This document shows positions 1 through 64,000 of a DNA stretch of 64,000 nucleotides, one piece after another (positions within the stretch are counted from its first letter, which is position 1; each line of letters opens with the position of its first letter). The notes below the pieces were generated by a model. It was given only the letters and a program-made list of their open reading frames with translations. It ran no database searches and had not been told where the DNA came from. The stretch spans positions 57,109-121,108 of the forward strand of contig LAKY01000032.1 in assembly GCA_000987045.1 (NCBI GenBank). Direction: 5' to 3'. This stretch comes from Clostridiales bacterium PH28_bin88 (GTDB lineage Bacteria > Bacillota > PH28-bin88). The position numbers were made by a program, and so were the translations under genes.

Positions 1-872
<872 letters not shown>

Positions 873-875
873 TTA

Positions 876-1150
876 GAAATGAAATAGCCCTTCGTGCCCG
901 GTTAGGGACGAAAGGCTGCTCTTCCGCGGTACCACCCTGGTTGGTCCCGGTCGGGGACCCTCTCTAACCCCGGTAACGGCGGGCGCCGGCCTGCTCATCA
1001 CAGGCAGCTCGGTGGGTGGGTTCGAAGCCTTATCCGGTAACCCGCCTCTCAACTCGGCGGCGGGCTCTCTGTCCCGGCTTAATGCTTCTACTGGCCCCCT
1101 GCAACGCTTTTCACATATTATCTGCATGTTACCAAAGTCGGGACTCTTTG
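876..1150 (-). promoter_or_regulatory. T-box leader for proS
   Basis: Minus strand carries the T-box core GGGTGGTACCGCGGAAGAGCAGCC (about 914-937) followed by hairpin CCTTTCGTCCCTAACCGGGCACGAAGGGC and a T-rich run, upstream of proS. Confidence 0.9.
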
Positions 1151-1341
1151 TCAATGAGACCTGGGGTTATCAACGGGTTATCAAGTGCTGACGCATATTT
1201 TCATTTATTGGCGGTTATTGCTTAGAAACCCCTTAGATGCTCCAAGATGGTAAAACAAATAAGTGTTCGGGCGGCATTGACCAGAACGCCAAAGCCTAAG
1301 ACTTTGGAGGAAGCATCGGAGTGAGAGAATTGAATTGATCG

Positions 1342-1644
1342 TTACAGTAAAAATTCATACTGTCTTCGTCCGTAAAGGATGCGGCGTATTTCTACCGTCG
1401 TGTCGTTCATGACATAGAAAACCAGATAGTTGTGCACCACCAGCACGCGGTAACCTTTTGCCCGAAGCACGGGACTTTTTAGCAACGGGCAACGCAAGGG
1501 CATCTGCGCTAGCGAGCCGATACCGTCTACGATTTCATCATACAGCTTGAGTGCCGCATCTGGTGAGAGTTCATTGATATAATCCACAATATCCTGTAAG
1601 TCCTGTTCGGCTGAGGGGAAAATCAGAAGCCTATACTTTTCCAT
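1342..1644 (-). CDS. RelE/ParE-family toxin
   Basis: MEKYRLLIFPSAEQDLQDIVDYINELSPDAALKLYDEIVDGIGSLAQMPLRCPLL...GYRVLVVHNYLVFYVMNDTTVEIRRILYGRRQYEFLL; overlaps Phd-type ORF. Confidence 0.88.
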   Translation of the reverse strand: MEKYRLLIFPSAEQDLQDIVDYINELSPDAALKLYDEIVDGIGSLAQMPLRCPLLKSPVLRAKGYRVLVVHNYLVFYVMNDTTVEIRRILYGRRQYEFLL

Positions 1645-1903
1645 GGACCTTCGCCCTCAGCTTCTTTGCAAACTCGAAAAAGTCCTCACCAACCACTCCG
1701 TTGGCAATCTCCGCCTCGGCTTCCGACAGCTTGCCATAAAGTTCGATGAGCGCCTGCTGCCGCTCGTAGGCTTCTATGCTCATGACAACCATGTCGCCCA
1801 CGCCGTTCCTGGTAATGAACACCGGCTCGCGCTCCCTGTGACAAAACTCAGAAATCTCGTTGGCGTTGTTTCTCAAGTCTGAAATGGGCCGGATGTTCGG
1901 CAT
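1631..1903 (-). CDS. Phd/YefM-family antitoxin
   Basis: MPNIRPISDLRNNANEISEFCHREREPVFITRNGVGDMVVMSIEAYERQ, typical Phd/YefM N-terminus. Confidence 0.88.
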   Translation of the reverse strand: MPNIRPISDLRNNANEISEFCHREREPVFITRNGVGDMVVMSIEAYERQQALIELYGKLSEAEAEIANGVVGEDFFEFAKKLRAKVHGKV

Positions 1904-1984
1904 GACAAATCCCCCCGACTCTCAAAATATATACATTTAATATAGCATAATTTTGAGAGAAAGACAAGTGTGTTATTCATCACA

Positions 1985-2018
1985 CAAAACAGCCTCGCCA
2001 GTCTAGCGGAGGCTGTTT
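1985..2018 (-). terminator. Intrinsic terminator after larE
   Basis: AAACAGCCTCCGC...GGCGAGGCTGTTTTGTG hairpin just after the larE stop. Confidence 0.65.
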
Positions 2019-2022
2019 CTGA

Positions 2023-2883
2023 TTATTTACCGAGTACCTCGTTCATGCTACCCGTCCGGTAGCCCTGCAGGTCCAGGGTGACGTAGGTATAGCCCAGCTC
2101 CTTCAGCTTTTGGGCTACCTGGTCCGCTGCCGCCAGGACTTTGGGGAAGTCGATCGCGGCGACCTCGATGCGGGCCAGGTCGCCGTGGTGCCGTACCCTC
2201 AACTGGCCAACACCTAAGGAACGCAGGTAATCCTCCGCCCGGCCGACCATGGTCAGTTTCTCCTGGGTGATCCGCTCCCCATAGGGGAAACGGGAGGACA
2301 GGCAGGCAAAGGAGGGTTTATCCCAGGTGGGAAGGCCCATTTCCCGGGAAAGCTGGCGGATGTCTTCCTTGGTCAGACCCGCTTCCTTGAGAGGGCTCCT
2401 GACCCCCAGTTCCCCCCCTGCCCGCATGCCTGGCCGGTGGTCGAACTGGTCGTCGTAGTTGGCCCCGTCCAACACGTAAGACAGGCCGTGCTCGCGGGCG
2501 ATGTCCAGGAGCTTGCCAAAGAGTTCGGTCTTGCAGAAGTAGCAGCGGTCGGGCGGGTTGGCGGCAAACTCTTCGTTAGCCAGTTCTTCCGTCCAGATGG
2601 TCAGGTGCCTTAAGCCCAACTGCTCGGCTAATGCCAGGGCCTCTTTCACCTCATGGTCCGGGTAAGTTTCCGAACAGGCGGTTACCGCCAGCGCCCGGTC
2701 CTCCAGGACGTCACGGGCCACCTTGGCCAGGAAGGTGCTGTCCACCCCTCCCGAATAGGCGATGACCGCCCCGCCGCAGCCGGCCAGTATTTCTCTTAGC
2801 TGGGACAGTTTTTGCTGAATGGTTTCCAAAAAGAACACACCTCCGCTTGGTTTTCGATGGACAATGATCAGCTTTCTTGGCAA
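2023..2883 (-). CDS. larE: LarE, pyridinium-3,5-biscarboxylate mononucleotide sulfurtransferase
   Basis: PP-loop SGGVDSTFLAKVA; CYFCK and PSFACLSSRFPYG motifs; next to larB/larC. A TTG at 2829 after GGAGG is an alternative start. Confidence 0.9.
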   Translation of the reverse strand: MPRKLIIVHRKPSGGVFFLETIQQKLSQLREILAGCGGAVIAYSGGVDSTFLAKVARDVLEDRALAVTACSETYPDHEVKEALALAEQLGLRHLTIWTEELANEEFAANPPDRCYFCKTELFGKLLDIAREHGLSYVLDGANYDDQFDHRPGMRAGGELGVRSPLKEAGLTKEDIRQLSREMGLPTWDKPSFACLSSRFPYGERITQEKLTMVGRAEDYLRSLGVGQLRVRHHGDLARIEVAAIDFPKVLAAADQVAQKLKELGYTYVTLDLQGYRTGSMNEVLGK

Positions 2884-3638
2884 CCTTTCAAGCCGCTGCG
2901 GATAATGGTATCAGCTAAAGCCGCGGCACCAAAACCGTTGTCAATATTTACAACCCCGATGCCTTTTGCACAACTGTTGAGCATGGTGAGCAACGCTGAC
3001 AGGCCGTTAAAGCTGGCCCCATAGCCTACACTGGTAGGCACCGCAATCACGGGTACGTCCACTAAACCGCCCACTACACTGGCCAGTGCCCCTTCCATTC
3101 CCGCCACGACAATGATTACCGCCGCGGAATTGAGCCGGTCATAATGGGCCAAAAGGCGGTGGATGCCGGCCACCCCCACATCGTAAACCCTTTCAACCTG
3201 GTGTCCCATTACTTCCGCCGTCACTACCGCCTCTTCCGCCACCGGAATGTCGGCAGTCCCCGCGGAGAGCACCAGGATTTTGCGGGAGGAGATTTTCACC
3301 TCTTCCGCGGCCATGCTGATAATTCTGGCCGTCTCATGGTATTTTGCCCGGGGATACAAAGGCTGGATGGCATTAAACATGTCTTGTCCCGCCCTGGTGG
3401 CCAGTATATTGCGGTTACGTTCGGCTAAACTCTGAAAGATCTTGACCACTTGCTCCACAGTCTTCCCCTGGCAGAATATGACTTCCGGGAAGCCGTTTCG
3501 TAACGCCCGGTGATGGTCTACTTTCGCGAATTCCAGGTCTTCATAAGGAAGCTTCTTCAGTTCTTCCAAGACCCGGGTCAGGCTTACCGTACCGGCCTTG
3601 TAGTCTTCCAACAATTTAACCAAGTTTTGCGTGTGCAT
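2868..3638 (-). CDS. larB: LarB, nickel pincer cofactor biosynthesis (NaAD carboxylase/hydrolase family)
   Basis: MHTQNLVKLLEDYKAGTVSLTRVLEELKKLPYEDLEFAKVDHHRALRNGFPEVIFCQGKT...; PurE-like C-terminal VLSAGTADIPVAEEAVVTAEVMGH. Confidence 0.93.
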   Translation of the reverse strand: MHTQNLVKLLEDYKAGTVSLTRVLEELKKLPYEDLEFAKVDHHRALRNGFPEVIFCQGKTVEQVVKIFQSLAERNRNILATRAGQDMFNAIQPLYPRAKYHETARIISMAAEEVKISSRKILVLSAGTADIPVAEEAVVTAEVMGHQVERVYDVGVAGIHRLLAHYDRLNSAAVIIVVAGMEGALASVVGGLVDVPVIAVPTSVGYGASFNGLSALLTMLNSCAKGIGVVNIDNGFGAAALADTIIRSGLKGCQES

Positions 3639-4386
3639 GATGCCCCTGTTGCACCTCCGTTTCCTGCGCCAACCGCGACCCCAGCAAGACCCTGAGCAGG
3701 TTGGGAATCTCCAAATCCCTCTCACCGGCGCCATACCCTACCTTTTCCACCAGCATGCCCGGTAACGGGCCAAAGCCCCGGCTGACAGTGCTGATGATGG
3801 CAGCGCCGGTGGGTGTTACCAGTTCTTTTTCGGGACCAAAAGCATAGATGGATACCCCGCATAACAGCTCCAGGGTGGCAGGCGCCGGGACCGGCATCAC
3901 TCCGTGCTGGCAGTTGACAAATCCCGAACCGACATTCAGTTTGGAACAATAAACTTCGTCCACCGCTAATATATCCTGACATATTGCAGACCCCACAATG
4001 TCGACAATCGCGTCCAGGCTGCCAACCTCGTGGAAGTGAACCCTTTCCAAGGTGGTTGCATGGATTTTCGCCTCGGCCGCAGCCAGGCGGTTAAAGATCC
4101 GCATACTCAAGTCCTTCACGTTTTGTTTCAAATCGCTCCGGTTGATTATTTCCTCAATGTCTTTCAGATGCCGGTGGGGATGCGGCCCTTCTTCCACCAG
4201 GACATTTACCTTGGTCCCGGCAATTCCGCATTTTTTTACTTTCTCCACCTGCAGTTCAAATCCCGGCAGGTTGAGTTTTGTCAACTCATGCCGTAATTCC
4301 GCCAGGTCTACACCCAGGTCCAGGCAGGCTCCCATGATCATATCCCCGCTAATACCCGAAAAGCAATCAAAATAAGCGATTTTCAC
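3616..4386 (-). CDS. larC: LarC1 domain protein (nickel insertion protein; no LarC2 domain attached)
   Basis: MKIAYFDCFSGISGDMIMGACLDLGVDL...FHEVGSLDAIVDIVG...TPTGAAII; stops at 256 aa, overlapping the larB start. Confidence 0.9.
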   Translation of the reverse strand: MKIAYFDCFSGISGDMIMGACLDLGVDLAELRHELTKLNLPGFELQVEKVKKCGIAGTKVNVLVEEGPHPHRHLKDIEEIINRSDLKQNVKDLSMRIFNRLAAAEAKIHATTLERVHFHEVGSLDAIVDIVGSAICQDILAVDEVYCSKLNVGSGFVNCQHGVMPVPAPATLELLCGVSIYAFGPEKELVTPTGAAIISTVSRGFGPLPGMLVEKVGYGAGERDLEIPNLLRVLLGSRLAQETEVQQGHHAHAKLG

Positions 4387-4626
4387 CTTAGCCCCCCTTT
4401 TAGGTTCACAACAAATAATCCCCTGAATACAAACCCCCAGTAACTCTTACCTTACCACCGGCTAAAGAAAACTTGGCTTGCGGCAAGCCAGGAAAAGAAC
4501 AGGGTCGGTGCGGAAATAAGCCTAGCATCCCGCTATTTTCTACGTTAGTCTGGAGGTTTGCTAGGCCACTTTATTTATTATACATTTTTTTCTGCCTGGC
4601 ATCCAGGTTGCCCAGCTTGTTTACCC

Positions 4627-5736
4627 CTAGTGGATGATCAGGTCACGGGGGTAGCCAGTCAGGATCCGCGGGCCGTCCTGGGATACATGGATTACATCCG
4701 TAACCCTGGGGCCACCGGCCCCTTTTTTATAAACAGTGGGCAACAGGACATCCACTACCATGTCCTTCTCAATCGTTTCCTGGCGTCCCTTTCCAATGAT
4801 GGGATAGAATTCGGACTGCCTCAAGCCGACCCCGTATCCCACGAAATCCAAGTAGTGTTTTTCAAACCCAGCCTCAGCCACAACTTCCCGGGCCGCCGCG
4901 TCCACTTCCCACGCGTGGACGCCGGGTTTCAGGGCGGCGATGGCCCTGTCCTGCGCTTCCAACAGCAATTGGTAGGTTTTGGCCTGCTCCTCCGGGATGT
5001 TACCCATGGCCACCGTACGGCACATTTTTGAACAATAACCCTCACAAGTGGCACCCAGGTGGATCACCACCGCTTCCCCCGCCACCAGCTTTTTCTGGCT
5101 GGCGCAAGGGTGGGTCAGAAGCGCCCGCTCTCCCGAGGTCACCTGCATGCGGAAGGAAGACCCGCCTGAACCCGCCTTCAGCATCGCGTACTCGGCCTCC
5201 GCCAGCACCTCCAGTTCCGTGACTCCCGGTTTTACCGCCCGCACTGCTGCCTCCATACCTTTGCAGGCCATTTCGGAAGCCCGCCGGATCAGCTCGATCT
5301 CGTGGGGGGATTTTACCGACCGGAGGCGGTAGATCAGTTCGGTGGCGTTGACAAAGTCCTCCTCAGGGAAGGCCTTCCGCAAACCTTCGTACACTCCAAA
5401 TTCCACAAAATACTTTTCGAAGCCAATGCGGGGTTTCGTAAAACCGTACCCCTTCATTACCTCAATGGTCTTCGACACCAGGTTCTGGGCAGGGAAGAAG
5501 TAGCCCTTGACATGGGGAATAGCTGAGTTTTCCCGCAGGTATTCCACATCCAGCCAGAGGGTGACGGCGGTGGCTTCCCCTTTTCGCGGGATCACCAGCG
5601 CCATGCACTCCATCTGGGTACTGCCCGTAAAGTAGATCAGGTTTTCCCGCCCCACAATGAACAGCATATCAATGTTGGCTTCGTTGATAGCCACCTGGGC
5701 GCGCTTGATCCTCCCGGCAATCTCCTCTTTAAGCAA
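4627..5736 (-). CDS. Creatinase/M24 'pita-bread' fold protein without the usual M24 metal ligands
   Basis: N-terminal creatinase-like domain and M24 landmarks (VIHLGATCEGYCSKMCRT, GYGVGL, MVVDVLLPTVYKKGAGGPRVTD) with D/D/H/E/E ligand positions substituted. Confidence 0.8.
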   Translation of the reverse strand: MLKEEIAGRIKRAQVAINEANIDMLFIVGRENLIYFTGSTQMECMALVIPRKGEATAVTLWLDVEYLRENSAIPHVKGYFFPAQNLVSKTIEVMKGYGFTKPRIGFEKYFVEFGVYEGLRKAFPEEDFVNATELIYRLRSVKSPHEIELIRRASEMACKGMEAAVRAVKPGVTELEVLAEAEYAMLKAGSGGSSFRMQVTSGERALLTHPCASQKKLVAGEAVVIHLGATCEGYCSKMCRTVAMGNIPEEQAKTYQLLLEAQDRAIAALKPGVHAWEVDAAAREVVAEAGFEKHYLDFVGYGVGLRQSEFYPIIGKGRQETIEKDMVVDVLLPTVYKKGAGGPRVTDVIHVSQDGPRILTGYPRDLIIH

Positions 5737-5775
5737 AGGCCACCGCTCCTTTCTTTCAGGCTCCGAGCAGCAACT

Positions 5776-6564
5776 TCAACCCGCGAACCGGACACTAGCG
5801 GTACCCAGCCGGTCGAAACAGGCCTCGAAGTAATCCCCGGCAACGGGCGCCACGGCTGCGGTGAAAGCCCCTGACAAGACAACCTCCCCGGCTTTCAGGG
5901 TAATCTCGAACTCGGCAAGCTTATTGGCCAGCCAGGCAACGGCGGCGGCGGGGTGCCCCAGCACGGCAGCGCCGGCAGCGGTGCTTAAGACCTCACCGTT
6001 CCTCTTGAAAACCAAACCGGTAAGGGTCAAGTCCAGATTATCTAATGGGGTGAGCCTCCCTCCCAGGACAAACCGGGCGCTGGAGGCATTGTCCGCTATG
6101 GTGTCCTGGATCTTGATCTTCCAATCCTTCACGCGGCTGTCCACAATCTCCAGGGAGGGGACCACCGCTTCCGTAGCCCGCAGCACGTCTGAGACCGAAA
6201 CCCCTGGGCCGGACAGGTCCTTTTTGAGCAGGAAGGCCACCTCAGCCTCCACCTTGGGCTGCATCAGGTCTCCCAGCCGGATTACCCCGCCGTCAACTAC
6301 TTCGATGTTGCTGAGCAGGTGGCCGTAGTCGGGTTCATATACCCCCAGCAGGTTTTGCATGGCCAGGCTGGTGAGCCCGATCTTTTTCCCTACCACCGGG
6401 TTTTTCTCATTAACTTTGGCTTTGATGACCTTAAGCTGCACCTGGTAGGCATCGTCGATGGTTATGTCTTTGAATTCGTCCGTAAGTGCCGTGATGGGCT
6501 CCCTAGTCCGCTCCGCCACCAGCAGGCGGCCCGCCAGTTGTTGGTATTTGTCTTCCCCTAACAC
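5776..6564 (-). CDS. 2-keto-4-pentenoate hydratase / oxalocrotonate decarboxylase family
   Basis: VVGKKIGLTSLAMQNLLGVYEPDYGHL, VEAEVAFLL, VVPSLEIVDSRVKDWKI; next to MhpE and MhpF homologs. Confidence 0.88.
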   Translation of the reverse strand: MLGEDKYQQLAGRLLVAERTREPITALTDEFKDITIDDAYQVQLKVIKAKVNEKNPVVGKKIGLTSLAMQNLLGVYEPDYGHLLSNIEVVDGGVIRLGDLMQPKVEAEVAFLLKKDLSGPGVSVSDVLRATEAVVPSLEIVDSRVKDWKIKIQDTIADNASSARFVLGGRLTPLDNLDLTLTGLVFKRNGEVLSTAAGAAVLGHPAAAVAWLANKLAEFEITLKAGEVVLSGAFTAAVAPVAGDYFEACFDRLGTASVRFAG

Positions 6565-6580
6565 TAAAATCCCCCTCTTT

Positions 6581-7594
6581 CTAGGCTTTTGCCTTGGATA
6601 GCGCGAGAGCCACGTCCACGATCATGTCTTCCTGGCCACCAACCACCTTGCGGTGGCCCAGTTCTATCAGGATGTCCCGGGGATCCAATCCAAATTTCTC
6701 CGCCGACCGGAAGGTGTGCAGGAGGAAACTGGAGTATACCCCGGCATAGCCCAGGGAAAGTGCCGCCTTATCGATCACCTGCGGTCGCCGCATCAAAGGC
6801 CTTACCACATCCTCGGCCGCGTCCATGATCGCATACAAGTCCACGCCGGTTTCATATCCCAGCCTGTCCAGCACCGCTACCAGCACCTCGGTAGGCGTAT
6901 TCCCGGCGCCCGCTCCCAGGCCGGCCAGGCAGCCGTCAACCACACCGGCCCCTTCCTCGATAGCCGCCAGGGTGTTGCCGATGGCCAGGCCCAGGTTGTT
7001 GTGGGCGTGGAAACCTACCTCGACATTCAGGTTTTCTTTTAATAAGCCTACCCTTCTCCGGACGTCATCAGGCACCATCGCCCCCGCCGAGTCCACCACG
7101 TAGACCACGTCGGCGCCGTAGGATTCCATCAGTTTGGCTTGTTCCAGCACCTTTTCGGGTGGCGCCATATGGGAAAGCATGAGGAATGTGATAACCTCCA
7201 TGCCGATTTCCTTGGCCAACCCGATATGCTGGGCGGAAATGTCCGCTTCCGTGACATGGGTAGCGGGGCGCGCTACCCGGGCACCCTCCCGGTAAGCCAT
7301 CTCCAGGTCTTCCTTGACGCCCACACCCGGGAGCAGGAGCACTGCCAGCCTGGTATTCCTCGTCACTGCCTTGGCCGCCCGCAAGGCCTCCTGGTCGGTA
7401 AGTTTACTGAAACCGTAATTGATAGAAGAACCCCCCAGGCCGTCCCCGTGGGTGACTTCCAGGGTATCAATCATGGCCCGCTCCAGGGCCGCTGCCACGC
7501 GGGAGATATCTTCCGCACTATACTGGTGGGATACCGAGTGGCTGCCATCCCGGAGGGTAGTATCAATGATGCGGATCTTGCGTTTTTGAGTCAT
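6581..7594 (-). CDS. 4-hydroxy-2-oxovalerate aldolase
   Basis: [22 protein letters not shown]...[46 protein letters not shown]; MhpE/DmpG type. Confidence 0.94.
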
Positions 7595-8487
7595 GCCACG
7601 CTACCCCCTTCATTTCCCTGTCCGACCATTTTCCTGGCGATGGCCTCTCCCGCGGCCAGGGCAGCGGATGTCATGATGTCCAGGTTCCCGGCATACTTGG
7701 GCAGGAAATCTCCCGCCCCCTCTACCTCGATCATGATGGTCACCTTCTTGCCGTCGAACACCGGCGGGTACTTCAGCCGGTAGCCGGGAACGTATTTCTG
7801 TACGGTACTTACCATCGCCTCCACCGAGGCGGTGATGGCCTCGCGGTCCGGCTCGCTTTCAAGAATGGTGTAAATGGTATGCTGGTTGAGAATGGGGGGT
7901 TCCGCCGGGTTCAGGATGATGATGGACTTGGACTTTTTAGCCCCGCCGATCATGTGCACTCCCCTGGCGGTGGTAACGGTGAACTCGTCGATATTGGCCC
8001 GGGTCCCCGGGCCGGCGCTCTTGCTGGGGATGGTGGTGACCGTCTCGGCGTAAGCCACCTCAGCCACGCGGGAGACGGCAAACACCATGGGAATGGTGGC
8101 CTGACCCCCGCAGGTGACCATGTTGATGTTGGGTTCGCCGATGCTCTTCAGGTCGATGTCCACCGCCGGCACCACGTAAGGCCCCACCGCGGCGGGGGTA
8201 AGATCCACCGCCACCATCCCCGCCTCCTTGAGGAGGGGCGCGTGTTTCATATGGGCACCCGCGCTGGTGGCATCAAACACGATTTTAATACCGGAGTTTG
8301 CCAGAATGGGCCGGATACCCTCCGCGGAGGTGGGCACCCCCATCTCCCTGGCCCGGGCGATGCCGTCAGAATTGGGGTCGATCCCGGCAAACATTCCTAC
8401 TTCCAGCAGCTTGCTTCTGCGTTGAATCTTGATCAACAGGTCGGTACCGATATTGCCGGTGCCCAGTATTGCTGCTTTTACCGCCAA
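7591..8487 (-). CDS. Acetaldehyde dehydrogenase (acylating)
   Basis: [21 protein letters not shown]...[47 protein letters not shown]; MhpF/DmpF type. Confidence 0.94.
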
Positions 8488-8542
8488 CTCTCTTCATCCT
8501 TTCCCCTTCGAATGTTTCGTTTACCTGGCTCCAGGCAGAATT

Positions 8543-10330
8543 TCAGCGGCTGTGATGGCACATATAATGATGGTCGAAATGGCAGGATTCATGGGCCTGA
8601 TTCTTGGCCTTTAATACCTCTCTCAAAGCACCGGCAATCCTTTCAGCCAGCACGGTTTTTCCTGGTTGGTGCGGTAGTTCGCGGAAGAGCACTTCCAAGG
8701 CCACCTTCACTTCGTCATTGGGCCCGGGTAAGGCGATGATTGTGGTCTCGCCTACCACCCCAACAGCAATCCTTACCCCTGCCTTTTGGTGCCTTCCCGA
8801 CCCTTTCTGGTACTTAACAATCCAAGAGGTAGCAGCCATGGGATCCACCCGCAGCAACCCTTCTACCGTTCGGTCCTTATCCTCAGCCCCCACTCCTCCG
8901 GTCGTAATTACCAGGCCATAACCTTCTTCCACCGCCCTCAAAAGGTGCATGGCAATACTGTCTTCGTCATCATCCATGATGCCGCCTGTCGCTACGTTGT
9001 ACCCTCTCCGTCTGAACTCTTCAGCAATCATGGGAGAGTTGGTATCGCGGATCATCCCTCTCTTGACCTCGAACCCGGAAGGGAATACCTTGACACGGCG
9101 CGCCACCCGCGCCCTGATTTCCTCCACCATCTGCTCCGAGCGCCGGAAGGTCTCCTCCACTTCTTCCGGTGGCAGAGCAATCAGCCCGAGAATACCCTCA
9201 GAATGGATCCTGGCGTCCTCCCCCAGGCGAACACCAGGCAGGTGTGCCAACCGGTCGAGAATTTCCCCTTCCTTCCCGGCGATGTCCCGCGCCTGGATGG
9301 TACGCCGCAGGATATCCAAAGTGATGTGGTTATCCCGCACGTCTACCACCAGTACTTCTTTTCTTTCCAGGTTCAACGTTTCCGCCACCACCGACGCGAT
9401 ATCGGTTAAATTGGCACCGTTCATGAAGATATCTTCAACCCACAGTTCGGTCTTTTCCAACAGGTTTAGCTCCAAGAGAGTATTTTTCTCTTCCCCCGCC
9501 CTTTGCACCTCTACCACGTCCAGCCGGAAGTCCAGCAGGGGAGCATCCACGATCTGTGTTCCGATGTCCAGGATATCGATGTCTTTTTCCGCCAGACCGG
9601 GGATGTCTTCAATTTTAACGCCTCCGGCAAAGGCGATCTTTACCTTGTCACGGATCCCGGCAGCCGTCAGGTAAGCCTCAACGGTCTCGGCATCGGCTGT
9701 TTGACCCGTATCCACCATCAGGATATCCGCCCCTCCCAGGACGGCCTCCTCGGCTTCCGCCGCGATCCCGCCGGTCTCCCCCTTTAGTTGAATGACCTTG
9801 AGCATGTCCTGGAACCCACTGACGGCTTTCAGGGTCTCTCTAATCCCGCCGAACATCCTTACATAGTTTTTGTCCAGATAAATAAACGGTTGATTGACGA
9901 TGCGGAAATTCGCCCCCCCGGTAGTGATCGCTTCCCGCACCAAGAACTTGAGGTCTGGGGGCATCTTCTTCCACGCCCCGGAAACAATGGCTACTTTCCC
10001 ACGGGCATGGCTTACCGCTTTATGCGCCGCGGTGGCAATTCCCGAGGACTTGGCAATGAGGCCCACCAGCACCTCTTCGGCCTGGGCTACCTGCTTGGGG
10101 TTTCCCCTGACCAGCAAGACCTTTTCGCCTTCCGCAATCCACATACCATCTTCGGCCCAGTAGAGGACAGTCAAACCCAGTTCCACCGCCTTTTCCCGAG
10201 CCCTGTCGATACCGGCTAACACGCCGTCTCTTTCGGCTGTAATGGCTGCCGTCGTTGTTGCATCCATAACTCCGGCAAAGATTTGGTCGCGTATGTCGCT
10301 GTGAGGCCGGACGGTTTGACATTCAGCCAT
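8543..10330 (-). CDS. Fusion protein: QPRTase (NadC/ModD)-like domain + COG1058/MoCF (CinA-N-like) domain
   Basis: N-terminal half: LIAKSSGIATAAHKAV, GGANFRIVNQPFIYLDKNYV, GGADILMVDTG, IAFAGGVKIEDIP. C-terminal half: IRDTNSPMIAEEFRRRGYNVATGGIMDDDEDSI...LVITTGGVGAEDKDRTVEGL...ALPGPNDEV. Confidence 0.82.
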   Translation of the reverse strand: MAECQTVRPHSDIRDQIFAGVMDATTTAAITAERDGVLAGIDRAREKAVELGLTVLYWAEDGMWIAEGEKVLLVRGNPKQVAQAEEVLVGLIAKSSGIATAAHKAVSHARGKVAIVSGAWKKMPPDLKFLVREAITTGGANFRIVNQPFIYLDKNYVRMFGGIRETLKAVSGFQDMLKVIQLKGETGGIAAEAEEAVLGGADILMVDTGQTADAETVEAYLTAAGIRDKVKIAFAGGVKIEDIPGLAEKDIDILDIGTQIVDAPLLDFRLDVVEVQRAGEEKNTLLELNLLEKTELWVEDIFMNGANLTDIASVVAETLNLERKEVLVVDVRDNHITLDILRRTIQARDIAGKEGEILDRLAHLPGVRLGEDARIHSEGILGLIALPPEEVEETFRRSEQMVEEIRARVARRVKVFPSGFEVKRGMIRDTNSPMIAEEFRRRGYNVATGGIMDDDEDSIAMHLLRAVEEGYGLVITTGGVGAEDKDRTVEGLLRVDPMAATSWIVKYQKGSGRHQKAGVRIAVGVVGETTIIALPGPNDEVKVALEVLFRELPHQPGKTVLAERIAGALREVLKAKNQAHESCHFDHHYMCHHSR

Positions 10331-10408
10331 TTTAATTTATAACCCCCAGTGTTTTTCACTATTTGAAGCGGGGTGGGAGAGATCACCCCCACCCCTCCGG
10401 ACTAACCT

Positions 10409-11665
10409 TTAAGATTTGAAGTCATCAGGCTCAACAACCATGGATATAATCACACCGCCCAGCAGCGCCCAGAACGGGGCACTGATCTTTAGAACCACAA
10501 TACCCGACATGGCGATTACCAGGGCTGCGAAGGCGCCGATCTTGAATTTCTTGGTGGAGAAGGCCATATCGAAGGAACTCACCAGCACCCCGATCATGGC
10601 TAAACCGGCCAGCACACTGATAAGATCCTTGGGCAAGGCCTTGACAAACGGCACCGCCGCGCTGGCGAACAGGCCAAAGGCTCCGAAGGTAATCCCGTTA
10701 ACAATGGAGGCCACATACCGCCCTTCTTTGTTGGGGCCGGCCTCATCAGACGAGCAGATGGCGGTCATGGGGCCGGCGATGTTGGCGTTGTGGCCGCCGA
10801 AGAAAGCGGTGACCATCCCGCCTATACCGCTGATAATTGTCATCATGTTGATGGGTGGTTTATACCCCTGGGACATCAGCACCCCGATAGCCTGGGCGTT
10901 TTCCGCTCCCATCACCAGGGCAGCCAGGGGAATGGCAATGGAGAATAAGGCGCCAACGCTGAATTCCGGCTTGAAGATCTGGGGAGCGATAAACTTGACG
11001 TCCAAGCTGGAGAACGAGAAACCTCCGAAGGCCGCCGCAGCCACCACGCCGACGATCAGGGCGCCCAGTACGGGAGAAACCTTCTTGGTCAGCCGCTGGG
11101 AAACCAGGTAGCCCACTAGGGCCAACCCGGCAATCAACGGGGCTTTCTGCGTGGAGGTAACGATCCCGGTGCCGAACCGGATCATGGCTCCCGCGATCAT
11201 CGCCATCACGATAGGCAGCGGCAGCCAGCGCATCACTTTTCCGATGAGACCGGAGAGTCCCAGAACTAACACAATAAGACCGGCAACAAAGTACGCGCCT
11301 ACCGCCTGGTTGATGTTAAAGAAGGTGAGAGCCGAAGCCAGCATCACTGCTCCCGGGATGGACCAGGCTCCGTTGATGGGCTGCTTGTAATACGATGCCA
11401 GCAGAACTCCCAGCAACCCACCAAAGAAGTATACCGCAAACAGCCAGGAGATGGTCTGAGCCTCGGTCAACTTTCCTGCGGCCGCGGAATTCATGATGAT
11501 CAGGGCTGGGCCTGTGCACCCAAAGATCGTCGCCACGATGCCCGCGGTAATGGTGTTGTTGTTCAGGTGCTTACCTAGATCCCCAAAGCCCGAAGAAAAC
11601 CCTGGTCCCTTTTCAAACACACCGTTGGGCTTGGCAGTGGTTACATGTTCTTCTTTGACTGCCAT
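10409..11665 (-). CDS. BenE-family (benzoate/H+ symporter-like) permease
   Basis: About 12 hydrophobic segments; PINGAWSIPGAVMLASAL, FFGGHNANIAGPMTAICSSDEAGP, typical of the BenE family; RBS GGGAGG before ATG at 11665. Confidence 0.78.
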   Translation of the reverse strand: MAVKEEHVTTAKPNGVFEKGPGFSSGFGDLGKHLNNNTITAGIVATIFGCTGPALIIMNSAAAGKLTEAQTISWLFAVYFFGGLLGVLLASYYKQPINGAWSIPGAVMLASALTFFNINQAVGAYFVAGLIVLVLGLSGLIGKVMRWLPLPIVMAMIAGAMIRFGTGIVTSTQKAPLIAGLALVGYLVSQRLTKKVSPVLGALIVGVVAAAAFGGFSFSSLDVKFIAPQIFKPEFSVGALFSIAIPLAALVMGAENAQAIGVLMSQGYKPPINMMTIISGIGGMVTAFFGGHNANIAGPMTAICSSDEAGPNKEGRYVASIVNGITFGAFGLFASAAVPFVKALPKDLISVLAGLAMIGVLVSSFDMAFSTKKFKIGAFAALVIAMSGIVVLKISAPFWALLGGVIISMVVEPDDFKS

Positions 11666-11788
11666 TTGATTTTTCCTCCCTTTCAGCCGAAAAGATGATA
11701 AATTATTCTTTATGCAAACCCCGCAGCTTGTCGCAGTTGGGGAGGGAACCCCCTCCATATGCGGCCTTGGGAGGGGGTGGAACTGGTC

Positions 11789-13237
11789 TTAACTGGCCGC
11801 AAAGGACTTTAGGATGGTTGGATCAACGCCCCGTTGGCGCAGCCACTTGGGCAGCAACTCTTCGTCCACCCGGCGGCTTACTTCGGGCGCCTTTTTCAAC
11901 AGCACCTCCGCCAGCGATTCGCTCACGTTGATCCCGCCCATGGCTCCGTCAAAGATGATCACCTTGTCCGTACCCGTCACCTGATAGGCGAATTTCATGG
12001 CAGCTTCCGTGGTCTCCGCCACCACCGCGTGCTTCATGTAGGTGAGGTTCTGCGGGTCGCGGTTCATCAAGTCCGCCTGTGGTTGCCCCACCACCACGGT
12101 GGGAATGTGCTCCGCGAAGAAGGCACTGGGATAGCCGCCCCAGGCGTAGCTGTGAACGCACATCTTGATGGCGGGGTTTACCGGCGGAATGTCTTCCAGC
12201 AGGGGGCGGCCGTTCTTGCCGTAGAAGGCCTCTGTATACCAGGTATAGGGAGCCAGGGGTTTATCCAGGTCATACAGGTCGGTATTGGCCCCAGCGAAGT
12301 TGGCGTAAATCACACCGGCGGCAAATACGTACGGCACCGGGCACGGAAAATCCAGGACAGCAATGCACTCGTCAATTTCCCCGAACATGGTCATCGCCTT
12401 GCCGTAGTACTGGCACCCGATGAAGGTCACCCGGTCGTTCAGCGCGTAGAGGTCGTTATCCACGTCCACACCGACGATCCCGTTGGGGGCAGTACTTAAA
12501 AACGCCGCAAAGGCAAACTTGCTCTGCACAAAGGGCGAATCGAAGATCGCCCTGGCGGTAAAGTTGGCTGCCCGGGGACCAAGGTTTTGGTGGTAGGTGG
12601 AACGAGTCTCGATACGGGCGTAGGACATGCCAAAGGGCTTCACCGCTTTGTCCACCTGGCGGTGGAAGTGGACCTCCCGCACGTCACTGTGGTGGGCGTG
12701 GATGATCCAGTCCGCGTCATAGATCTTCTTGATCCCGTAAAGGGTGCCAATCTCCGTTTCGATGGGAATACCCTGGTCCACCGGCGCCACGCCGATGGCC
12801 TTCCCCTTGAAGTGGACGTCCAGGCCGTAGCGCTTGATATATTCCTCGGTCTCCCGGAACCTGAGTCCCACACCCGCCCGCAGGCGAATATTGGAGGTAC
12901 CCGTCCGTGCTTCCACCACGTCCCGTACTGTCTTCAGCATTTCGGCGTACGGCTCGCCACCCAGCAGGGTAAAGCCATGGTGTGAGGCCAGGATGTTAAC
13001 GGAGTCCTCCGGCTTGATCATGCTCATGTCCACTTTCGCCAGCGCCTCTTCGGCCGCCTTTCTGACAGCAGCGATGCCGCCCTCTCCTGGGAAAATGACG
13101 TCAGGGGCGTCAGGGAACAATTCTTTGATTAACAGCGAGGTCATCCCCGGCAGTTCCGCGACGCGGGTCTTAACCAGCGAAGGGTCGATCCCGTACTGGG
13201 ATGCCTTCGGTGCTATGGGCATGATTGGCTTTCGCAT
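11789..13237 (-). CDS. Distant LarA-superfamily protein (putative nickel-pincer-nucleotide enzyme)
   Basis: RAGVGLRFRETEEYIKRYG aligns with LarA ATGFHRPSTHEELVNKYG; REVHFHRQVDKAVKPFGMSYARIETRSTYH aligns ungapped with LarA [29 protein letters not shown], keeping His, Lys (+10) and His (+26). Confidence 0.75.
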   Translation of the reverse strand: MRKPIMPIAPKASQYGIDPSLVKTRVAELPGMTSLLIKELFPDAPDVIFPGEGGIAAVRKAAEEALAKVDMSMIKPEDSVNILASHHGFTLLGGEPYAEMLKTVRDVVEARTGTSNIRLRAGVGLRFRETEEYIKRYGLDVHFKGKAIGVAPVDQGIPIETEIGTLYGIKKIYDADWIIHAHHSDVREVHFHRQVDKAVKPFGMSYARIETRSTYHQNLGPRAANFTARAIFDSPFVQSKFAFAAFLSTAPNGIVGVDVDNDLYALNDRVTFIGCQYYGKAMTMFGEIDECIAVLDFPCPVPYVFAAGVIYANFAGANTDLYDLDKPLAPYTWYTEAFYGKNGRPLLEDIPPVNPAIKMCVHSYAWGGYPSAFFAEHIPTVVVGQPQADLMNRDPQNLTYMKHAVVAETTEAAMKFAYQVTGTDKVIIFDGAMGGINVSESLAEVLLKKAPEVSRRVDEELLPKWLRQRGVDPTILKSFAAS

Positions 13238-13860
13238 CAGTCACCCCTCCTGTCCGCAGGCTTGGCTGCCACTACCTCGTCCAGCAGCTTGATATCCTCG
13301 TCAAAGTAGAAACCGCGCTTATTGTATTTGGCCTTGATTTCCTCGGGTATCTCCCACACGGTGGGTGTGCGTCCATACCACTGCCAACCGTTCTTGGGCG
13401 GTTGGGGTTTGATACCAGCCGCTTCTAACAGCCGCAGCATGGGTTGGATGCACTCTACCTTGCAACCGGTCCTGACGCCGGTAACCAGAGAAATGTCTTC
13501 AGGGCTCTTGGCGCCCAGTAAAATGGCTGCCGCCACCTCGTCGGCGCGGGTAGCCGTACAGTAACATACCAATTGTTCGGGATTTAACTTGGCCTTCAAA
13601 CACAAATTGATAATTTCCTCGTAAGGCACCTTCTCCACATCGGTTTTGACGGTAATGGGATTTTCCCTCTTAACCATGGTGAGGGCGTACTCCGGGCATC
13701 GCTGTTCACAGTTGGCACATCCCCGGCACCTTTCTTCATCCACCACCGAAACCCTGTCCACCACCTTGATGGCCAACACCGGGCAGACCCTTTCACAGGT
13801 CTTGCACCCCGTACACTTTTCAGTATCTACGCGGGGTGCTAGAGTAACTACTTTCACCAA
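13237..13860 (-). CDS. Two-[4Fe-4S] ferredoxin-like protein with BFD-like [2Fe-2S] domain
   Basis: CTGCKTCERVCP and CRGCANCEQRCP, then CYCTATRADEVAAAILLGAKSPEDISLVTGVRTGCKVEC. Confidence 0.82.
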   Translation of the reverse strand: MVKVVTLAPRVDTEKCTGCKTCERVCPVLAIKVVDRVSVVDEERCRGCANCEQRCPEYALTMVKRENPITVKTDVEKVPYEEIINLCLKAKLNPEQLVCYCTATRADEVAAAILLGAKSPEDISLVTGVRTGCKVECIQPMLRLLEAAGIKPQPPKNGWQWYGRTPTVWEIPEEIKAKYNKRGFYFDEDIKLLDEVVAAKPADRRGD

Positions 13861-14021
13861 TCTTTCCTCCCTTCTTGATTGTTAAGGCTTTTAAGGTATC
13901 CAGGACGCGGTCTATCACCTCCCACAAGGGGTTTAGCAGATAAGACGCCACTTGTTTGACATTATCGTACAGCGTTCTGATTAATTCATAAAAAAATATC
14001 GTTTTTTGAAGTTAAAACTGT

Positions 14022-14816
14022 TTACTTGACGTATCCCAGCTTCTCCGATAGTTCTTCCGCCGCTTTGGTAACACTTATAATAATTCCGCCAATCTTCTCC
14101 CTCCCCATCCGGATACTGGGGCCGGCCACACTCATGGCGGCTACCACATTGCCGGTATGGTTCCGGATGGGAGCCGCCACACAGGTGAGCCCCTCGGTAA
14201 TCTCCTGGTCATCAATGGCATATCCCCGCTGGCGCACCTCCCGGAGGTGTTCTTTCAACGCAGCCGGCTCAGTAATGGTATTACCGGTGAATCTAGCCAG
14301 CCCTTTCTCTCGGATCACCGCTTCCAGTTGCTCTTCCGGCAGGAAAGCCAACAGCGTCTTGCCTACCCCGGTGCAGTGGCAGGGCAGCCGCTTACCTACC
14401 TGGGAAACCATGCGCATCGACTGATGGCTGTCCCGCTTGTCGATGTAGACAGCTTCTCCCTGATCCATGATCACCAGGTGGACGGTCTCGCCGTGCTCCT
14501 CGACCAGGCGCTGTAGAAAAGGCCCGGCGACTACTTTTAGGTCCATTCCGTCCTGCACCAGATTCCCCAACTCAAATAATTTTAAGCCCAGCTTGTATTT
14601 GCCGGTCTCGGGATTCTGCTCCAGGTACCTGCGGTATTCAAGGGTAGTCAAGATACCGTGAACGGTACTCTTGTGCAGCTCCAGCAGTTTGCTGATCTCG
14701 GTAACCCCCAGTTCATGACGGCCGCTTGTAAAACACTCAAGGACATTTATCGCCCTGTCGATGGACTGGATAGTGTTTGCTGTCTTCTGAGAGGTAGTCA
14801 ATTGATGTCTTGGCAT
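14022..14816 (-). CDS. IclR-family transcriptional regulator
   Basis: MPRHQLTTSQ...SIDRAINVLECFTSGRHELGVTEISKLLELHKSTVHGILTTLEYRRYLEQ; GAGGG RBS before ATG at 14816 (ORF track extends to 14888). Confidence 0.92.
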   Translation of the reverse strand: MPRHQLTTSQKTANTIQSIDRAINVLECFTSGRHELGVTEISKLLELHKSTVHGILTTLEYRRYLEQNPETGKYKLGLKLFELGNLVQDGMDLKVVAGPFLQRLVEEHGETVHLVIMDQGEAVYIDKRDSHQSMRMVSQVGKRLPCHCTGVGKTLLAFLPEEQLEAVIREKGLARFTGNTITEPAALKEHLREVRQRGYAIDDQEITEGLTCVAAPIRNHTGNVVAAMSVAGPSIRMGREKIGGIIISVTKAAEELSEKLGYVK

Positions 14817-14972
14817 ACCCTCGGCCCCTTTGTCCGGCATTATCGTACATTGTACCGTATTATAGTAAATACATATTTCTGCAATCATCGGATAATTCCT
14901 GCTTAGTCAAAAAAATTTTTAGCCCAAGAGTGAAAAAGAGTGACCCTCAACGGTTCACTCTTTTAGCAAGTG

Positions 14973-15989
14973 TTATGTCCCACTATCCTTGTGTGTCTTT
15001 ATTTCCTCCAGTAACGGCGGCAAGATCTTCTTGAGATCCGCCACTACCCCGTAATCGGACACGTGGAAGATGGGCGCCTGGGAGTCGTTATTCACGCTGA
15101 TCACCACGCCGCTGTCCTTCATTCCTACGACATGGTGGGCGGCTCCGGAGATCCCGAACCCGATGTAGAGGCGAGGTCGCACCGTTTTGCCGCTGGTGCC
15201 GATCATGGTGTGCTCACCCTCGGTCCACCCCTCGTCCAGGGCGGGCCTGGTACATCCAACAGCGCCGCCCAACTCGCTGGCAAGTTCCTCCAGGAGCTGC
15301 CAGGTCTCCGCGCTGCCGACACCCCAGCCGCCGGCCACCACTACATCGGCCTGCTCCAGGGGCAGGCCCGGCGGGGGCTCTTGCACCACCCGGAGGGCCT
15401 TCAAGGGCGAACTAAAACCGTCCAGCACCGCCGCTGTTTCTTTGACCACCTCACCAATGCGGGTGGCGTCCTTTGCCGGCTTGGCGAAGAGCCCTGGTTT
15501 GACGCTGGCCATCTGGGGACGGTGGTTGGGGCACAGGATGTCTCCCAGCACCCGCCCGCCGAAGGCCGGAACCACCTGAACAAATTCCCCCTGTTCGTTG
15601 ATATGCAGGTCCACACAGTGGGCCGCGAGGCCGGTCCCCAATTTAGCCGCTACGGTGGCGGATAATTCGCTGCCGCAGTATGACGCACTGAACAGCACGA
15701 TCTCGGGCAACTCTCTCCGGATCAGATCCTCCAACACCGCGGCATAGGTATCGTTCTGGTAGAGCGTAAGGCGCGGGTGGTCAATCACCAGCACCCGGTC
15801 CGCCCCGTAGGGAATAAGTTCTTCCGCCAGCGCCCCGATACCGCTGCCCATGACCACGGATACTACCCCCGCACCTCCTCCCTGCGCAGCCAGTTCCCCG
15901 GCCTTTCCCAGGAGTTCAAAGGAGGCTTCCGCCAGCTTGCCCTCGATTTGCTCGGCTACCACCCATACTGCACCCTTACTTTTTTGCAA
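14973..15989 (-). CDS. etfA: Electron transfer flavoprotein alpha subunit
   Basis: RPALDEGWTEGEHTMIGTSGKTVRPRLYIGFGISGAAHHVVGMKDSGVVISVNNDSQAPIFHVSDYGVVADL. Confidence 0.95.
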   Translation of the reverse strand: MQKSKGAVWVVAEQIEGKLAEASFELLGKAGELAAQGGGAGVVSVVMGSGIGALAEELIPYGADRVLVIDHPRLTLYQNDTYAAVLEDLIRRELPEIVLFSASYCGSELSATVAAKLGTGLAAHCVDLHINEQGEFVQVVPAFGGRVLGDILCPNHRPQMASVKPGLFAKPAKDATRIGEVVKETAAVLDGFSSPLKALRVVQEPPPGLPLEQADVVVAGGWGVGSAETWQLLEELASELGGAVGCTRPALDEGWTEGEHTMIGTSGKTVRPRLYIGFGISGAAHHVVGMKDSGVVISVNNDSQAPIFHVSDYGVVADLKKILPPLLEEIKTHKDSGT

Positions 15990-16006
15990 ACCCCTCGCCC
16001 CCTTTC

Positions 16007-16801
16007 CTAGCTCAGCACACCGGCAACACGCAGGATACCCATGATTTTTTGGGCCACGTCGGCAGGCTCACCCTCCAGCATCTCGGCCTTGCGGCCTATC
16101 TGAGGAACATGCAGATCTCCCGGTTGAGTCGGGGAGCCGGCAAGCCCGGTGGTACCCGGGTCGAGTTCCAGGTCCTCAAGCCCCCAGACCGTAAAGGGCT
16201 TGTTCTGGGCCATCACAACCCCCATCAGCGAAGTGTAACGCGGGGTATTGATGTCCCTGGCGACGCCCAATACCATCGGCAGGCGTCCCTCGAACTCCAT
16301 ATAGCCGTTCTCAATCTTGGTCTTCAACATCAGGGCATCCCCTTCCACAGTCAAAGAAAGGAGGTTGGTCAGGTGGGAAATACCCAGCATCTCGCCCAAC
16401 TGGGAGGGTACGTGGGTGGTCCCGCCGTCGGCGCTTTCCGACCCGGTAAAAACCAGGTCGAAACTCCCAATCTTCTTCAACCCAGCTGCCAGCACCCTGA
16501 CAGTCGCCAGGGTATCGGCGCCGGCAAAGGCACGGTCGCTTAAAAGATAAACCGCGTCGGCTCCCATGGCCAGCCCCTCTTTGAGGACCTCCCTGGTGTC
16601 CGGCGGAGCCATACTGACCAGCACCACGCTGCCTCCATGGGTTTCTTTTAACCGCAAGGCCGCCTCAATGGCGTTTTTGTCCACGGGGTTAATTACCATG
16701 GGGATCCCTTTACGGACAAGCAGTTTCGTAGCGGGATCGATGGTAATCTTGTCATAGGCGCTGGGATCAGGGACCGGCTTGACACATACGGCAATATTCA
16801 T
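16007..16801 (-). CDS. etfB: Electron transfer flavoprotein beta subunit
   Basis: MNIAVCVKPVPDPSAYDKITIDPATKLLVRKGIPMVINPVDKNAIEAALRLKE...FTGSESADGGTTHVPSQLGEML. Confidence 0.95.
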   Translation of the reverse strand: MNIAVCVKPVPDPSAYDKITIDPATKLLVRKGIPMVINPVDKNAIEAALRLKETHGGSVVLVSMAPPDTREVLKEGLAMGADAVYLLSDRAFAGADTLATVRVLAAGLKKIGSFDLVFTGSESADGGTTHVPSQLGEMLGISHLTNLLSLTVEGDALMLKTKIENGYMEFEGRLPMVLGVARDINTPRYTSLMGVVMAQNKPFTVWGLEDLELDPGTTGLAGSPTQPGDLHVPQIGRKAEMLEGEPADVAQKIMGILRVAGVLS

Positions 16802-16811
16802 GATTGTCCCC

Positions 16812-17951
16812 CTACTTGTTCAACTCGTTGCCCGCCACGATAACCTGCATGATGTGGGAGGTACCGCCTGACGGAATGGTTGCCACCGCGTCTCGCAGGT
16901 AGCGGCCGACCGGGTAGTCGGAAACGACACCATAACCGCCCATCAGGTCGGTAGTCCGCTTGGCCGCGTTGACTGCCGCCTCGGTGGTAAAGAATTTAGC
17001 CATGGCCACCTCGGGCCCGCACGGTATCCCGGCATCCTTCATCCCCATGGCGTTGTAGGTCATTAACCGGCCGGCCTCGTACTCGGTACGGTTCTGGGCG
17101 ATAATGAACTGGATGTTCGGCAGCTTGGCCAGGGGTTTACCATAGATGATCCGCTCCTTGGCAAACTTCACGGAATCCTCGAGGCAAGCACGCAAAATGC
17201 CCACGCTGATGGCCGCCATACCGGCCCGTCCCACTTCACCGATGGTACCCAGCGCGATCTTGGTCCCGTCTCCGACCTTACCTACAAGATTTTCCTCAGG
17301 CACCTTAACGTTATTTAGGATTACCTCACCCATGATCGAACCCCGGAGGCCGGTCTTTTTCTCCTTACGTCCAGGACCGTGGCCAGGCGTGTTTTCATCG
17401 ATTAGAATGGCGGAAATCCGGGGACGACCCTTTTCGTCCTCTCCGGTCCTGACGGTTACAATGTCGATATCGGCGCAGTGGGAGTTGGTGATGAAGCACT
17501 TGCGGCCGTTCAAGATCCACTGGCCGTCCACCAGTTCGCCGGTAGACTTTTGACCCGCAAAGTCGGACCCACCCCCCGGTTCGGTCACGGACAGGCCTCC
17601 AATGGCCCCGGAACACAGCCTGGGAAGGTATTTCTTCTTCTGCTCTTCGTTACCCCATGTCAGAAGGGCGTAAACGGCCAGGTGGTGAGTCATCAGGGAC
17701 ATGGCGAAACCGGCCGAGTAGCGGGCGATCTCTTCCAGGATGATGGCCCGCTCGGTGTGGCCCAGGCCGGCGCCGCCGTACTGGGTGGGCACAAATACGC
17801 CGTTGAAACCTAGCTGGGCCATCTTGCGCAACAACTCAACAGGAAAAGTGTCCTCCTCATCGATCCTGTCGGCAATGGGCGCGATTTCCTTCTCCACAAA
17901 GTCCCGCACAACTTTCCTCAACATTTCCTGCTGTTCGGTGAACTTTAACAT
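16812..17951 (-). CDS. Acyl-CoA dehydrogenase
   Basis: GGLSVTEPGGGSDFAGQKSTGELVDGQWILNGRKCFITNSHCADI...QFIIAQNRTEYEAGRLMTYNAM...LMGGYGVVSDYPVGRYLRDA. Confidence 0.95.
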   Translation of the reverse strand: MLKFTEQQEMLRKVVRDFVEKEIAPIADRIDEEDTFPVELLRKMAQLGFNGVFVPTQYGGAGLGHTERAIILEEIARYSAGFAMSLMTHHLAVYALLTWGNEEQKKKYLPRLCSGAIGGLSVTEPGGGSDFAGQKSTGELVDGQWILNGRKCFITNSHCADIDIVTVRTGEDEKGRPRISAILIDENTPGHGPGRKEKKTGLRGSIMGEVILNNVKVPEENLVGKVGDGTKIALGTIGEVGRAGMAAISVGILRACLEDSVKFAKERIIYGKPLAKLPNIQFIIAQNRTEYEAGRLMTYNAMGMKDAGIPCGPEVAMAKFFTTEAAVNAAKRTTDLMGGYGVVSDYPVGRYLRDAVATIPSGGTSHIMQVIVAGNELNK

Positions 17952-18088
17952 GGCTCCTCTCTCCTTTCTTTTTTCTCCTTGTGGCTATGTGACCCCGTTT
18001 CCTGTTACACGACCAACACGTTTTCCTTTAATTACAATTTTACGTAAATTTAATAGTTTGTCAACCATTAATTTGTATACCAAGTATT

Positions 18089-18547
18089 TTATCGCGTCTC
18101 TCCCATGTCCCTCAGTAACTGCTTTAGAGCCTCGCCTTGGGCCTCATCCAGGCCTCGCATGACTTTCCGGTTAGCCTCGGCAATGGCCCCGGTAAGAGGG
18201 CCTTCAAGCTGTCTGCCCTTATCCGTCAGCACCACTTGCAGGGCTCGCCGGTCTTTGGGGTCCGGCTGTTTTTCGATCAGGCCCTTTTGTTCCATCCGGT
18301 CCAGGAGGCCGGTCATGGTAGAGCCGTCCAGGGAGAGCCGGTCGGCCAGTTGCTTGGCCGTTTGCCCGTTTTCGTCCCAGAGGCATCTTAGCACCGCGTA
18401 CTGGCCGGGAGTAACCCCATGGGGAGCCAACTCTGCTTTAAAGAGTTGATGCACCGCCTGTTGCGCCTTGGTAAGCAAGAAATTCAGGCATTGTTCCAGT
18501 TCCATCTCCGTCAGATCCCCTTTCTCCACTGGCGTCCACATCAACAT
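18089..18547 (-). CDS. MarR-family transcriptional regulator
   Basis: TPGQYAVLRCLWDENGQTAKQLADRLSLDGSTMTGLLDRMEQKGLIEKQPDPKDRRALQVVLTDKG. Confidence 0.93.
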   Translation of the reverse strand: MLMWTPVEKGDLTEMELEQCLNFLLTKAQQAVHQLFKAELAPHGVTPGQYAVLRCLWDENGQTAKQLADRLSLDGSTMTGLLDRMEQKGLIEKQPDPKDRRALQVVLTDKGRQLEGPLTGAIAEANRKVMRGLDEAQGEALKQLLRDMGETR

Positions 18548-18647
18548 TCTGCTCCACCCGTCATGCTCCTGTCAACCCACCCTGAAAAATAGGTTGGCAA
18601 CTGAATCAGTGGGAAGGGAAAAAGCACCGGCAAGGGTGCTTTTTAAT

Positions 18648-18737
18648 ACCATCAGAAAGTATAACTTTCTGTGGCATAAGTGCAACTAAGGCTTCCGCCT
18701 GCGCCTAAAGGCTTGGCGCAAGCCAAGTTTTCTTTAC
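18648..18737. repeat. Dispersed 89/90-bp palindromic repeat, copy 1
   Basis: accatcAGAAAGTataACTTTCTgtggcataagtgcaactaaggcttccgcctgcgcc... almost identical to 60534-60622. Confidence 0.9.
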
Positions 18738-18747
18738 CGCCGAAGAT

Positions 18748-19044
18748 TTATCCTTTATTTTGAGGTAACTGCTGGACGACATTTTCCAGGATGCCGGCGG
18801 CTTCGTTGTCCGCAATTCCCAACCGGGGAAGAAAATCGACCCGGTCCCCCTCCTGGAGGATATAACCATGGTCCTGCGACTTCCCGTTTACCAGCGCAAC
18901 GCCAAAGGTTTCCGGGAGCTTCAACTGGTCCCTGAGCCCGGAAAGGTCGGTCCCTCCCGGGACTGAAACCGTTAATAACCCGTTGGGGTAGCCGGGGCTT
19001 TCGATCAGCCCGGCATCCACCTCCACCGTAACCGTTACAGACAC
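18748..19044 (-). CDS. MoaD/ThiS (ubiquitin-like) family small protein
   Basis: MSVTVTVEVDAGLIESPGYPNGLLTVSVPGGTDLSGLRDQLKLPETFGVALVNGKSQDHGYILQEGDRVDFLPRLGI; beta-grasp-like pattern but no terminal GG. Confidence 0.55.
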   Translation of the reverse strand: MSVTVTVEVDAGLIESPGYPNGLLTVSVPGGTDLSGLRDQLKLPETFGVALVNGKSQDHGYILQEGDRVDFLPRLGIADNEAAGILENVVQQLPQNKG

Positions 19045-19229
19045 TCTTCAACATCACCGCCTTTCTGAATTATTCCTATGCTATTATAGGCATTTAGCAA
19101 GAAACTATAATCTCGCCCGGGGCATCATGTTGTATATCCACAAAGTTTCCTGGAAGCTGGTGTCAACGGCAGGGAAAAGGCACAAGCCGGAGAATTACAG
19201 TCTTTAACAGAGCAAAGGAAGGTGCCGCC

Positions 19230-20135
19230 ATGGAATGGAAAAATGAAAGAATCAAGGGCAAGGAAAGTGTGGTGGGGGTCGCCGTCGTCCAGACCCGTCC
19301 CCGCCTGGGGGCTGTCCAGGAAAACGTGCGGCGGACCCTGGAACTCATCGACGAGGCAGCGGCCAGGGGAGCAAAACTGATCATCCTCCCCGAGTGCTGC
19401 AACACCGGCTACGTTTTCAATAACAGGCAGGAAGTTAAGGAAGTGGCGGAACCCGTTGACGGCGGGTGGACGGTGGCGCAGTGGGCGGCAAAAGCCAGGG
19501 AGAAGGATGCGTACATCGTGGCCGGGATGGTGGAAAAGGACGGCATCTGCTTCTACAATTCCGCCGTGCTGGTAGGCCCCGAGGGCTTGGTGGGCGTTTA
19601 CCGCAAGACCCACCTGTTCGCCGAGGAAAAACTCTACTACGAGCCGGGAAACCTGGGACTGCCGGTGTTCCAGCTGCCTTTCGGGCGGGTAGGCATCCTG
19701 ATTTGCTATGACTTGTGGTTTCCCGAAACCGCCCGCCTGCTGATGCTTCAGGGGGCCGACATCATCTGTTCCCCCAGCAACTGGACGCCGGCCCCGGCCG
19801 GTCAAAACTGGGACGCGCAAAACTACTGCCTGGGCAATTACCTGACCATGACGGCGGCCCACACCAACCAGGTGTATGTGGCGGTGGCGGACCGCGTGGG
19901 CAAGGAACGGGAAATGGAGTTTCTTGGCCGCAGCATGATCGCCGGCCCGGCCGGTTGGCCGCTGGCCTTCTCCGCCACCATCGACCAGGAAGAGGTGCTG
20001 GTGAAAGAGGTCAACCTGGTGAAACCCCGCAGTTCGAAGATCTGGAGCCGCCTGAACGACTACCCGCGGGACCGCCGCACCGACCTTTACGACGAAATGC
20101 TGGGAAGTCTACAACTTCAAAAGCACCCGATGTAA
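19230..20135 (+). CDS. Carbon-nitrogen hydrolase (nitrilase superfamily)
   Basis: LIILPECCNTGYVF (Glu), YRKTHLFAEEKLYYEPG (Lys), VGILICYDLWFPETARLLMLQGADIICSPSNW (Cys). Confidence 0.93.
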   Translation: MEWKNERIKGKESVVGVAVVQTRPRLGAVQENVRRTLELIDEAAARGAKLIILPECCNTGYVFNNRQEVKEVAEPVDGGWTVAQWAAKAREKDAYIVAGMVEKDGICFYNSAVLVGPEGLVGVYRKTHLFAEEKLYYEPGNLGLPVFQLPFGRVGILICYDLWFPETARLLMLQGADIICSPSNWTPAPAGQNWDAQNYCLGNYLTMTAAHTNQVYVAVADRVGKEREMEFLGRSMIAGPAGWPLAFSATIDQEEVLVKEVNLVKPRSSKIWSRLNDYPRDRRTDLYDEMLGSLQLQKHPM

Positions 20136-20145
20136 CACCGCTTAA

Positions 20146-20173
20146 AAAGAGACCTGCCCGGTCTCTTTATTTT
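20146..20173 (+). terminator. Intrinsic terminator after nitrilase gene
   Basis: AAAGAGACC-tgccc-GGTCTCTTT followed by ATTTTT. Confidence 0.85.
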
Positions 20174-20226
20174 TATAACATGGTTTATTGTGTGGTTTAT
20201 TGTGACGGGATGTTATACCAACTCGG

Positions 20227-20643
20227 TTATTTAAATTCGGAAGGATCGATGCGCATAATCCCTTTAACTGTATCAAAATTCCGGTCGGTAGAGAGGATAT
20301 GCCTGATCTCGTGATGGATCATCACGGCCACGTGAATTAGGTCCCGGGGGCTTAAGGCCGGATATGCGACAACCAATTCCCTGGCCAATCCGACATCACG
20401 CATGGTCACCGGCATGATACCGTCACCCATCAGCGTCTGAAACTTGTCAAATATCATTAGGCCCTGTTCCCGCCGGTTAATATGCAGGTAACGGTAGAGG
20501 ATCTCCTGGAACACCTCGGCGTCGGTCGCGGCGTCCACTGAACCGGAGGTGATGGCCTTGATGATGTTCCTGCACGGTTCCCGATAGGGATGTGCTGTGC
20601 CCGCAGCGTACATGGGTATATTGGTATCAATAAATACCCTCAT
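20227..20643 (-). CDS. PIN-domain toxin (VapC family)
   Basis: MRVFIDTNIPMYAAGTAHPYREPCRNIIKAITSG...ARELVVAYPALSPRDLIHVAVMIHHEIRHILSTDRNFD. Confidence 0.88.
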   Translation of the reverse strand: MRVFIDTNIPMYAAGTAHPYREPCRNIIKAITSGSVDAATDAEVFQEILYRYLHINRREQGLMIFDKFQTLMGDGIMPVTMRDVGLARELVVAYPALSPRDLIHVAVMIHHEIRHILSTDRNFDTVKGIMRIDPSEFK

Positions 20644-20891
20644 CCCCTGCGGGCCTCCTCAATTTGCCGTTTCATCTCCTCCCAGTCATCCACAGGGGCT
20701 TCGACCTGAAACAGTTCTTCAGCGGCCCGCAATTTATCATCCCGGGTTGCCCGGTACCTGGCGTCGATTGCCTCCCGCACAATTTCCGCCATGGATACCC
20801 CCCGCTCCCGGGATTCTTTCTTAAGCAACTGCATCCGCTCATAGTCGAGCCGGATCTCCATCCGTTCAGTTAGCTCTCCCATCCGTATCAC
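20640..20891 (-). CDS. Ribbon-helix-helix antitoxin
   Basis: GELTERMEIRLDYERMQLLKKESRERGVSMAEIVREAIDARYRAT; overlaps PIN start. Confidence 0.82.
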   Translation of the reverse strand: MIRMGELTERMEIRLDYERMQLLKKESRERGVSMAEIVREAIDARYRATRDDKLRAAEELFQVEAPVDDWEEMKRQIEEARRG

Positions 20892-21174
20892 TCCTTCAGT
20901 TACGGTTCCGTAACTATTTTACCGTAAAAAGTCGCAAGTATCAATCCCTAGCACTGGAGTGATGCCCGGCCTGAAGAAGCAAACGAAGAAGCAAAGGTGA
21001 GAAGCAACGGTTCTTATGCTTCCGTTTTGCTATAAAAACTTCCGCTTTTACCATTCCCTCTTGCTCTTTTGGGCTACAATATGGCCTCATCTCCTGCTTG
21101 GTTTGCTGTATTACACAACTACAGGTAGGGTTACAATTTGTATTTTCATTATTACAGAGGATACTATACCGTTA

Positions 21175-21591
21175 TTAAACCATTTTGAGATAATGTGAAA
21201 AGGAAGCTGCCGGTAGAAGCCTGCGTTTTGCGAGCATACCGCTCCATATTTGATTTCCGGTATTCTCATCAATGAAACCGGCATTTAAGGCAGCTATCAA
21301 TATGTCACCGGTAGTAATGTGGTCTAACTTATATTTTTCTATGTATTTGCTTATATCTTTCAAATTATTGCTGGCAATCAATCCCCCATACGCTTTTGCT
21401 AAAGTCAAAGCTGCCGCTTCACCCTTCCCGAGGATCTTTTCTCCTTTTGGCGGAGAAATTGCATGCTCATAGTACAAATTGTATTCTTCCGTACCGGTGA
21501 GTATTTGTTTTGTGATCATATCTCCATTTGAACATAATGAGGCAATTTTGTTCCTTATGTATGGTATGCTCGGATATAAACAATCTATCAA
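21175..21591 (-). CDS. Putative PIN-like protein, possibly N-terminally truncated
   Basis: GKGEAAALTLAKAYGGLIASNNLKDISKYIEKYKLDHITTGDILIAALNAGFID resembles the C-terminal half of PIN-like nucleases; in-frame stop just upstream of a TTG start. Confidence 0.45.
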   Translation of the reverse strand: MIDCLYPSIPYIRNKIASLCSNGDMITKQILTGTEEYNLYYEHAISPPKGEKILGKGEAAALTLAKAYGGLIASNNLKDISKYIEKYKLDHITTGDILIAALNAGFIDENTGNQIWSGMLAKRRLLPAASFSHYLKMV

Positions 21592-21780
21592 AAGCTAATA
21601 GAGGGTTTTTGTGGTAAAATCGATACCGGAAGCGTTGTTTTGCATAAATCTCATGGAAAAACCGAGAAGGGCAATGGCGTCCGTAGAGCTGGAAGTCTGG
21701 GAACAAATAAGGAATGGTTACGGAGGGAAGGCCGGGCCGGTAGCATGGTGGAGACCTACGTCGGAGACTGAGGTGGTATT

Positions 21781-22419
21781 ATGAACAGGTTTATGGAAAT
21801 CATTCGGGATACTAAGCTGGACTATCACCAGAAGAGAAGCCAACTGGCATACGAAGCGGAAAACACTTTGCCTTATTTGGATATTCGCCAGAAATCCCAC
21901 GACTATTTGAATAAAAGAATTATCTGTGATATCTTCGAAGGTCACGCGCCTTACCGGCCGAGGTATATCCTGCCGGACTATGCGATATTTATGAAAAACG
22001 GTAGTGAATACCTGAATCTAAAGGCGCCGTCGGACCTTTACGAAGCGGTAAACGCTCTGCTGGTCATTTACCGCTATGTTCCTTCCATTACAGGCTACCC
22101 GGTATATCTGGGGCAGGTAGATGAGCTGCTAGAACCTTTTATGGATACGGTAAGCGAAGCCGAAGCAGAGAAGCTGTTGAAAATGTTCCTTGTCCACATC
22201 GACAGAACACTACCTGACGCTTTTGTGCACATGAACATAGGTCCGAAAGATACACGAGTGGGCAGGCTGATCCTCAACCTTGAGACCGAACTCGAAAAGG
22301 CGGTACCCAACATATCGTTAAAGTATTCCGAAGAAACGCCGGTTGATTTTGCAAAGCTGGCAGTCAGGACAGCCCTGGAGGTGAGCCCTGGTAACAAAGG
22401 ATGGACGAATCATCTATAA
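21781..22419 (+). pseudogene. Truncated YjjI-family glycyl radical enzyme (N-terminal third only)
   Basis: GYPVYLGQVDELLEPFMDTVSEAEAEKLLKMFLVHIDRTLPDAFVHMNIGPKDTRVGRLILNLETELEKAVPNISLKY; reading frame ends where activase sequence begins. Confidence 0.75.
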
Positions 22420-23278
22420 CGAACGGCTCTGCAGGGGATGTGACCGGTGTATCAGGACATGCCCGTTCTACTCCTCTCCGAAAAGTTTTGAAAAGGATGT
22501 TAGTTCGCTGTGTGAGATGATCAAGGCAAACGAAGATTTTATTGATGGTATTACCCTGTCGGGTGGGGAGTGTACACTACAACATGAGTTTATTTACAAG
22601 CTCTTTGAAATGGTCAAAAGCAATACCCGTCTTACCTGCTTTATAGCTCAAGTTTGGCGTAAAAAATTACCAAGTCTTGATACACAAGGCTTTCGAGGCT
22701 AATAGACAAGAACTGTAGTAGCGAATTGGTAATAATGTGTCAAAAAACCACTGATGGCGAGCTTTTCAGGACTACGAATTTGTGTTTCGCTACTACATTA
22801 TTTAAGGGTAACCCCTCAAACCCTTGATATATTTAGCATTGGAAATATATGTCGCCAAACTTAGGTTATAGATACAAACGGATACGTCGAGAAGGATGTT
22901 TTTATCAAGCTCTGTGAAGTAACGGATGGTTTCATGTTTGACTTAAAAGCGCTCGATAAGGAAAAACACCTCCGGCTTACTGGTGTAGACAATACGCTAA
23001 TCCTGCAAAACATGGCTTATGCATCGGACAGGAAGCTTCTGTACGAGATTAGGACGGTTGTTGTGCGGGGTTTTACCGACTCCGAGGAGGAAATAAGGGG
23101 AATTGCCGGCTTGATAAAAAGCCTAAACGCTGATAGTTATTTTAGGCTCATTCCTTTCAGATCCCTGGGGGTTAGGACCTGCTTGGCAAAAACAGAGGAC
23201 TTGGACGAAAAAACTTTTAAACATTTTTGCCAGATCGCTTCTAACATTCTAGGCGAGAGGCTCAATTTCCGGCTGTGA
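22400..23278 (+). pseudogene. YjjW-type radical SAM activase remnant, 5'-truncated and split by a MITE-like insertion
   Basis: RIIYNERLCRGCDRCIRTCPFYSSPKSFEKDV...DGITLSGGECTLQ...TRLTCFI | insertion | DTNGYVEKDVFIKLCEVTDGFMFDLKALDKEKHLRLTG...RLIPFRSLGVR. Confidence 0.85.
22647..22865. mobile_element. 219-bp MITE-like element with 13-bp imperfect TIRs and 6-bp TTATAG target duplication
   Basis: CTCAAGTTTGGCG ... CGCCAAACTTAGG flanked by TTATAG (22641-22646 and 22866-22871); inner inverted repeat GTAGTAGCGAA/TTCGCTACTAC; no ORF. Confidence 0.88.
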
Positions 23279-23329
23279 CAGCTCATACCCAGGGTTCTAA
23301 AATGCGTCGCGGATAACCTGCGATAGTCT

Positions 23330-23740
23330 TCAAGGTACTGTGGTGAAACCCATTTGGGTGAAGTGGTGGTCAAAAGCCAGGGCTTCCAGCAGCTTCAACT
23401 CGCTCATGACGGCAAAGCTGGTACAATCCGTAAAGGAGAACTCTTTATCCTTATACCGAACAAACAGGTCCCATGCCCTTTGCCACCTTTCAGCGGAAAT
23501 CGGTATTATCCTGATCACTTTGCTGCTTTGAACAATCTTCCCGAATTCCACGGCCGGAGAGTGGCCTACGCGTACCCGCAACAGTGTGATGGTTTCATCC
23601 ACTACGTAGTCGGTGGTGTAAAGCAGCCCTGTAGTTTTCGCCAGAGCATGCCAGAGTTCAACAGCCTCCGGGTGCCGGAAATCACCGCAATCATAAAGGG
23701 CGCACCATCCCGAAGTGTCCACAAAGAGTGGTCTTCTCAC
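23330..23740 (-). CDS. PIN-domain toxin (VapC family)
   Basis: MRRPLFVDTSGWCALYDCGDFRHPEAVELWHAL...LLYTTDYVVDETITLLRVR...KEFSFTDCTSFAVMSELKLLEALAFDHHFTQMGF. Confidence 0.9.
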   Translation of the reverse strand: MRRPLFVDTSGWCALYDCGDFRHPEAVELWHALAKTTGLLYTTDYVVDETITLLRVRVGHSPAVEFGKIVQSSKVIRIIPISAERWQRAWDLFVRYKDKEFSFTDCTSFAVMSELKLLEALAFDHHFTQMGFTTVP

Positions 23741-23988
23741 TTTTTTTGGTCCTTTCCGTAAAGGTACCTATCATGGTTTTCGGACAAATCCCCATCCACA
23801 CTCGTGGTACGCCCGGCAAGCTGCCAGATGGGATCCTCCGGCTTGGGCGTTGCGGCTTCGCTTTCCGTCAAGTACAGTTCAAGGGATTCCCTGATCTGTT
23901 CGGCCATAGATTTTCCCGTAGCAGACGCCCTAGCCCGCAGGCGCTGGTATAGGTCCTCCGGCAAATAGATTTGGGTACGAACCGCCAT
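23737..23988 (-). CDS. CopG/RHH antitoxin
   Basis: MAVRTQIYLPEDLYQRLRARASATGKSMAEQIRESLELYL; overlaps PIN ORF. Confidence 0.88.
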   Translation of the reverse strand: MAVRTQIYLPEDLYQRLRARASATGKSMAEQIRESLELYLTESEAATPKPEDPIWQLAGRTTSVDGDLSENHDRYLYGKDQKK

Positions 23989-24064
23989 CGTTAACCCCTC
24001 CCGGTTAATGTATGTGTATACAGCTTTAGTATAAATTACATTGGTGAAATGTCAAGCCCACCGC

Positions 24065-24380
24065 TGTAGGCCAATCCTTGCAGCAGCCTCCGCACAATCA
24101 CCGCTACTTCGGCTCTGGTGATGTTTTCCTTGGATGCAACACGCTTGCCGCTTCTACCGGACACCGGAACCGTCCCCATGTCTGTGTAGGCCAATCCTTG
24201 CAGCAGCCTCCGCACAATCACCGCTACTTCGGCTCTGGTGATGTTTTCCTTGGGTGCAACACGCTTGCCGCTTCTACCGGACACCGGAACCGTCCCCATG
24301 TCTTCGTGGTGATGTTTTCCTTGGGTGCAACACGCTTACCGCTTCTACCGGACACCAGAACCGTCCCCATGTCTTTCCAT
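24065..24380. repeat. Tandem 120-bp repeat (2 full copies plus partial third) derived from an SLH-coding segment
   Basis: 24065-24184 and 24185-24304 nearly identical; minus strand encodes ENITRAEVAVIVRRLLQGLAY (SLH motif) in each; partial copy from about 24308 and extra GACATGGGGACGGTTCCGGTGTCC pieces. Confidence 0.92.
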
Positions 24381-24478
24381 GTCTTTCGGACACCGGAACC
24401 GTCCCCATGTCTGTGGTCCCCATGTCTGTGCATGTCTGTGTGAGTAAATGGTTTATTTGTAAATTTGCAGCTTCATGT

Positions 24479-25039
24479 CTAGGACTTGATGAGTGAAAGG
24501 GCCTCTGCCCTCAAGGCCTCGTCATCGTGGAGCACACCGCGGACCGCTGAGGTGACGGTGTAGGAACCGGGCTTTTTGACCCCGCGCATGGTCATACACA
24601 TGTGCTCCGCCTCCACCACCACGATGACCCCTCGCGCCTTCACGTGTTTCATAATGGCGTCCGCAATCTGCTTGGTCAGGCGCTCCTGCAGTTGCGGCCG
24701 CTTGGCCAAGGTATCTATGCCCCGCGCCAGCTTGCTCAGCCCCACTACCTGGCCCTTGCGGGGGATATACCCCACGTGGGCTTTGCCGAAAAAAGGCAGC
24801 AGGTGATGCTCGCACATGGAGTAGAAAGGGATGTCCTTGATCAACACCAGTTCTTCGTGCTCTTCCGAATACAGTACATTAAAGTCTTCGGCCGGGTCCT
24901 TCTCCAGCCCGCTGAAAACGTCCTGGTACATCCTGGCCACCCTTTTCGGGGTGTCCACCAGCCCCTCCCTGGCGGGGTCCTCCCCGATGGCCTCCAGGAG
25001 CATTGTTACGGCTTGTTCGATCTTCTTTACATCAAACAC
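24479..25039 (-). CDS. folE: GTP cyclohydrolase I
   Basis: [63 protein letters not shown]...[15 protein letters not shown]. Confidence 0.97.
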
Positions 25040-25057
25040 ATCGTTCCCTCCCGCCGT

Positions 25058-25555
25058 TTAATCTTCAATATGTAGTTGACCGTAATACTCCACCGTTTCG
25101 TGTTCCCCCAGTTCCGAGAGCAACTCCCGGGGGGTTTTCCCGCGGTAAACCTGATCGCCGGTTATTTCGGCCAGCGGCACCAATACGAAGGCTCTTTGAA
25201 AGCCTCTCGGGTGGGGCACCACCAGTTCCGGCAAACTGATCTCTTCCTGCCCGTACAGGACGAGATCGATATCGATGGTACGGGGTCCCCAGCGTACCGT
25301 TCGCTCCCGCATCAACCCGGCTTCCATCTTCTTTGTTTCTTGCAGCAGTGCCAGCGGTCCCAGGCTGGTGTCGCAGGAAACCACCGCGTTCAAAAACCAG
25401 TCCTGTTCCTTGTAGCCCACAGGCTCGGTATGGTAGAGGGATGAACACTTGAGAAGAGTGATGCGGGGGTGGTTCTTGATCATCAGCACCGCCCGCCGGA
25501 TGTGTTCTTCTCTAGGCTCGATGTTGGAACCCAGGCCCAAAAACACCCTGGTCAT
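25058..25555 (-). CDS. folK: 2-amino-4-hydroxy-6-hydroxymethyldihydropteridine diphosphokinase
   Basis: VFLGLGSNIEPREEHIRRAV...WFLNAVV...RWGPRTIDIDLVLYG...VVPHPRGFQRAFVLVPLAEI. Confidence 0.96.
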   Translation of the reverse strand: MTRVFLGLGSNIEPREEHIRRAVLMIKNHPRITLLKCSSLYHTEPVGYKEQDWFLNAVVSCDTSLGPLALLQETKKMEAGLMRERTVRWGPRTIDIDLVLYGQEEISLPELVVPHPRGFQRAFVLVPLAEITGDQVYRGKTPRELLSELGEHETVEYYGQLHIED

Positions 25556-25920
25556 CGTGAACGCCTCCTCGTTACCTCCACTTGGACTCCCTCCAGGATT
25601 CCCGGAATGGGCACTTCCGGCTTGGTGACCGTTACTGTCACCTGGTCCACCCGGGGGAATCCGGTCAAGACCTCCGCGGCTATTCGCTCGGCCAGCGCCT
25701 CAATCAGGTCGAACCTTTCACCTTCCACCAGTATCTTGACGGTATGATAGATTTCGGCATAATCAACGCCTTTTAACAGGTTGTCCGATTCGCCGGCAGG
25801 CGCCAGGTCCAGGTAAACCGTAACGTCCACCAAAAACCGCTGCCCCAGGGACTTTTCTTCCCGCAATACCCCGTGATACCCGTAAAAGGCCATGCCTTTC
25901 AGGGTAATTCTATCTGTCAT
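25552..25920 (-). CDS. folB: Dihydroneopterin aldolase
   Basis: MTDRITLKGMAFYGYHGVLREEKSLGQRFLVDVTVYLDLAPAGESDNLLKGVDYAEIY. Confidence 0.96.
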   Translation of the reverse strand: MTDRITLKGMAFYGYHGVLREEKSLGQRFLVDVTVYLDLAPAGESDNLLKGVDYAEIYHTVKILVEGERFDLIEALAERIAAEVLTGFPRVDQVTVTVTKPEVPIPGILEGVQVEVTRRRSR

Positions 25921-26761
25921 GATTCCACCTCACCATGGCGTCCGTCATCTGGGCCACCTGCTTCATTGCCCGGACGTCATGCACCCTGACTATGTCCGCA
26001 CCGTTGGCAATGGCAATGGCCACCGTGGCGGCGGTACCATACAACCTTTCTTCCACCGGCAGATTTAAAATATTCCCGATGAAGGATTTCCTGGAGGTTC
26101 CGATTAAAAGGGGTTGCTCCAGGGCTCTAAACTCCTCCAAACGCCTCATTATTTCCAGGTTGTGTGCTGTGGTCTTGCCGAAACCAATACCGGGGTCGAC
26201 AATGATCTTTTCTCCCGGCAACCCCGCCTGAAGGGCCAGATCAATTGAACCTCTCAGGTATTCAATTATTTCACCTACCACATCCACATAGGTAGGGTTG
26301 TCCTGCATGTTTTTCGGGGTTCCTTTAATATGCATTACCACCACCGGGCAGCCGAAGTCTGCTACAACGCCGGCCATGCGTGGGTCCGCTCTCAGCCCGC
26401 TGATATCGTTGATGATGGTAGCTCCGCGCTCCAAAGCCATCCTGGCCAGATCGCTCTTGTAAGTATCCACCGATATGGGGACGTCCACCTCATTTACGAG
26501 CCGTTCCAGGACAGGGATAACCCGGCCAATCTCTTCATCCGGGGGAACGGGGTCTGCCGAGGGGCGGGTGGACTCACCGCCTATATCAATGATGTCAGCC
26601 CCCTCCTCAACCATTTCCCTGGCCCTGGCAACGGCCCGGTCCAGGGTATAGTGGATGCCGCCGTCGGAAAATGAGTCGGGGGTTACGTTCAGGATGCCCA
26701 TTACATAGGTCTTTTGCCCAAACGCGAAATTAAAACCGTTGTAGCTGAAGCTTTTGGTCAC
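25910..26761 (-). CDS. folP: Dihydropteroate synthase
   Basis: YVMGILNVTPDSFSDGG...GADIIDIGGESTRPSADPV...IIVDPGIGFGKTTAHNLEIMRRL...LLIGTSRKSFIGNIL. Confidence 0.97.
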   Translation of the reverse strand: MTKSFSYNGFNFAFGQKTYVMGILNVTPDSFSDGGIHYTLDRAVARAREMVEEGADIIDIGGESTRPSADPVPPDEEIGRVIPVLERLVNEVDVPISVDTYKSDLARMALERGATIINDISGLRADPRMAGVVADFGCPVVVMHIKGTPKNMQDNPTYVDVVGEIIEYLRGSIDLALQAGLPGEKIIVDPGIGFGKTTAHNLEIMRRLEEFRALEQPLLIGTSRKSFIGNILNLPVEERLYGTAATVAIAIANGADIVRVHDVRAMKQVAQMTDAMVRWNHDR

Positions 26762-26983
26762 GTTTTCGCCCCCTTGGCGTTCATATTCCTTACCTTCTGC
26801 ATACTTACGCCTTTCGACAAATTTTATGGATATCGTAGCCCATTAAATCCTTGCTGTCAATAATCATGAGCTGAAGGAAACAGTTTGCAGGACGATTATT
26901 GTAACCCTTAATGAATCATGCTATAATTACGCCCGAACCGAGCAGGAGCGCTTCCTCCAATACTTATATGAGGCGGTAATAGT

Positions 26984-27595
26984 ATGATCCTGATGATCGA
27001 TAATTACGACTCCTTCACGTATAACCTGGTCCAGTACATTACGGAAATGAACGAAGAGGTACAAACCTTTCGTAATGACGATCTCAGCATTAGCGATATT
27101 TACCGCCTGCGGCCCGAGATGCTGGTTATCTCCCCCGGACCATGTACCCCCAACGAGGCCGGGATTTCCTTGCAGGTAATACGCGAGTTCCAGGGGAGAA
27201 TCCCGCTGTTGGGAGTTTGTCTTGGGCACCAGGCTATCGGGCAGGTCTTTGGGGCGGAGGTGATCCGTGCCCAAAAACCTGTGCACGGGAAGGTCTCTTT
27301 AATTACCCATGACGGAAAAACCATTTATCGCGGTCTGAAGAACCCTCTGACCGTTTGCAGGTACCACTCCCTCAGCCTGGGTCCGGCGAGCATTCCCCCT
27401 TGCCTGGAAGTAACTTCGTGGAGTGAGGACGGAGAGGTGATGGGGATAAGGCACAGGCAATACCCGGTGGAGGGAGTACAGTTCCATCCCGAAGCTATCC
27501 TCACCGAAGGCGGTAAAGAACTGCTGAAAAACTTTATCCAGATCGCCAGGGAATTTAATAAGGAGCAGCGGGAGTTAACCCATGCGACAAGCTAA
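26984..27595 (+). CDS. pabA: Aminodeoxychorismate/anthranilate synthase component II
   Basis: [19 protein letters not shown]...[15 protein letters not shown]...[17 protein letters not shown]...[16 protein letters not shown]. Confidence 0.94.
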
Positions 27596-29006
27596 CAAGG
27601 TCTTGATTCAGCCTGTTGAGACCTCCCTCAGCGCTTTTGAAATCTTCCTGCTTTTCAAGGACGAGCCCTATAGCTTCTTCCTGGACAGCGGGATGGATCA
27701 TGAAAAACTGGGCCGGTATTCTTTCATCGGCAGCAGGCCGTTTCTTGTTTTTAAAAGCAAAGGGCAGGACGTGCAAATTCTCCGCGAGAGAGAGCGGATG
27801 GAGTTGCATGGAAACCCGCTGGATCTTCTGAGGGACTACTATCAAAGGTATCAAATCGAGGACCCCACGTCCCTGCCCTTTGTTGGCGGGGTAGTGGGGT
27901 ATTTCGGCTATGACCTGAACCTGCAAATCGAGCGACTGCCTTCCATTAACCCTGACGATGTGGGAATTCCCGACTGCCTGCTGGGTTTTTACGACTCGGT
28001 GATAGTTTGCGACCACCGGGAAAACCGGATATTTGTCGCTGCTACTGGCTTGCCGGAAACGGACCAGCTAAGAGCGTTGCAAAACGCGGAAGAGAAAATA
28101 AACGCTCTAAAGCAGAGGATCGAAACCACCTCCTCCGCCGGTGTAACACTCCCGGACCCGCCGCAGGAAGCTGTTCCGCTTGCGTCGAACTTTACCGGGG
28201 AAGCTTACTGCAAGGCTGTCCAGCGGGCTATCGACTACATTTACGCCGGGGATATCTACCAGGTCAATCTCTCCCAACGGTTTGCCGGGGAATTTGCGGG
28301 GGACCCTGTCGGACTTTACAGGCGGTTGCGGGACATTAACCCGGCGCCCTTTGCCTCCTTCCTGAACTTCCGTGACGTGGTGGTGGTCAGCAGCTCCCCG
28401 GAAAGGTTCCTCAGGCTGACCGGCGGCATTGTGGAAACCAGGCCCATCAAGGGGACGCGCCCCCGGGGCAAGACCCCCGAAGAGGACAGGTCTCTACGCG
28501 ACGAGCTTGTAAACAGTGTTAAGGACCGGGCCGAACTGGTGATGATCGTGGACCTGGAAAGAAACGACCTGGGGCGCGTGTGTGTGCCCGGCAGCGTGCA
28601 GGTTACCGAGCTGTTCGCCCTGGAGGAGTATGCCACCGTCTACCACCTGGTGGCTACCATCAAAGGTAAGCTCAGAGCGGACAAAGATGTTATCGACCTG
28701 TTAAAGGCCTCTTTCCCCGGCGGTTCCATCACCGGAGCCCCCAAAATACGGTCCATGGAGATCATCGAGGAACTGGAGCCCACCAAGAGGAACATTTATA
28801 CCGGCTCTATCGGTTACCTTGGGTTTGATGGGAACGCGGACCTGAACATCGTCATCCGGACAATCATGGTTAAGGATAACAAGGTTTATTTCCAGGTGGG
28901 CGGGGGAATCGTGGCCGATTCCGTCCCAGAGAAAGAGTACCAGGAAACGCTGGACAAAGCAAAGGCCCTGATCAGGGCCCTGAATGGGAGGTTTGTTGCG
29001 CAGTGA
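27582..29006 (+). CDS. pabB: Aminodeoxychorismate synthase component I
   Basis: [16 protein letters not shown]...[40 protein letters not shown]...[14 protein letters not shown]...[18 protein letters not shown]. Confidence 0.94.
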
Positions 29007-29866
29007 CCAACAGCGCGCCGGCCGGGAAGGTGGTTGACGGAAACCTGGTAATTTGCAAGGAACCCCAGGTATCCTGTTGGGATCACGGTTTGCTTTACGG
29101 TTACGGTTTGTTTGAGACCATGCGGGTGTACGGCGGGAGAATCTTTGTCCTGAAGGCTCACCTGCAGCGCCTGCTTTCGTCCTGCGATCAACTGGGAATA
29201 GGCACTGGTCTATCCCTTGATGACCTGGTGAATTTAGCCGGAAAATACGTGGCCGAAAGCGAAATGAGCAATGTCGCCTTGCGCCTAACCATTACCAGGG
29301 GTGACTTCCACCGGGGTATTCCTCCCGGGTTATTCATTACTTCACGCCAATTAACCTATCTTCCCGGGCACTACGAACAGGGTTTTTCCGCCGTGACCTC
29401 TCCTGTCAGAAGAAACCCCACCTCTCCCCTGGTGTACCACAAGACCTTGAACTACATGGACAGCCTGCTGGCCCTCGAGGAAGCTCGCGGGGCGGGGGCT
29501 CAAGAGGCGCTTTTTCTCAATACAAACCACCGGTTGGCGGAAGGGGCTATAAGCAATCTCTTTTTTGTAAGGGACGGGATTATCCATACGCCCGCCGTCA
29601 CCTGTGGCCTGCTTTCCGGTATTACCCGGAAAACGGTGATAGACCTGGCCGCAGCCATGGGGTACCAGGCGATAGAGGGAGAGTATGCCATGAAGAACCT
29701 CCTGGCTGCCGAAGAAGCCTTTTTAACCAACTCCTTGATGGAGGTGATGCCGCTGGTGAAAGTGGACGGAATCCCCATCAACCATGGAAAACCTGGGCGG
29801 GTCACGGAGGACTTGCTGCAAGGTTACCGGGCCCTTACCCTGAAAGAAGAACCATTAACTATTTAA
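29003..29866 (+). CDS. pabC: Aminodeoxychorismate lyase / class IV aminotransferase
   Basis: GLLYGYGLFETMRVYGGRIFVLKAHLQRLLSS...YHKTLNYMDSLLALEEARGAGAQEALFLNTNHRLAEGAISNLFFV. Confidence 0.9.
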   Translation: MTNSAPAGKVVDGNLVICKEPQVSCWDHGLLYGYGLFETMRVYGGRIFVLKAHLQRLLSSCDQLGIGTGLSLDDLVNLAGKYVAESEMSNVALRLTITRGDFHRGIPPGLFITSRQLTYLPGHYEQGFSAVTSPVRRNPTSPLVYHKTLNYMDSLLALEEARGAGAQEALFLNTNHRLAEGAISNLFFVRDGIIHTPAVTCGLLSGITRKTVIDLAAAMGYQAIEGEYAMKNLLAAEEAFLTNSLMEVMPLVKVDGIPINHGKPGRVTEDLLQGYRALTLKEEPLTI

Positions 29867-29894
29867 ACTGTATCTCTTGTACGCGAGAAACAGT

Positions 29895-29931
29895 TTACAG
29901 GGGTGGCTGTTAAATCATGCCACCCCTGTAA
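29895..29931. terminator. Bidirectional terminator-like hairpin between convergent pabC and aldolase
   Basis: TTACAGGGGTGGC-tgttaaatcat-GCCACCCCTGTAA. Confidence 0.6.
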
Positions 29932-29945
29932 AGTGGGAACACCAT

Positions 29946-30709
29946 CTAAGCTTTCACTTTTCGGAGTTCTTCCTGGCACGCGCGCCTTAACAGCCACAAA
30001 TCCAAGCCGACAGCCACATACCGGAACCCTTGATGGATTCGCCGAGCAGCCTCTTCCCCGTCTGCTGCGTATATTCCCGCCGTTACACCTGCTTCCCTGG
30101 CCAGGCGCAAGCACCGGTCTATGGTTGCCTGCACTTCCGGGTGGTTTGCCTGGCCCGGGAAGCCCATGGACACGGACAGGTCAAAGGGACCAACGAATAC
30201 CACGTCCACCCCATCCGTTTTCAAGATTTCAGGCAGGTTTTCCGCAGCCTGGTAGCTTTCACAGTGCACCACCATCAGGGTCTCCCGGTTACTCCATGAG
30301 AAATACTCCGCGGCGCTCACCGTGCCGTAATCCGACGCTCGAGGCAGCATCGCCCCTCGCTCCCCTATGGGATAATACTTGGCGGCTTTAATTACCCCGG
30401 CAGCCTCTTCAGCGGTATTGATCATGGGAACATGGATCCCATATGCTCCTATGTCCAGCGAATGTAAAATGGAAGAAGGGCTGCCGTCTGAAACTCGAAT
30501 GACCGGCACGACATCACGCAGCTCCGCCGCCCGGATTAAATTTATACAGGATTCCATGGACACATGGGACCGTGCTCCAGATCCAGCACCAAAAAGTCAA
30601 ATCCCGCCAGTCCCATGACTTCGACCACATCAGGGCAGTTGACCGATATAAATGATCCTATCACCGGTTGGCCCTGGGCCAACAGCTTTTTTACCCGGTT
30701 TTCCCTCAC
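29946..30709 (-). pseudogene. HpcH/HpaI-type aldolase disrupted by a 2-nt frameshift
   Basis: GTG at 30709: VRENRVKKLLAQGQPVIGSFISVNCPDVVEVMGLAGFDFLVLDLEHGPM, then +2 shift near 30560 into SMESCINLIRAAELRDVVPVIRVSDGSPSSILHSLDIGAYGIHVPMINTAEEA. Confidence 0.85.
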
Positions 30710-30826
30710 CGATACTCATCCCTTCTACTTAGTTGATGCGGTATCTGGAATGTCTTGTTGGTTTAGCTTTCTCCAGATTTTATTTTACCCTGTGCAAAAT
30801 CCAAAAACAAGGCCTGAAACAAGCAA

Positions 30827-31618
30827 CTACCCACCCAAATAGGCCTTGCGCACCTCTTCCTTTTGCAGCAGTTCCCTGGCCTCACCCTGCAGCACCGCTT
30901 CCCCGGTCTGCAACACGTATGCCCGGTCGGCTATCTTTAATGCCGCGAAAGCGTTTTGTTCCACCAGTAGAATAGTCATTCCCTGTTTTTTGATTTCCAT
31001 GATCACTCTAAAAATCTCCTGCACAAGGATGGGAGCCAGCCCCATGGAGGGTTCATCCAACAGCATCATTTGCCCCCGGGTAACCAAAGCCCGCCCGATA
31101 GCCAGCATTTGCTGTTCACCGCCGCTCAAAGTGCCCGCCCTTTGCTTGCTCCGCTCCTTCAAGCGAGGGAACAAGGCAAACACCCTCTCGAAGTCCGCCA
31201 CCACCCCTTTGCGGTCCCGGCGCATCCGTAAGAAAGCAGCCAATTCCAGGTTCTCCATCACCGAAAGATTGGCAAAGATCCTGCGCCCTTCCGGGACATG
31301 GACAATGCCGCGCTGGACGATCTTGTTGGCTGGTAAGCTGGTGATATCCTCGCCCAAAAAGATAATCTTGCCTGAAACTGGCCGGACCAAGCCGGAGATG
31401 GTGCGAAGGACTGTGGATTTGCCGGCGCCGTTGGCCCCAATTAAAGCCACAATTTCTCCGCGATTGACCGATAGGCTGAGACCCTTTATCGCCTGGATGG
31501 GGCCATAGGAAACCCGCAAATTATCAACTTGCAGCAATGGCTTCCACCCCTTCCTTACCCAGATAGGCCTCAATAACCCTGGGATTGTCCTGGATTTCCT
31601 CCGGGCTGCCTTCGGCAA
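30827..31618 (-). CDS. livF: Branched-chain amino acid-type ABC transporter ATP-binding protein LivF
   Basis: LLQVDNLRVSYGPIQAIKGLSLSVNRGEIVALIGANGAGKSTVLRTISGL...LSGGEQQMLAIGRALVTRGQMMLLDEPSMGLAP. Confidence 0.94.
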   Translation of the reverse strand: MPKAARRKSRTIPGLLRPIWVRKGWKPLLQVDNLRVSYGPIQAIKGLSLSVNRGEIVALIGANGAGKSTVLRTISGLVRPVSGKIIFLGEDITSLPANKIVQRGIVHVPEGRRIFANLSVMENLELAAFLRMRRDRKGVVADFERVFALFPRLKERSKQRAGTLSGGEQQMLAIGRALVTRGQMMLLDEPSMGLAPILVQEIFRVIMEIKKQGMTILLVEQNAFAALKIADRAYVLQTGEAVLQGEARELLQKEEVRKAYLGG

Positions 31619-32375
31619 TCACGTTGCCAAAGTCCATCACCGCGATGCGGCGGCAGAGACCCATCACCACCTTCATGTGGTGCTCGATCAGGATAATGGT
31701 TAAATTGAGTTCCCTGTGGACCCGGTCAATGAGTTCCATCAGTTCGGTCACTTCCTGCGGGTTCATCCCGGCGGCCGGCTCGTCCATGAGCAGTACCTTC
31801 GGCCCCGCGGCCAGCGCGCGGCAGATTTCCAGGCGCCTTTGCTGGCCGTAGGGCAAACCGCCTGCCAGGTCGCAGGCCCGGTTGTCCAGGTTAAACAGCT
31901 CCAAAAGCTGGAGGGCCTGCTGGTTGAGGCGGCGCTCTTCGGCATAGAAGCCTCCTAATCGCGTAATTGAACTCACGACACCGTACCCCGTGCGGAAGCA
32001 GGCCCCCATGCGCACGTTATCCAGGACAGTCATTTCACCGTAAAGGCGGATGGTCTGAAAGGTCCTGCTGATTCCACTCCTGGCTATTTCCCAGGGCTTT
32101 TTCCCGGTGATGTCCTGCCCGTAGAACAGAATCTGCCCCCGGGTAGGCTTGTAGACACCGGTGATCAGGTTAAAAACAGTGGTTTTGCCCGCTCCGTTGG
32201 GACCGATGATGCCATGCAATTCCCCTTCCGGTACATACAGATTCATCTCCGAGATGGCCTTCAGGCCCCCGAACATCTGGGTAACATCTTTTAGAACCAG
32301 TGCCCCCGCCTTGGCGGGGTTGGAAGATTGATCAGGCCGGGGCTGCATGGGATTTTTCCTCCTTCCTTTTGGCAC
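31524..32375 (-). CDS. livG: Branched-chain amino acid-type ABC transporter ATP-binding protein LivG
   Basis: LKDVTQMFGGLKAISEMNLYVPEGELHGIIGPNGAGKTTVFNLITGVYKPTRGQILF. Confidence 0.94.
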   Translation of the reverse strand: MPKGRRKNPMQPRPDQSSNPAKAGALVLKDVTQMFGGLKAISEMNLYVPEGELHGIIGPNGAGKTTVFNLITGVYKPTRGQILFYGQDITGKKPWEIARSGISRTFQTIRLYGEMTVLDNVRMGACFRTGYGVVSSITRLGGFYAEERRLNQQALQLLELFNLDNRACDLAGGLPYGQQRRLEICRALAAGPKVLLMDEPAAGMNPQEVTELMELIDRVHRELNLTIILIEHHMKVVMGLCRRIAVMDFGNVIAEGSPEEIQDNPRVIEAYLGKEGVEAIAAS

Positions 32376-33318
32376 GCTGGATGATGAAACCGGCTTCCAC
32401 TGTACCCATCAAGCCCTTGGGACGCCCAATCATCAATATAACCAGCAGCACCGGGCCTACCACCAGGCGCCACACACCCAGCGGCCGCAGCAGTTCCAAC
32501 AGCAGCGTCCACAATATGGCCCCTCCCATGGCCCCGGTAATACTCCCGATACCTCCAAGGTAAATCATTACTAAAATATCAAAAGACCGGAAAATGTTGA
32601 AGTTTTGGGGGGCGGCAAACTGTAACAGGTGGGCGCTCATGCTGCCCGCGACACCCGCGAAAAACGCGGCGATGCTGAAAGCCAGCAGCTTGTAATAACG
32701 GAGGTTTATTCCGCCCAGTTCCGCCGCCACTTCATTTTCCCTGATGGCAATGACGGCTTTACCGTGAGCGGAAAGGATCAGGTTGCGGATCACCACTACC
32801 GTCATCACCACCCACCCCCATACCCAGGCGAAGTTGGTATAGGGCATAATTCCCGGCAGGCCGCGGGACCCGCCCACGTAGTCAAAGTTTTGCAGCAGGT
32901 TAACCACAATCATGTTAAACGCCAGCGTAATGACCGCCAGGTAATCGCTGCGGGTGCGGAAGGCGGGAATGCCTACCAGATACGCCAGCAGGCCGGTGGC
33001 CAGCCCGCCGATCATGGTGGCTGGAAGGAAAGGCATCGTCATCGCCTTGCTGGTAAGGACCGCCGCGGAATAGGCCCCCACTCCCATGAACCCGGCATGG
33101 CCAATGGAGAACTGCCCGTTAAACCCGTTAACCAGGTTGAGGCTGACAGCCAGGATTACATTAACACCCATGTTGATGAGCACCTGGTAATGGTAAGCGC
33201 GGACAATCCCGGCCGCCTGCAACCCGTAGACCAGCAAGACCGGTAAGAGGATAAAGGCCAGCCAGGACAGCGCGAAAACTGGGCCGGCCGCGTTTTGGGG
33301 CTTCATTCGTGCGTTCAT
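32332..33318 (-). CDS. livM: Branched-chain amino acid-type ABC permease LivM
   Basis: NLVNGFNGQFSIGHAGFMGVGAYSAAVLTSKAMTMPFL...IYLGGIGSITGAMGGAILWTLLLELLRP. Confidence 0.94.
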   Translation of the reverse strand: MNARMKPQNAAGPVFALSWLAFILLPVLLVYGLQAAGIVRAYHYQVLINMGVNVILAVSLNLVNGFNGQFSIGHAGFMGVGAYSAAVLTSKAMTMPFLPATMIGGLATGLLAYLVGIPAFRTRSDYLAVITLAFNMIVVNLLQNFDYVGGSRGLPGIMPYTNFAWVWGWVVMTVVVIRNLILSAHGKAVIAIRENEVAAELGGINLRYYKLLAFSIAAFFAGVAGSMSAHLLQFAAPQNFNIFRSFDILVMIYLGGIGSITGAMGGAILWTLLLELLRPLGVWRLVVGPVLLVILMIGRPKGLMGTVEAGFIIQRAKRKEEKSHAAPA

Positions 33319-33327
33319 ACTTCCAAC

Positions 33328-34206
33328 CTACACCCTTTCCACGTTGCCTACCCCAAACAGCCCGGTGGGCTTGAACAGGAGAAGCAATACCAGTATTCCG
33401 AAGGCGACGGTATCACGGAAGGAAGAAGGCAGGAAGGCTGCTGCCGCCGTTTCCACGCCGCCCAGGATGTACCCGCCCAGCATGGCCCCCGGCACACTGC
33501 CAATCCCCCCTAATACCGCGGCGACGAAGGCCTTGATCCCCGGCACTAACCCCATATACGGGTCGATCATGGGCCAGACCATCCCCACCATCACTCCCGC
33601 GGCTGCGGCCGAAGCGGAACCCACCGCAAAGGTGTAGGTAACGATCCTGTTGATATCCACCCCCATCAAAAGAGTGGCCTCCTTATCAAAAGAAACTGCC
33701 CGCATTGCCTTGCCGATCATAGTCCGGCTGACCAGGTAGTTGAGGAGGATCATCAGCACCACTGCCGTGACCAGCACCACTACAATTACATTGGTGAAAC
33801 TTACCCCCGCCAGGGTGAATGTCTTCTTGGCAATGATGGCGGGATATGGGCGGTACTGCGGCCCGATGACGGCCCTCGTGCCGTTTTCCAGCGCCAGGGA
33901 AACGCCGATGGCGGTGATCAGCGCGGAAAGGCGGGGCGCGGTACGGAGCGGCCGGTAGGCGATGCGCTCGATAATGATGCCGGCCGCCGCAGCCCCAACC
34001 ATCGCCATCGCCAGGGCCGGCAGGAAGGAGAAATGGAAGAGGGTCGCTGCGTAGTACCCCAGGTAAGCCCCGATCATGTAAATATCGCCGTGGGCAAAAT
34101 TAATCAGTTTTAGCACCCCGTACACCATGGTGTACCCGAGTGCGATCAGGGCGTAGACGCTGCCCAACTGGATCGCGTTTAAAACCTGCTGCAGTAGAAT
34201 GTCCAT
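33328..34206 (-). CDS. livH: Branched-chain amino acid-type ABC permease LivH
   Basis: QQVLNAIQLGSVYALIALGYTMVYGVLKLINFAHGDIYMIGAYLGYYAAT...AVLGGIGSVPGAMLGGYILGGVE. Confidence 0.95.
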   Translation of the reverse strand: MDILLQQVLNAIQLGSVYALIALGYTMVYGVLKLINFAHGDIYMIGAYLGYYAATLFHFSFLPALAMAMVGAAAAGIIIERIAYRPLRTAPRLSALITAIGVSLALENGTRAVIGPQYRPYPAIIAKKTFTLAGVSFTNVIVVVLVTAVVLMILLNYLVSRTMIGKAMRAVSFDKEATLLMGVDINRIVTYTFAVGSASAAAAGVMVGMVWPMIDPYMGLVPGIKAFVAAVLGGIGSVPGAMLGGYILGGVETAAAAFLPSSFRDTVAFGILVLLLLFKPTGLFGVGNVERV

Positions 34207-34277
34207 TGCTTTCCCCTCCCATAAATTGTTCGGTAGGCGCCCAGAGAGGGCGCCTACCGCTTACCGAATGCCGCGAA

Positions 34278-35462
34278 TTAAGGGTTGACGTAATCCTTGA
34301 ATACCCATTTACCACCCTTGGCTTCCAGAATGGCGGCCCCTTTAACGCCATTCCGGTTGGCGTCAAACGAGAATTTGGGCGCGGTGATCAGGTTGACGTC
34401 TTTAAGCCCCTCCAACGCGTCCCGCACCTTCTCATTTTCTACCACCCCCGCCTTTTCTACCGCCAGTTTGTAAAGGGTTACCGCGTCGTACGAGAGGGCA
34501 GCCCCGGCACCGGGCACCGCTTTATAAGTGCTTTCATATTTCTTCCTGAATTCCTGCACCTCCGGGCGCGGGTCGTCCGACGAGTAGTGGTTGGTAATCA
34601 CAAACCCCTCGATGGCGGAGCCGCCGATCGTGAAAAGGTCTGCAGAATCGTTCCCGTCACCGCCCAGCAATGGGATGTTCAGGCCCAGTTCCCGGGCTTG
34701 CTTGGCGATCAGGGCGTCTTCAGCGTAATAGCTGGGGAGATCAAGCAGTTGAGGGTTTTGGCCTTTAATTTTGGTCAGTTGCGCTTTAAAGTCCTTGTCG
34801 CCGCCGCTGAAACTTTCTACCGCTACCATTTCCGCGCCCAGCTCTTTAGCGACCTTCTGGAAAACCTCGCCCTGCCCCTTGGAGCCGTCGTTACTGACGT
34901 CCAATAGCTGGGCAATCCGTTTGGCGCCTAATTTTTCTACCGCATACCGGGCCTGGACCGCCCCCTGGAAATCGTCACTAAAGCAGGCCCTGAAGATGTA
35001 GTTGCCCGCGGAGGTCGCCTTGGGGTTAGTCGACCACGGTGAAATCATCAGCACCTTGGCCCGTTGGGCGATGGGGGCCGCTGACATGGTGGAAGAACTG
35101 GACATCCCGCCGATAATGACGCTGACGCCCTCGTTGATCAACTTCTGTGTCACGGTAGCCGCCATTTCCGGCTTGTTCTCATCATCTTCCACGAACAGCT
35201 TGATTTTGTACCCCAAGATGCCCCCGGCGTCATTAATCTCCTTGACCCTCATCTCCACCGCGTTTTTCTGTTCCTGGCCGAAGGTGGCAATGTTGCCCGT
35301 CAAGGGAGCCAGTACACCCATTTTAATGACCTTTTCTTCCTGCTTCTGTTGTGCGCCCCCGCTGCTTTGGGGTTTTTCTCCTCCCCCGCAACCAGCCAGG
35401 AATACCAATAAGGAAACGACAGACAAAACCGCTAGTCCCCTGATAACCTTCTTGATACGCAA
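34278..35462 (-). CDS. ABC transporter substrate-binding lipoprotein (Leu/Ile/Val-binding family)
   Basis: LVFLAGCGGGEKP lipobox; KMGVLAPLTGNIATFGQEQKNAVEMRVKEINDAGGILGYKIKLFVEDDENKPEMAAT. Confidence 0.94.
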   Translation of the reverse strand: MRIKKVIRGLAVLSVVSLLVFLAGCGGGEKPQSSGGAQQKQEEKVIKMGVLAPLTGNIATFGQEQKNAVEMRVKEINDAGGILGYKIKLFVEDDENKPEMAATVTQKLINEGVSVIIGGMSSSSTMSAAPIAQRAKVLMISPWSTNPKATSAGNYIFRACFSDDFQGAVQARYAVEKLGAKRIAQLLDVSNDGSKGQGEVFQKVAKELGAEMVAVESFSGGDKDFKAQLTKIKGQNPQLLDLPSYYAEDALIAKQARELGLNIPLLGGDGNDSADLFTIGGSAIEGFVITNHYSSDDPRPEVQEFRKKYESTYKAVPGAGAALSYDAVTLYKLAVEKAGVVENEKVRDALEGLKDVNLITAPKFSFDANRNGVKGAAILEAKGGKWVFKDYVNP

Positions 35463-35678
35463 ATCAATAACCTCCCCTTTGCTCAGATAATGATTTAGAG
35501 GTACATGCTAATTCGACTAAGTTACGGCTATTCCTGCTTCAATTTAATTGCTTTACCAGATTTTTCCCACTGGTTCAAATGTTCTTACTTCCGCTTGTCC
35601 CTATCACCACCTCTTAGCAGAAGTCCCGCCATCCCCGGGCACTCCCACGATCACACTTCTTTCCCCCGCGGTTGGAAA

Positions 35679-36062
35679 CTACGACCCGAACTCTATCTTC
35701 AGGCCGCTGGAAAAGACGTTAGTACCGCTAAAGAAATCCACCACCGCAGCAAGCTCCACCAGTTGCTCGTCGGTAAACCCCAGTTTCCTCAGCGCCATGG
35801 AATGGCTGTCGATGCAGTAACTGCAACGGTTGACCATGGATACCGCCAGGGCGACCGCCTCTTTGGTTTTAAGATCCAGTGTGCCGGAAAGCATAATGGT
35901 CTTGTACCTTTGCCAGTTGGCCGCCAGGTACTCGGGATTTACCGCCATGGCCCTCCAGATGGGAGGAACGGCATCCCAACCCCGCACTCGCTTCATTTCT
36001 TCAAAGATCTCCTTGGCCAACCCGGTTGCTTCGTGTTCCTCTACAAGCTTGATCACCGGCAT
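35679..36062 (-). CDS. Carboxymuconolactone decarboxylase/AhpD-like protein
   Basis: LSGTLDLKTKEAVALAVSMVNRCSYCIDSHSMALRKLGFTDEQLVEL (CxxCxxxH). Confidence 0.9.
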   Translation of the reverse strand: MPVIKLVEEHEATGLAKEIFEEMKRVRGWDAVPPIWRAMAVNPEYLAANWQRYKTIMLSGTLDLKTKEAVALAVSMVNRCSYCIDSHSMALRKLGFTDEQLVELAAVVDFFSGTNVFSSGLKIEFGS

Positions 36063-36093
36063 TGCTATGCACCCTCCCTTGTTAAGCGTACTC

Positions 36094-37428
36094 TTACATC
36101 TGATCCAGCGATAATTGAAAGGCCGCTATGGTATCCTCGATATCCTTGTCGCTGTGTACCGCCGATACCCAGCCTCCGCTCCCCACAAAATCGACACCGT
36201 TTAACAGCATGTTCCGCCTCAGCTTTAGTTCCTTGGGCCGATCGTGGTTGCGGAGTTTCAGCCAGTCGTAGGTACAAACCGTCCGGTCACAGTCGCTCTT
36301 CTTTGGGCAATCACAGTTCATGGCGATCTGGAAAATGGAAGCATGGCCGTAGGCGCACCAGTCAATTCCCTTGGCGGCGATCACCCGGTTAAACCCTTCA
36401 ATCAGGTCAGCATTCTTCGCATTGGCGGCGGAAATCGGCTCTCCGGTGGCGATTATCTTCAGGGCCGCCACGCCCGCTGCCGCCGACAAGGGATTCCCGT
36501 TAAACGTGCCAGGATGAGAGACCTTCCCCAAGCCCCGCTTCATCTCCAACAGGCCCATGATGTCGTCCCTGCCGGCGACTGCTCCCCCCGGCAGGCCGCC
36601 CGAGACGATTTTTCCCATGGTCACCAAATCCGCCTTAACGCCATAATACTCCTGAGCTCCACCGGGAGCAAGCCGGAATCCGGTAATCACCTCATCGAAG
36701 ATCAGCACAGCCCCAAATCTGGTAGCCAGTTCACGGGCTTCCGCCGGAAAGCCCGGCCTTACGGGCACCCGGCCGAAGCTGGCCCCGCTGGGCTCCAGGA
36801 TCACCGCCGCGGTAGGCTCTCCGGCCAGGGCGGCCTCGAGGGCCTCGGCATCGTTCGGCGGGCAAAGCTTGACGCAATCCAGCGTACCCCGGGGAACACC
36901 GGGGGAACGCGCGGAGTCACCACCCGGCACCACCGTGTCGTGCCACCCATGGAAATGGGCGTCCAGCTTGACTATCCTTTCCCGACCGGTAAAAGCCCGG
37001 GCTAACCGCAGCGCCAGCAGCGTGGCCTCGGTTCCCGAAGAGGTAAAGCGCACCAGGTCGGCGCCGGGAACCATGCTTGTCACCAGCCGGGCCCATTCCA
37101 CTTCCAGGGGATGACTGGCGCCGAAATGCGTGCCTTTTCTAGCCTGTTCCACTACCGCTTCGACCACCTGGGGGTGCTGGTGCCCCAGCAGGAGGGCTCC
37201 GTGGCCCCCGAAGTAATCGATGTACTCGTTCCCGTCCACGTCCCATTTATGGGCCCCGGCGGCATGGGTGATGTAAACCGGGAAAGGCTCGGAGTAACGG
37301 ATGTCATGAGCGATTCCATCGGGAATCATTGTTTTGGCAGCCTCATACAATTTCCTGGAGCGAGGAAACTTTTGACGGTATTTTTCCTCCATCACATCTT
37401 GTTGCAACACGATCTCTCCTTTCAGCAT
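36094..37428 (-). CDS. Class III aminotransferase, glutamate-1-semialdehyde 2,1-aminomutase-like, with Cys-rich insertion
   Basis: YIDYFGGHGALLLGHQHPQVVEAV, FTSSGTEATLLALRLARAFTGRERIVKLDAHFHGWHD, LIFDEVITGFRLAPGGAQEYYGVKADLVTMGKIVSGGLPGGAVAG; NCDCPKKSDCDRTVCTYDW near C-terminus. Confidence 0.9.
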   Translation of the reverse strand: MLKGEIVLQQDVMEEKYRQKFPRSRKLYEAAKTMIPDGIAHDIRYSEPFPVYITHAAGAHKWDVDGNEYIDYFGGHGALLLGHQHPQVVEAVVEQARKGTHFGASHPLEVEWARLVTSMVPGADLVRFTSSGTEATLLALRLARAFTGRERIVKLDAHFHGWHDTVVPGGDSARSPGVPRGTLDCVKLCPPNDAEALEAALAGEPTAAVILEPSGASFGRVPVRPGFPAEARELATRFGAVLIFDEVITGFRLAPGGAQEYYGVKADLVTMGKIVSGGLPGGAVAGRDDIMGLLEMKRGLGKVSHPGTFNGNPLSAAAGVAALKIIATGEPISAANAKNADLIEGFNRVIAAKGIDWCAYGHASIFQIAMNCDCPKKSDCDRTVCTYDWLKLRNHDRPKELKLRRNMLLNGVDFVGSGGWVSAVHSDKDIEDTIAAFQLSLDQM

Positions 37429-37490
37429 TTTGTTCTGAGCTGTCTCCCCCGTTAGGAAGCCGTTTACGCTGATGTAAAGTTTTTATAATT

Positions 37491-37506
37491 AGCAAAAACC
37501 ATTCCA
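37491..37506 (-). promoter_or_regulatory. Candidate sigma-54 (-24/-12) promoter
   Basis: Minus strand TGGAATGGTTTTTGCT, GG and GC separated by 10 nt, upstream of the aminotransferase and next to a sigma-54 activator gene. Confidence 0.75.
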
Positions 37507-37588
37507 CGCACTGGGCACGATAGATACTGGCTTGAAAGCACCTGGTGAATTTCATGTTGACATCAAGAATTACTGTTAGAACCCAAAT

Positions 37589-37622
37589 AAAAAAGCCTTG
37601 ACCTTACAGGACAGGCTTTTCC
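37589..37622 (-). terminator. Terminator after sigma-54 regulator
   Basis: AAAAGCCTgtcctgtaaggtcaAGGCTTTTTT. Confidence 0.75.
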
Positions 37623-37670
37623 CATTTTTAAACCAATTTTCTCATTTTGGGAAATCTAATGAAAAGAGGT

Positions 37671-39428
37671 TCATCGGTTCTGGTTATAGCGCTTGAGCTT
37701 GCGGTATAAGGTAGAGCGGCTAATACCCAAATGCCGCGCCGCCTTTTCCTTGGCCCGGGTATCCGTACCAAACCGTTTTAAAGCCTCCTCAATCAGCCTT
37801 CGTTCGGCTTCCTCGATGCCGCGGAATCCTTCCTGGTCCTCCCCCTCGGCAAACCGCTCCGGTAGGTCAGCCAAATCGATAACCGGGCCGGCGGCGATGT
37901 TCATGGTGTATTCCACCATGTTCTCCAGCTCCCGGACGTTACCCGGCCAGGGATACGCCTTGAGCCGCTTGAGTACGTTTGCAGAAAACCCACGGATTTC
38001 TTTTTTTAAAAGGTGGTTGTACTTTTCAATGAAATAGTCTAAATAAACCTCAATATCCTCCGGCCTGTCCCTAAGAGACGGGATCCTTAGGGGAATTACA
38101 TTCAACCGGTAGTATAAGTCCTCTCTAAACTCTCCTCTTTTAACCAACTCCTCAAGATTCCGGTTTGTGGCTGCTATAAACCTGACATTGACACTGATCG
38201 GGCGGGTTCCACCAATCCGGTCCACCTGTCTTTCTTCCAGCACCCGCAGCAGCTTGACCTGCAGATGCAGCGGCATATCACCAATCTCATCCAGGAAGAT
38301 AGTGCCGTTATTCGCCAATTCAAAGCGCCCCGGCTTCCCCCCCTTGCGGGCGCCGGTAAAAGCCCCTTCTTCGTAGCCGAACAACTCGCTTTCCAACAGG
38401 CCTTCGGGGATGGCTCCACAGTTAATGCTGACAAAAGGGCCGCCCCCTCTCGGGCTGTCAAAATGAATGGCGCGGGCAAACAGTTCCTTGCCGGTCCCGC
38501 TTTCACCCAGGATAACTACCGAGGAATCTCCCCGCGCTATTTGCATGGCCCTCAGCTTGATGGCGGTGAGGGCTGAACTGGTGCCATGAATATCAGCAAA
38601 GGTGAACCGCCGTTCCCTACTGATAAAGTTGCGCACCATGTTCGGCACCACCGTTATGTCCCTGAAAGAAATCACCAGGCCGGGTTCCTGCCGGTTGGAA
38701 ATCAGGGGGGTGACGGTCCCGTAAAACTGCAGCGCGCCACCGGTGCCGGTGGCAAACAGTTCTTTTTCTACCGGATACCTGCTGGACAGCGCTTCAAGGA
38801 CCTCCCGGCCCCCGTCGAAAAGCCTTTCGATGGGCTCCCCCACCAGTTGTTGCGGGTCCCGCCTGAGCAAAAGAGCGGCAGAGCGATTAGCGTACATTAC
38901 TTCCCCTTGGCGGCTCAGGTAAAGGATGCCCTCGTTAACCGAATTGACCACCGCCTCTAACTGCTCCATTAGCCCCGAAACCCGCTGGGTCATGGTTGTG
39001 GCGTGAACGGCATGGGCTATCAGGCCCGCCATTTTCTCCAAAAAGGGGAGCAGCTTATGTTCGTTTTCCAACAGGCTTTGCTGCTGCCGATCGGTTAATG
39101 CCACCAGGGCAATATTTGCCACTGCTTGACCATCCAGAATTATAGGGTAACACAGGTCCGCCAGGTCCGGGCACTCCAGCCTCTGCCCGCAATCCTGGCA
39201 CACCGGATCTTCTCGCGGGGTGCGGATAAACACCGGCCGCCCCTGCCGGATCACCAGTGCGCTGCCGGAGTTGGGATCAAACACCATGTGGCGTTTATGC
39301 CGGTAGACCCCGGTTCCCACGCAAAGGCGAAGATGCTCATCGATCATCGCTACTTCCAGTTGTAATACGGCGGAAATAGCCTCGGCCACCTGCTGGGCGA
39401 AATCTTCTATTTGGGCCAGTTTACTCAT
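37671..39428 (-). CDS. Sigma-54-dependent transcriptional regulator (sensor/PAS + AAA+ + Fis HTH)
   Basis: ILGESGTGKELFARAIHFDS, ELFGYEEGAFTGARKGGKPG (GAFTGA), WPGNVRELENMVEY, HLGISRSTLYRKLKRY; PAS-like LEAVVNSVNEGILYLSRQGEVMYANRSA. Confidence 0.94.
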   Translation of the reverse strand: MSKLAQIEDFAQQVAEAISAVLQLEVAMIDEHLRLCVGTGVYRHKRHMVFDPNSGSALVIRQGRPVFIRTPREDPVCQDCGQRLECPDLADLCYPIILDGQAVANIALVALTDRQQQSLLENEHKLLPFLEKMAGLIAHAVHATTMTQRVSGLMEQLEAVVNSVNEGILYLSRQGEVMYANRSAALLLRRDPQQLVGEPIERLFDGGREVLEALSSRYPVEKELFATGTGGALQFYGTVTPLISNRQEPGLVISFRDITVVPNMVRNFISRERRFTFADIHGTSSALTAIKLRAMQIARGDSSVVILGESGTGKELFARAIHFDSPRGGGPFVSINCGAIPEGLLESELFGYEEGAFTGARKGGKPGRFELANNGTIFLDEIGDMPLHLQVKLLRVLEERQVDRIGGTRPISVNVRFIAATNRNLEELVKRGEFREDLYYRLNVIPLRIPSLRDRPEDIEVYLDYFIEKYNHLLKKEIRGFSANVLKRLKAYPWPGNVRELENMVEYTMNIAAGPVIDLADLPERFAEGEDQEGFRGIEEAERRLIEEALKRFGTDTRAKEKAARHLGISRSTLYRKLKRYNQNR

Positions 39429-39633
39429 TTGGACCACCCTTTGTTCCGAACGAGGGTAACCCATACCCGTGTGCATACCGCCCTCGCACCCCATGCAATG
39501 GGTCCGGTTACGTTCCCACTTCTTCTTGATTATAAGTTCTATCTTTTAAAGGTTACTCCTTCCATTTGCTATAGTTTAATCTTAAAGGGCTGGATGAAGG
39601 TTATGCTGGTTTCTTCTTCGGGGTTCATCGGAG

Positions 39634-40992
39634 CTACAGAGCGGAGACCGGGCAGCCCGCCGCTTCCTGCAGGTCCAGCATGGAGCGGCCGGTCAGGTCC
39701 CTTACCTGGCGGTCAAAGGCAATGGCAGGCAGCAGCACCAGGTCAGGTTGGATTACCGGGTGGCGTGCCTGGAACTCTTGGAAGGCCGCCAGGAAATCGC
39801 TGACCACCAGCAGGCCCGCGGCCATAATGGAACCGCCAAAGAATCGGCTGGGGACCGGGTGCAGGAATAATTCCAGCCCTTCATCGCCCAGCGGTTTCAG
39901 AGCCAACCCGAGCACCGTTTCCCCGAGTTGGGAACACAAGAGCAACACCCGCCGGGCCCTGCGCCGGCGGGCTTCCCGCTCTACCAGTGCAGGCAAGCCG
40001 GGGTCCAGGTCGTAGGCCAGCACCAGGCCGGAGGTTTCCCCCGCCCCCTTTTGGATGACGGCTTCTATTTTTTCGCTGCCCCGCTGCACCATCAGCCGGG
40101 GATTGCCCCAGCGCCGTGTCCGGTAGAAAGCGTCAACCCGGGACGTTACCTGTTCCCCCGCCACCTGCAGTATGGTGTCGCCCCGCCTGATGCCTTCCCG
40201 TGCCGCGGGAGAGCCCGGGATTACTCCCTCTATCACCGCAGCCAGGTCTTGCAGGCGCGGGGGTTCCAGTGTAACCGGCACCGGAGTTTCTCCGGCCAGT
40301 TCCCGCACCGCTTGATCCAGTTCTTCCCACAGTTCCGGCGGAAAACGCAATTCCGGCGGCGCCAGCCTGGTAAAACCCGGCATGAACACCCTCACCGTCC
40401 GCGCTCCGTTACGTGCCAGGAATAGCACCGTCTGCCGCAGTTCCTCCCACCCTACCAACCAGGGTATAGCGACCACGCTGCCATGGAAGGCGATGCCTGC
40501 TTCTGCCAGCCGGGTAGGGGCGGCGACAGCCCGGACACCCTCTCGTTCCCCCATCAAGTAGGCGCGGGTCCCTGGATCGGCACTGTTGAGGGAAAGGTTG
40601 ATTTCCAAAGGCTGCAGTTGGGCCAGTTCGGCCGCCAACCGGGCGGTTAACAGGGAGCCGTTGGTAGTCAGTTGAATAGCGGTGGTGGGGAAGCGCTCCC
40701 GCACCTCTTGTAAAATGGGTAACACTTCGGGGTGAGTGAGAGGCTCTCCTTCCATAATGCGGGTGGCAGACTCCCCGATGACAATTTTCCGTTCCCCGTC
40801 CAGGAATTCCATGCTCCGCCGCACCTGCTCCCGGGTTCGGGGCGGCAGGGAATACACCTCTACCTCCGGCGGGTTCTGGCAGTGGCTGCAGAATATACAC
40901 CTGACATTGCACCGGGAGGTAAGGGGAAGGATGTTATAGTCCTGGACAGCCCGCAGCACTATTGTTTCCGGGGCTGGAAGTACCCGCGCCAT
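39634..40992 (-). CDS. Radical SAM protein with internal PDZ domain and DUF512-like C-terminal region
   Basis: ILPLTSRCNVRCIFCSHCQNPPEV (CxxxCxxC), GEPLTHPEVLPIL; PDZ: GVIPGSPAAREGIRRGDTILQVAGEQVTSRVDAFY; C-terminal LLLCSQLGETVLGLALKPLG. Confidence 0.8.
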   Translation of the reverse strand: MARVLPAPETIVLRAVQDYNILPLTSRCNVRCIFCSHCQNPPEVEVYSLPPRTREQVRRSMEFLDGERKIVIGESATRIMEGEPLTHPEVLPILQEVRERFPTTAIQLTTNGSLLTARLAAELAQLQPLEINLSLNSADPGTRAYLMGEREGVRAVAAPTRLAEAGIAFHGSVVAIPWLVGWEELRQTVLFLARNGARTVRVFMPGFTRLAPPELRFPPELWEELDQAVRELAGETPVPVTLEPPRLQDLAAVIEGVIPGSPAAREGIRRGDTILQVAGEQVTSRVDAFYRTRRWGNPRLMVQRGSEKIEAVIQKGAGETSGLVLAYDLDPGLPALVEREARRRRARRVLLLCSQLGETVLGLALKPLGDEGLELFLHPVPSRFFGGSIMAAGLLVVSDFLAAFQEFQARHPVIQPDLVLLPAIAFDRQVRDLTGRSMLDLQEAAGCPVSAL

Positions 40993-41004
40993 TCGCTCAC
41001 TCCT

Positions 41005-41153
41005 AAAAGCGCTGTGAAAAACTTCGCTCCAAGAGGCCGGGGGCAAGACGCAGGAGGCAAGATTGCCAGTTGGAATTGGCTCCCCAATTCCTTCCCTCCG
41101 CTCCTGCTTCTTGCTTCACCTCCTCTCGCCTCCTGTTACTGACAGCGCTTTAT
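41005..41153. repeat. Palindromic intergenic repeat family (AAAGCGCTGTG...CAGCGCTTTAT), copy A
   Basis: Inverted ends AAAAGCGCTGTG/CAGCGCTTTAT, internal stem GGAATTGGctccCCAATTCC, AGGAGGCAAGATTGC shared with 49219-49356. Confidence 0.75.
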
Positions 41154-41413
41154 TTATAATGTATTGCACACGGTGTTACGCTCACGTTATCAACACAGAT
41201 TTCCACAGTCCTATTCCTTCTCCTGTATGGGGCCGCGGGAGATATCCACAAGTTCCACAGCCCTTTTGAAAGGGTGTGCCAAATCGTTTTCCACACTGGA
41301 CAAGTCCCGGATTTCTAAGTTATTAACAGTTTTATCCCCATTATCCACAGCCTTTTCGTCCACAAAACACCTGTTCCAGGGGTCTGAGGTCCTAGGACCG
41401 CATGGGAAGTGAG

Positions 41414-41576
41414 TCACAGCGCTGTAGGAAGGGCTGTCAGAACGAGCATAATTCGGTCGTCAGTCGTCGGGCAGCGGGAGTCAGGAGCACTAGAGAACAG
41501 GAACTATATCCCGCTACCTGCTCCCTGACGACCGACGACTGAGTTGACGCAGCTATGCGAAGTTTATCACAGCACT
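41414..41576. repeat. Related intergenic repeat bounded by CACAGCGCTGT and GCGAAGTTTATCACAGCAC
   Basis: Shares GTGCTGTGATAAACTTCGC (reverse strand) with 41005 and 59648 copies; internal CAGTCGTCGG/CCGACGACTG. Confidence 0.55.
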
Positions 41577-42592
41577 TCCAGCGGTAGGTTCGGGACCGCG
41601 TTCAGATCTAGGGAGGCGTATTCACCCTTCAGGTACTTGAAATACCCGGCACAGGCGATCATGGCGGCGTTGTCGGTACACAGGATTGGTGAGGGATAAC
41701 CTACCGCAAGCCCCTCCTGCCCCGCCCTGGCTGTGAGCAGCCTGCGCAGGGAGTTGTTGGCTGCCACCCCTCCCGCCAGGATAATACGGGGAGCATTTAC
41801 CTGCCGGGCGGCCCGGACTGTCTTCTCCACCAGCACCTCTACTACCGCCTGCTGGAAACCGGCCGCCACGTCGGCAAGGTTCAATTCCTCTCCCGCCTGG
41901 CACGCCCGGTTCAGGAGGTTTAATACCGCCGATTTAAGGCCGCTAAAACTAAAGTCCAGGCTGTCCTCTTCCAGCCATGCCCGTGGAAAATCGATTGCAA
42001 GGGGATTGCCCTCCAGGGCGAGTTTTTCCACCGCGGGACCCCCGGGGTAGCCCAGGCCCATGGCGCGAGCCACCTTGTCAAAGGCCTCGCCGGCGGCGTC
42101 GTCCCGGGTGCGCCCCATCACCCGCATCTCCCCATGCCCGGCCATGTACAAGATGCTGGTATGTCCCCCCGACACCACCAGGCATACCAGCGGTGGAGTA
42201 AGCCCGGGGTCTTCCAGAAAATTGGCGTAGATGTGCCCAACCAGGTGGTGCACTCCCAGCAGGGGCACCCGCAGGGCATAGGCCATCGCCTTGGCGGCAG
42301 ACACCCCTACCAGGAGCGCTCCTACCAGGCCGGGACCATAAGTAACCGCGATGGCATCCAGGTCACCAAAGGTAACCCCCGCTGCATCCATAGCCCGTTG
42401 GATTACCACGGTGATATTTTCCAGGTGTTTGCGGGAAGCGATCTCCGGTACCACCCCCCCAAACTTCTGGTGGGTAGGTACCTGGGAAGAAATAATATTG
42501 GATTTTACCCGGTACCCGTCCGCCACCACCGCGGCGGAGGTCTCGTCACAACTGGTCTCAAGGGCTAAAATAGTACACTTCAATGCTGGCAC
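41567..42592 (-). CDS. tsaD: tRNA N6-threonylcarbamoyladenosine biosynthesis protein TsaD
   Basis: [19 protein letters not shown]...[43 protein letters not shown]...[10 protein letters not shown]. Confidence 0.97.
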
Positions 42593-42904
42593 CTGTATTC
42601 ACCTCGCCCATATTATAACACAACAATGGTGAAAAACACTCCAGGACTCGCGGGCTGTAACCCCCGTGAAGCCCCGGACCAATCTTCTATCGAATGCGCT
42701 AATTCCATCGTTGATGTCAGCGCGTTAGCGGCGTGCTGGTTTGTCTAAGGGAACTGAAGCTAGCGTGAAACAGGCTTGTTGCGCCTGTGCCCGGATTACG
42801 CGGTAAGCCTGTACGCCTGCAGGGGAGGAGTAGAGTCCAAATTCAAGAATAAACGCGGATTTACTTTCTCCTCTGCTGAGGGTACAATTGCCCATATAAC
42901 ATGA

Positions 42905-43035
42905 AACTTAACAGGCGCTGAATTCCTGTTTGGAAGCGGGGGACCCACTTTTTTGGGGGTGAGTCTTACCGGGATGGTAAGTAGGGCCACTCTTTCGGCC
43001 CGAATCCGTCAGCTAACCTCGTAAGCGTGGAAGGA
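42905..43035 (+). ncRNA. ydaO/yuaA (c-di-AMP) riboswitch
   Basis: GGCGCTGAATTCCTGTTTGGAAGCGGGGGACCCACTTTTTTGGGGGTGAGTC...AGTAGGGCCACTCTTTCGGCCCGAATCCGTCAGCTAACCTCGTAAGCGT; upstream of K+ transporter. Confidence 0.92.
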
Positions 43036-43088
43036 GCGGCGAGTATACACCTCCAGTTGCGGTGTATGCTTATTTAAATTCGCCAGTT

Positions 43089-43120
43089 CCAGGCGCGCTA
43101 TCGCCTGGTGTTTTCTTTTT
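43089..43120 (+). terminator. Intrinsic terminator, likely riboswitch expression platform
   Basis: CCAGGCG-cgctat-CGCCTGG followed by TGTTTTCTTTTT immediately before ktrB-like gene. Confidence 0.85.
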
Positions 43121-43127
43121 GTGGGAG

Positions 43128-44465
43128 GTGTTTCCCTTAATTACCAATAGACTTAGTCCGCCGCAGGTGCTGGTGACGGGTTTCGCCCTTACCATTCTCC
43201 TAGGCGCCTTTTTACTTTCCCTGCCGACCGCCACCGTTGACGGCCGGGGGCTACCCGTCATCGACGCCCTTTTTACCGCTACTTCGGCGGTGTGTGTAAC
43301 CGGGTTGGTGGTAGTAGACACCGGCACAACCTTTACCACCTTTGGCCAGGTAGTGATCCTCCTGTTAATCAAGGTTGGCGGCTTGGGTTTCATGACCTTC
43401 GGCACCCTTTTCGCGGTGCTGGCGGGCAGGCGGATCTACTTTCGCGAGAGGCTGATCCTCCAGGAGGCGTTAAACCAGAACTCGGTGGAAGGCATTATCC
43501 GCATGGTACGTTACATCGCCATGGCCACCTTCCTTGTGGAAGGATTGGGGGCGGTGCTGCTGGCCGCCCGCCTGTCCGGAGAAATGGGCTGGAGCAGGGG
43601 CTTCTATATGGGTGTTTTTCACGCCGTATCCGCCTTTAACAACGCCGGATTTGACCTGATGGGCAATTTCACTAGCCTGACGGCCTATACCTCGGACTAT
43701 TTCGTCTCCCTGGTGGTGGCATCGTTGTTTATCCTGGGTGGCCTGGGATTCGCCGTGTCCCTGGATCTGGTGCAGCACCGGCGGTTTTCCGCCCTGTCGC
43801 TGCACAGCAAGGTGGTTCTGACCACCACTGCTGGGCTCCTCGTGGCAGGCGTGTTGCTGGTGTACAGCCTGGAATACGGGAACCCCCAGACCCTGGGGTC
43901 CTTAAACGGCGGCACTAAGTGGCTCGCTTCCTTTTTCCAATCGGCTACCGCGCGTACCGCCGGATTTAATACCATCGATATAGCGAGCTTGAGGGTACCC
44001 ACCCTGTTCATCATCATACTGCTGATGTTCATCGGGGCTTCCCCGGGTTCCACCGGGGGGGGGATCAAGACCACCACCTTCGCCGCCATTGTGCTGATGG
44101 TACGGTGTATTGTCATGGGCGAGGAAAACATTAACGCCTTCCAGCGGCGGGTAGCCGGACAACTGGTGCGAAAGGCCATGACCATCTTCTTTATTTCATT
44201 AACGGTCGTAATCGTCTCGACGCTGGCCCTCACCATCACGGAGGGAACTCCCTTGCTGCCCAGCCTCTTCGAGGCCACCTCGGCCTTCGGCACAGTGGGG
44301 TTATCCATGGGGCTCACCGGCCAGCTAACCCTGGCGGGTAAGATTGTGGTCATTATAACAATGTTTACCGGGCGCCTGGGGCCGCTCACCCTGGCCCTGG
44401 CCCTGGGCAATAATCACCGGAAGACCAACATCAAGTTTCCTGAAGATAAGATCAGTGTTGGATAG
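43128..44465 (+). CDS. KtrB/TrkH-family potassium transporter
   Basis: LFTATSAVCVTGLVVVDTGTTFT, VSAFNNAGFDLMG, SATARTAGFNTIDI, FIGASPGSTGGGIKTTTFA; N-terminus uncertain (ORF track opens at 43062 but the terminator lies inside that extension). Confidence 0.9.
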   Translation: MFPLITNRLSPPQVLVTGFALTILLGAFLLSLPTATVDGRGLPVIDALFTATSAVCVTGLVVVDTGTTFTTFGQVVILLLIKVGGLGFMTFGTLFAVLAGRRIYFRERLILQEALNQNSVEGIIRMVRYIAMATFLVEGLGAVLLAARLSGEMGWSRGFYMGVFHAVSAFNNAGFDLMGNFTSLTAYTSDYFVSLVVASLFILGGLGFAVSLDLVQHRRFSALSLHSKVVLTTTAGLLVAGVLLVYSLEYGNPQTLGSLNGGTKWLASFFQSATARTAGFNTIDIASLRVPTLFIIILLMFIGASPGSTGGGIKTTTFAAIVLMVRCIVMGEENINAFQRRVAGQLVRKAMTIFFISLTVVIVSTLALTITEGTPLLPSLFEATSAFGTVGLSMGLTGQLTLAGKIVVIITMFTGRLGPLTLALALGNNHRKTNIKFPEDKISVG

Positions 44466-44477
44466 GAGTGACCATCC

Positions 44478-45134
44478 TTGAAAAAACAGTTCGCGGTGAT
44501 CGGGCTGGGAAGGTTCGGGGCAAGCGTGGCCAAAACCCTTTACCAGATGGGCCATGACGTACTGGCGGTTGATAATTGTGAGGCCAAGGTGCAGGAGTTA
44601 ACCGGTCGCGTCACCCAGGCTATCCAGGCTGACGCCCATAACGAGGAGGTCCTTAAGTCCCTTGGCATCCGGAACTTCGATACCGTGGTGGTAGCCATCG
44701 GTACGGACATCCAAGCCAATATCCTGGTCACCGTCATGTTGAAGGAACAGGGGGTCAGGTGCATTGTCGCCAAGGCCCAGAACGAACTCCACGGGAAGGT
44801 GCTGGCCAAGGTAGGAGCGGACAAGGTGGTCTACCCCGAAAGGGATATGGGGGTGCGCCTGGCTCATAACCTGGTGTCCACCAACCTCTTGGACCAGATT
44901 CAGCTTTCCCCGGAGTACAGCATTCTAGAGGTGGTGGCCACCCCCCGCATCGGCAACCAGACCCTGGGAAAACTCAACCTGCGGGCCAAGTACGGCATCA
45001 ATGTACTGGCCCTGAAAAATGGGGACCAGGTGACGGTTTCCCCGGGCGCGGACGCTGCCATCCACCCCGACGATATAATGGTCGTGCTGGGGACGAAGAA
45101 GGGCATTGAAAATCTAATGAAGGTTATCCAATAA
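44478..45134 (+). CDS. KtrA/TrkA-family potassium uptake regulator (RCK)
   Basis: QFAVIGLGRFGASVAKTLYQMGHDVLAVDNCEAKVQELTGRVTQAIQADAHNEEVLKSLGIRNFDTVVVAIG. Confidence 0.95.
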   Translation: MKKQFAVIGLGRFGASVAKTLYQMGHDVLAVDNCEAKVQELTGRVTQAIQADAHNEEVLKSLGIRNFDTVVVAIGTDIQANILVTVMLKEQGVRCIVAKAQNELHGKVLAKVGADKVVYPERDMGVRLAHNLVSTNLLDQIQLSPEYSILEVVATPRIGNQTLGKLNLRAKYGINVLALKNGDQVTVSPGADAAIHPDDIMVVLGTKKGIENLMKVIQ

Positions 45135-45145
45135 ATAGCTTTGAG

Positions 45146-45763
45146 GTGAAAAGCATGCACCCGCGGTTGGCCAAATACCTGTTATTGCAAAAAATGAAGT
45201 CCACGGATGCCCTGAGGGATCTTTCCCGCCATAGCTTCCTGTTTGTGGATTGGCACCTGGAAACTCAAAAGTGTCTTGAAAAGATTTTCGGGGAGGGCTC
45301 TGCCGAGGCGGCGGAATTCAAAAAGATCCGTTTCCAGCCCAGGCCTAACCCGGAAAACTCCTACTGCTGCGACAAGAAGGAAGTGGTGCGGGCCTTTCAG
45401 GAGGGGCTGGCAGCGGCCAAGGCAACCCTTGAGTCCGCCGCCGGAAGGGTTGAGCGCTGCCATTCCCCAGGGACGGCCGTTACGAAATACAAGGCCCCGG
45501 GGAAAGAAAACTTTGTGGCCCTGGCCAACTACCCTGATGAAGCAGTGTTACTGGAAATGCTCCTTTGCCGGGCCGACATCGCCAAAGAAACAGGCCAACT
45601 GCCTGAAGAAGAGCGGGAAAGGCTAAATCGCCTGGTCGCCGAAGTATACGACCAGTTGATTTCCGACCGCCCAAACACGACGAGACTGCGAAACTTATCC
45701 CAACAACTCTCGGATTTGCTGGTCAGGCTGCCGGCCGTGATCTCTTCGGTAACAGGTCTTTAA
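45146..45763 (+). CDS. Hypothetical protein co-directional with ktr genes
   Basis: Intact 205-aa ORF 12 bp after the KtrA stop; no family recognised. Confidence 0.6.
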   Translation: MKSMHPRLAKYLLLQKMKSTDALRDLSRHSFLFVDWHLETQKCLEKIFGEGSAEAAEFKKIRFQPRPNPENSYCCDKKEVVRAFQEGLAAAKATLESAAGRVERCHSPGTAVTKYKAPGKENFVALANYPDEAVLLEMLLCRADIAKETGQLPEEERERLNRLVAEVYDQLISDRPNTTRLRNLSQQLSDLLVRLPAVISSVTGL

Positions 45764-45764
45764 A

Positions 45765-47210
45765 TTATTTACGCCACGTTTGTGGTGCGAGCAACACCAA
45801 AACCGTGTACACTTCCAACCTCCCCACCAGCATCAGCACACTGAGGATCACCTTTGCCCCTGCGGGGAGATGGGCAAAGTTGGCCGCGGGTCCTACTGTC
45901 CCCAAGCCCGGCCCTACATTACCCAGAGTTGCCGCCACCGCGGTAAAACCGCTCACCAGGTCCATCCCATACGCCGACATGGCAAGCCATCCTAAAGAGG
46001 AAATACCTGTATAGAGGAAAAAAAACTGGAGGATGCTGATAACTACGTCACTAGGCATTGGTTTCTGGTTGATCAACAGCGGTAATATGGCCCTGGGGTG
46101 GACCATCCGTTTCAACTCCACCACCGACTGCTTTAACAGCACCAGCACCCGCCCAACCTTGATGGCGCCTCCGGTGGACCCGGCACACCCGCCGACAAAC
46201 ATCAGGATAACCAGCAGGGTTTTTACCAGTAGGGGCCACTTGTCGAAATCCGCAGTGGCATACCCGGTAGTAGTTATCATAGAAACTACCTGAAAGGCGG
46301 AAGCCCGCAAGGCAGCTTCAAACCCGCCGGCTACTTGACCGTAAACATAAAAAAGGGTCAATGCCGTCGCACCCAGCACAAGGAAAAGATAGAGCCGGAA
46401 CTCTTCATTTCGCCAAAAACAGGCAAGATTTTTCCCTCTCAGGCACTGGTAATAAAGGGCGAAATTGGCGCCGGCCAGAAACATAAAGACAATAATGATC
46501 CACTGGATCCATGGGCTGGTATAAAAGCCGACGCTGGCATTCCTGGTGGAGTAGCCGCCGGTCGCCATGGTGGTGAAGGTGTGATTCATGGCATCGAATA
46601 GCGACATGCCCGCCACCCACAAGAGCAGCATCTCTGCCAGGCTGATTAGCAGGTATGTGAGCCACAGGATTTTAGCCGTTTCCCGGATACGGGGCTTAAT
46701 CTTTTCCGGTACCGGGCCGGGCGACTCCGCCTTAAACATCTGTACCGCGCCGGCGCCCATTTGAGAAAGGATCGCCACAAACAATACCACGATTCCCATT
46801 CCGCCGAGCCACTGGGTTAGACTGCGCCAAACCAGGGTTGAGCGTGAGACCACTTCGATGTCGGTCAGTACAGTGGACCCGGTGGTGGTGAATCCGGAAA
46901 CGGTTTCAAAAAACGCGTCTATGAAACTATCGAAGGTACCCGTCAAAAGGTAAGGCACCGAGCCAAACAGAGAAGCAACCAACCACCCCAGAGCAACAAT
47001 CGCAAAGCCTTCTCGCGGTCGAACCTCGTCACTACCCGGGACAATGCGAAAGAGGATTATCCCGGACCCCACTGTAGCAAAGGCGGAAAACAGGTACACC
47101 CACAGATCTTGTTCTTTGAAGTAAACAGCCCAGATCGCCGGGAGCAGCATGGAAACACCTACAATCATCAACAACCGGGCGAGTGCTTTGCAAATAGTGT
47201 CGATGCGCAT
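45765..47210 (-). CDS. trkH: TrkH-family potassium transporter
   Basis: [69 protein letters not shown]. Confidence 0.94.
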
Positions 47211-47219
47211 GGCTACCCC

Positions 47220-48566
47220 CTACATTGCCGCGAAGAACCGCTCTACTTTAGAAACCGCCTCAGGCAGCGCAAACACAATCACGTGGTCGCCGGGCAGCAA
47301 TATATCTGAACCGGAAGGAATGATCACCTTGCCCTCCCTGACCACCGCCCCAATAAGGGCGTTCCCGGGAAATTTGAGGCTGGTAAGAGTTCGATTGATT
47401 ATGTCGGCGCGTTGTGGGACAATAATCTCCATGGTCTCTGCCTTGGCCCCGTCGAGGAGACTCACCGACACTATGTCTCCGCGCCGGATATACTTGAGAA
47501 TTGCTCCCGCGGTAAGGGTCCGCGGGCTGATGGCCACATCTATCCCGATCTTTTCCACCAGGGGAACATAATCCGAGCGCTGGATCTGGGCAATCGTTTT
47601 CTTGGCGCCCAGTTCTTTGGCCAGCAGGGAAACCAACAGGTTTACCTTGTCGTCACCGGTCACCGCCACAAACAAGTCAACTTTTCCCGCATCTTCTTGC
47701 TCTAACAGTTGGATATCCGTCCCGTCACCATGAAGAACCATGGTCCTGGAGAGTTGTTCGGAAATACCCCGGCACTTTTGCAGGTTTTTTTCCAACATTT
47801 TTACTTTAACACCTTTTTTCTCCAGCAGTGTGGCCAGGTAAAAGCCCAGGCGCCCGCCCCCGAGAATAAACACTGATTGAATTCTCCTTCTTTCGCGTCC
47901 CAGCAGCCTTTCCACTGTTTTCATTACCCGGGTTTCCGCCACCACAAATACTTGATCCCCGGAAAGCAACCTGTCATCTCCCCGGGGTACAATCATGTTC
48001 CCGTTCCTGATTATGGCCGCGATTAGATAGGGGTTGGAAAACTTCAACTCCTTCAGTTTCTTGTTCACTACCGGAGCGTCAGCGGTGATAGGAAGCTCCA
48101 CCAGCATGACCTTGCCTTCAGCGTAGTACTCCACGTTAAGGGCTTCAGGCACGTCCACTAATTCCGCGATATGCTTTGCCGCCACTCTTTCCGGGTTGAT
48201 AATCAGGTCAATTCCCAATGAATTGGTACAAGCCAGCGCCCCCGTATCCACGTATTCCGGGTTGCGAACCCGGGCGACAGTACGGGGTACCCCCAACGAC
48301 TTGGCCAAAAGGCATGCAACCATGTTCAACTCGTCCAGTTCGGTGACGGCAATTAAAAGTTCTGCTTCCCGGATCTTTGCTTCTTCTAACACGCTCAGGC
48401 TGGCCCCGTTACCCCGGATGGTCTGAACGTCCAGGTTATCCTCCACTACCTGGCACCGCTCAGGATCGTTCTCCACTACAACCACGTCATGATTTTCCCG
48501 GGAAAGAATTTGCGCGATGTTAAAGCCGACTTTCCCTGCTCCCATAATGATTACGTGCACCCACAC
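47220..48566 (-). CDS. trkA: TrkA (two RCK-domain halves)
   Basis: VIIMGAGKVGFNIAQILSRENHDVVVVENDPERCQ...VFILGGGRLGFYLATLLEKKGVKVKMLEKNLQKC. Confidence 0.95.
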   Translation of the reverse strand: MWVHVIIMGAGKVGFNIAQILSRENHDVVVVENDPERCQVVEDNLDVQTIRGNGASLSVLEEAKIREAELLIAVTELDELNMVACLLAKSLGVPRTVARVRNPEYVDTGALACTNSLGIDLIINPERVAAKHIAELVDVPEALNVEYYAEGKVMLVELPITADAPVVNKKLKELKFSNPYLIAAIIRNGNMIVPRGDDRLLSGDQVFVVAETRVMKTVERLLGRERRRIQSVFILGGGRLGFYLATLLEKKGVKVKMLEKNLQKCRGISEQLSRTMVLHGDGTDIQLLEQEDAGKVDLFVAVTGDDKVNLLVSLLAKELGAKKTIAQIQRSDYVPLVEKIGIDVAISPRTLTAGAILKYIRRGDIVSVSLLDGAKAETMEIIVPQRADIINRTLTSLKFPGNALIGAVVREGKVIIPSGSDILLPGDHVIVFALPEAVSKVERFFAAM

Positions 48567-48704
48567 TCACTCCCCAAAAATACAGACTACTGCTCCGGCT
48601 GAGGCCCCAAACCTGTTGCTTTAAATATGACACCTATATGCAGCATTATAATAAAGATAACGCTTGGCAACAACATATTACCACACCTGTAATGTGAAAA
48701 AACT

Positions 48705-49157
48705 CTAAAGGATTTTCCACATGATAATGGCGTCCTCGCCGGTATCGGTATAGTAGCCCTTGCGGACACCGGTGGCACGAAAGCCCATGTGCTCGTACAC
48801 CCGCTGGGCAGCCTGGTTGGACTTACGCACCTCCAAGGTGATGCGGTCCGACCCCCGCAGCAGGGATTGGCGCATGAGTTCCGCCAAAAGCAGGTGGCCA
48901 AAACCCTTGCCCCGGTACTGGGGATGTACCGCCACGTTGGTGATGTGGGCTTCGTCCAGGATGATCCACATCCCCGCATACCCCATTACCCGGCCGTCGA
49001 CCCGGCAGACGAAGTAGTGGGCAAACTCGTTTTCCCGTAATTCGCTCAAAAAGGAGTTTCGGGACCACGGGGTGGGGAAAGACAATTTTTCTATTTCCAG
49101 CACCTGCTCCAGGTCTTTTTCCTGCATGCGGTCTATCGTATAGTCCAACAACTTCAC
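48705..49157 (-). CDS. rimI: Ribosomal protein S18-alanine N-acetyltransferase
   Basis: MQEKDLEQVLEIEKLSFPTPWSRNSFLSEL...ITNVAVHPQYRGKGFGHLLLAELMRQSLLRGSDRITLEVRKSNQAAQRVYEHMGF. Confidence 0.94.
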   Translation of the reverse strand: MKLLDYTIDRMQEKDLEQVLEIEKLSFPTPWSRNSFLSELRENEFAHYFVCRVDGRVMGYAGMWIILDEAHITNVAVHPQYRGKGFGHLLLAELMRQSLLRGSDRITLEVRKSNQAAQRVYEHMGFRATGVRKGYYTDTGEDAIIMWKIL

Positions 49158-49218
49158 CTTCAGAAAGCGCTTTATACTTTATAGTAAATCGAGATAGAAG
49201 TAATTTTTCATGGCGATT

Positions 49219-49356
49219 AAGCGCTGTGATTTACCAGAAGCAGGGAACAGGAGGCCGGAGGCAAGATTGCTTGTCGGAATTGGCTTCGCAATTCCTTCCC
49301 CTTTTCCTGCTTCTTGCTTCCTGCCTCTTGCCTCCTGCCTCTTGCCTCCTGTTAAG
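49219..49356. repeat. Palindromic intergenic repeat family, copy B
   Basis: TAAGCGCTGTGAT..., AGGAGGCCGGAGGCAAGATTGC, GGAATTGgcttcgCAATTCC, CTTGCCTCCTGTTA; similar to 41005-41153. Confidence 0.75.
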
Positions 49357-50068
49357 TTCCTCCCGACTCTCGTTGCCGCTGGGCCCACCTGGCTTCCGCT
49401 TCAGAAGGGCGGATGTAGATTGGTTTCAAGGCATGCAGGTCGTCGGCGTGTCCCTTGCCCAGCAGCCTGAGGCCCAGTTCCGCCACCTGCGCCGCCCGTG
49501 GCAGAACATGGGTCTTGGGAGCGTACCTTACCCTTTCCCCCAGATGCCTTGTAAAAGTGTCGCCGTAGACCGGAACACCGTCGCCCAAAAGGGTAACCGG
49601 CCCCTCCTGCTGCGCCAGCATGCCGGTTAGCTGCTCCGGGCTGATGGCAAGGTAGCCGGTGAGACGATTTAACTCTTCATCCTTCCATTGATAGAGGGCG
49701 GTATAAACCTCCTGTTTACGGGCGTTCAGCACCGGGCAGATGATTCCCCGCACACCGGCGGCATTCCAAGCCAGCCCGTCCAGCGTGGGAACCCCCACCA
49801 GGGGCAGCCCGGTGACCTGAGCCAGGCCTTTGACGGTAGCCAGGCCAATCCGTAATCCCGTGAAGGATCCCGGCCCGATAGCTACAGCCAGACCGTCCAG
49901 GTCTGCCAGGGTCAGGTCCGCTTCCGCCAAAAGGCGGGCTAGCATGGGCATCAGCCGCTGGGAGTGGGTTTTTCCGGTGTTGAGAAAAAACTCCGCCACC
50001 AGGCGCTCTTGATCCACGATGGCGATCCCCGCCACATTGGTGGCACTGTCCAGACCTAGTACTCGCAT
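49352..50068 (-). CDS. tsaB: tRNA threonylcarbamoyladenosine biosynthesis protein TsaB
   Basis: MRVLGLDSATNVAGIAIVDQERLVAEFFLNTGKTHSQRLMPMLARLL...GLAVAIGPGSFTGLRIGLATVKGLA. Confidence 0.95.
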   Translation of the reverse strand: MRVLGLDSATNVAGIAIVDQERLVAEFFLNTGKTHSQRLMPMLARLLAEADLTLADLDGLAVAIGPGSFTGLRIGLATVKGLAQVTGLPLVGVPTLDGLAWNAAGVRGIICPVLNARKQEVYTALYQWKDEELNRLTGYLAISPEQLTGMLAQQEGPVTLLGDGVPVYGDTFTRHLGERVRYAPKTHVLPRAAQVAELGLRLLGKGHADDLHALKPIYIRPSEAEARWAQRQRESGGT

Positions 50069-50532
50069 TCCTTTTCCAGCTCCTCGACCAACTTTTCCGG
50101 ACCCGTGCCCACCGCCTTAACGGTTACCAACCGGCCTTCTCCTTGCAGGGGTTGGATGCTAACCTCCAGGTAATTGTCCGGTAATAGGGAAGTGACCCTA
50201 TCTGCCCACTCGATGACCGTAACCCCGTCTCCGAAGATGTATTCCTCTAACCCCAGGTCCTCTAACTCTTCAGGTCTTTCCAACCGGTAGGCATCCACGT
50301 GGTAAAAAGGTATCCGGCCCCTGTATTCGTGGATAATGGTAAATGTCGGGCTGGTTACCGGTCCCTCCACTCCCAGCCCCACGGCGATGCCCTGGGCCAG
50401 GGTGGTCTTCCCGGCTCCCAGGTCCCCGGCCAGGCAAACCACGTCTCCCGGGAGCAGTAAGCCACCCACGCGGGCGCCCAGGTGGCGCATCGACTCCGGG
50501 GTGGGGATTTGGATCACATACACCGGCTTCAC
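50056..50532 (-). CDS. tsaE: tRNA threonylcarbamoyladenosine biosynthesis ATPase TsaE
   Basis: VVCLAGDLGAGKTTLAQGIAVGLGVEGPVTSPTFTIIHEYRGRIPFYHVDAYRLERPEELEDLGLEEY. Confidence 0.96.
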   Translation of the reverse strand: MKPVYVIQIPTPESMRHLGARVGGLLLPGDVVCLAGDLGAGKTTLAQGIAVGLGVEGPVTSPTFTIIHEYRGRIPFYHVDAYRLERPEELEDLGLEEYIFGDGVTVIEWADRVTSLLPDNYLEVSIQPLQGEGRLVTVKAVGTGPEKLVEELEKECEY

Positions 50533-50576
50533 ACCTCTAATCTATGCTGCCGCTTCCATCCAGCTTATTATTCCCG

Positions 50577-51203
50577 CTAATTATCCGGACCAACCGCTCC
50601 AGTGATCTCCCGGTAGGCATCCCGCACCCGCTGGAAGTCATCCCATGCAGGCCGTTTCTTGGAGGGATCCCTCAACAGGGCCGACGGGTGAAAGGTGGGC
50701 ATGATTTTGACCCCATGCTTTTCTACCCACTTCCCCCTGCCGGCGATAATGGAAAAATTTGGTTCTATCAGGGTCTTGGCTGAGATGGAACCCAGGCAAA
50801 CAATAATTTTGGGCTGAATCAAGGCTATTTGGGCCTCCAACCAGGGTAAACAGGCCTTGATTTCCTCACCGTTGGGCGGCCGGTTGGAGTTGCCCCCTAT
50901 GTAGCCGCCGCTCGCGGATCTCATGTTCTGGGGACGGCACTTCACCACGTTGCAGATATATACATTAGAACGGCCGATTTCCGCCGCGTCGAGGATGCGG
51001 TCCAGGAGCCGGCCCGCGGGCCCTACAAAAGGTATACCCTGTTGGTCTTCCTGGGCGCCCGGGCCTTCTCCTACCAGCATCAGGGGAGAGGCCGGGTTGC
51101 CATCCCCAAACACAACGGAGTGCCGTCCTTGATAAAGGCCGCATTTCTGGCAGGATCCAGCCTCGTATTCAACTTCCTTTAAGGTAGCCAATAAGTCCAC
51201 CAT
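50577..51203 (-). CDS. Uracil-DNA glycosylase, 4Fe-4S type
   Basis: CQKCGLYQGRHSVVFGDGNPASPLMLVGEGPGAQEDQQGIPFVGPAGRLLDRIL...ICNVVKCRPQN...PTFHPSALLRDPSKK; ORF track extends upstream to 51491. Confidence 0.93.
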   Translation of the reverse strand: MVDLLATLKEVEYEAGSCQKCGLYQGRHSVVFGDGNPASPLMLVGEGPGAQEDQQGIPFVGPAGRLLDRILDAAEIGRSNVYICNVVKCRPQNMRSASGGYIGGNSNRPPNGEEIKACLPWLEAQIALIQPKIIVCLGSISAKTLIEPNFSIIAGRGKWVEKHGVKIMPTFHPSALLRDPSKKRPAWDDFQRVRDAYREITGAVGPDN

Positions 51204-51393
51204 CCAGCAAACCACCCCGATGATTGTTTCGCTGCCGGGGCAAATAATCCTCCTACCTCCCTCAAACCCGCTCTTCTTGTAAAAATAATTCAGGCTTACC
51301 CCGAAGCAGGGTAAGCCCATTATATCCGGACATATGTTGGGACATAAATCTTTTTGCTTTCCAGATGGGGTATTTTGCCAGAGTACGGTGGCT

Positions 51394-51501
51394 TTATATC
51401 TTTCCAATAATGAAAAGGAAAAGGAGAATGATGAGCAGGATCCTTCCCAATCCTCTTGCTTTAAAGAAAGGGCTAAGATCTTCCAGTTCAATGTTGTCCA
51501 T
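51394..51501 (-). CDS. Small (35 aa) single-TM protein candidate
   Basis: MDNIELEDLSPFFKARGLGRILLIILLFLFIIGKI, preceded by GGGAGGGAAG RBS; absent from ORF track because of size. Confidence 0.55.
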   Translation of the reverse strand: MDNIELEDLSPFFKARGLGRILLIILLFLFIIGKI

Positions 51502-51559
51502 CGTCTTCCCTCCCATATGCGTTTCCTTTAACATCATATGGCAGGATCAACAAAGATGT

Positions 51560-53323
51560 TTACGAATCCCCCACCTGCGGCATGGCGCCCCAGAACTCGG
51601 GATCCCAGAACCGATCCAGGTCGGCTTCGGTGATGTCCGCGACCAGGTCAAAGGGCGGAAGTTTCTCCTGCCGGAAGAAATCGGGCAACCGGTCATGGGC
51701 GCGGGTCAGGCCGGCAGCCAGGTTAAAGGCCCGTTCACGCTTGATCACTTCCTTGCCCAGGTCCGCGATGAACCCCGGCATCAGCTCCAGCCCGTAAGCG
51801 GCGTTCAGCACGTCCACCATCAGTTGGGGCTTTTGGCCTACCGCCGGAACAACAAACATGCACATGCCCAGGGTATCGTACGCTGCTATGTTAACCTGAA
51901 CGTTCCGGGACAGCTCCATCTGTCCCTGGGGAGAGTGGTGGTTTACCGGCGCCCTTACCGTCACCCCAGCGGTATGGTCACCACCCATGGGCGACATGGA
52001 GTAGGTGACGGTCATGCCCTTGATCGCCCGGGGTTCGTGGGCTGCCAGGGATTGTCCCTTAACGGAGGGAACACGGGTCACGCCCAGGACCCTTCCCGTC
52101 GTGACAGCACCCTGGCCCAGCACCCTGCCCAGCAAGGTAGCCTCGCCGATGGTCTCAATCAGTTGGGCTGCCATCCCGGCATCGCCAAATCCCAGCACCC
52201 CGGCCTCCATGGCCACCCCCAGGGCGGCCCCCACCTCGATGACATCGGCGCCGATGTCATTACAGAGGTAGTTCAGCCGGGCAATGGCGTCCAGGTCGCC
52301 GATACAGAGGTTGGAACCCAGGAGTCCCAGGGACTCGTACTCCAGGGGCGATACCGCCGCCCGGCCGTCCGGCCCGGGGAACACGTTGGAACAGCGGATC
52401 ATGCAGTTGGTCATGCAGCTGTGGGTGGTCTTACCCTCCCCGCCCCGGTCCAAAATCAACTGCCGGAGCGCGTCCCCGTCAATTCTCTCCGCATCGTCGA
52501 ACCTGCCCAGGCTGAAGTTCCTGGTAGGCAGGCCTCCCAGAGCGTTAACAGTTGCCATGGCACCGGCGGTACCATACCGCGGGTATGATACGGCGGTCTG
52601 GGGAGTTTCCCGTAAAGCGCCGTGGAAAGCCCGGACAGCCGCCCGGAACTCGTCCGGCCGGGCGATGGGTATCCCCTTTGTCTTACCCCGGTCCGCTGCC
52701 GGGGGATCAACCACCACGGCTTTGAGCCCTTTGGAACCCATCACCGCTCCCATCCCGCCCCGCCCGCAGGCCCGGCTGGGCGTACCGTCGGCGTCATTGA
52801 CAAACACCCCGGCCACCGCCAGCAGGTGTTCACCGGCAGGACCGATGGCGATACTGGCGGTGCGGGCGCCGTACCGTTCAGCCAGCCGCTCCCGCAAGGC
52901 GTAATTGCCGAGGCCCTTGTAATCTGAGGCAGGATGCAGCTCGGCCTTTCCCGGGGCCAGGTAAAGGACGAATTGCTCTCCGGGCGCCGGCTGACCTTCT
53001 ACGATCACCGCCCTGATCCCTAACAGGGCCAGTTGTTCACCTCCGACCCCTCCCGCGTTGCTTTCCTTGGCCCCACCGGTCAGCGGGCTCTTGGCGCCCA
53101 CCGATAGCCGGGCGGAACTGCTTAAAGGCGTCCCGGCCAGGGGCCCGGCAGCGATAATCAGCTTGTTTTCCGGGCCAAGGGGATGGCACGTGGGAGGAAC
53201 CTCCTTTAACAGGACCTTGCCGATGAGGCCCCGGTTCCCCAACAGCACGTCAGCACCGGCGAGAGGTTCCCGCCGGATGCTTCTCTCATGCATGTTCACC
53301 CTGAGGATTTCCATCTTCTTCAA
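51560..53323 (-). CDS. Aldehyde:ferredoxin oxidoreductase family (tungsten) protein
   Basis: GPLAGTPLSSSARLSVGAKSPLTGG...ESNAGGVGGEQLALLGIRAVIVEG...ACGRGGMGAVMGSKGLKAVVV...HSCMTNCMIRCSN...YESLGLLGSNL. Confidence 0.94.
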   Translation of the reverse strand: MKKMEILRVNMHERSIRREPLAGADVLLGNRGLIGKVLLKEVPPTCHPLGPENKLIIAAGPLAGTPLSSSARLSVGAKSPLTGGAKESNAGGVGGEQLALLGIRAVIVEGQPAPGEQFVLYLAPGKAELHPASDYKGLGNYALRERLAERYGARTASIAIGPAGEHLLAVAGVFVNDADGTPSRACGRGGMGAVMGSKGLKAVVVDPPAADRGKTKGIPIARPDEFRAAVRAFHGALRETPQTAVSYPRYGTAGAMATVNALGGLPTRNFSLGRFDDAERIDGDALRQLILDRGGEGKTTHSCMTNCMIRCSNVFPGPDGRAAVSPLEYESLGLLGSNLCIGDLDAIARLNYLCNDIGADVIEVGAALGVAMEAGVLGFGDAGMAAQLIETIGEATLLGRVLGQGAVTTGRVLGVTRVPSVKGQSLAAHEPRAIKGMTVTYSMSPMGGDHTAGVTVRAPVNHHSPQGQMELSRNVQVNIAAYDTLGMCMFVVPAVGQKPQLMVDVLNAAYGLELMPGFIADLGKEVIKRERAFNLAAGLTRAHDRLPDFFRQEKLPPFDLVADITEADLDRFWDPEFWGAMPQVGDS

Positions 53324-53332
53324 CCTCCATTA

Positions 53333-54538
53333 TTACAGGGCACTGGTCAGGATTTCGGCCATGCCCTCCACGCTAGCCCGCCGGGGATTGTTCCGCAGCA
53401 GCCGGGTTACCCCCATGGTCTTCTCCGCCAACCCGGGAATATCCTCCCCGGTAACCCCCAGATCGCGCAGGCGGGAGGTCATCTTGATATCCCGGATCAG
53501 GGACTTGACGGCGTCCACGCCCTTCTGGGCGGCTTCCTGACGTGACAGTCCCGCCGTATTCTCTCCCAACAGTACCGCTATCTCGGCAAGCTTTTCCATC
53601 CGTACCGGCAGGTTGTACTGCATCACATGGGGCAGCAGCAGGCCGCAGAGCACCCCGTGCGGAGCGTGGGTCAGGGCGCCTACCGGGTAGGCCAGGGCAT
53701 GGGCGGCACCCACCCCCGAGTTGGAATAGGCCAGGGCAGCGGTCACGCTTCCCAGGGCCATATCGTGGCGGGCTTCCACGTTCCGCCCCTGGTCCACGGC
53801 TGTCCTGAGGCTCCCGCCAATCAGCCTGATGGCCTCCCGGGCCAGGGTATTGGTCAGCTGGTTGGACCCGTGGTACAGCACTTCCTCATCGGGTTTGATG
53901 GGGAGGTATCTATAATCAATGCCGGTGAACGCCTCCACCGCGTGACAAAGCGCGTCCATGCCGGTGGAAGCGGTAATGGCCGGCGGCAGTTCCAGGGTGA
54001 GGAGCGGGTCCACCAGCGCCACCCGGGGGCGCAGGTAGTTATCGGAGATCCCGACTTTGACGTTATTGACCTCATCGGTAAGCACCGCCGAGGGGGTGAT
54101 CTCCGACCCGGTCCCGGCTGTGGTGGGAATAGCGACCAAAGGCAGTACCGGACCGGGCACTTTGGATTCTCCGAAGTAATCAGCCGGCTCCCCGCCGTGG
54201 GTTAAAAGGAGGGCCAGGGTTTTGGCGATGTCCATGGAACTTCCGCCCCCCAGGCCCACCACCAGGTCGCACTTTTCTCCCTTTACTTCCTGGTAGCCCT
54301 CGACGGCCCTGGCCACCCGCGGTTCGGGTTCCGCCCGGTCGTAGGAGACAACTCCCACCCCGGCGTCCTTTAACAACCCTTCAACCGTAGCCAAGAGGCC
54401 CGCCTTGGCCAGCCCCGGGTCGGTCACTACCAGTACCCGCGACCCGCCCAGTTTCTTGACAATTGAACCAAGCTTGTTTACAGACCCGTTGCCAAAGACC
54501 ATCTCTCCGGCGATGGCAAAACCAAAAGCGTTACGCAT
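53333..54538 (-). CDS. Iron-containing alcohol dehydrogenase
   Basis: GEMVFGNGSVNKLGSIVKKLGGSRVLVVTDPGLAKAGLL...VGLGGGSSMDIAKTLALLLTHGG...IPTTAGTGSEITPSAVLTDE...GMDALCHAVEAFTG. Confidence 0.95.
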   Translation of the reverse strand: MRNAFGFAIAGEMVFGNGSVNKLGSIVKKLGGSRVLVVTDPGLAKAGLLATVEGLLKDAGVGVVSYDRAEPEPRVARAVEGYQEVKGEKCDLVVGLGGGSSMDIAKTLALLLTHGGEPADYFGESKVPGPVLPLVAIPTTAGTGSEITPSAVLTDEVNNVKVGISDNYLRPRVALVDPLLTLELPPAITASTGMDALCHAVEAFTGIDYRYLPIKPDEEVLYHGSNQLTNTLAREAIRLIGGSLRTAVDQGRNVEARHDMALGSVTAALAYSNSGVGAAHALAYPVGALTHAPHGVLCGLLLPHVMQYNLPVRMEKLAEIAVLLGENTAGLSRQEAAQKGVDAVKSLIRDIKMTSRLRDLGVTGEDIPGLAEKTMGVTRLLRNNPRRASVEGMAEILTSAL

Positions 54539-54607
54539 TCTTCCCGCCTCCTTGTAGTTGCTAGTGACTGGCGACTAGCCTGCATGCTGCTGACCAAACC
54601 GGGTTAA

Positions 54608-55690
54608 TTATCTCAACTCGCTTTCGCTAAGAACAGCCCGGCAGATGGCGTCGCCCATCTCGGCCGTGGTCGCCTTACCGCCCAGGTCCGGGGTGCGTAC
54701 CTCGCCGGCAACCAGGACATTTTCGATGCTGTCCAGGACCAGCTTGGCCAGTTCAGGCTCTCCCAGGTGGTCCAGCATCAGGCTGGCGCTCCAGATCTGG
54801 CCGACAGGATTGGCGATCCCCTTCCCGGCGATATCCGGCGCCGATCCGTGCACCGGCTCAAACATGGAGGGGTAGGTTCCCTCGGGGTTGATATTTCCCG
54901 ACGGAGCCATCCCCAGCCCGCCGGCGATAGCCCCTCCCAGGTCGGTGAGGATGTCTCCGAAGAGGTTGGAAGCCACTACCACGTCGAAGGTTTCGGGCCT
55001 GCTGACAAAAAAGGAAGCAAGGGCGTCGATGTGGCTCAGGTTGGCGGCAACCTCAGGAAATTCCTGCCCAATCTCCTTGAACACCTCGTCCCAGAACGGC
55101 ATGGCGAAGTTAATCCCGTTGGACTTGGTGGCCCCGGTGAGTTTCTTTTTAGGGCGGGACGCAGCCAGACGGTAGGCGTAGCGGACCACCCGCTCCACCC
55201 CGAAACGGGTAAAGACCGAGTTCTGTACCGCCATTTCGTAAGGGGTTCCCTGGTGCAGCCTCCCGCCCATGTTGGAGTATTCACCCTCCGTGTTCTCACG
55301 GAGGACAATGAAGTCGATGTCCTCCGGGCCTTTTTCCCTTAAAGGGCTGCTTAACCCGCGCAACAGTTTTACCGGCCGCAAGTTTACATACTGCTGGAAA
55401 CCACGGCGGATCTTAAGGATCAGGTCCCAGACGGAAACATGGTCGGGTACCGCGGGGTGCCCGATGGCGCCCAGGAAAATACAGTGGTAGTTCTTCAATA
55501 CATCCAGGGCGTCGGCCGGCATCATCACCCCGTGTTCCAGGTAGTAGGCGCAGTTCCACGGGAATTCGGTAAACCGGAATGACAACCCGCCGTGCACCCG
55601 GGCGACAGCCTCCAGCGCCTTGACCCCTTCCCGGGCCACCTCCGGCCCAATCCCGTCTCCGGGGATCAGTGCGATTTCATACCTTTTCAT
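54608..55690 (-). CDS. Tartrate/3-isopropylmalate-type beta-decarboxylating dehydrogenase
   Basis: IALIPGDGIGPEVAREGVKALEAV...VLRENTEGEYSNMGGRLHQGTPYEMAVQNSVFTRFGVERVVRYAYRLA...VASNLFGDILTDLGGAIAGGLGMAPSGNINPE. Confidence 0.92.
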   Translation of the reverse strand: MKRYEIALIPGDGIGPEVAREGVKALEAVARVHGGLSFRFTEFPWNCAYYLEHGVMMPADALDVLKNYHCIFLGAIGHPAVPDHVSVWDLILKIRRGFQQYVNLRPVKLLRGLSSPLREKGPEDIDFIVLRENTEGEYSNMGGRLHQGTPYEMAVQNSVFTRFGVERVVRYAYRLAASRPKKKLTGATKSNGINFAMPFWDEVFKEIGQEFPEVAANLSHIDALASFFVSRPETFDVVVASNLFGDILTDLGGAIAGGLGMAPSGNINPEGTYPSMFEPVHGSAPDIAGKGIANPVGQIWSASLMLDHLGEPELAKLVLDSIENVLVAGEVRTPDLGGKATTAEMGDAICRAVLSESELR

Positions 55691-55837
55691 TTGACTTCAC
55701 TCCAAAATCCTAAATTAATTCACCCCATGCCGGGGTGTTTTACAGCATGAAACTCCCGTGCCATGAGCAGCACGGCTCCTGGCGTGTATAACAGCCAAGA
55801 GCCGTCTCCCGGAATATTCAATTCCATACCAGCACAC

Positions 55838-57121
55838 CTACTTGAAGAGTCCCAGCATCGTGGGCAGCCACAGGGTGATCTGGGGAACGTAGGTAATAAT
55901 GAAAATGTCCAATACCAGGACCGCCAGGTAGGGGACCAGCATCCTGGCCATGTCCTCGATGCGTATCTTGGCGATATTACAGGTAACGAACAGGTTGATG
56001 CCCAGGGGTGGTGTCACCATCCCCACCGCCAGGTTGACGATCATCACCAGCCCGAAGTGGATGGGGTGAATACCCAGTTGCACCGCAATGGGGAACAGCA
56101 ATGGGGTCAGGATGATCAACGCCGCCGAGGTTTCAAACATGGTGCCCACGAACAGCAACAGGATGTTGACCAGGAGCAGGTAAACGAGTGGGTTGGTGGA
56201 AATAGACATAAAGGTTTCGGCGATCATCTGCGGCACCCTTTCCCGGGTCATGATCCATCCAAACAGCGACGCGTTGGCGATGATGATCATGATTATCGAG
56301 GTCGTGATCGCGGAAGAAGCCAGGATATCTTTCAGGTCTTTCACCTTGATCTCCCGGTAGATGAATAAACCTACGATCAACCCGTAGAATACCGCCACCA
56401 CCGCCGCCTCCGTGGGAGTGAATACCCCGCCGTAAATACCGCCAAGGATAATTAGCGGCATCAAAAGCGCCAGGATCGCGTCTTTGAAAGCCACCCAGGT
56501 TTCTCTCAAGGAAGCCCGCTCAGAGCCCACGTAGCCGTTCTTCCTGGAAATGAAATAGGCGACAAGCATCAGAGTGCCGGCAATCAGGACCCCGGGCATG
56601 ATCCCGGCAATAAAGATGGTGCCGATGGACTGCTCGGCCATCACGCCAAACAGTACCATGGGGATGCTGGGCGGGATAATGACCCCCAGTTCACCGGAGG
56701 AGGCCACAGTAGCCGAGGCGAAGTTGATGCCGTAACCCCGCTTGACCATCGCCGGGATGAGGATGGAACCGATGGCCGCCGCCGTGGCCGCGCTGGAACC
56801 GGAAATAGCGGCAAAAAACATGCAGGTCGCTACTGTCACCAGCGCCAGCCCACCGGTGATCCGTCCCACCAGGCAGGTGGCAAACCGGATCAGCCGGCGG
56901 GAAATACCGCCGTTTTCCATCAAGTTCCCTGCCAGGATGAAGAAGGGGATGGCCATCAGGGGGAAGGAGTCAACGGAGGCAAACATCCGCTGGGCAATCA
57001 GGGTCAACGGCACCTTGCCCTGGACGATCAGGGCCAGCGTGGAGGAAGCCCCCAGGGAAAAGGCGATGGGCACGTTCAGCAAGAAGAATACTATCAACCC
57101 CACAAACAGGAAAACTCCCAT
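55838..57121 (-). CDS. TRAP transporter large permease (DctM)
   Basis: PLMAIPFFILAGNLMENGGISRRLIRFATCLVGRITGGLALVTVATCMFFAAISGSSAATAAAIGSILIPAM; ATG overlaps DctQ stop. Confidence 0.96.
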   Translation of the reverse strand: MGVFLFVGLIVFFLLNVPIAFSLGASSTLALIVQGKVPLTLIAQRMFASVDSFPLMAIPFFILAGNLMENGGISRRLIRFATCLVGRITGGLALVTVATCMFFAAISGSSAATAAAIGSILIPAMVKRGYGINFASATVASSGELGVIIPPSIPMVLFGVMAEQSIGTIFIAGIMPGVLIAGTLMLVAYFISRKNGYVGSERASLRETWVAFKDAILALLMPLIILGGIYGGVFTPTEAAVVAVFYGLIVGLFIYREIKVKDLKDILASSAITTSIIMIIIANASLFGWIMTRERVPQMIAETFMSISTNPLVYLLLVNILLLFVGTMFETSAALIILTPLLFPIAVQLGIHPIHFGLVMIVNLAVGMVTPPLGINLFVTCNIAKIRIEDMARMLVPYLAVLVLDIFIITYVPQITLWLPTMLGLFK

Positions 57122-57597
57122 TAACGCTGCCCCCCCCATCGCTCTAGATTTACCGCCACGGTATTCATCAGCATCAGTACCGCCCCCACCGGCACAGCCA
57201 AGTAGGGCCATGACATGGGTATCTGCATCGCCGGTGAGAACTGCCTGGCGGTGACTCCGGTCATCTTAATCCCGTAGTAGAGCACCACCAGCAAGAAACA
57301 AAACGTAATCAACGATACCAGGTTGATCGCTGCCCGTTTCAGCACCGGGGGTAAAAGACCCACCGCCACTTCCATCCCGATCAGGGCTTTATTGCGCACT
57401 CCCAGGCTGGCCCCCAGGAAGGTTATCCAGACCATCAGGTACCTGGCCACCTCCTCCGACCAGGTCAGGGGGGCTTCCAGCACAAACCGGTAGATCACCT
57501 GGGCAAACACCACTACTGACATGGTGGCCAAGAGGATCACGACCACCCAGGTGACCACACGGTTGATCTGATCGATACCCTTGACAATCGTCTGCAT
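57121..57597 (-). CDS. TRAP transporter small permease (DctQ)
   Basis: YRFVLEAPLTWSEEVARYLMVWITFLGASLGVRNKALIGMEV. Confidence 0.94.
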   Translation of the reverse strand: MQTIVKGIDQINRVVTWVVVILLATMSVVVFAQVIYRFVLEAPLTWSEEVARYLMVWITFLGASLGVRNKALIGMEVAVGLLPPVLKRAAINLVSLITFCFLLVVLYYGIKMTGVTARQFSPAMQIPMSWPYLAVPVGAVLMLMNTVAVNLERWGGQR

Positions 57598-57679
57598 TTT
57601 TTCACCTCTCTTGCAGATAGTGGGCGGGATGGCTTCCCGCCCACTATTGTAAGACCTCGCTTGGGTTTTCGCAATTACT

Positions 57680-58708
57680 TTACTTGGTGTTGATGATCTG
57701 GTCAATCAGGTCCTTGCCGAACTTGCTTTCAAACTGCTGGTACACTGGTTTGGTTGCTTCCAGGAAGAGGCTCTTGTCCACTTCGGTCACTACCATGCCC
57801 TTTTCCTTCAGCTTGTCTACCTGCTCGGCAGTCTGCTGGGCAATGAGATTGCGCTCATAGGCGCCCGCTTCCTTGCCAGCCTTCTTGAACGCTTCTTTTT
57901 GCTCGTTGCTCAGCTTGTCCCATGTCAGCTTGCTGATCATCAGCGGGGACGGAGAGTAGAAGTGTCCGGTAAGGGACAGGTACTTCTGCACTTCGTACAA
58001 ACGGTTATTGTAAATAATCGGGATCGGGTTTTCCTGGCCGTCCATGGCGCCGGTTTGCAGCGCGGTGAACAGCTCTGAGAAGGCCATGGGAGTGGGGTCA
58101 GCACCTAGCTGCTTGAAGGCGGCCATGTGCACCGGGTTCTCCATGGTACGCAGTTTTAAGCCTTTCAAGTCTTCCGGCTTCTTGACTTCCCGCTTATTGT
58201 TGGTAACGTTGCGGAAACCGTTTTCCCAGAAGGCCAAACCGATAATTCCGGCTTTTTCCAGTTCACCCATGAGTTTGTCGCCGATGGGGCCGTCCAGAAC
58301 TTTGTAGGCGTGCTGCTCGTCACGGAACAGGAACGGCAGGTCCACCACACCCATCAGAGGAGCGAAGCCACCGATGGGGCCGGTGGAAGACAGCACCACG
58401 TCTACGCTGCCGATCTGCATACCTTCAACCAGTTCCCTTTCCGCGCCCAGGGAAGAGTTAGCGAAAATCTGCAACTGGACTTCACCGTTAGTGTACTGTT
58501 CCACCAGTTCCTTGAACTTGACCAGTCCCAGGTGATACGGGTGGGTTTCAGCCACCGAGTGCCCGGCCTTCAGCACCAGCGGTTCCTTCTTGCCCGCATC
58601 TGGCTGCTTCCCGGCATCGCCGGCGGGCTGCTTGCCGCCACCGCCGCAACCCGTGATCAAACCGGCCACCAAAACCAAAACCAGCGCCACAACCAGAACC
58701 TTCTTCAT
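57680..58708 (-). CDS. TRAP transporter substrate-binding lipoprotein (DctP)
   Basis: LVAGLITGCGGGGK lipobox; LKAGHSVAETHPYHLGLVKFKELVEQYTNGEVQLQIFANSSLGAERELVEGMQIGSVDVVLSSTGPIGGF. Confidence 0.96.
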   Translation of the reverse strand: MKKVLVVALVLVLVAGLITGCGGGGKQPAGDAGKQPDAGKKEPLVLKAGHSVAETHPYHLGLVKFKELVEQYTNGEVQLQIFANSSLGAERELVEGMQIGSVDVVLSSTGPIGGFAPLMGVVDLPFLFRDEQHAYKVLDGPIGDKLMGELEKAGIIGLAFWENGFRNVTNNKREVKKPEDLKGLKLRTMENPVHMAAFKQLGADPTPMAFSELFTALQTGAMDGQENPIPIIYNNRLYEVQKYLSLTGHFYSPSPLMISKLTWDKLSNEQKEAFKKAGKEAGAYERNLIAQQTAEQVDKLKEKGMVVTEVDKSLFLEATKPVYQQFESKFGKDLIDQIINTK

Positions 58709-58719
58709 AGATGCCCTCC

Positions 58720-59634
58720 TTAATAAGTTTTTTCTATTACCTTAACCAGGTTGGCAAGAACCCGGTTATAAGGTACATTGATGTTGAGCCTTTCCGCCTC
58801 GCGAACAATGGCCCCGTTGATGGAGACGATTTCGGTTTGCCGCCTGTTCGAAACGTCCTGCAGCATTGAAGAGCGGTTGGCCGCCGTGGCCCGGCACACG
58901 CTGTGGACATGTTCTTTCGGGTTGTCCACCTCCAGCATGATGCCCTTGGCGGCCGCCACCTGTTCTACCTCCGAGACAGCAGCATCCATAATCTCCACCA
59001 GTTCGGGGTATTTCAACAGGTCGCCGTTCTGCAAGCCGGTGATGGCGGTCAGGGCGTTCACCCCCACGTTGGTCACCAGCTTGGTCCAGATCATCCCTAC
59101 AGCGTTGTGAGAGACTTCGGTTTCCAGCCCCGCTTCGTTAAATATCCTCACAACCTCTTCCATTCCCGCGGGGGCGGTGCCGGCAACCGGCCCGATATGG
59201 GTCTTACCCACGCCGGCATGGCGAATCTTTCCGGGGCCCAGCAAGGTGCATCCCTGGGAGGTAACGCCAGCCAGCACCCGCTCACTGTCCACGTGGGCAG
59301 CAATGGCTTCAATATTACCCAGGCCATTTTGCAGGGTCAGCACCAGGGTCGCGGGACCGATACAGTCCCGGACCTGCTCCACCGCCCGGGCGGTTTGAGT
59401 GGACTTGACAAAGATAATCACCAGGTCTGCTATCCCGATCTCCGCCACATCAAGAGTGGCCTTTACCGGGATGACGTGTTCTCCGTCCTGATCCACAATG
59501 GTCAGACCAAGATCATTCATTGCCCGGACGTGCTCGGGCCAGACGTCGTAAAGCCATACATCCACTCCCAGCCTGGCAAGGTAGCCGCCATAGAGGCAGC
59601 CCATAGCGCCGGATCCGATTACTGCTACTTTCAC
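58720..59634 (-). CDS. panE: 2-dehydropantoate 2-reductase (ketopantoate reductase family)
   Basis: MKVAVIGSGAMGCLYGGYLARLGVDVWLYDV...LVIIFVKSTQTARAVEQ...LTLQNGLGNIEAI...TKLVTNVGVNALTAITGLQNGDLL. Confidence 0.93.
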   Translation of the reverse strand: MKVAVIGSGAMGCLYGGYLARLGVDVWLYDVWPEHVRAMNDLGLTIVDQDGEHVIPVKATLDVAEIGIADLVIIFVKSTQTARAVEQVRDCIGPATLVLTLQNGLGNIEAIAAHVDSERVLAGVTSQGCTLLGPGKIRHAGVGKTHIGPVAGTAPAGMEEVVRIFNEAGLETEVSHNAVGMIWTKLVTNVGVNALTAITGLQNGDLLKYPELVEIMDAAVSEVEQVAAAKGIMLEVDNPKEHVHSVCRATAANRSSMLQDVSNRRQTEIVSINGAIVREAERLNINVPYNRVLANLVKVIEKTY

Positions 59635-59647
59635 CCTACCACCCCCC

Positions 59648-59669
59648 TAAGCGCTGTGATAAACTTCGC
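59648..59669. repeat. Short copy of GCGCTGTGATAAACTTCGC repeat
   Basis: taaGCGCTGTGATAAACTTCGC, also at 41005 (variant) and 41558-41576 (reverse strand). Confidence 0.7.
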
Positions 59670-59674
59670 CGGTA

Positions 59675-60571
59675 TTAATACAACCTGTCCAGGCCTTCCG
59701 CTTTAAAGGTGAAGCTGTGTTTCTCCTCGGGGAACTCGCCGGCGCGCACTTCTTTCACCCAGGTGTTTAGAGCATCCACGATTACCGGGGAAAGGTTGGC
59801 GTACTGCTTGACAAACTTGGGGGTAAACCTTTCGAATAAGCCCATCATGTCGTGGAAGACCAGCACCTGGGCGTCGCACTCGATCCCGGCACCAATGCCC
59901 AGGGTTGGGATACTGACCTTCTCGGTAATCAATTTGCTGATAGGGGTGGGAACGCACTCCACCACCACAGAAAAGGCACCGGCCTGTTCAAGACTCTTGG
60001 CATCGTCAATCAGCTTCCGCGCACCTTCGGCGTCTTTGCCCTGAACCTTGAACCCGCCCAACTGGGAAACCGTCTGGGGAGTAAGACCGATATGGCCCAT
60101 CACAGGAATCCCGGCCTTCACGATGGCCTGAACGATCTCGGCTACTTCCTGGCCGCCTTCCAGCTTGACACAGTCGGCGCCGCCTTCCTTCATAATGCGG
60201 GTGGCGTTGCGGATAGCCTGCTCTTTGCTCTCGTTATACGAGCCAAAAGGCATGTCTCCGACGATAAAGGTATTGGGAGCGCCCCGCACCACCGCCTTGA
60301 TGTGATGCAGCATCTCTTCCATGGTTACCGGTACGGTGTTGCTGTAGCCCAGCACCGTCATGCCCAGGGAGTCACCCACCAGGATCAATTCGACTTCCGA
60401 CTTGTCCACCAGCATGGCGGTGGGATAGTCGTAAGCGGTGACCATGTGAAACTTCTGCCCTGCCTGCTTCATTTCCTTCAACTGGATTACGTTGACCTTC
60501 TTTTTAGGCATTACTGAGGCCCCTCCTTTTTTCACCATCAGAAAGTATAACTTTCTGTGGCATAAGTGCAA
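59675..60571 (-). CDS. panB: 3-methyl-2-oxobutanoate hydroxymethyltransferase
   Basis: KKKVNVIQLKEMKQAGQKFHMVTAYDYPTAMLVDKSEVELILVGDSLGMTVLGYSNTVPVTMEEMLHHIKAVVRGAPNTFIVGDMPFGSY. Confidence 0.96.
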   Translation of the reverse strand: MHLCHRKLYFLMVKKGGASVMPKKKVNVIQLKEMKQAGQKFHMVTAYDYPTAMLVDKSEVELILVGDSLGMTVLGYSNTVPVTMEEMLHHIKAVVRGAPNTFIVGDMPFGSYNESKEQAIRNATRIMKEGGADCVKLEGGQEVAEIVQAIVKAGIPVMGHIGLTPQTVSQLGGFKVQGKDAEGARKLIDDAKSLEQAGAFSVVVECVPTPISKLITEKVSIPTLGIGAGIECDAQVLVFHDMMGLFERFTPKFVKQYANLSPVIVDALNTWVKEVRAGEFPEEKHSFTFKAEGLDRLY

Positions 60572-60622
60572 CTAAGGCTTCCGCCTGCGCCAAAGGCTTG
60601 CCGCAAGCCAAGTTTTCTTTAC
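60534..60622. repeat. Dispersed 89/90-bp palindromic repeat, copy 2
   Basis: Nearly identical to 18648-18737. Confidence 0.9.
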
Positions 60623-60764
60623 TATATGCTTCCCCAGCGAGCCGGATCGCCCCGCATGGGTTCACCCCAATTTTGTTCCGCTTTCCGGAAAGGGTGTTCC
60701 TTCTTAGGCCCCAAAAAAAAATTCCTTCCACCCGGACAACCCTAAAAACGGTGTTTTGTTCCGC

Positions 60765-61571
60765 TTACCGGAACGCTCTTTCCGATAAATGATCATTTAA
60801 ATAAGCCCGGTAACCGAGCTGTTCGGAAATCTTACCCGCTGTTTCCCGCACCCGCGGGATCAGCGACTGGAGGGTGTTGCCTGTCATGCGGACTCCCGGG
60901 GCAGCTATACTGATAGCGGCCACCACTCTCCCAAGATGGGAAAAGACGGGTGATCCCAGGCAGAAGATACCTTCAAAATACTCCGCGTTGTCGATGGCAT
61001 AACCCTGTTCCTTCACCCGGGCCAGTTCGTGTCTCAGCAGGAACGGGTCGGTGATGGTATTGGGAGTATAGCGCCTGAACGTTGTTGCCTTTAAAACCCT
61101 CTCCAATTCCTCGACAGACAGGTTGGCCAAAATAGCTTTCCCCAGCCCGCTGCAGTAAGCGGGTACCCTTTTACCAACGTCAAGGCCGATCCGCAGGGGT
61201 TCACGGCTTTCCCACCGTTCGATGTAGATAACCTCGTGATTGTCCAGTACGGCGAGGTTGACAGTCTCGTTGCAGCTCGCAAAGAGTTTTTCCAGATAAG
61301 GAGCCGCCATCTTCCGGATCCCGGTCCGGTTAACCACCTGGCTGCCCATTTCAAACAGCTTGAGGGTCACCGAGTACTTGCCGCTATTGCCTTGCCTCAC
61401 CAGGCCCATCAATTCCAGCGTGGACAGCAACCGGAAAACCGTGCTCTTGCCCATTCCCAGGGAGTGGCTTAACTGGGTAATCCCCAGTTCTTCCTCCCGG
61501 CAAAGAGCCTCCAGGACCGCAAAGGCTCGCTCAATCGACTGTACCGACTCCTGGAACGGTTTTTTGGCCAT
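60765..61571 (-). CDS. IclR-family transcriptional regulator
   Basis: QSIERAFAVLEALCREEELGITQLSHSLGMGKSTVFRLLSTLELMGLVRQGNSGKYSVTLKLFEMG. Confidence 0.93.
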   Translation of the reverse strand: MAKKPFQESVQSIERAFAVLEALCREEELGITQLSHSLGMGKSTVFRLLSTLELMGLVRQGNSGKYSVTLKLFEMGSQVVNRTGIRKMAAPYLEKLFASCNETVNLAVLDNHEVIYIERWESREPLRIGLDVGKRVPAYCSGLGKAILANLSVEELERVLKATTFRRYTPNTITDPFLLRHELARVKEQGYAIDNAEYFEGIFCLGSPVFSHLGRVVAAISIAAPGVRMTGNTLQSLIPRVRETAGKISEQLGYRAYLNDHLSERAFR

Positions 61572-61818
61572 AGAACTCCCCCTTTGGACCGGAGGTTAAA
61601 TATCTCTTTCTTCTTTCATGTTTGTTAATTTCGACAATCTTGAGCAGAATCCTGCATGCGCCATACACTGATTTTGGGTAATCTTTCAAATCAGAGCTAA
61701 ACCACGCCTGCTCTACCCTATCATTTGGAAGTAGTTCGCCAGACTAACATTGCTCCAAGTATATGTTGCATTCGCTCCCATTGTGGGAAGAAAGGTCCCC
61801 TACTGTGGTTTTCCACTG

Positions 61819-63195
61819 CTATAACAAAGCGGCAAGCTGGTACCAGTAAGTGTACAGTGCCCGCAGCCCCAGGTCAAAGTTCTCCAGGTTGAAGTGCTCG
61901 TTGGGGGCATGGATGTTCTCGTCGTTCAAGCCAAACCCCATCATCACAGATGGCGCGTTCAGCACCGAAGCGAAGATGCCCACTACCGGAATGGAACCGC
62001 CCGCCCTGATAAACTTGGCCTCCTTACCGTAGACCTCCGTGAGGGCCGCCTGGGCCGCCCGGATGGCGGGGTGGTCAATGGGAGTAATGCAGGCCAGGGC
62101 ATTACCCGGCTCCCGTTTGAACGAGACGGTTGCACCTGGAGGACAGACTTTCGCAAGGTGGGACTTTATTGCATCCAGCACCTTGTCCGGTTCCTGGTCG
62201 GGAACCAGCCGGCAGGTGATCTTGGCGCCAGCCCGGGCTGGGATGACGGTCTTGGTACCCTCATCCTGGAAGCCGCCCCAGATCCCGTTAATCTCCAGCG
62301 TTGGGCGGGCCCACAGGCGCTCAAGCACTGAGAAACCTGGTTCTCCGGGTAGAGCGTTTACACCCAACTCCCGTTTTAGCGACTCCTCGTCAAACTCGAG
62401 AGAGTCAAAGGAGCCCTTCTCCTCCCGGGTCAGTTCCCGGACCTGATCATAGAAGCCCTCGACGGCGATCCGGCCGTCAACTTGACGCAGCGAGGCCAGC
62501 ATACTGACGAGAGCGTGGACCGCGTTGGGCGCCGCGCCGCCGTAGGTGCCTGAGTGGAGGTCGCCATTGGCGCCGGCCACATGAACCTCCATCGCGGCCA
62601 GCCCCCGCACAGCGTATGTAAGTGACGGTACACCGCGGGCATAGAGACTGGTGTCAGAGATGACCACCACGTCAGCCTTCAGGAGTTCCTTGCGCTCGTT
62701 CAGCAAACGGGTCAGGTTGCCGGAGCCAATCTCCTCCTCACCTTCAATTAGGATTTTCACGTTGAGAGGAAACTTTCCGTTGAACTTTAAAATTACCTCA
62801 ATCACCTTGAGGTGCATAAAGATCTGGCCCTTGTTGTCATGGGCGCCGCGGGCGTAAAGCTTGCCGTCCCTGATGGATGGCTCAAAGGGCGGAGTCTCCC
62901 ACAGGTCCACAGGGTCAACCGGCTGCACGTCGTAGTGGCCGTAAATAAGGGCAGTCGGCTTACCCGGTTGGTCCAAGCGTTCCGCATAGACAGCGGGGTG
63001 GCCGCCCGTCTCCATGATGGCAACCCCCTCCATACCGATCCGGTGCAACTCCGCCTCCAGCCACCGGGCAGCGCGCCGCATGTCGTCCTTGTGGGCGGAG
63101 AGGGCGCTAATGCTGGGAATCCGCAGGAACTCACCCAACTGGGACAGGTGCTCTTCCCGGTGCTCCATGAAGTATTGATCCGCGTTCATGTTCAT
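61819..63195 (-). CDS. M20-family dipeptidase/deacylase
   Basis: ALIYGHYDVQPVDPVDLWETPPFEPSIRDGKLYARGAHDNKGQIFMHLKVIEVIL...LIEGEEEIGSGNL...RAGGSIPVVGIFASVL. Confidence 0.94.
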   Translation of the reverse strand: MNMNADQYFMEHREEHLSQLGEFLRIPSISALSAHKDDMRRAARWLEAELHRIGMEGVAIMETGGHPAVYAERLDQPGKPTALIYGHYDVQPVDPVDLWETPPFEPSIRDGKLYARGAHDNKGQIFMHLKVIEVILKFNGKFPLNVKILIEGEEEIGSGNLTRLLNERKELLKADVVVISDTSLYARGVPSLTYAVRGLAAMEVHVAGANGDLHSGTYGGAAPNAVHALVSMLASLRQVDGRIAVEGFYDQVRELTREEKGSFDSLEFDEESLKRELGVNALPGEPGFSVLERLWARPTLEINGIWGGFQDEGTKTVIPARAGAKITCRLVPDQEPDKVLDAIKSHLAKVCPPGATVSFKREPGNALACITPIDHPAIRAAQAALTEVYGKEAKFIRAGGSIPVVGIFASVLNAPSVMMGFGLNDENIHAPNEHFNLENFDLGLRALYTYWYQLAALL

Positions 63196-63842
63196 TTCAA
63201 CCTCGTTTCTTGATATTTCCTCCAGGTTAGGTCAGCCAGAGTTGTCTATCGGATTCCGTAAAGGTTCACTACAACATCTTTCGCAACCCACAGCTTGAAG
63301 TCCTTACTATTCAGTTCATACTTCGGTCATTTCCCATCCTTAGTTTTGCCTACGACCAGCTTATCTACCAGCACCCGTTCAGCCGTTTGATATACCTTCT
63401 ACAACCGGATTCTCTGTTAAGGCGAATTTTTCCTGCCTGTCCGGAGGCTCAATCTGTTAAAAGCAAACCTTCTTGGAGTTGGACCTACCCCATACGAAGC
63501 AATCCTTGTCTTTTCCTACCACATGCAAGTATCTCATCCAAAAAAGAGATTATCAATATATGGGAAATCAGTTATAATAAAGCCAGAAGTTGCTGCTCCA
63601 TCAAGGGGTGTGCGGCGTGGTGCTGCCTGACCGTCCACCCCAAACAAGTTATTTGAACTCTGGCGCGTGGTCAAGCTGCTCGGAGGTAAATGTAGCCCGG
63701 GGGTACAGTACATCAGTGTTGAAGGCTTAGGGGTTTGCAAGCAATAAGCGCCAATAAATGTAAATATGTAGTAGCTACTGGACAACCGCAAACCAATATG
63801 TTATGATACATTGAGAAACTGCAATCAAAGGAGATATTGCCG

Positions 63843-64000
63843 ATGCTCAATGTACCTAACGAGGAATATATTCATCTGAAAGCCCTATGGAATTCTCTAC
63901 AGGGATTGGTTGATGAGAAAACAAAGCGTCTTTTTGCTGGAGCAATAGCCAAGGCGTATGGGCATGGAGGAACAAAATTAAGTCATAGTATAACCGGACT
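63843..64000 (+). CDS. Transposase N-terminus, probably ISAzo13-type (truncated by window end)
   Basis: MLNVPNEEYIHLKALWNSLQGLVDEKTKRLFAGAIAKAYGHGGTKLSHSITG matches the ISAzo13 N-terminal pattern as I recall it. Confidence 0.6.
   Translation, partial: MLNVPNEEYIHLKALWNSLQGLVDEKTKRLFAGAIAKAYGHGGTKLSHSITG

Follow-up and report, generated by a model that had tools for sequence, protein, structure and literature searches.

MogA and MoeA perform adenylylation and metal loading for molybdopterin, and proteins of the CinA, gephyrin-E, MoaB and Mog type form or cleave the anhydride in an adenylylated cofactor or place a metal there. DmpE, DmpG and DmpF provide a complete route from 2-hydroxypenta-2,4-dienoate, and the product of HmfF is 2-furoate. 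The furandicarboxylate decarboxylase HmfF of Pelotomaculum has been crystallised (PMC8988006, PMC6644310), and PDB entry 6H6V is PtHmfF of Pelotomaculum (PMC8988006). The LarA family members in the literature surveyed are hydroxy-acid racemases or epimerases, and their cofactor needs only LarB, LarE and LarC. The catalytic residues His108 and His174 of LarA are named in PMC11770544.

We analysed a stretch of 64,000 nucleotides from Clostridiales bacterium PH28_bin88 (the window), in which genes for LarB, LarE and LarC lie beside a catabolic gene set. The genes between 4627 and 13860 are separated by gaps of at most 78 bases. The features are as follows:

2023–2883, reverse strand: LarE (TIGR00268, 348 bits vs a cut-off of 150)
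2868–3734, reverse strand: LarB (NF033503, 306 bits vs a cut-off of 175)
3616–4386, reverse strand: LarC (TIGR00299, above cut-off), without the C-terminal part (profile positions 1–237 of 375)
4627–5736, reverse strand: M24/creatinase-fold protein, found at 13 of 30 related loci
5776–6564, reverse strand: 2-oxopent-4-enoate hydratase-like protein of the DmpE family, below the equivalog cut-off
6581–7594, reverse strand: 4-hydroxy-2-oxovalerate aldolase (DmpG)
7591–8487, reverse strand: acylating acetaldehyde dehydrogenase (DmpF)
8543–10330, reverse strand: fusion protein of 595 aa (QPRTase-like, unrecognised domain, MoCF, His/Cys tail)
10409–11758, reverse strand: aromatic acid transporter of the BenE family
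11789–13237, reverse strand: LarA-like protein of 482 aa, a putative NPN enzyme, 72–86% identical across the phylum
13237–13860, reverse strand: ferredoxin-type protein with two 4Fe-4S motifs and a BFD-like [2Fe-2S] part
14022–14888, reverse strand: IclR-family regulator, found at 19 of 30 related loci

The stop codon of the ferredoxin gene overlaps the start of the LarA-like gene, meaning that the two are translationally coupled. Most of the 29 genomes described below, and the locus L023, share a conserved set of IclR, the two halves of the fusion, the DmpE-like hydratase, DmpF, DmpG, ferredoxin and the LarA-like protein, to which BenE and the M24 protein are often added. The gene order is conserved across many families. 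At least one of larB, larE and larC was present at 11 of the 30 related loci and also in the window. No described anaerobic furoate pathway or operon of this kind was found in the open-access papers searched. We read the fusion as a factor dedicated to the maturation of the LarA-like NPN enzyme, which would be linked to ferredoxin and act in anaerobic furan acid (2-furoate) catabolism; we put the probability of this reading at about 0.5.

Some further observations concern the neighbourhood. The LarC of the window lacks its C-terminal third, a full-length LarC is encoded on another contig of the same genome (G000:C55), and similarly short copies occur in several genomes. Upstream of the IclR gene, the same strand carries genes for EtfA, EtfB and an acyl-CoA dehydrogenase (14973–17951); they were set aside because they are not conserved with the operon at related loci. 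At two loci (L041 and L045), three-gene sets of the xanthine dehydrogenase type directly adjoin the operon, near the LarA-like gene.

The ORF of the fusion starts with ATG and contains no internal stops. Pfam assigned QRPTase_N to residues 20–96, QRPTase_C to residues 98–271 and MoCF_biosynth to residues 418–552, all above the gathering cut-offs. The QPRTase-like half is called FUS_N and the MoCF half FUS_C in the following, both in the fusion and for separate-gene homologues. The parts are:

9491–10330, reverse strand: QPRTase-like half, residues 1–280, a gene of its own in relatives
9947–9982, reverse strand: SGAWKKMPPDLK, residues 117–128, in place of DTRKTTPGLR of NadC
9902–9910, reverse strand: NFR, residues 141–143, in place of NHR of NadC, with R143 kept
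9107–9490, reverse strand: domain of an unrecognised family, residues 281–408, ~130 aa, conserved in all relatives, no Pfam match
8663–9103, reverse strand: MoCF domain, residues ~410–556, CinA/gephyrin-E/MoaB fold
8546–8596, reverse strand: His/Cys-rich C-terminal tail HESCHFDHHYMCHHSR, a possible metal-binding tail

A preliminary description had presented the gene as a fusion of a QPRTase-like and a COG1058/MoCF-like protein. The ORF and both folds were confirmed, while the middle domain and the His/Cys tail had been overlooked. In relatives from the same phylum, FUS_N and FUS_C are separate and mostly adjacent genes, and the fusion in the window is the exception. At L037 and L044, the MoCF gene is located several kilobases from FUS_N in the same cluster. 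A second clear fusion was not seen in the loci examined, where single long matches resolved into two distinct ORFs per genome, and a scan of the genome collection with the fusion as query gave one relative only. As the reading frame in the window is unbroken across both halves, it can be taken as a Rosetta stone, indicating that the two partners work together. The source assembly consists of 99 contigs and has an estimated contamination of 6%; despite this, a chimera at the locus is unlikely because the operon is conserved elsewhere. The fusion halves are 36–57% identical between genomes in which the LarA-like proteins are 72–86% identical, which indicates a far slower evolution of the latter.

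FUS_N scored above the cut-offs of the two domain families (PF02749 46 bits, PF01729 65 bits), and the fusion scored below the equivalog cut-off of NadC (TIGR00078, 115 vs 198 bits) and the cut-off of ModD (TIGR01334, 37 vs 178.9 bits). We compared 24 FUS_N homologues with two NadC controls, which carry the catalytic residues R105, R139, H161, K172 and E201 (in what we take to be the numbering of M. tuberculosis QPRTase). The R105 position was acidic (E/D) in 24/24 homologues. R139 was replaced conservatively by K in 23/24, with an inserted W, and K140 was K in 24/24. The H161 position was variable and mostly hydrophobic across the 24, and R162 was kept in 23/24. K172 was changed to D, E201 to Q and N223 to T in 24/24 each; D222 (24/24) and the GG phosphate loop were kept. 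In the fusion itself, the acidic residues E86 and D153 occupy the R105 and K172 positions, and K121 and K122 of SGAWKKMPPDLK correspond to R139 and K140, both held as lysines.

The two motif changes reported in the preliminary description are correct with respect to the genome's own NadC (L003), an ordinary enzyme encoded next to a NadB-like gene, which has DTRKT and NHR. Its doubt about quinolinate chemistry is likewise supported by the replaced catalytic residues and by the presence of that NadC. The once basic base pocket of FUS_N is now partly acidic, and this speaks against quinolinate or another dicarboxylate as substrate; the phosphate side is preserved. QPRTase chemistry therefore appears unlikely for the fusion. 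The uniformity of the replacements argues for a new constrained function and not for decay.

Residues 281–408, with neither a Pfam nor a clear PDB match, may constitute a new domain family; the Foldseek matches of the FUS_C model mostly span only the MoCF part. The MoCF domain (PF00994, 76 bits in the fusion) carries the invariant motif TTGG(V/I)GAEDKD. With the model of this half (pLDDT 86), Foldseek matched the CinA N-domain, gephyrin E and MoaB/Mog, the best match being the CinA N-domain 3kbq (E 5e-9). The profile search with the MoCF half also found the MoCF-like domain of FAD synthase. Subfamily cut-offs were missed: the fusion reached 20 of 243 bits for cinA_nterm, and for the TIGR00177 domain (cut-off 85 bits), the fusion scored 73 bits and the L037 protein 63 bits. 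The last 18 residues contain a mean of 3.5 His and Cys in 24 homologues and 8 in the protein of the window; for comparison, most other families of the operon have 0–0.5 and LarC has 1.0. Such a composition is typical of the tails of nickel chaperones.

An ordinary NadC or CinA was rejected on the basis of family cut-offs and residues. The same data bear on the idea that the pair belongs to ordinary NAD metabolism, as an alternative NadC together with a CinA-type pyridine-nucleotide hydrolase. Among the NCBIfam families, TIGR00078 indeed scores best for the N-half, and 3kbq is the top fold match of the C-half, but the scores remain far below both cut-offs, R105, H161, K172 and E201 are lost and the genome has a normal NadC, so that we regard this as very improbable. 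Loss of catalytic residues with a retained nucleotide site would also be expected if nucleotide-binding enzymes had become regulators or sensors through which the operon responds to the state of the cofactor or of NAD. We consider this very improbable as well: Pfam found no DNA-binding or signalling domain, the operon already has an IclR regulator at 19 of the 30 loci, and the invariant MoCF motif suggests catalysis.

In a sample of 399 genomes of the same phylum, 29 contained the FUS_N/FUS_C pair or one half of it and 26 the LarA-like gene, and all 26 LarA-like genomes were pair-positive (hypergeometric probability 8e-38 before allowing for relatedness). As the genomes are related, the probabilities quoted here are too small. 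The three pair-positive genomes without a LarA-like gene were G050 (copy broken, on a contig of 4.3 kb), G379 (a contig end) and G091 (a divergent FUS_N). The proposed tie between the fusion and the LarA-like gene thus holds in 26 of 26 genomes, and contig edges or fragments account for two of the three exceptions. Wide occurrence of the fusion or pair without lar or LarA-like genes, which would have spoken against this tie, was not seen in the 399 genomes.

LarC was found in 90 of 150 genomes (60%), the FUS pair in 7% of the phylum sample. Ordinary NPN synthesis can hence proceed without the pair, which points to a role specific to the LarA-like enzyme or its pathway. Of the 26 LarA-like genomes, 25 had LarC, against the background of 60%; in G308, LarC was not detected although the operon is otherwise complete. 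In G091 (locus L052), a FUS_N with 36% identity lies between XdhC/YqeB genes and larB/larE, and the LarA-like gene, the MoCF partner and the Dmp genes are absent from the fetched locus. This arrangement supports a cofactor role for FUS_N and is also compatible with a molybdenum role. The region from 7826 to 12418 of L052 suggests possible cross-talk between selenium/molybdenum hydroxylase genes and nickel-pincer genes.

The pair might accordingly serve a molybdenum or tungsten cofactor enzyme of the AOR or xanthine dehydrogenase type encoded nearby. The family of the MoCF domain, the presence of AOR at 7/30 and of a Mo-hydroxylase at 3/30 related loci and the position of FUS_N beside YqeB and XdhC, which are molybdenum-hydroxylase maturation genes, would all fit. 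We nevertheless consider it improbable because most operon loci have no Mo/W enzyme in the ~20 kb fetched, whereas the LarA-like and ferredoxin genes are present at every locus uncut by a contig end, except L052, and larB/larE are found at L052 too.

Both halves could also have a catabolic function, with the furan or a ring-opened intermediate as substrate (e.g. in the opening of dihydrofuroate) instead of a cofactor. They are always in an operon with the LarA-like gene, DmpE and DmpF, usually directly before the Dmp genes, and the pair is missing from most LarC-positive genomes, as expected of a pathway enzyme. However, nucleotides or pterin phosphates are the usual ligands of both folds, the phosphate-site residues are kept, the His/Cys tail fits a metal factor, and at L052, FUS_N stands beside larB/larE without Dmp genes. 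On balance, a catabolic role seems rather unlikely. The sequence data are compatible with maturation, cofactor editing and catabolism alike.

For the LarA-like protein, neither Pfam and NCBIfam nor the PDB sequences gave a significant match, and PF09861 (Lar_N) did not match it even at E 10. Consequently, the name 'LarA-like' needed separate support. A Foldseek search with a mediocre AF2 model (pLDDT 70) found nothing, and a plasmid search with the protein gave no match. With hhalign, the comparison with a profile built on 43 LarA-superfamily members of these genomes gave an E value of 0.0017 at a probability of only 15%, and the alignment was collinear over 117 columns (58–182). The score with this deeper profile was 32.6, compared with a maximum of 25.3 among 60 column-shuffle nulls; with a shallower LarA profile, the protein did not rise above the shuffles. 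Directly after the aligned stretch follows one more feature:

12590–12670, reverse strand: invariant H190-x9-K200-x15-H216 of the LarA-like protein

The H-x9-K-x15-H spacing was present in 21/21 LarA-like and 23/23 canonical LarA proteins, in 3/535 other ORFs and in 22/20000 column shuffles. In LarA of L. plantarum, its positions are His174, Lys184 and His200. The GxHR stretch of LarA with H108 was paired by hhalign with GLRFR (126–128), where the alignment is weak. This catalytic His may be replaced, in which case racemisation would not be expected. Given the weak similarity to the deeper profile and the shared spacing, the protein is likely to be remote kin of LarA. The nearly complete genomes G132 and G087 contain LarC and the LarA-like protein without a PF09861 LarA.

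The genome of the window (G000) has eight PF09861 matches, mostly divergent LarA-superfamily proteins, on contigs C43, C54, C66 and C88. In the divergent LarA-superfamily set, the spacing is H-x12-K-x15-H in 16/20. A lone LarA-like N-terminus fragment of 63 aa (G098:C2:803114-803302, L118) lies beside a LarC gene (801958-803097) and is possibly a remnant of a second LarA-like copy or a small protein.

The substrate is suggested by a UbiD linked to the operon in relatives, whose best PDB match was 6h6v (E 6e-206), well ahead of a different protein in second place (E 4e-70). An HmfF-type UbiD (at least 63% identity to the L049 copy) occurred in 6 of the 399 genomes, and all six were operon-positive (chance 4e-8 before allowing for relatedness). 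All six genes are within about 10 kb of operon genes, and in G162, the distance to the LarA-like gene is 0.4 kb. In the genome of the window, no HmfF was found at E 1e-120. A close HmfF is missing from 23 of the 29 pair-positive genomes, this one included, and the substrate could therefore differ. Two-electron reduction and ring opening of 2-furoate yield 2-hydroxypenta-2,4-dienoate (C5H4O3 + 2H = C5H6O3), and there is no oxygenase among the conserved operon genes. AOR and Fe-ADH genes, present at 6–7 of the 30 related loci, fit the oxidation of furfural and HMF; alternatively, they could act on acetaldehyde. A pyridine carboxylate, raised as an option in the preliminary description, is not favoured, as the catabolic context (DmpE/F/G, ferredoxin, BenE and the linked HmfF) points to a furan acid instead.

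Under the maturation reading, 2-furoate would be imported by BenE or, in some genomes, made from furfural (Fe-ADH/AOR) or from furandicarboxylate (HmfF). The enzyme two genes upstream of the fusion would be a very divergent member of the LarA superfamily, probably with the Ni-pincer nucleotide on its K200 and supplied with electrons by the coupled ferredoxin. A two-electron reduction and ring opening would turn 2-furoate into 2-hydroxypenta-2,4-dienoate, which DmpE/G/F would convert to pyruvate and acetyl-CoA. The ligand to be bound or edited by FUS_N would probably be a non-dicarboxylate pyridinium mononucleotide, e.g. the Ni-loaded pincer, as the phosphoribosyl site is kept and the acidic E86 and D153 replace R105 and K172. 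The MoCF half would probably make or break an adenylyl bond on this mononucleotide or drive metal loading, by analogy with MogA and MoeA, and the His/Cys tail may hold nickel. Of all this, the linkage, the domain make-up, the residue changes and the tail are observed, and the ligand, the adenylation, the nickel and the reduction of furoate are inferred. In a further-reaching version, the pair would make a modified NPN (e.g. a Ni-pincer adenine dinucleotide) that drives the ferredoxin-dependent reductive dearomatisation and opening of 2-furoate in anaerobes without CoA activation, so that the pincer nucleotide would serve for more than racemisation; this is speculative, and we hold it to be doubtful.

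If the maturation reading is true, a ferredoxin-coupled LarA relative in a catabolic operon would be a first net-redox use of the Ni-pincer cofactor, and with a QPRTase-like/MoCF pair dedicated to it, the handling of this cofactor would gain at least one new step. The operon would then be a candidate answer to the question of how strict anaerobes open furan rings, which is relevant to side products of lignocellulose (furfural, HMF and furandicarboxylate). The gene set is compact and testable.

Compared with NadC (PF02749/PF01729), FUS_N has the same fold over its whole length and keeps K140, R162, D222 and the GG phosphate loop, but it lacks the N-terminal EDLGxGD stretch and is changed at R105, R139, H161, K172, E201 and N223. 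With the CinA N-domain/COG1058, FAD synthase MPTb, MogA/MoaB and MoeA/gephyrin-E (PF00994), the fusion shares the MoCF fold, GGxG and the acidic motif positions. It differs from them in the additional unrecognised N-terminal domain, the His/Cys tail and scores below all subfamily cut-offs, and from CinA also in having no deamidase domain. The hydratase, aldolase and acylating aldehyde dehydrogenase (DmpE, DmpG and DmpF) resemble the lower part of aerobic meta-cleavage pathways; in place of a ring-cleaving dioxygenase, which is absent from the conserved operon genes, the ferredoxin/LarA-like pair stands upstream. The linked UbiD genes resemble HmfF of P. thermopropionicum in their best match to 6h6v, but they are present at only a minority of the operons. 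The LarA/NPN system is matched by larB, larE and larC and by the H-x9-K-x15-H spacing of the neighbour, whereas a ferredoxin partner, the apparent lack of a second catalytic His and two extra factors set the present system apart.
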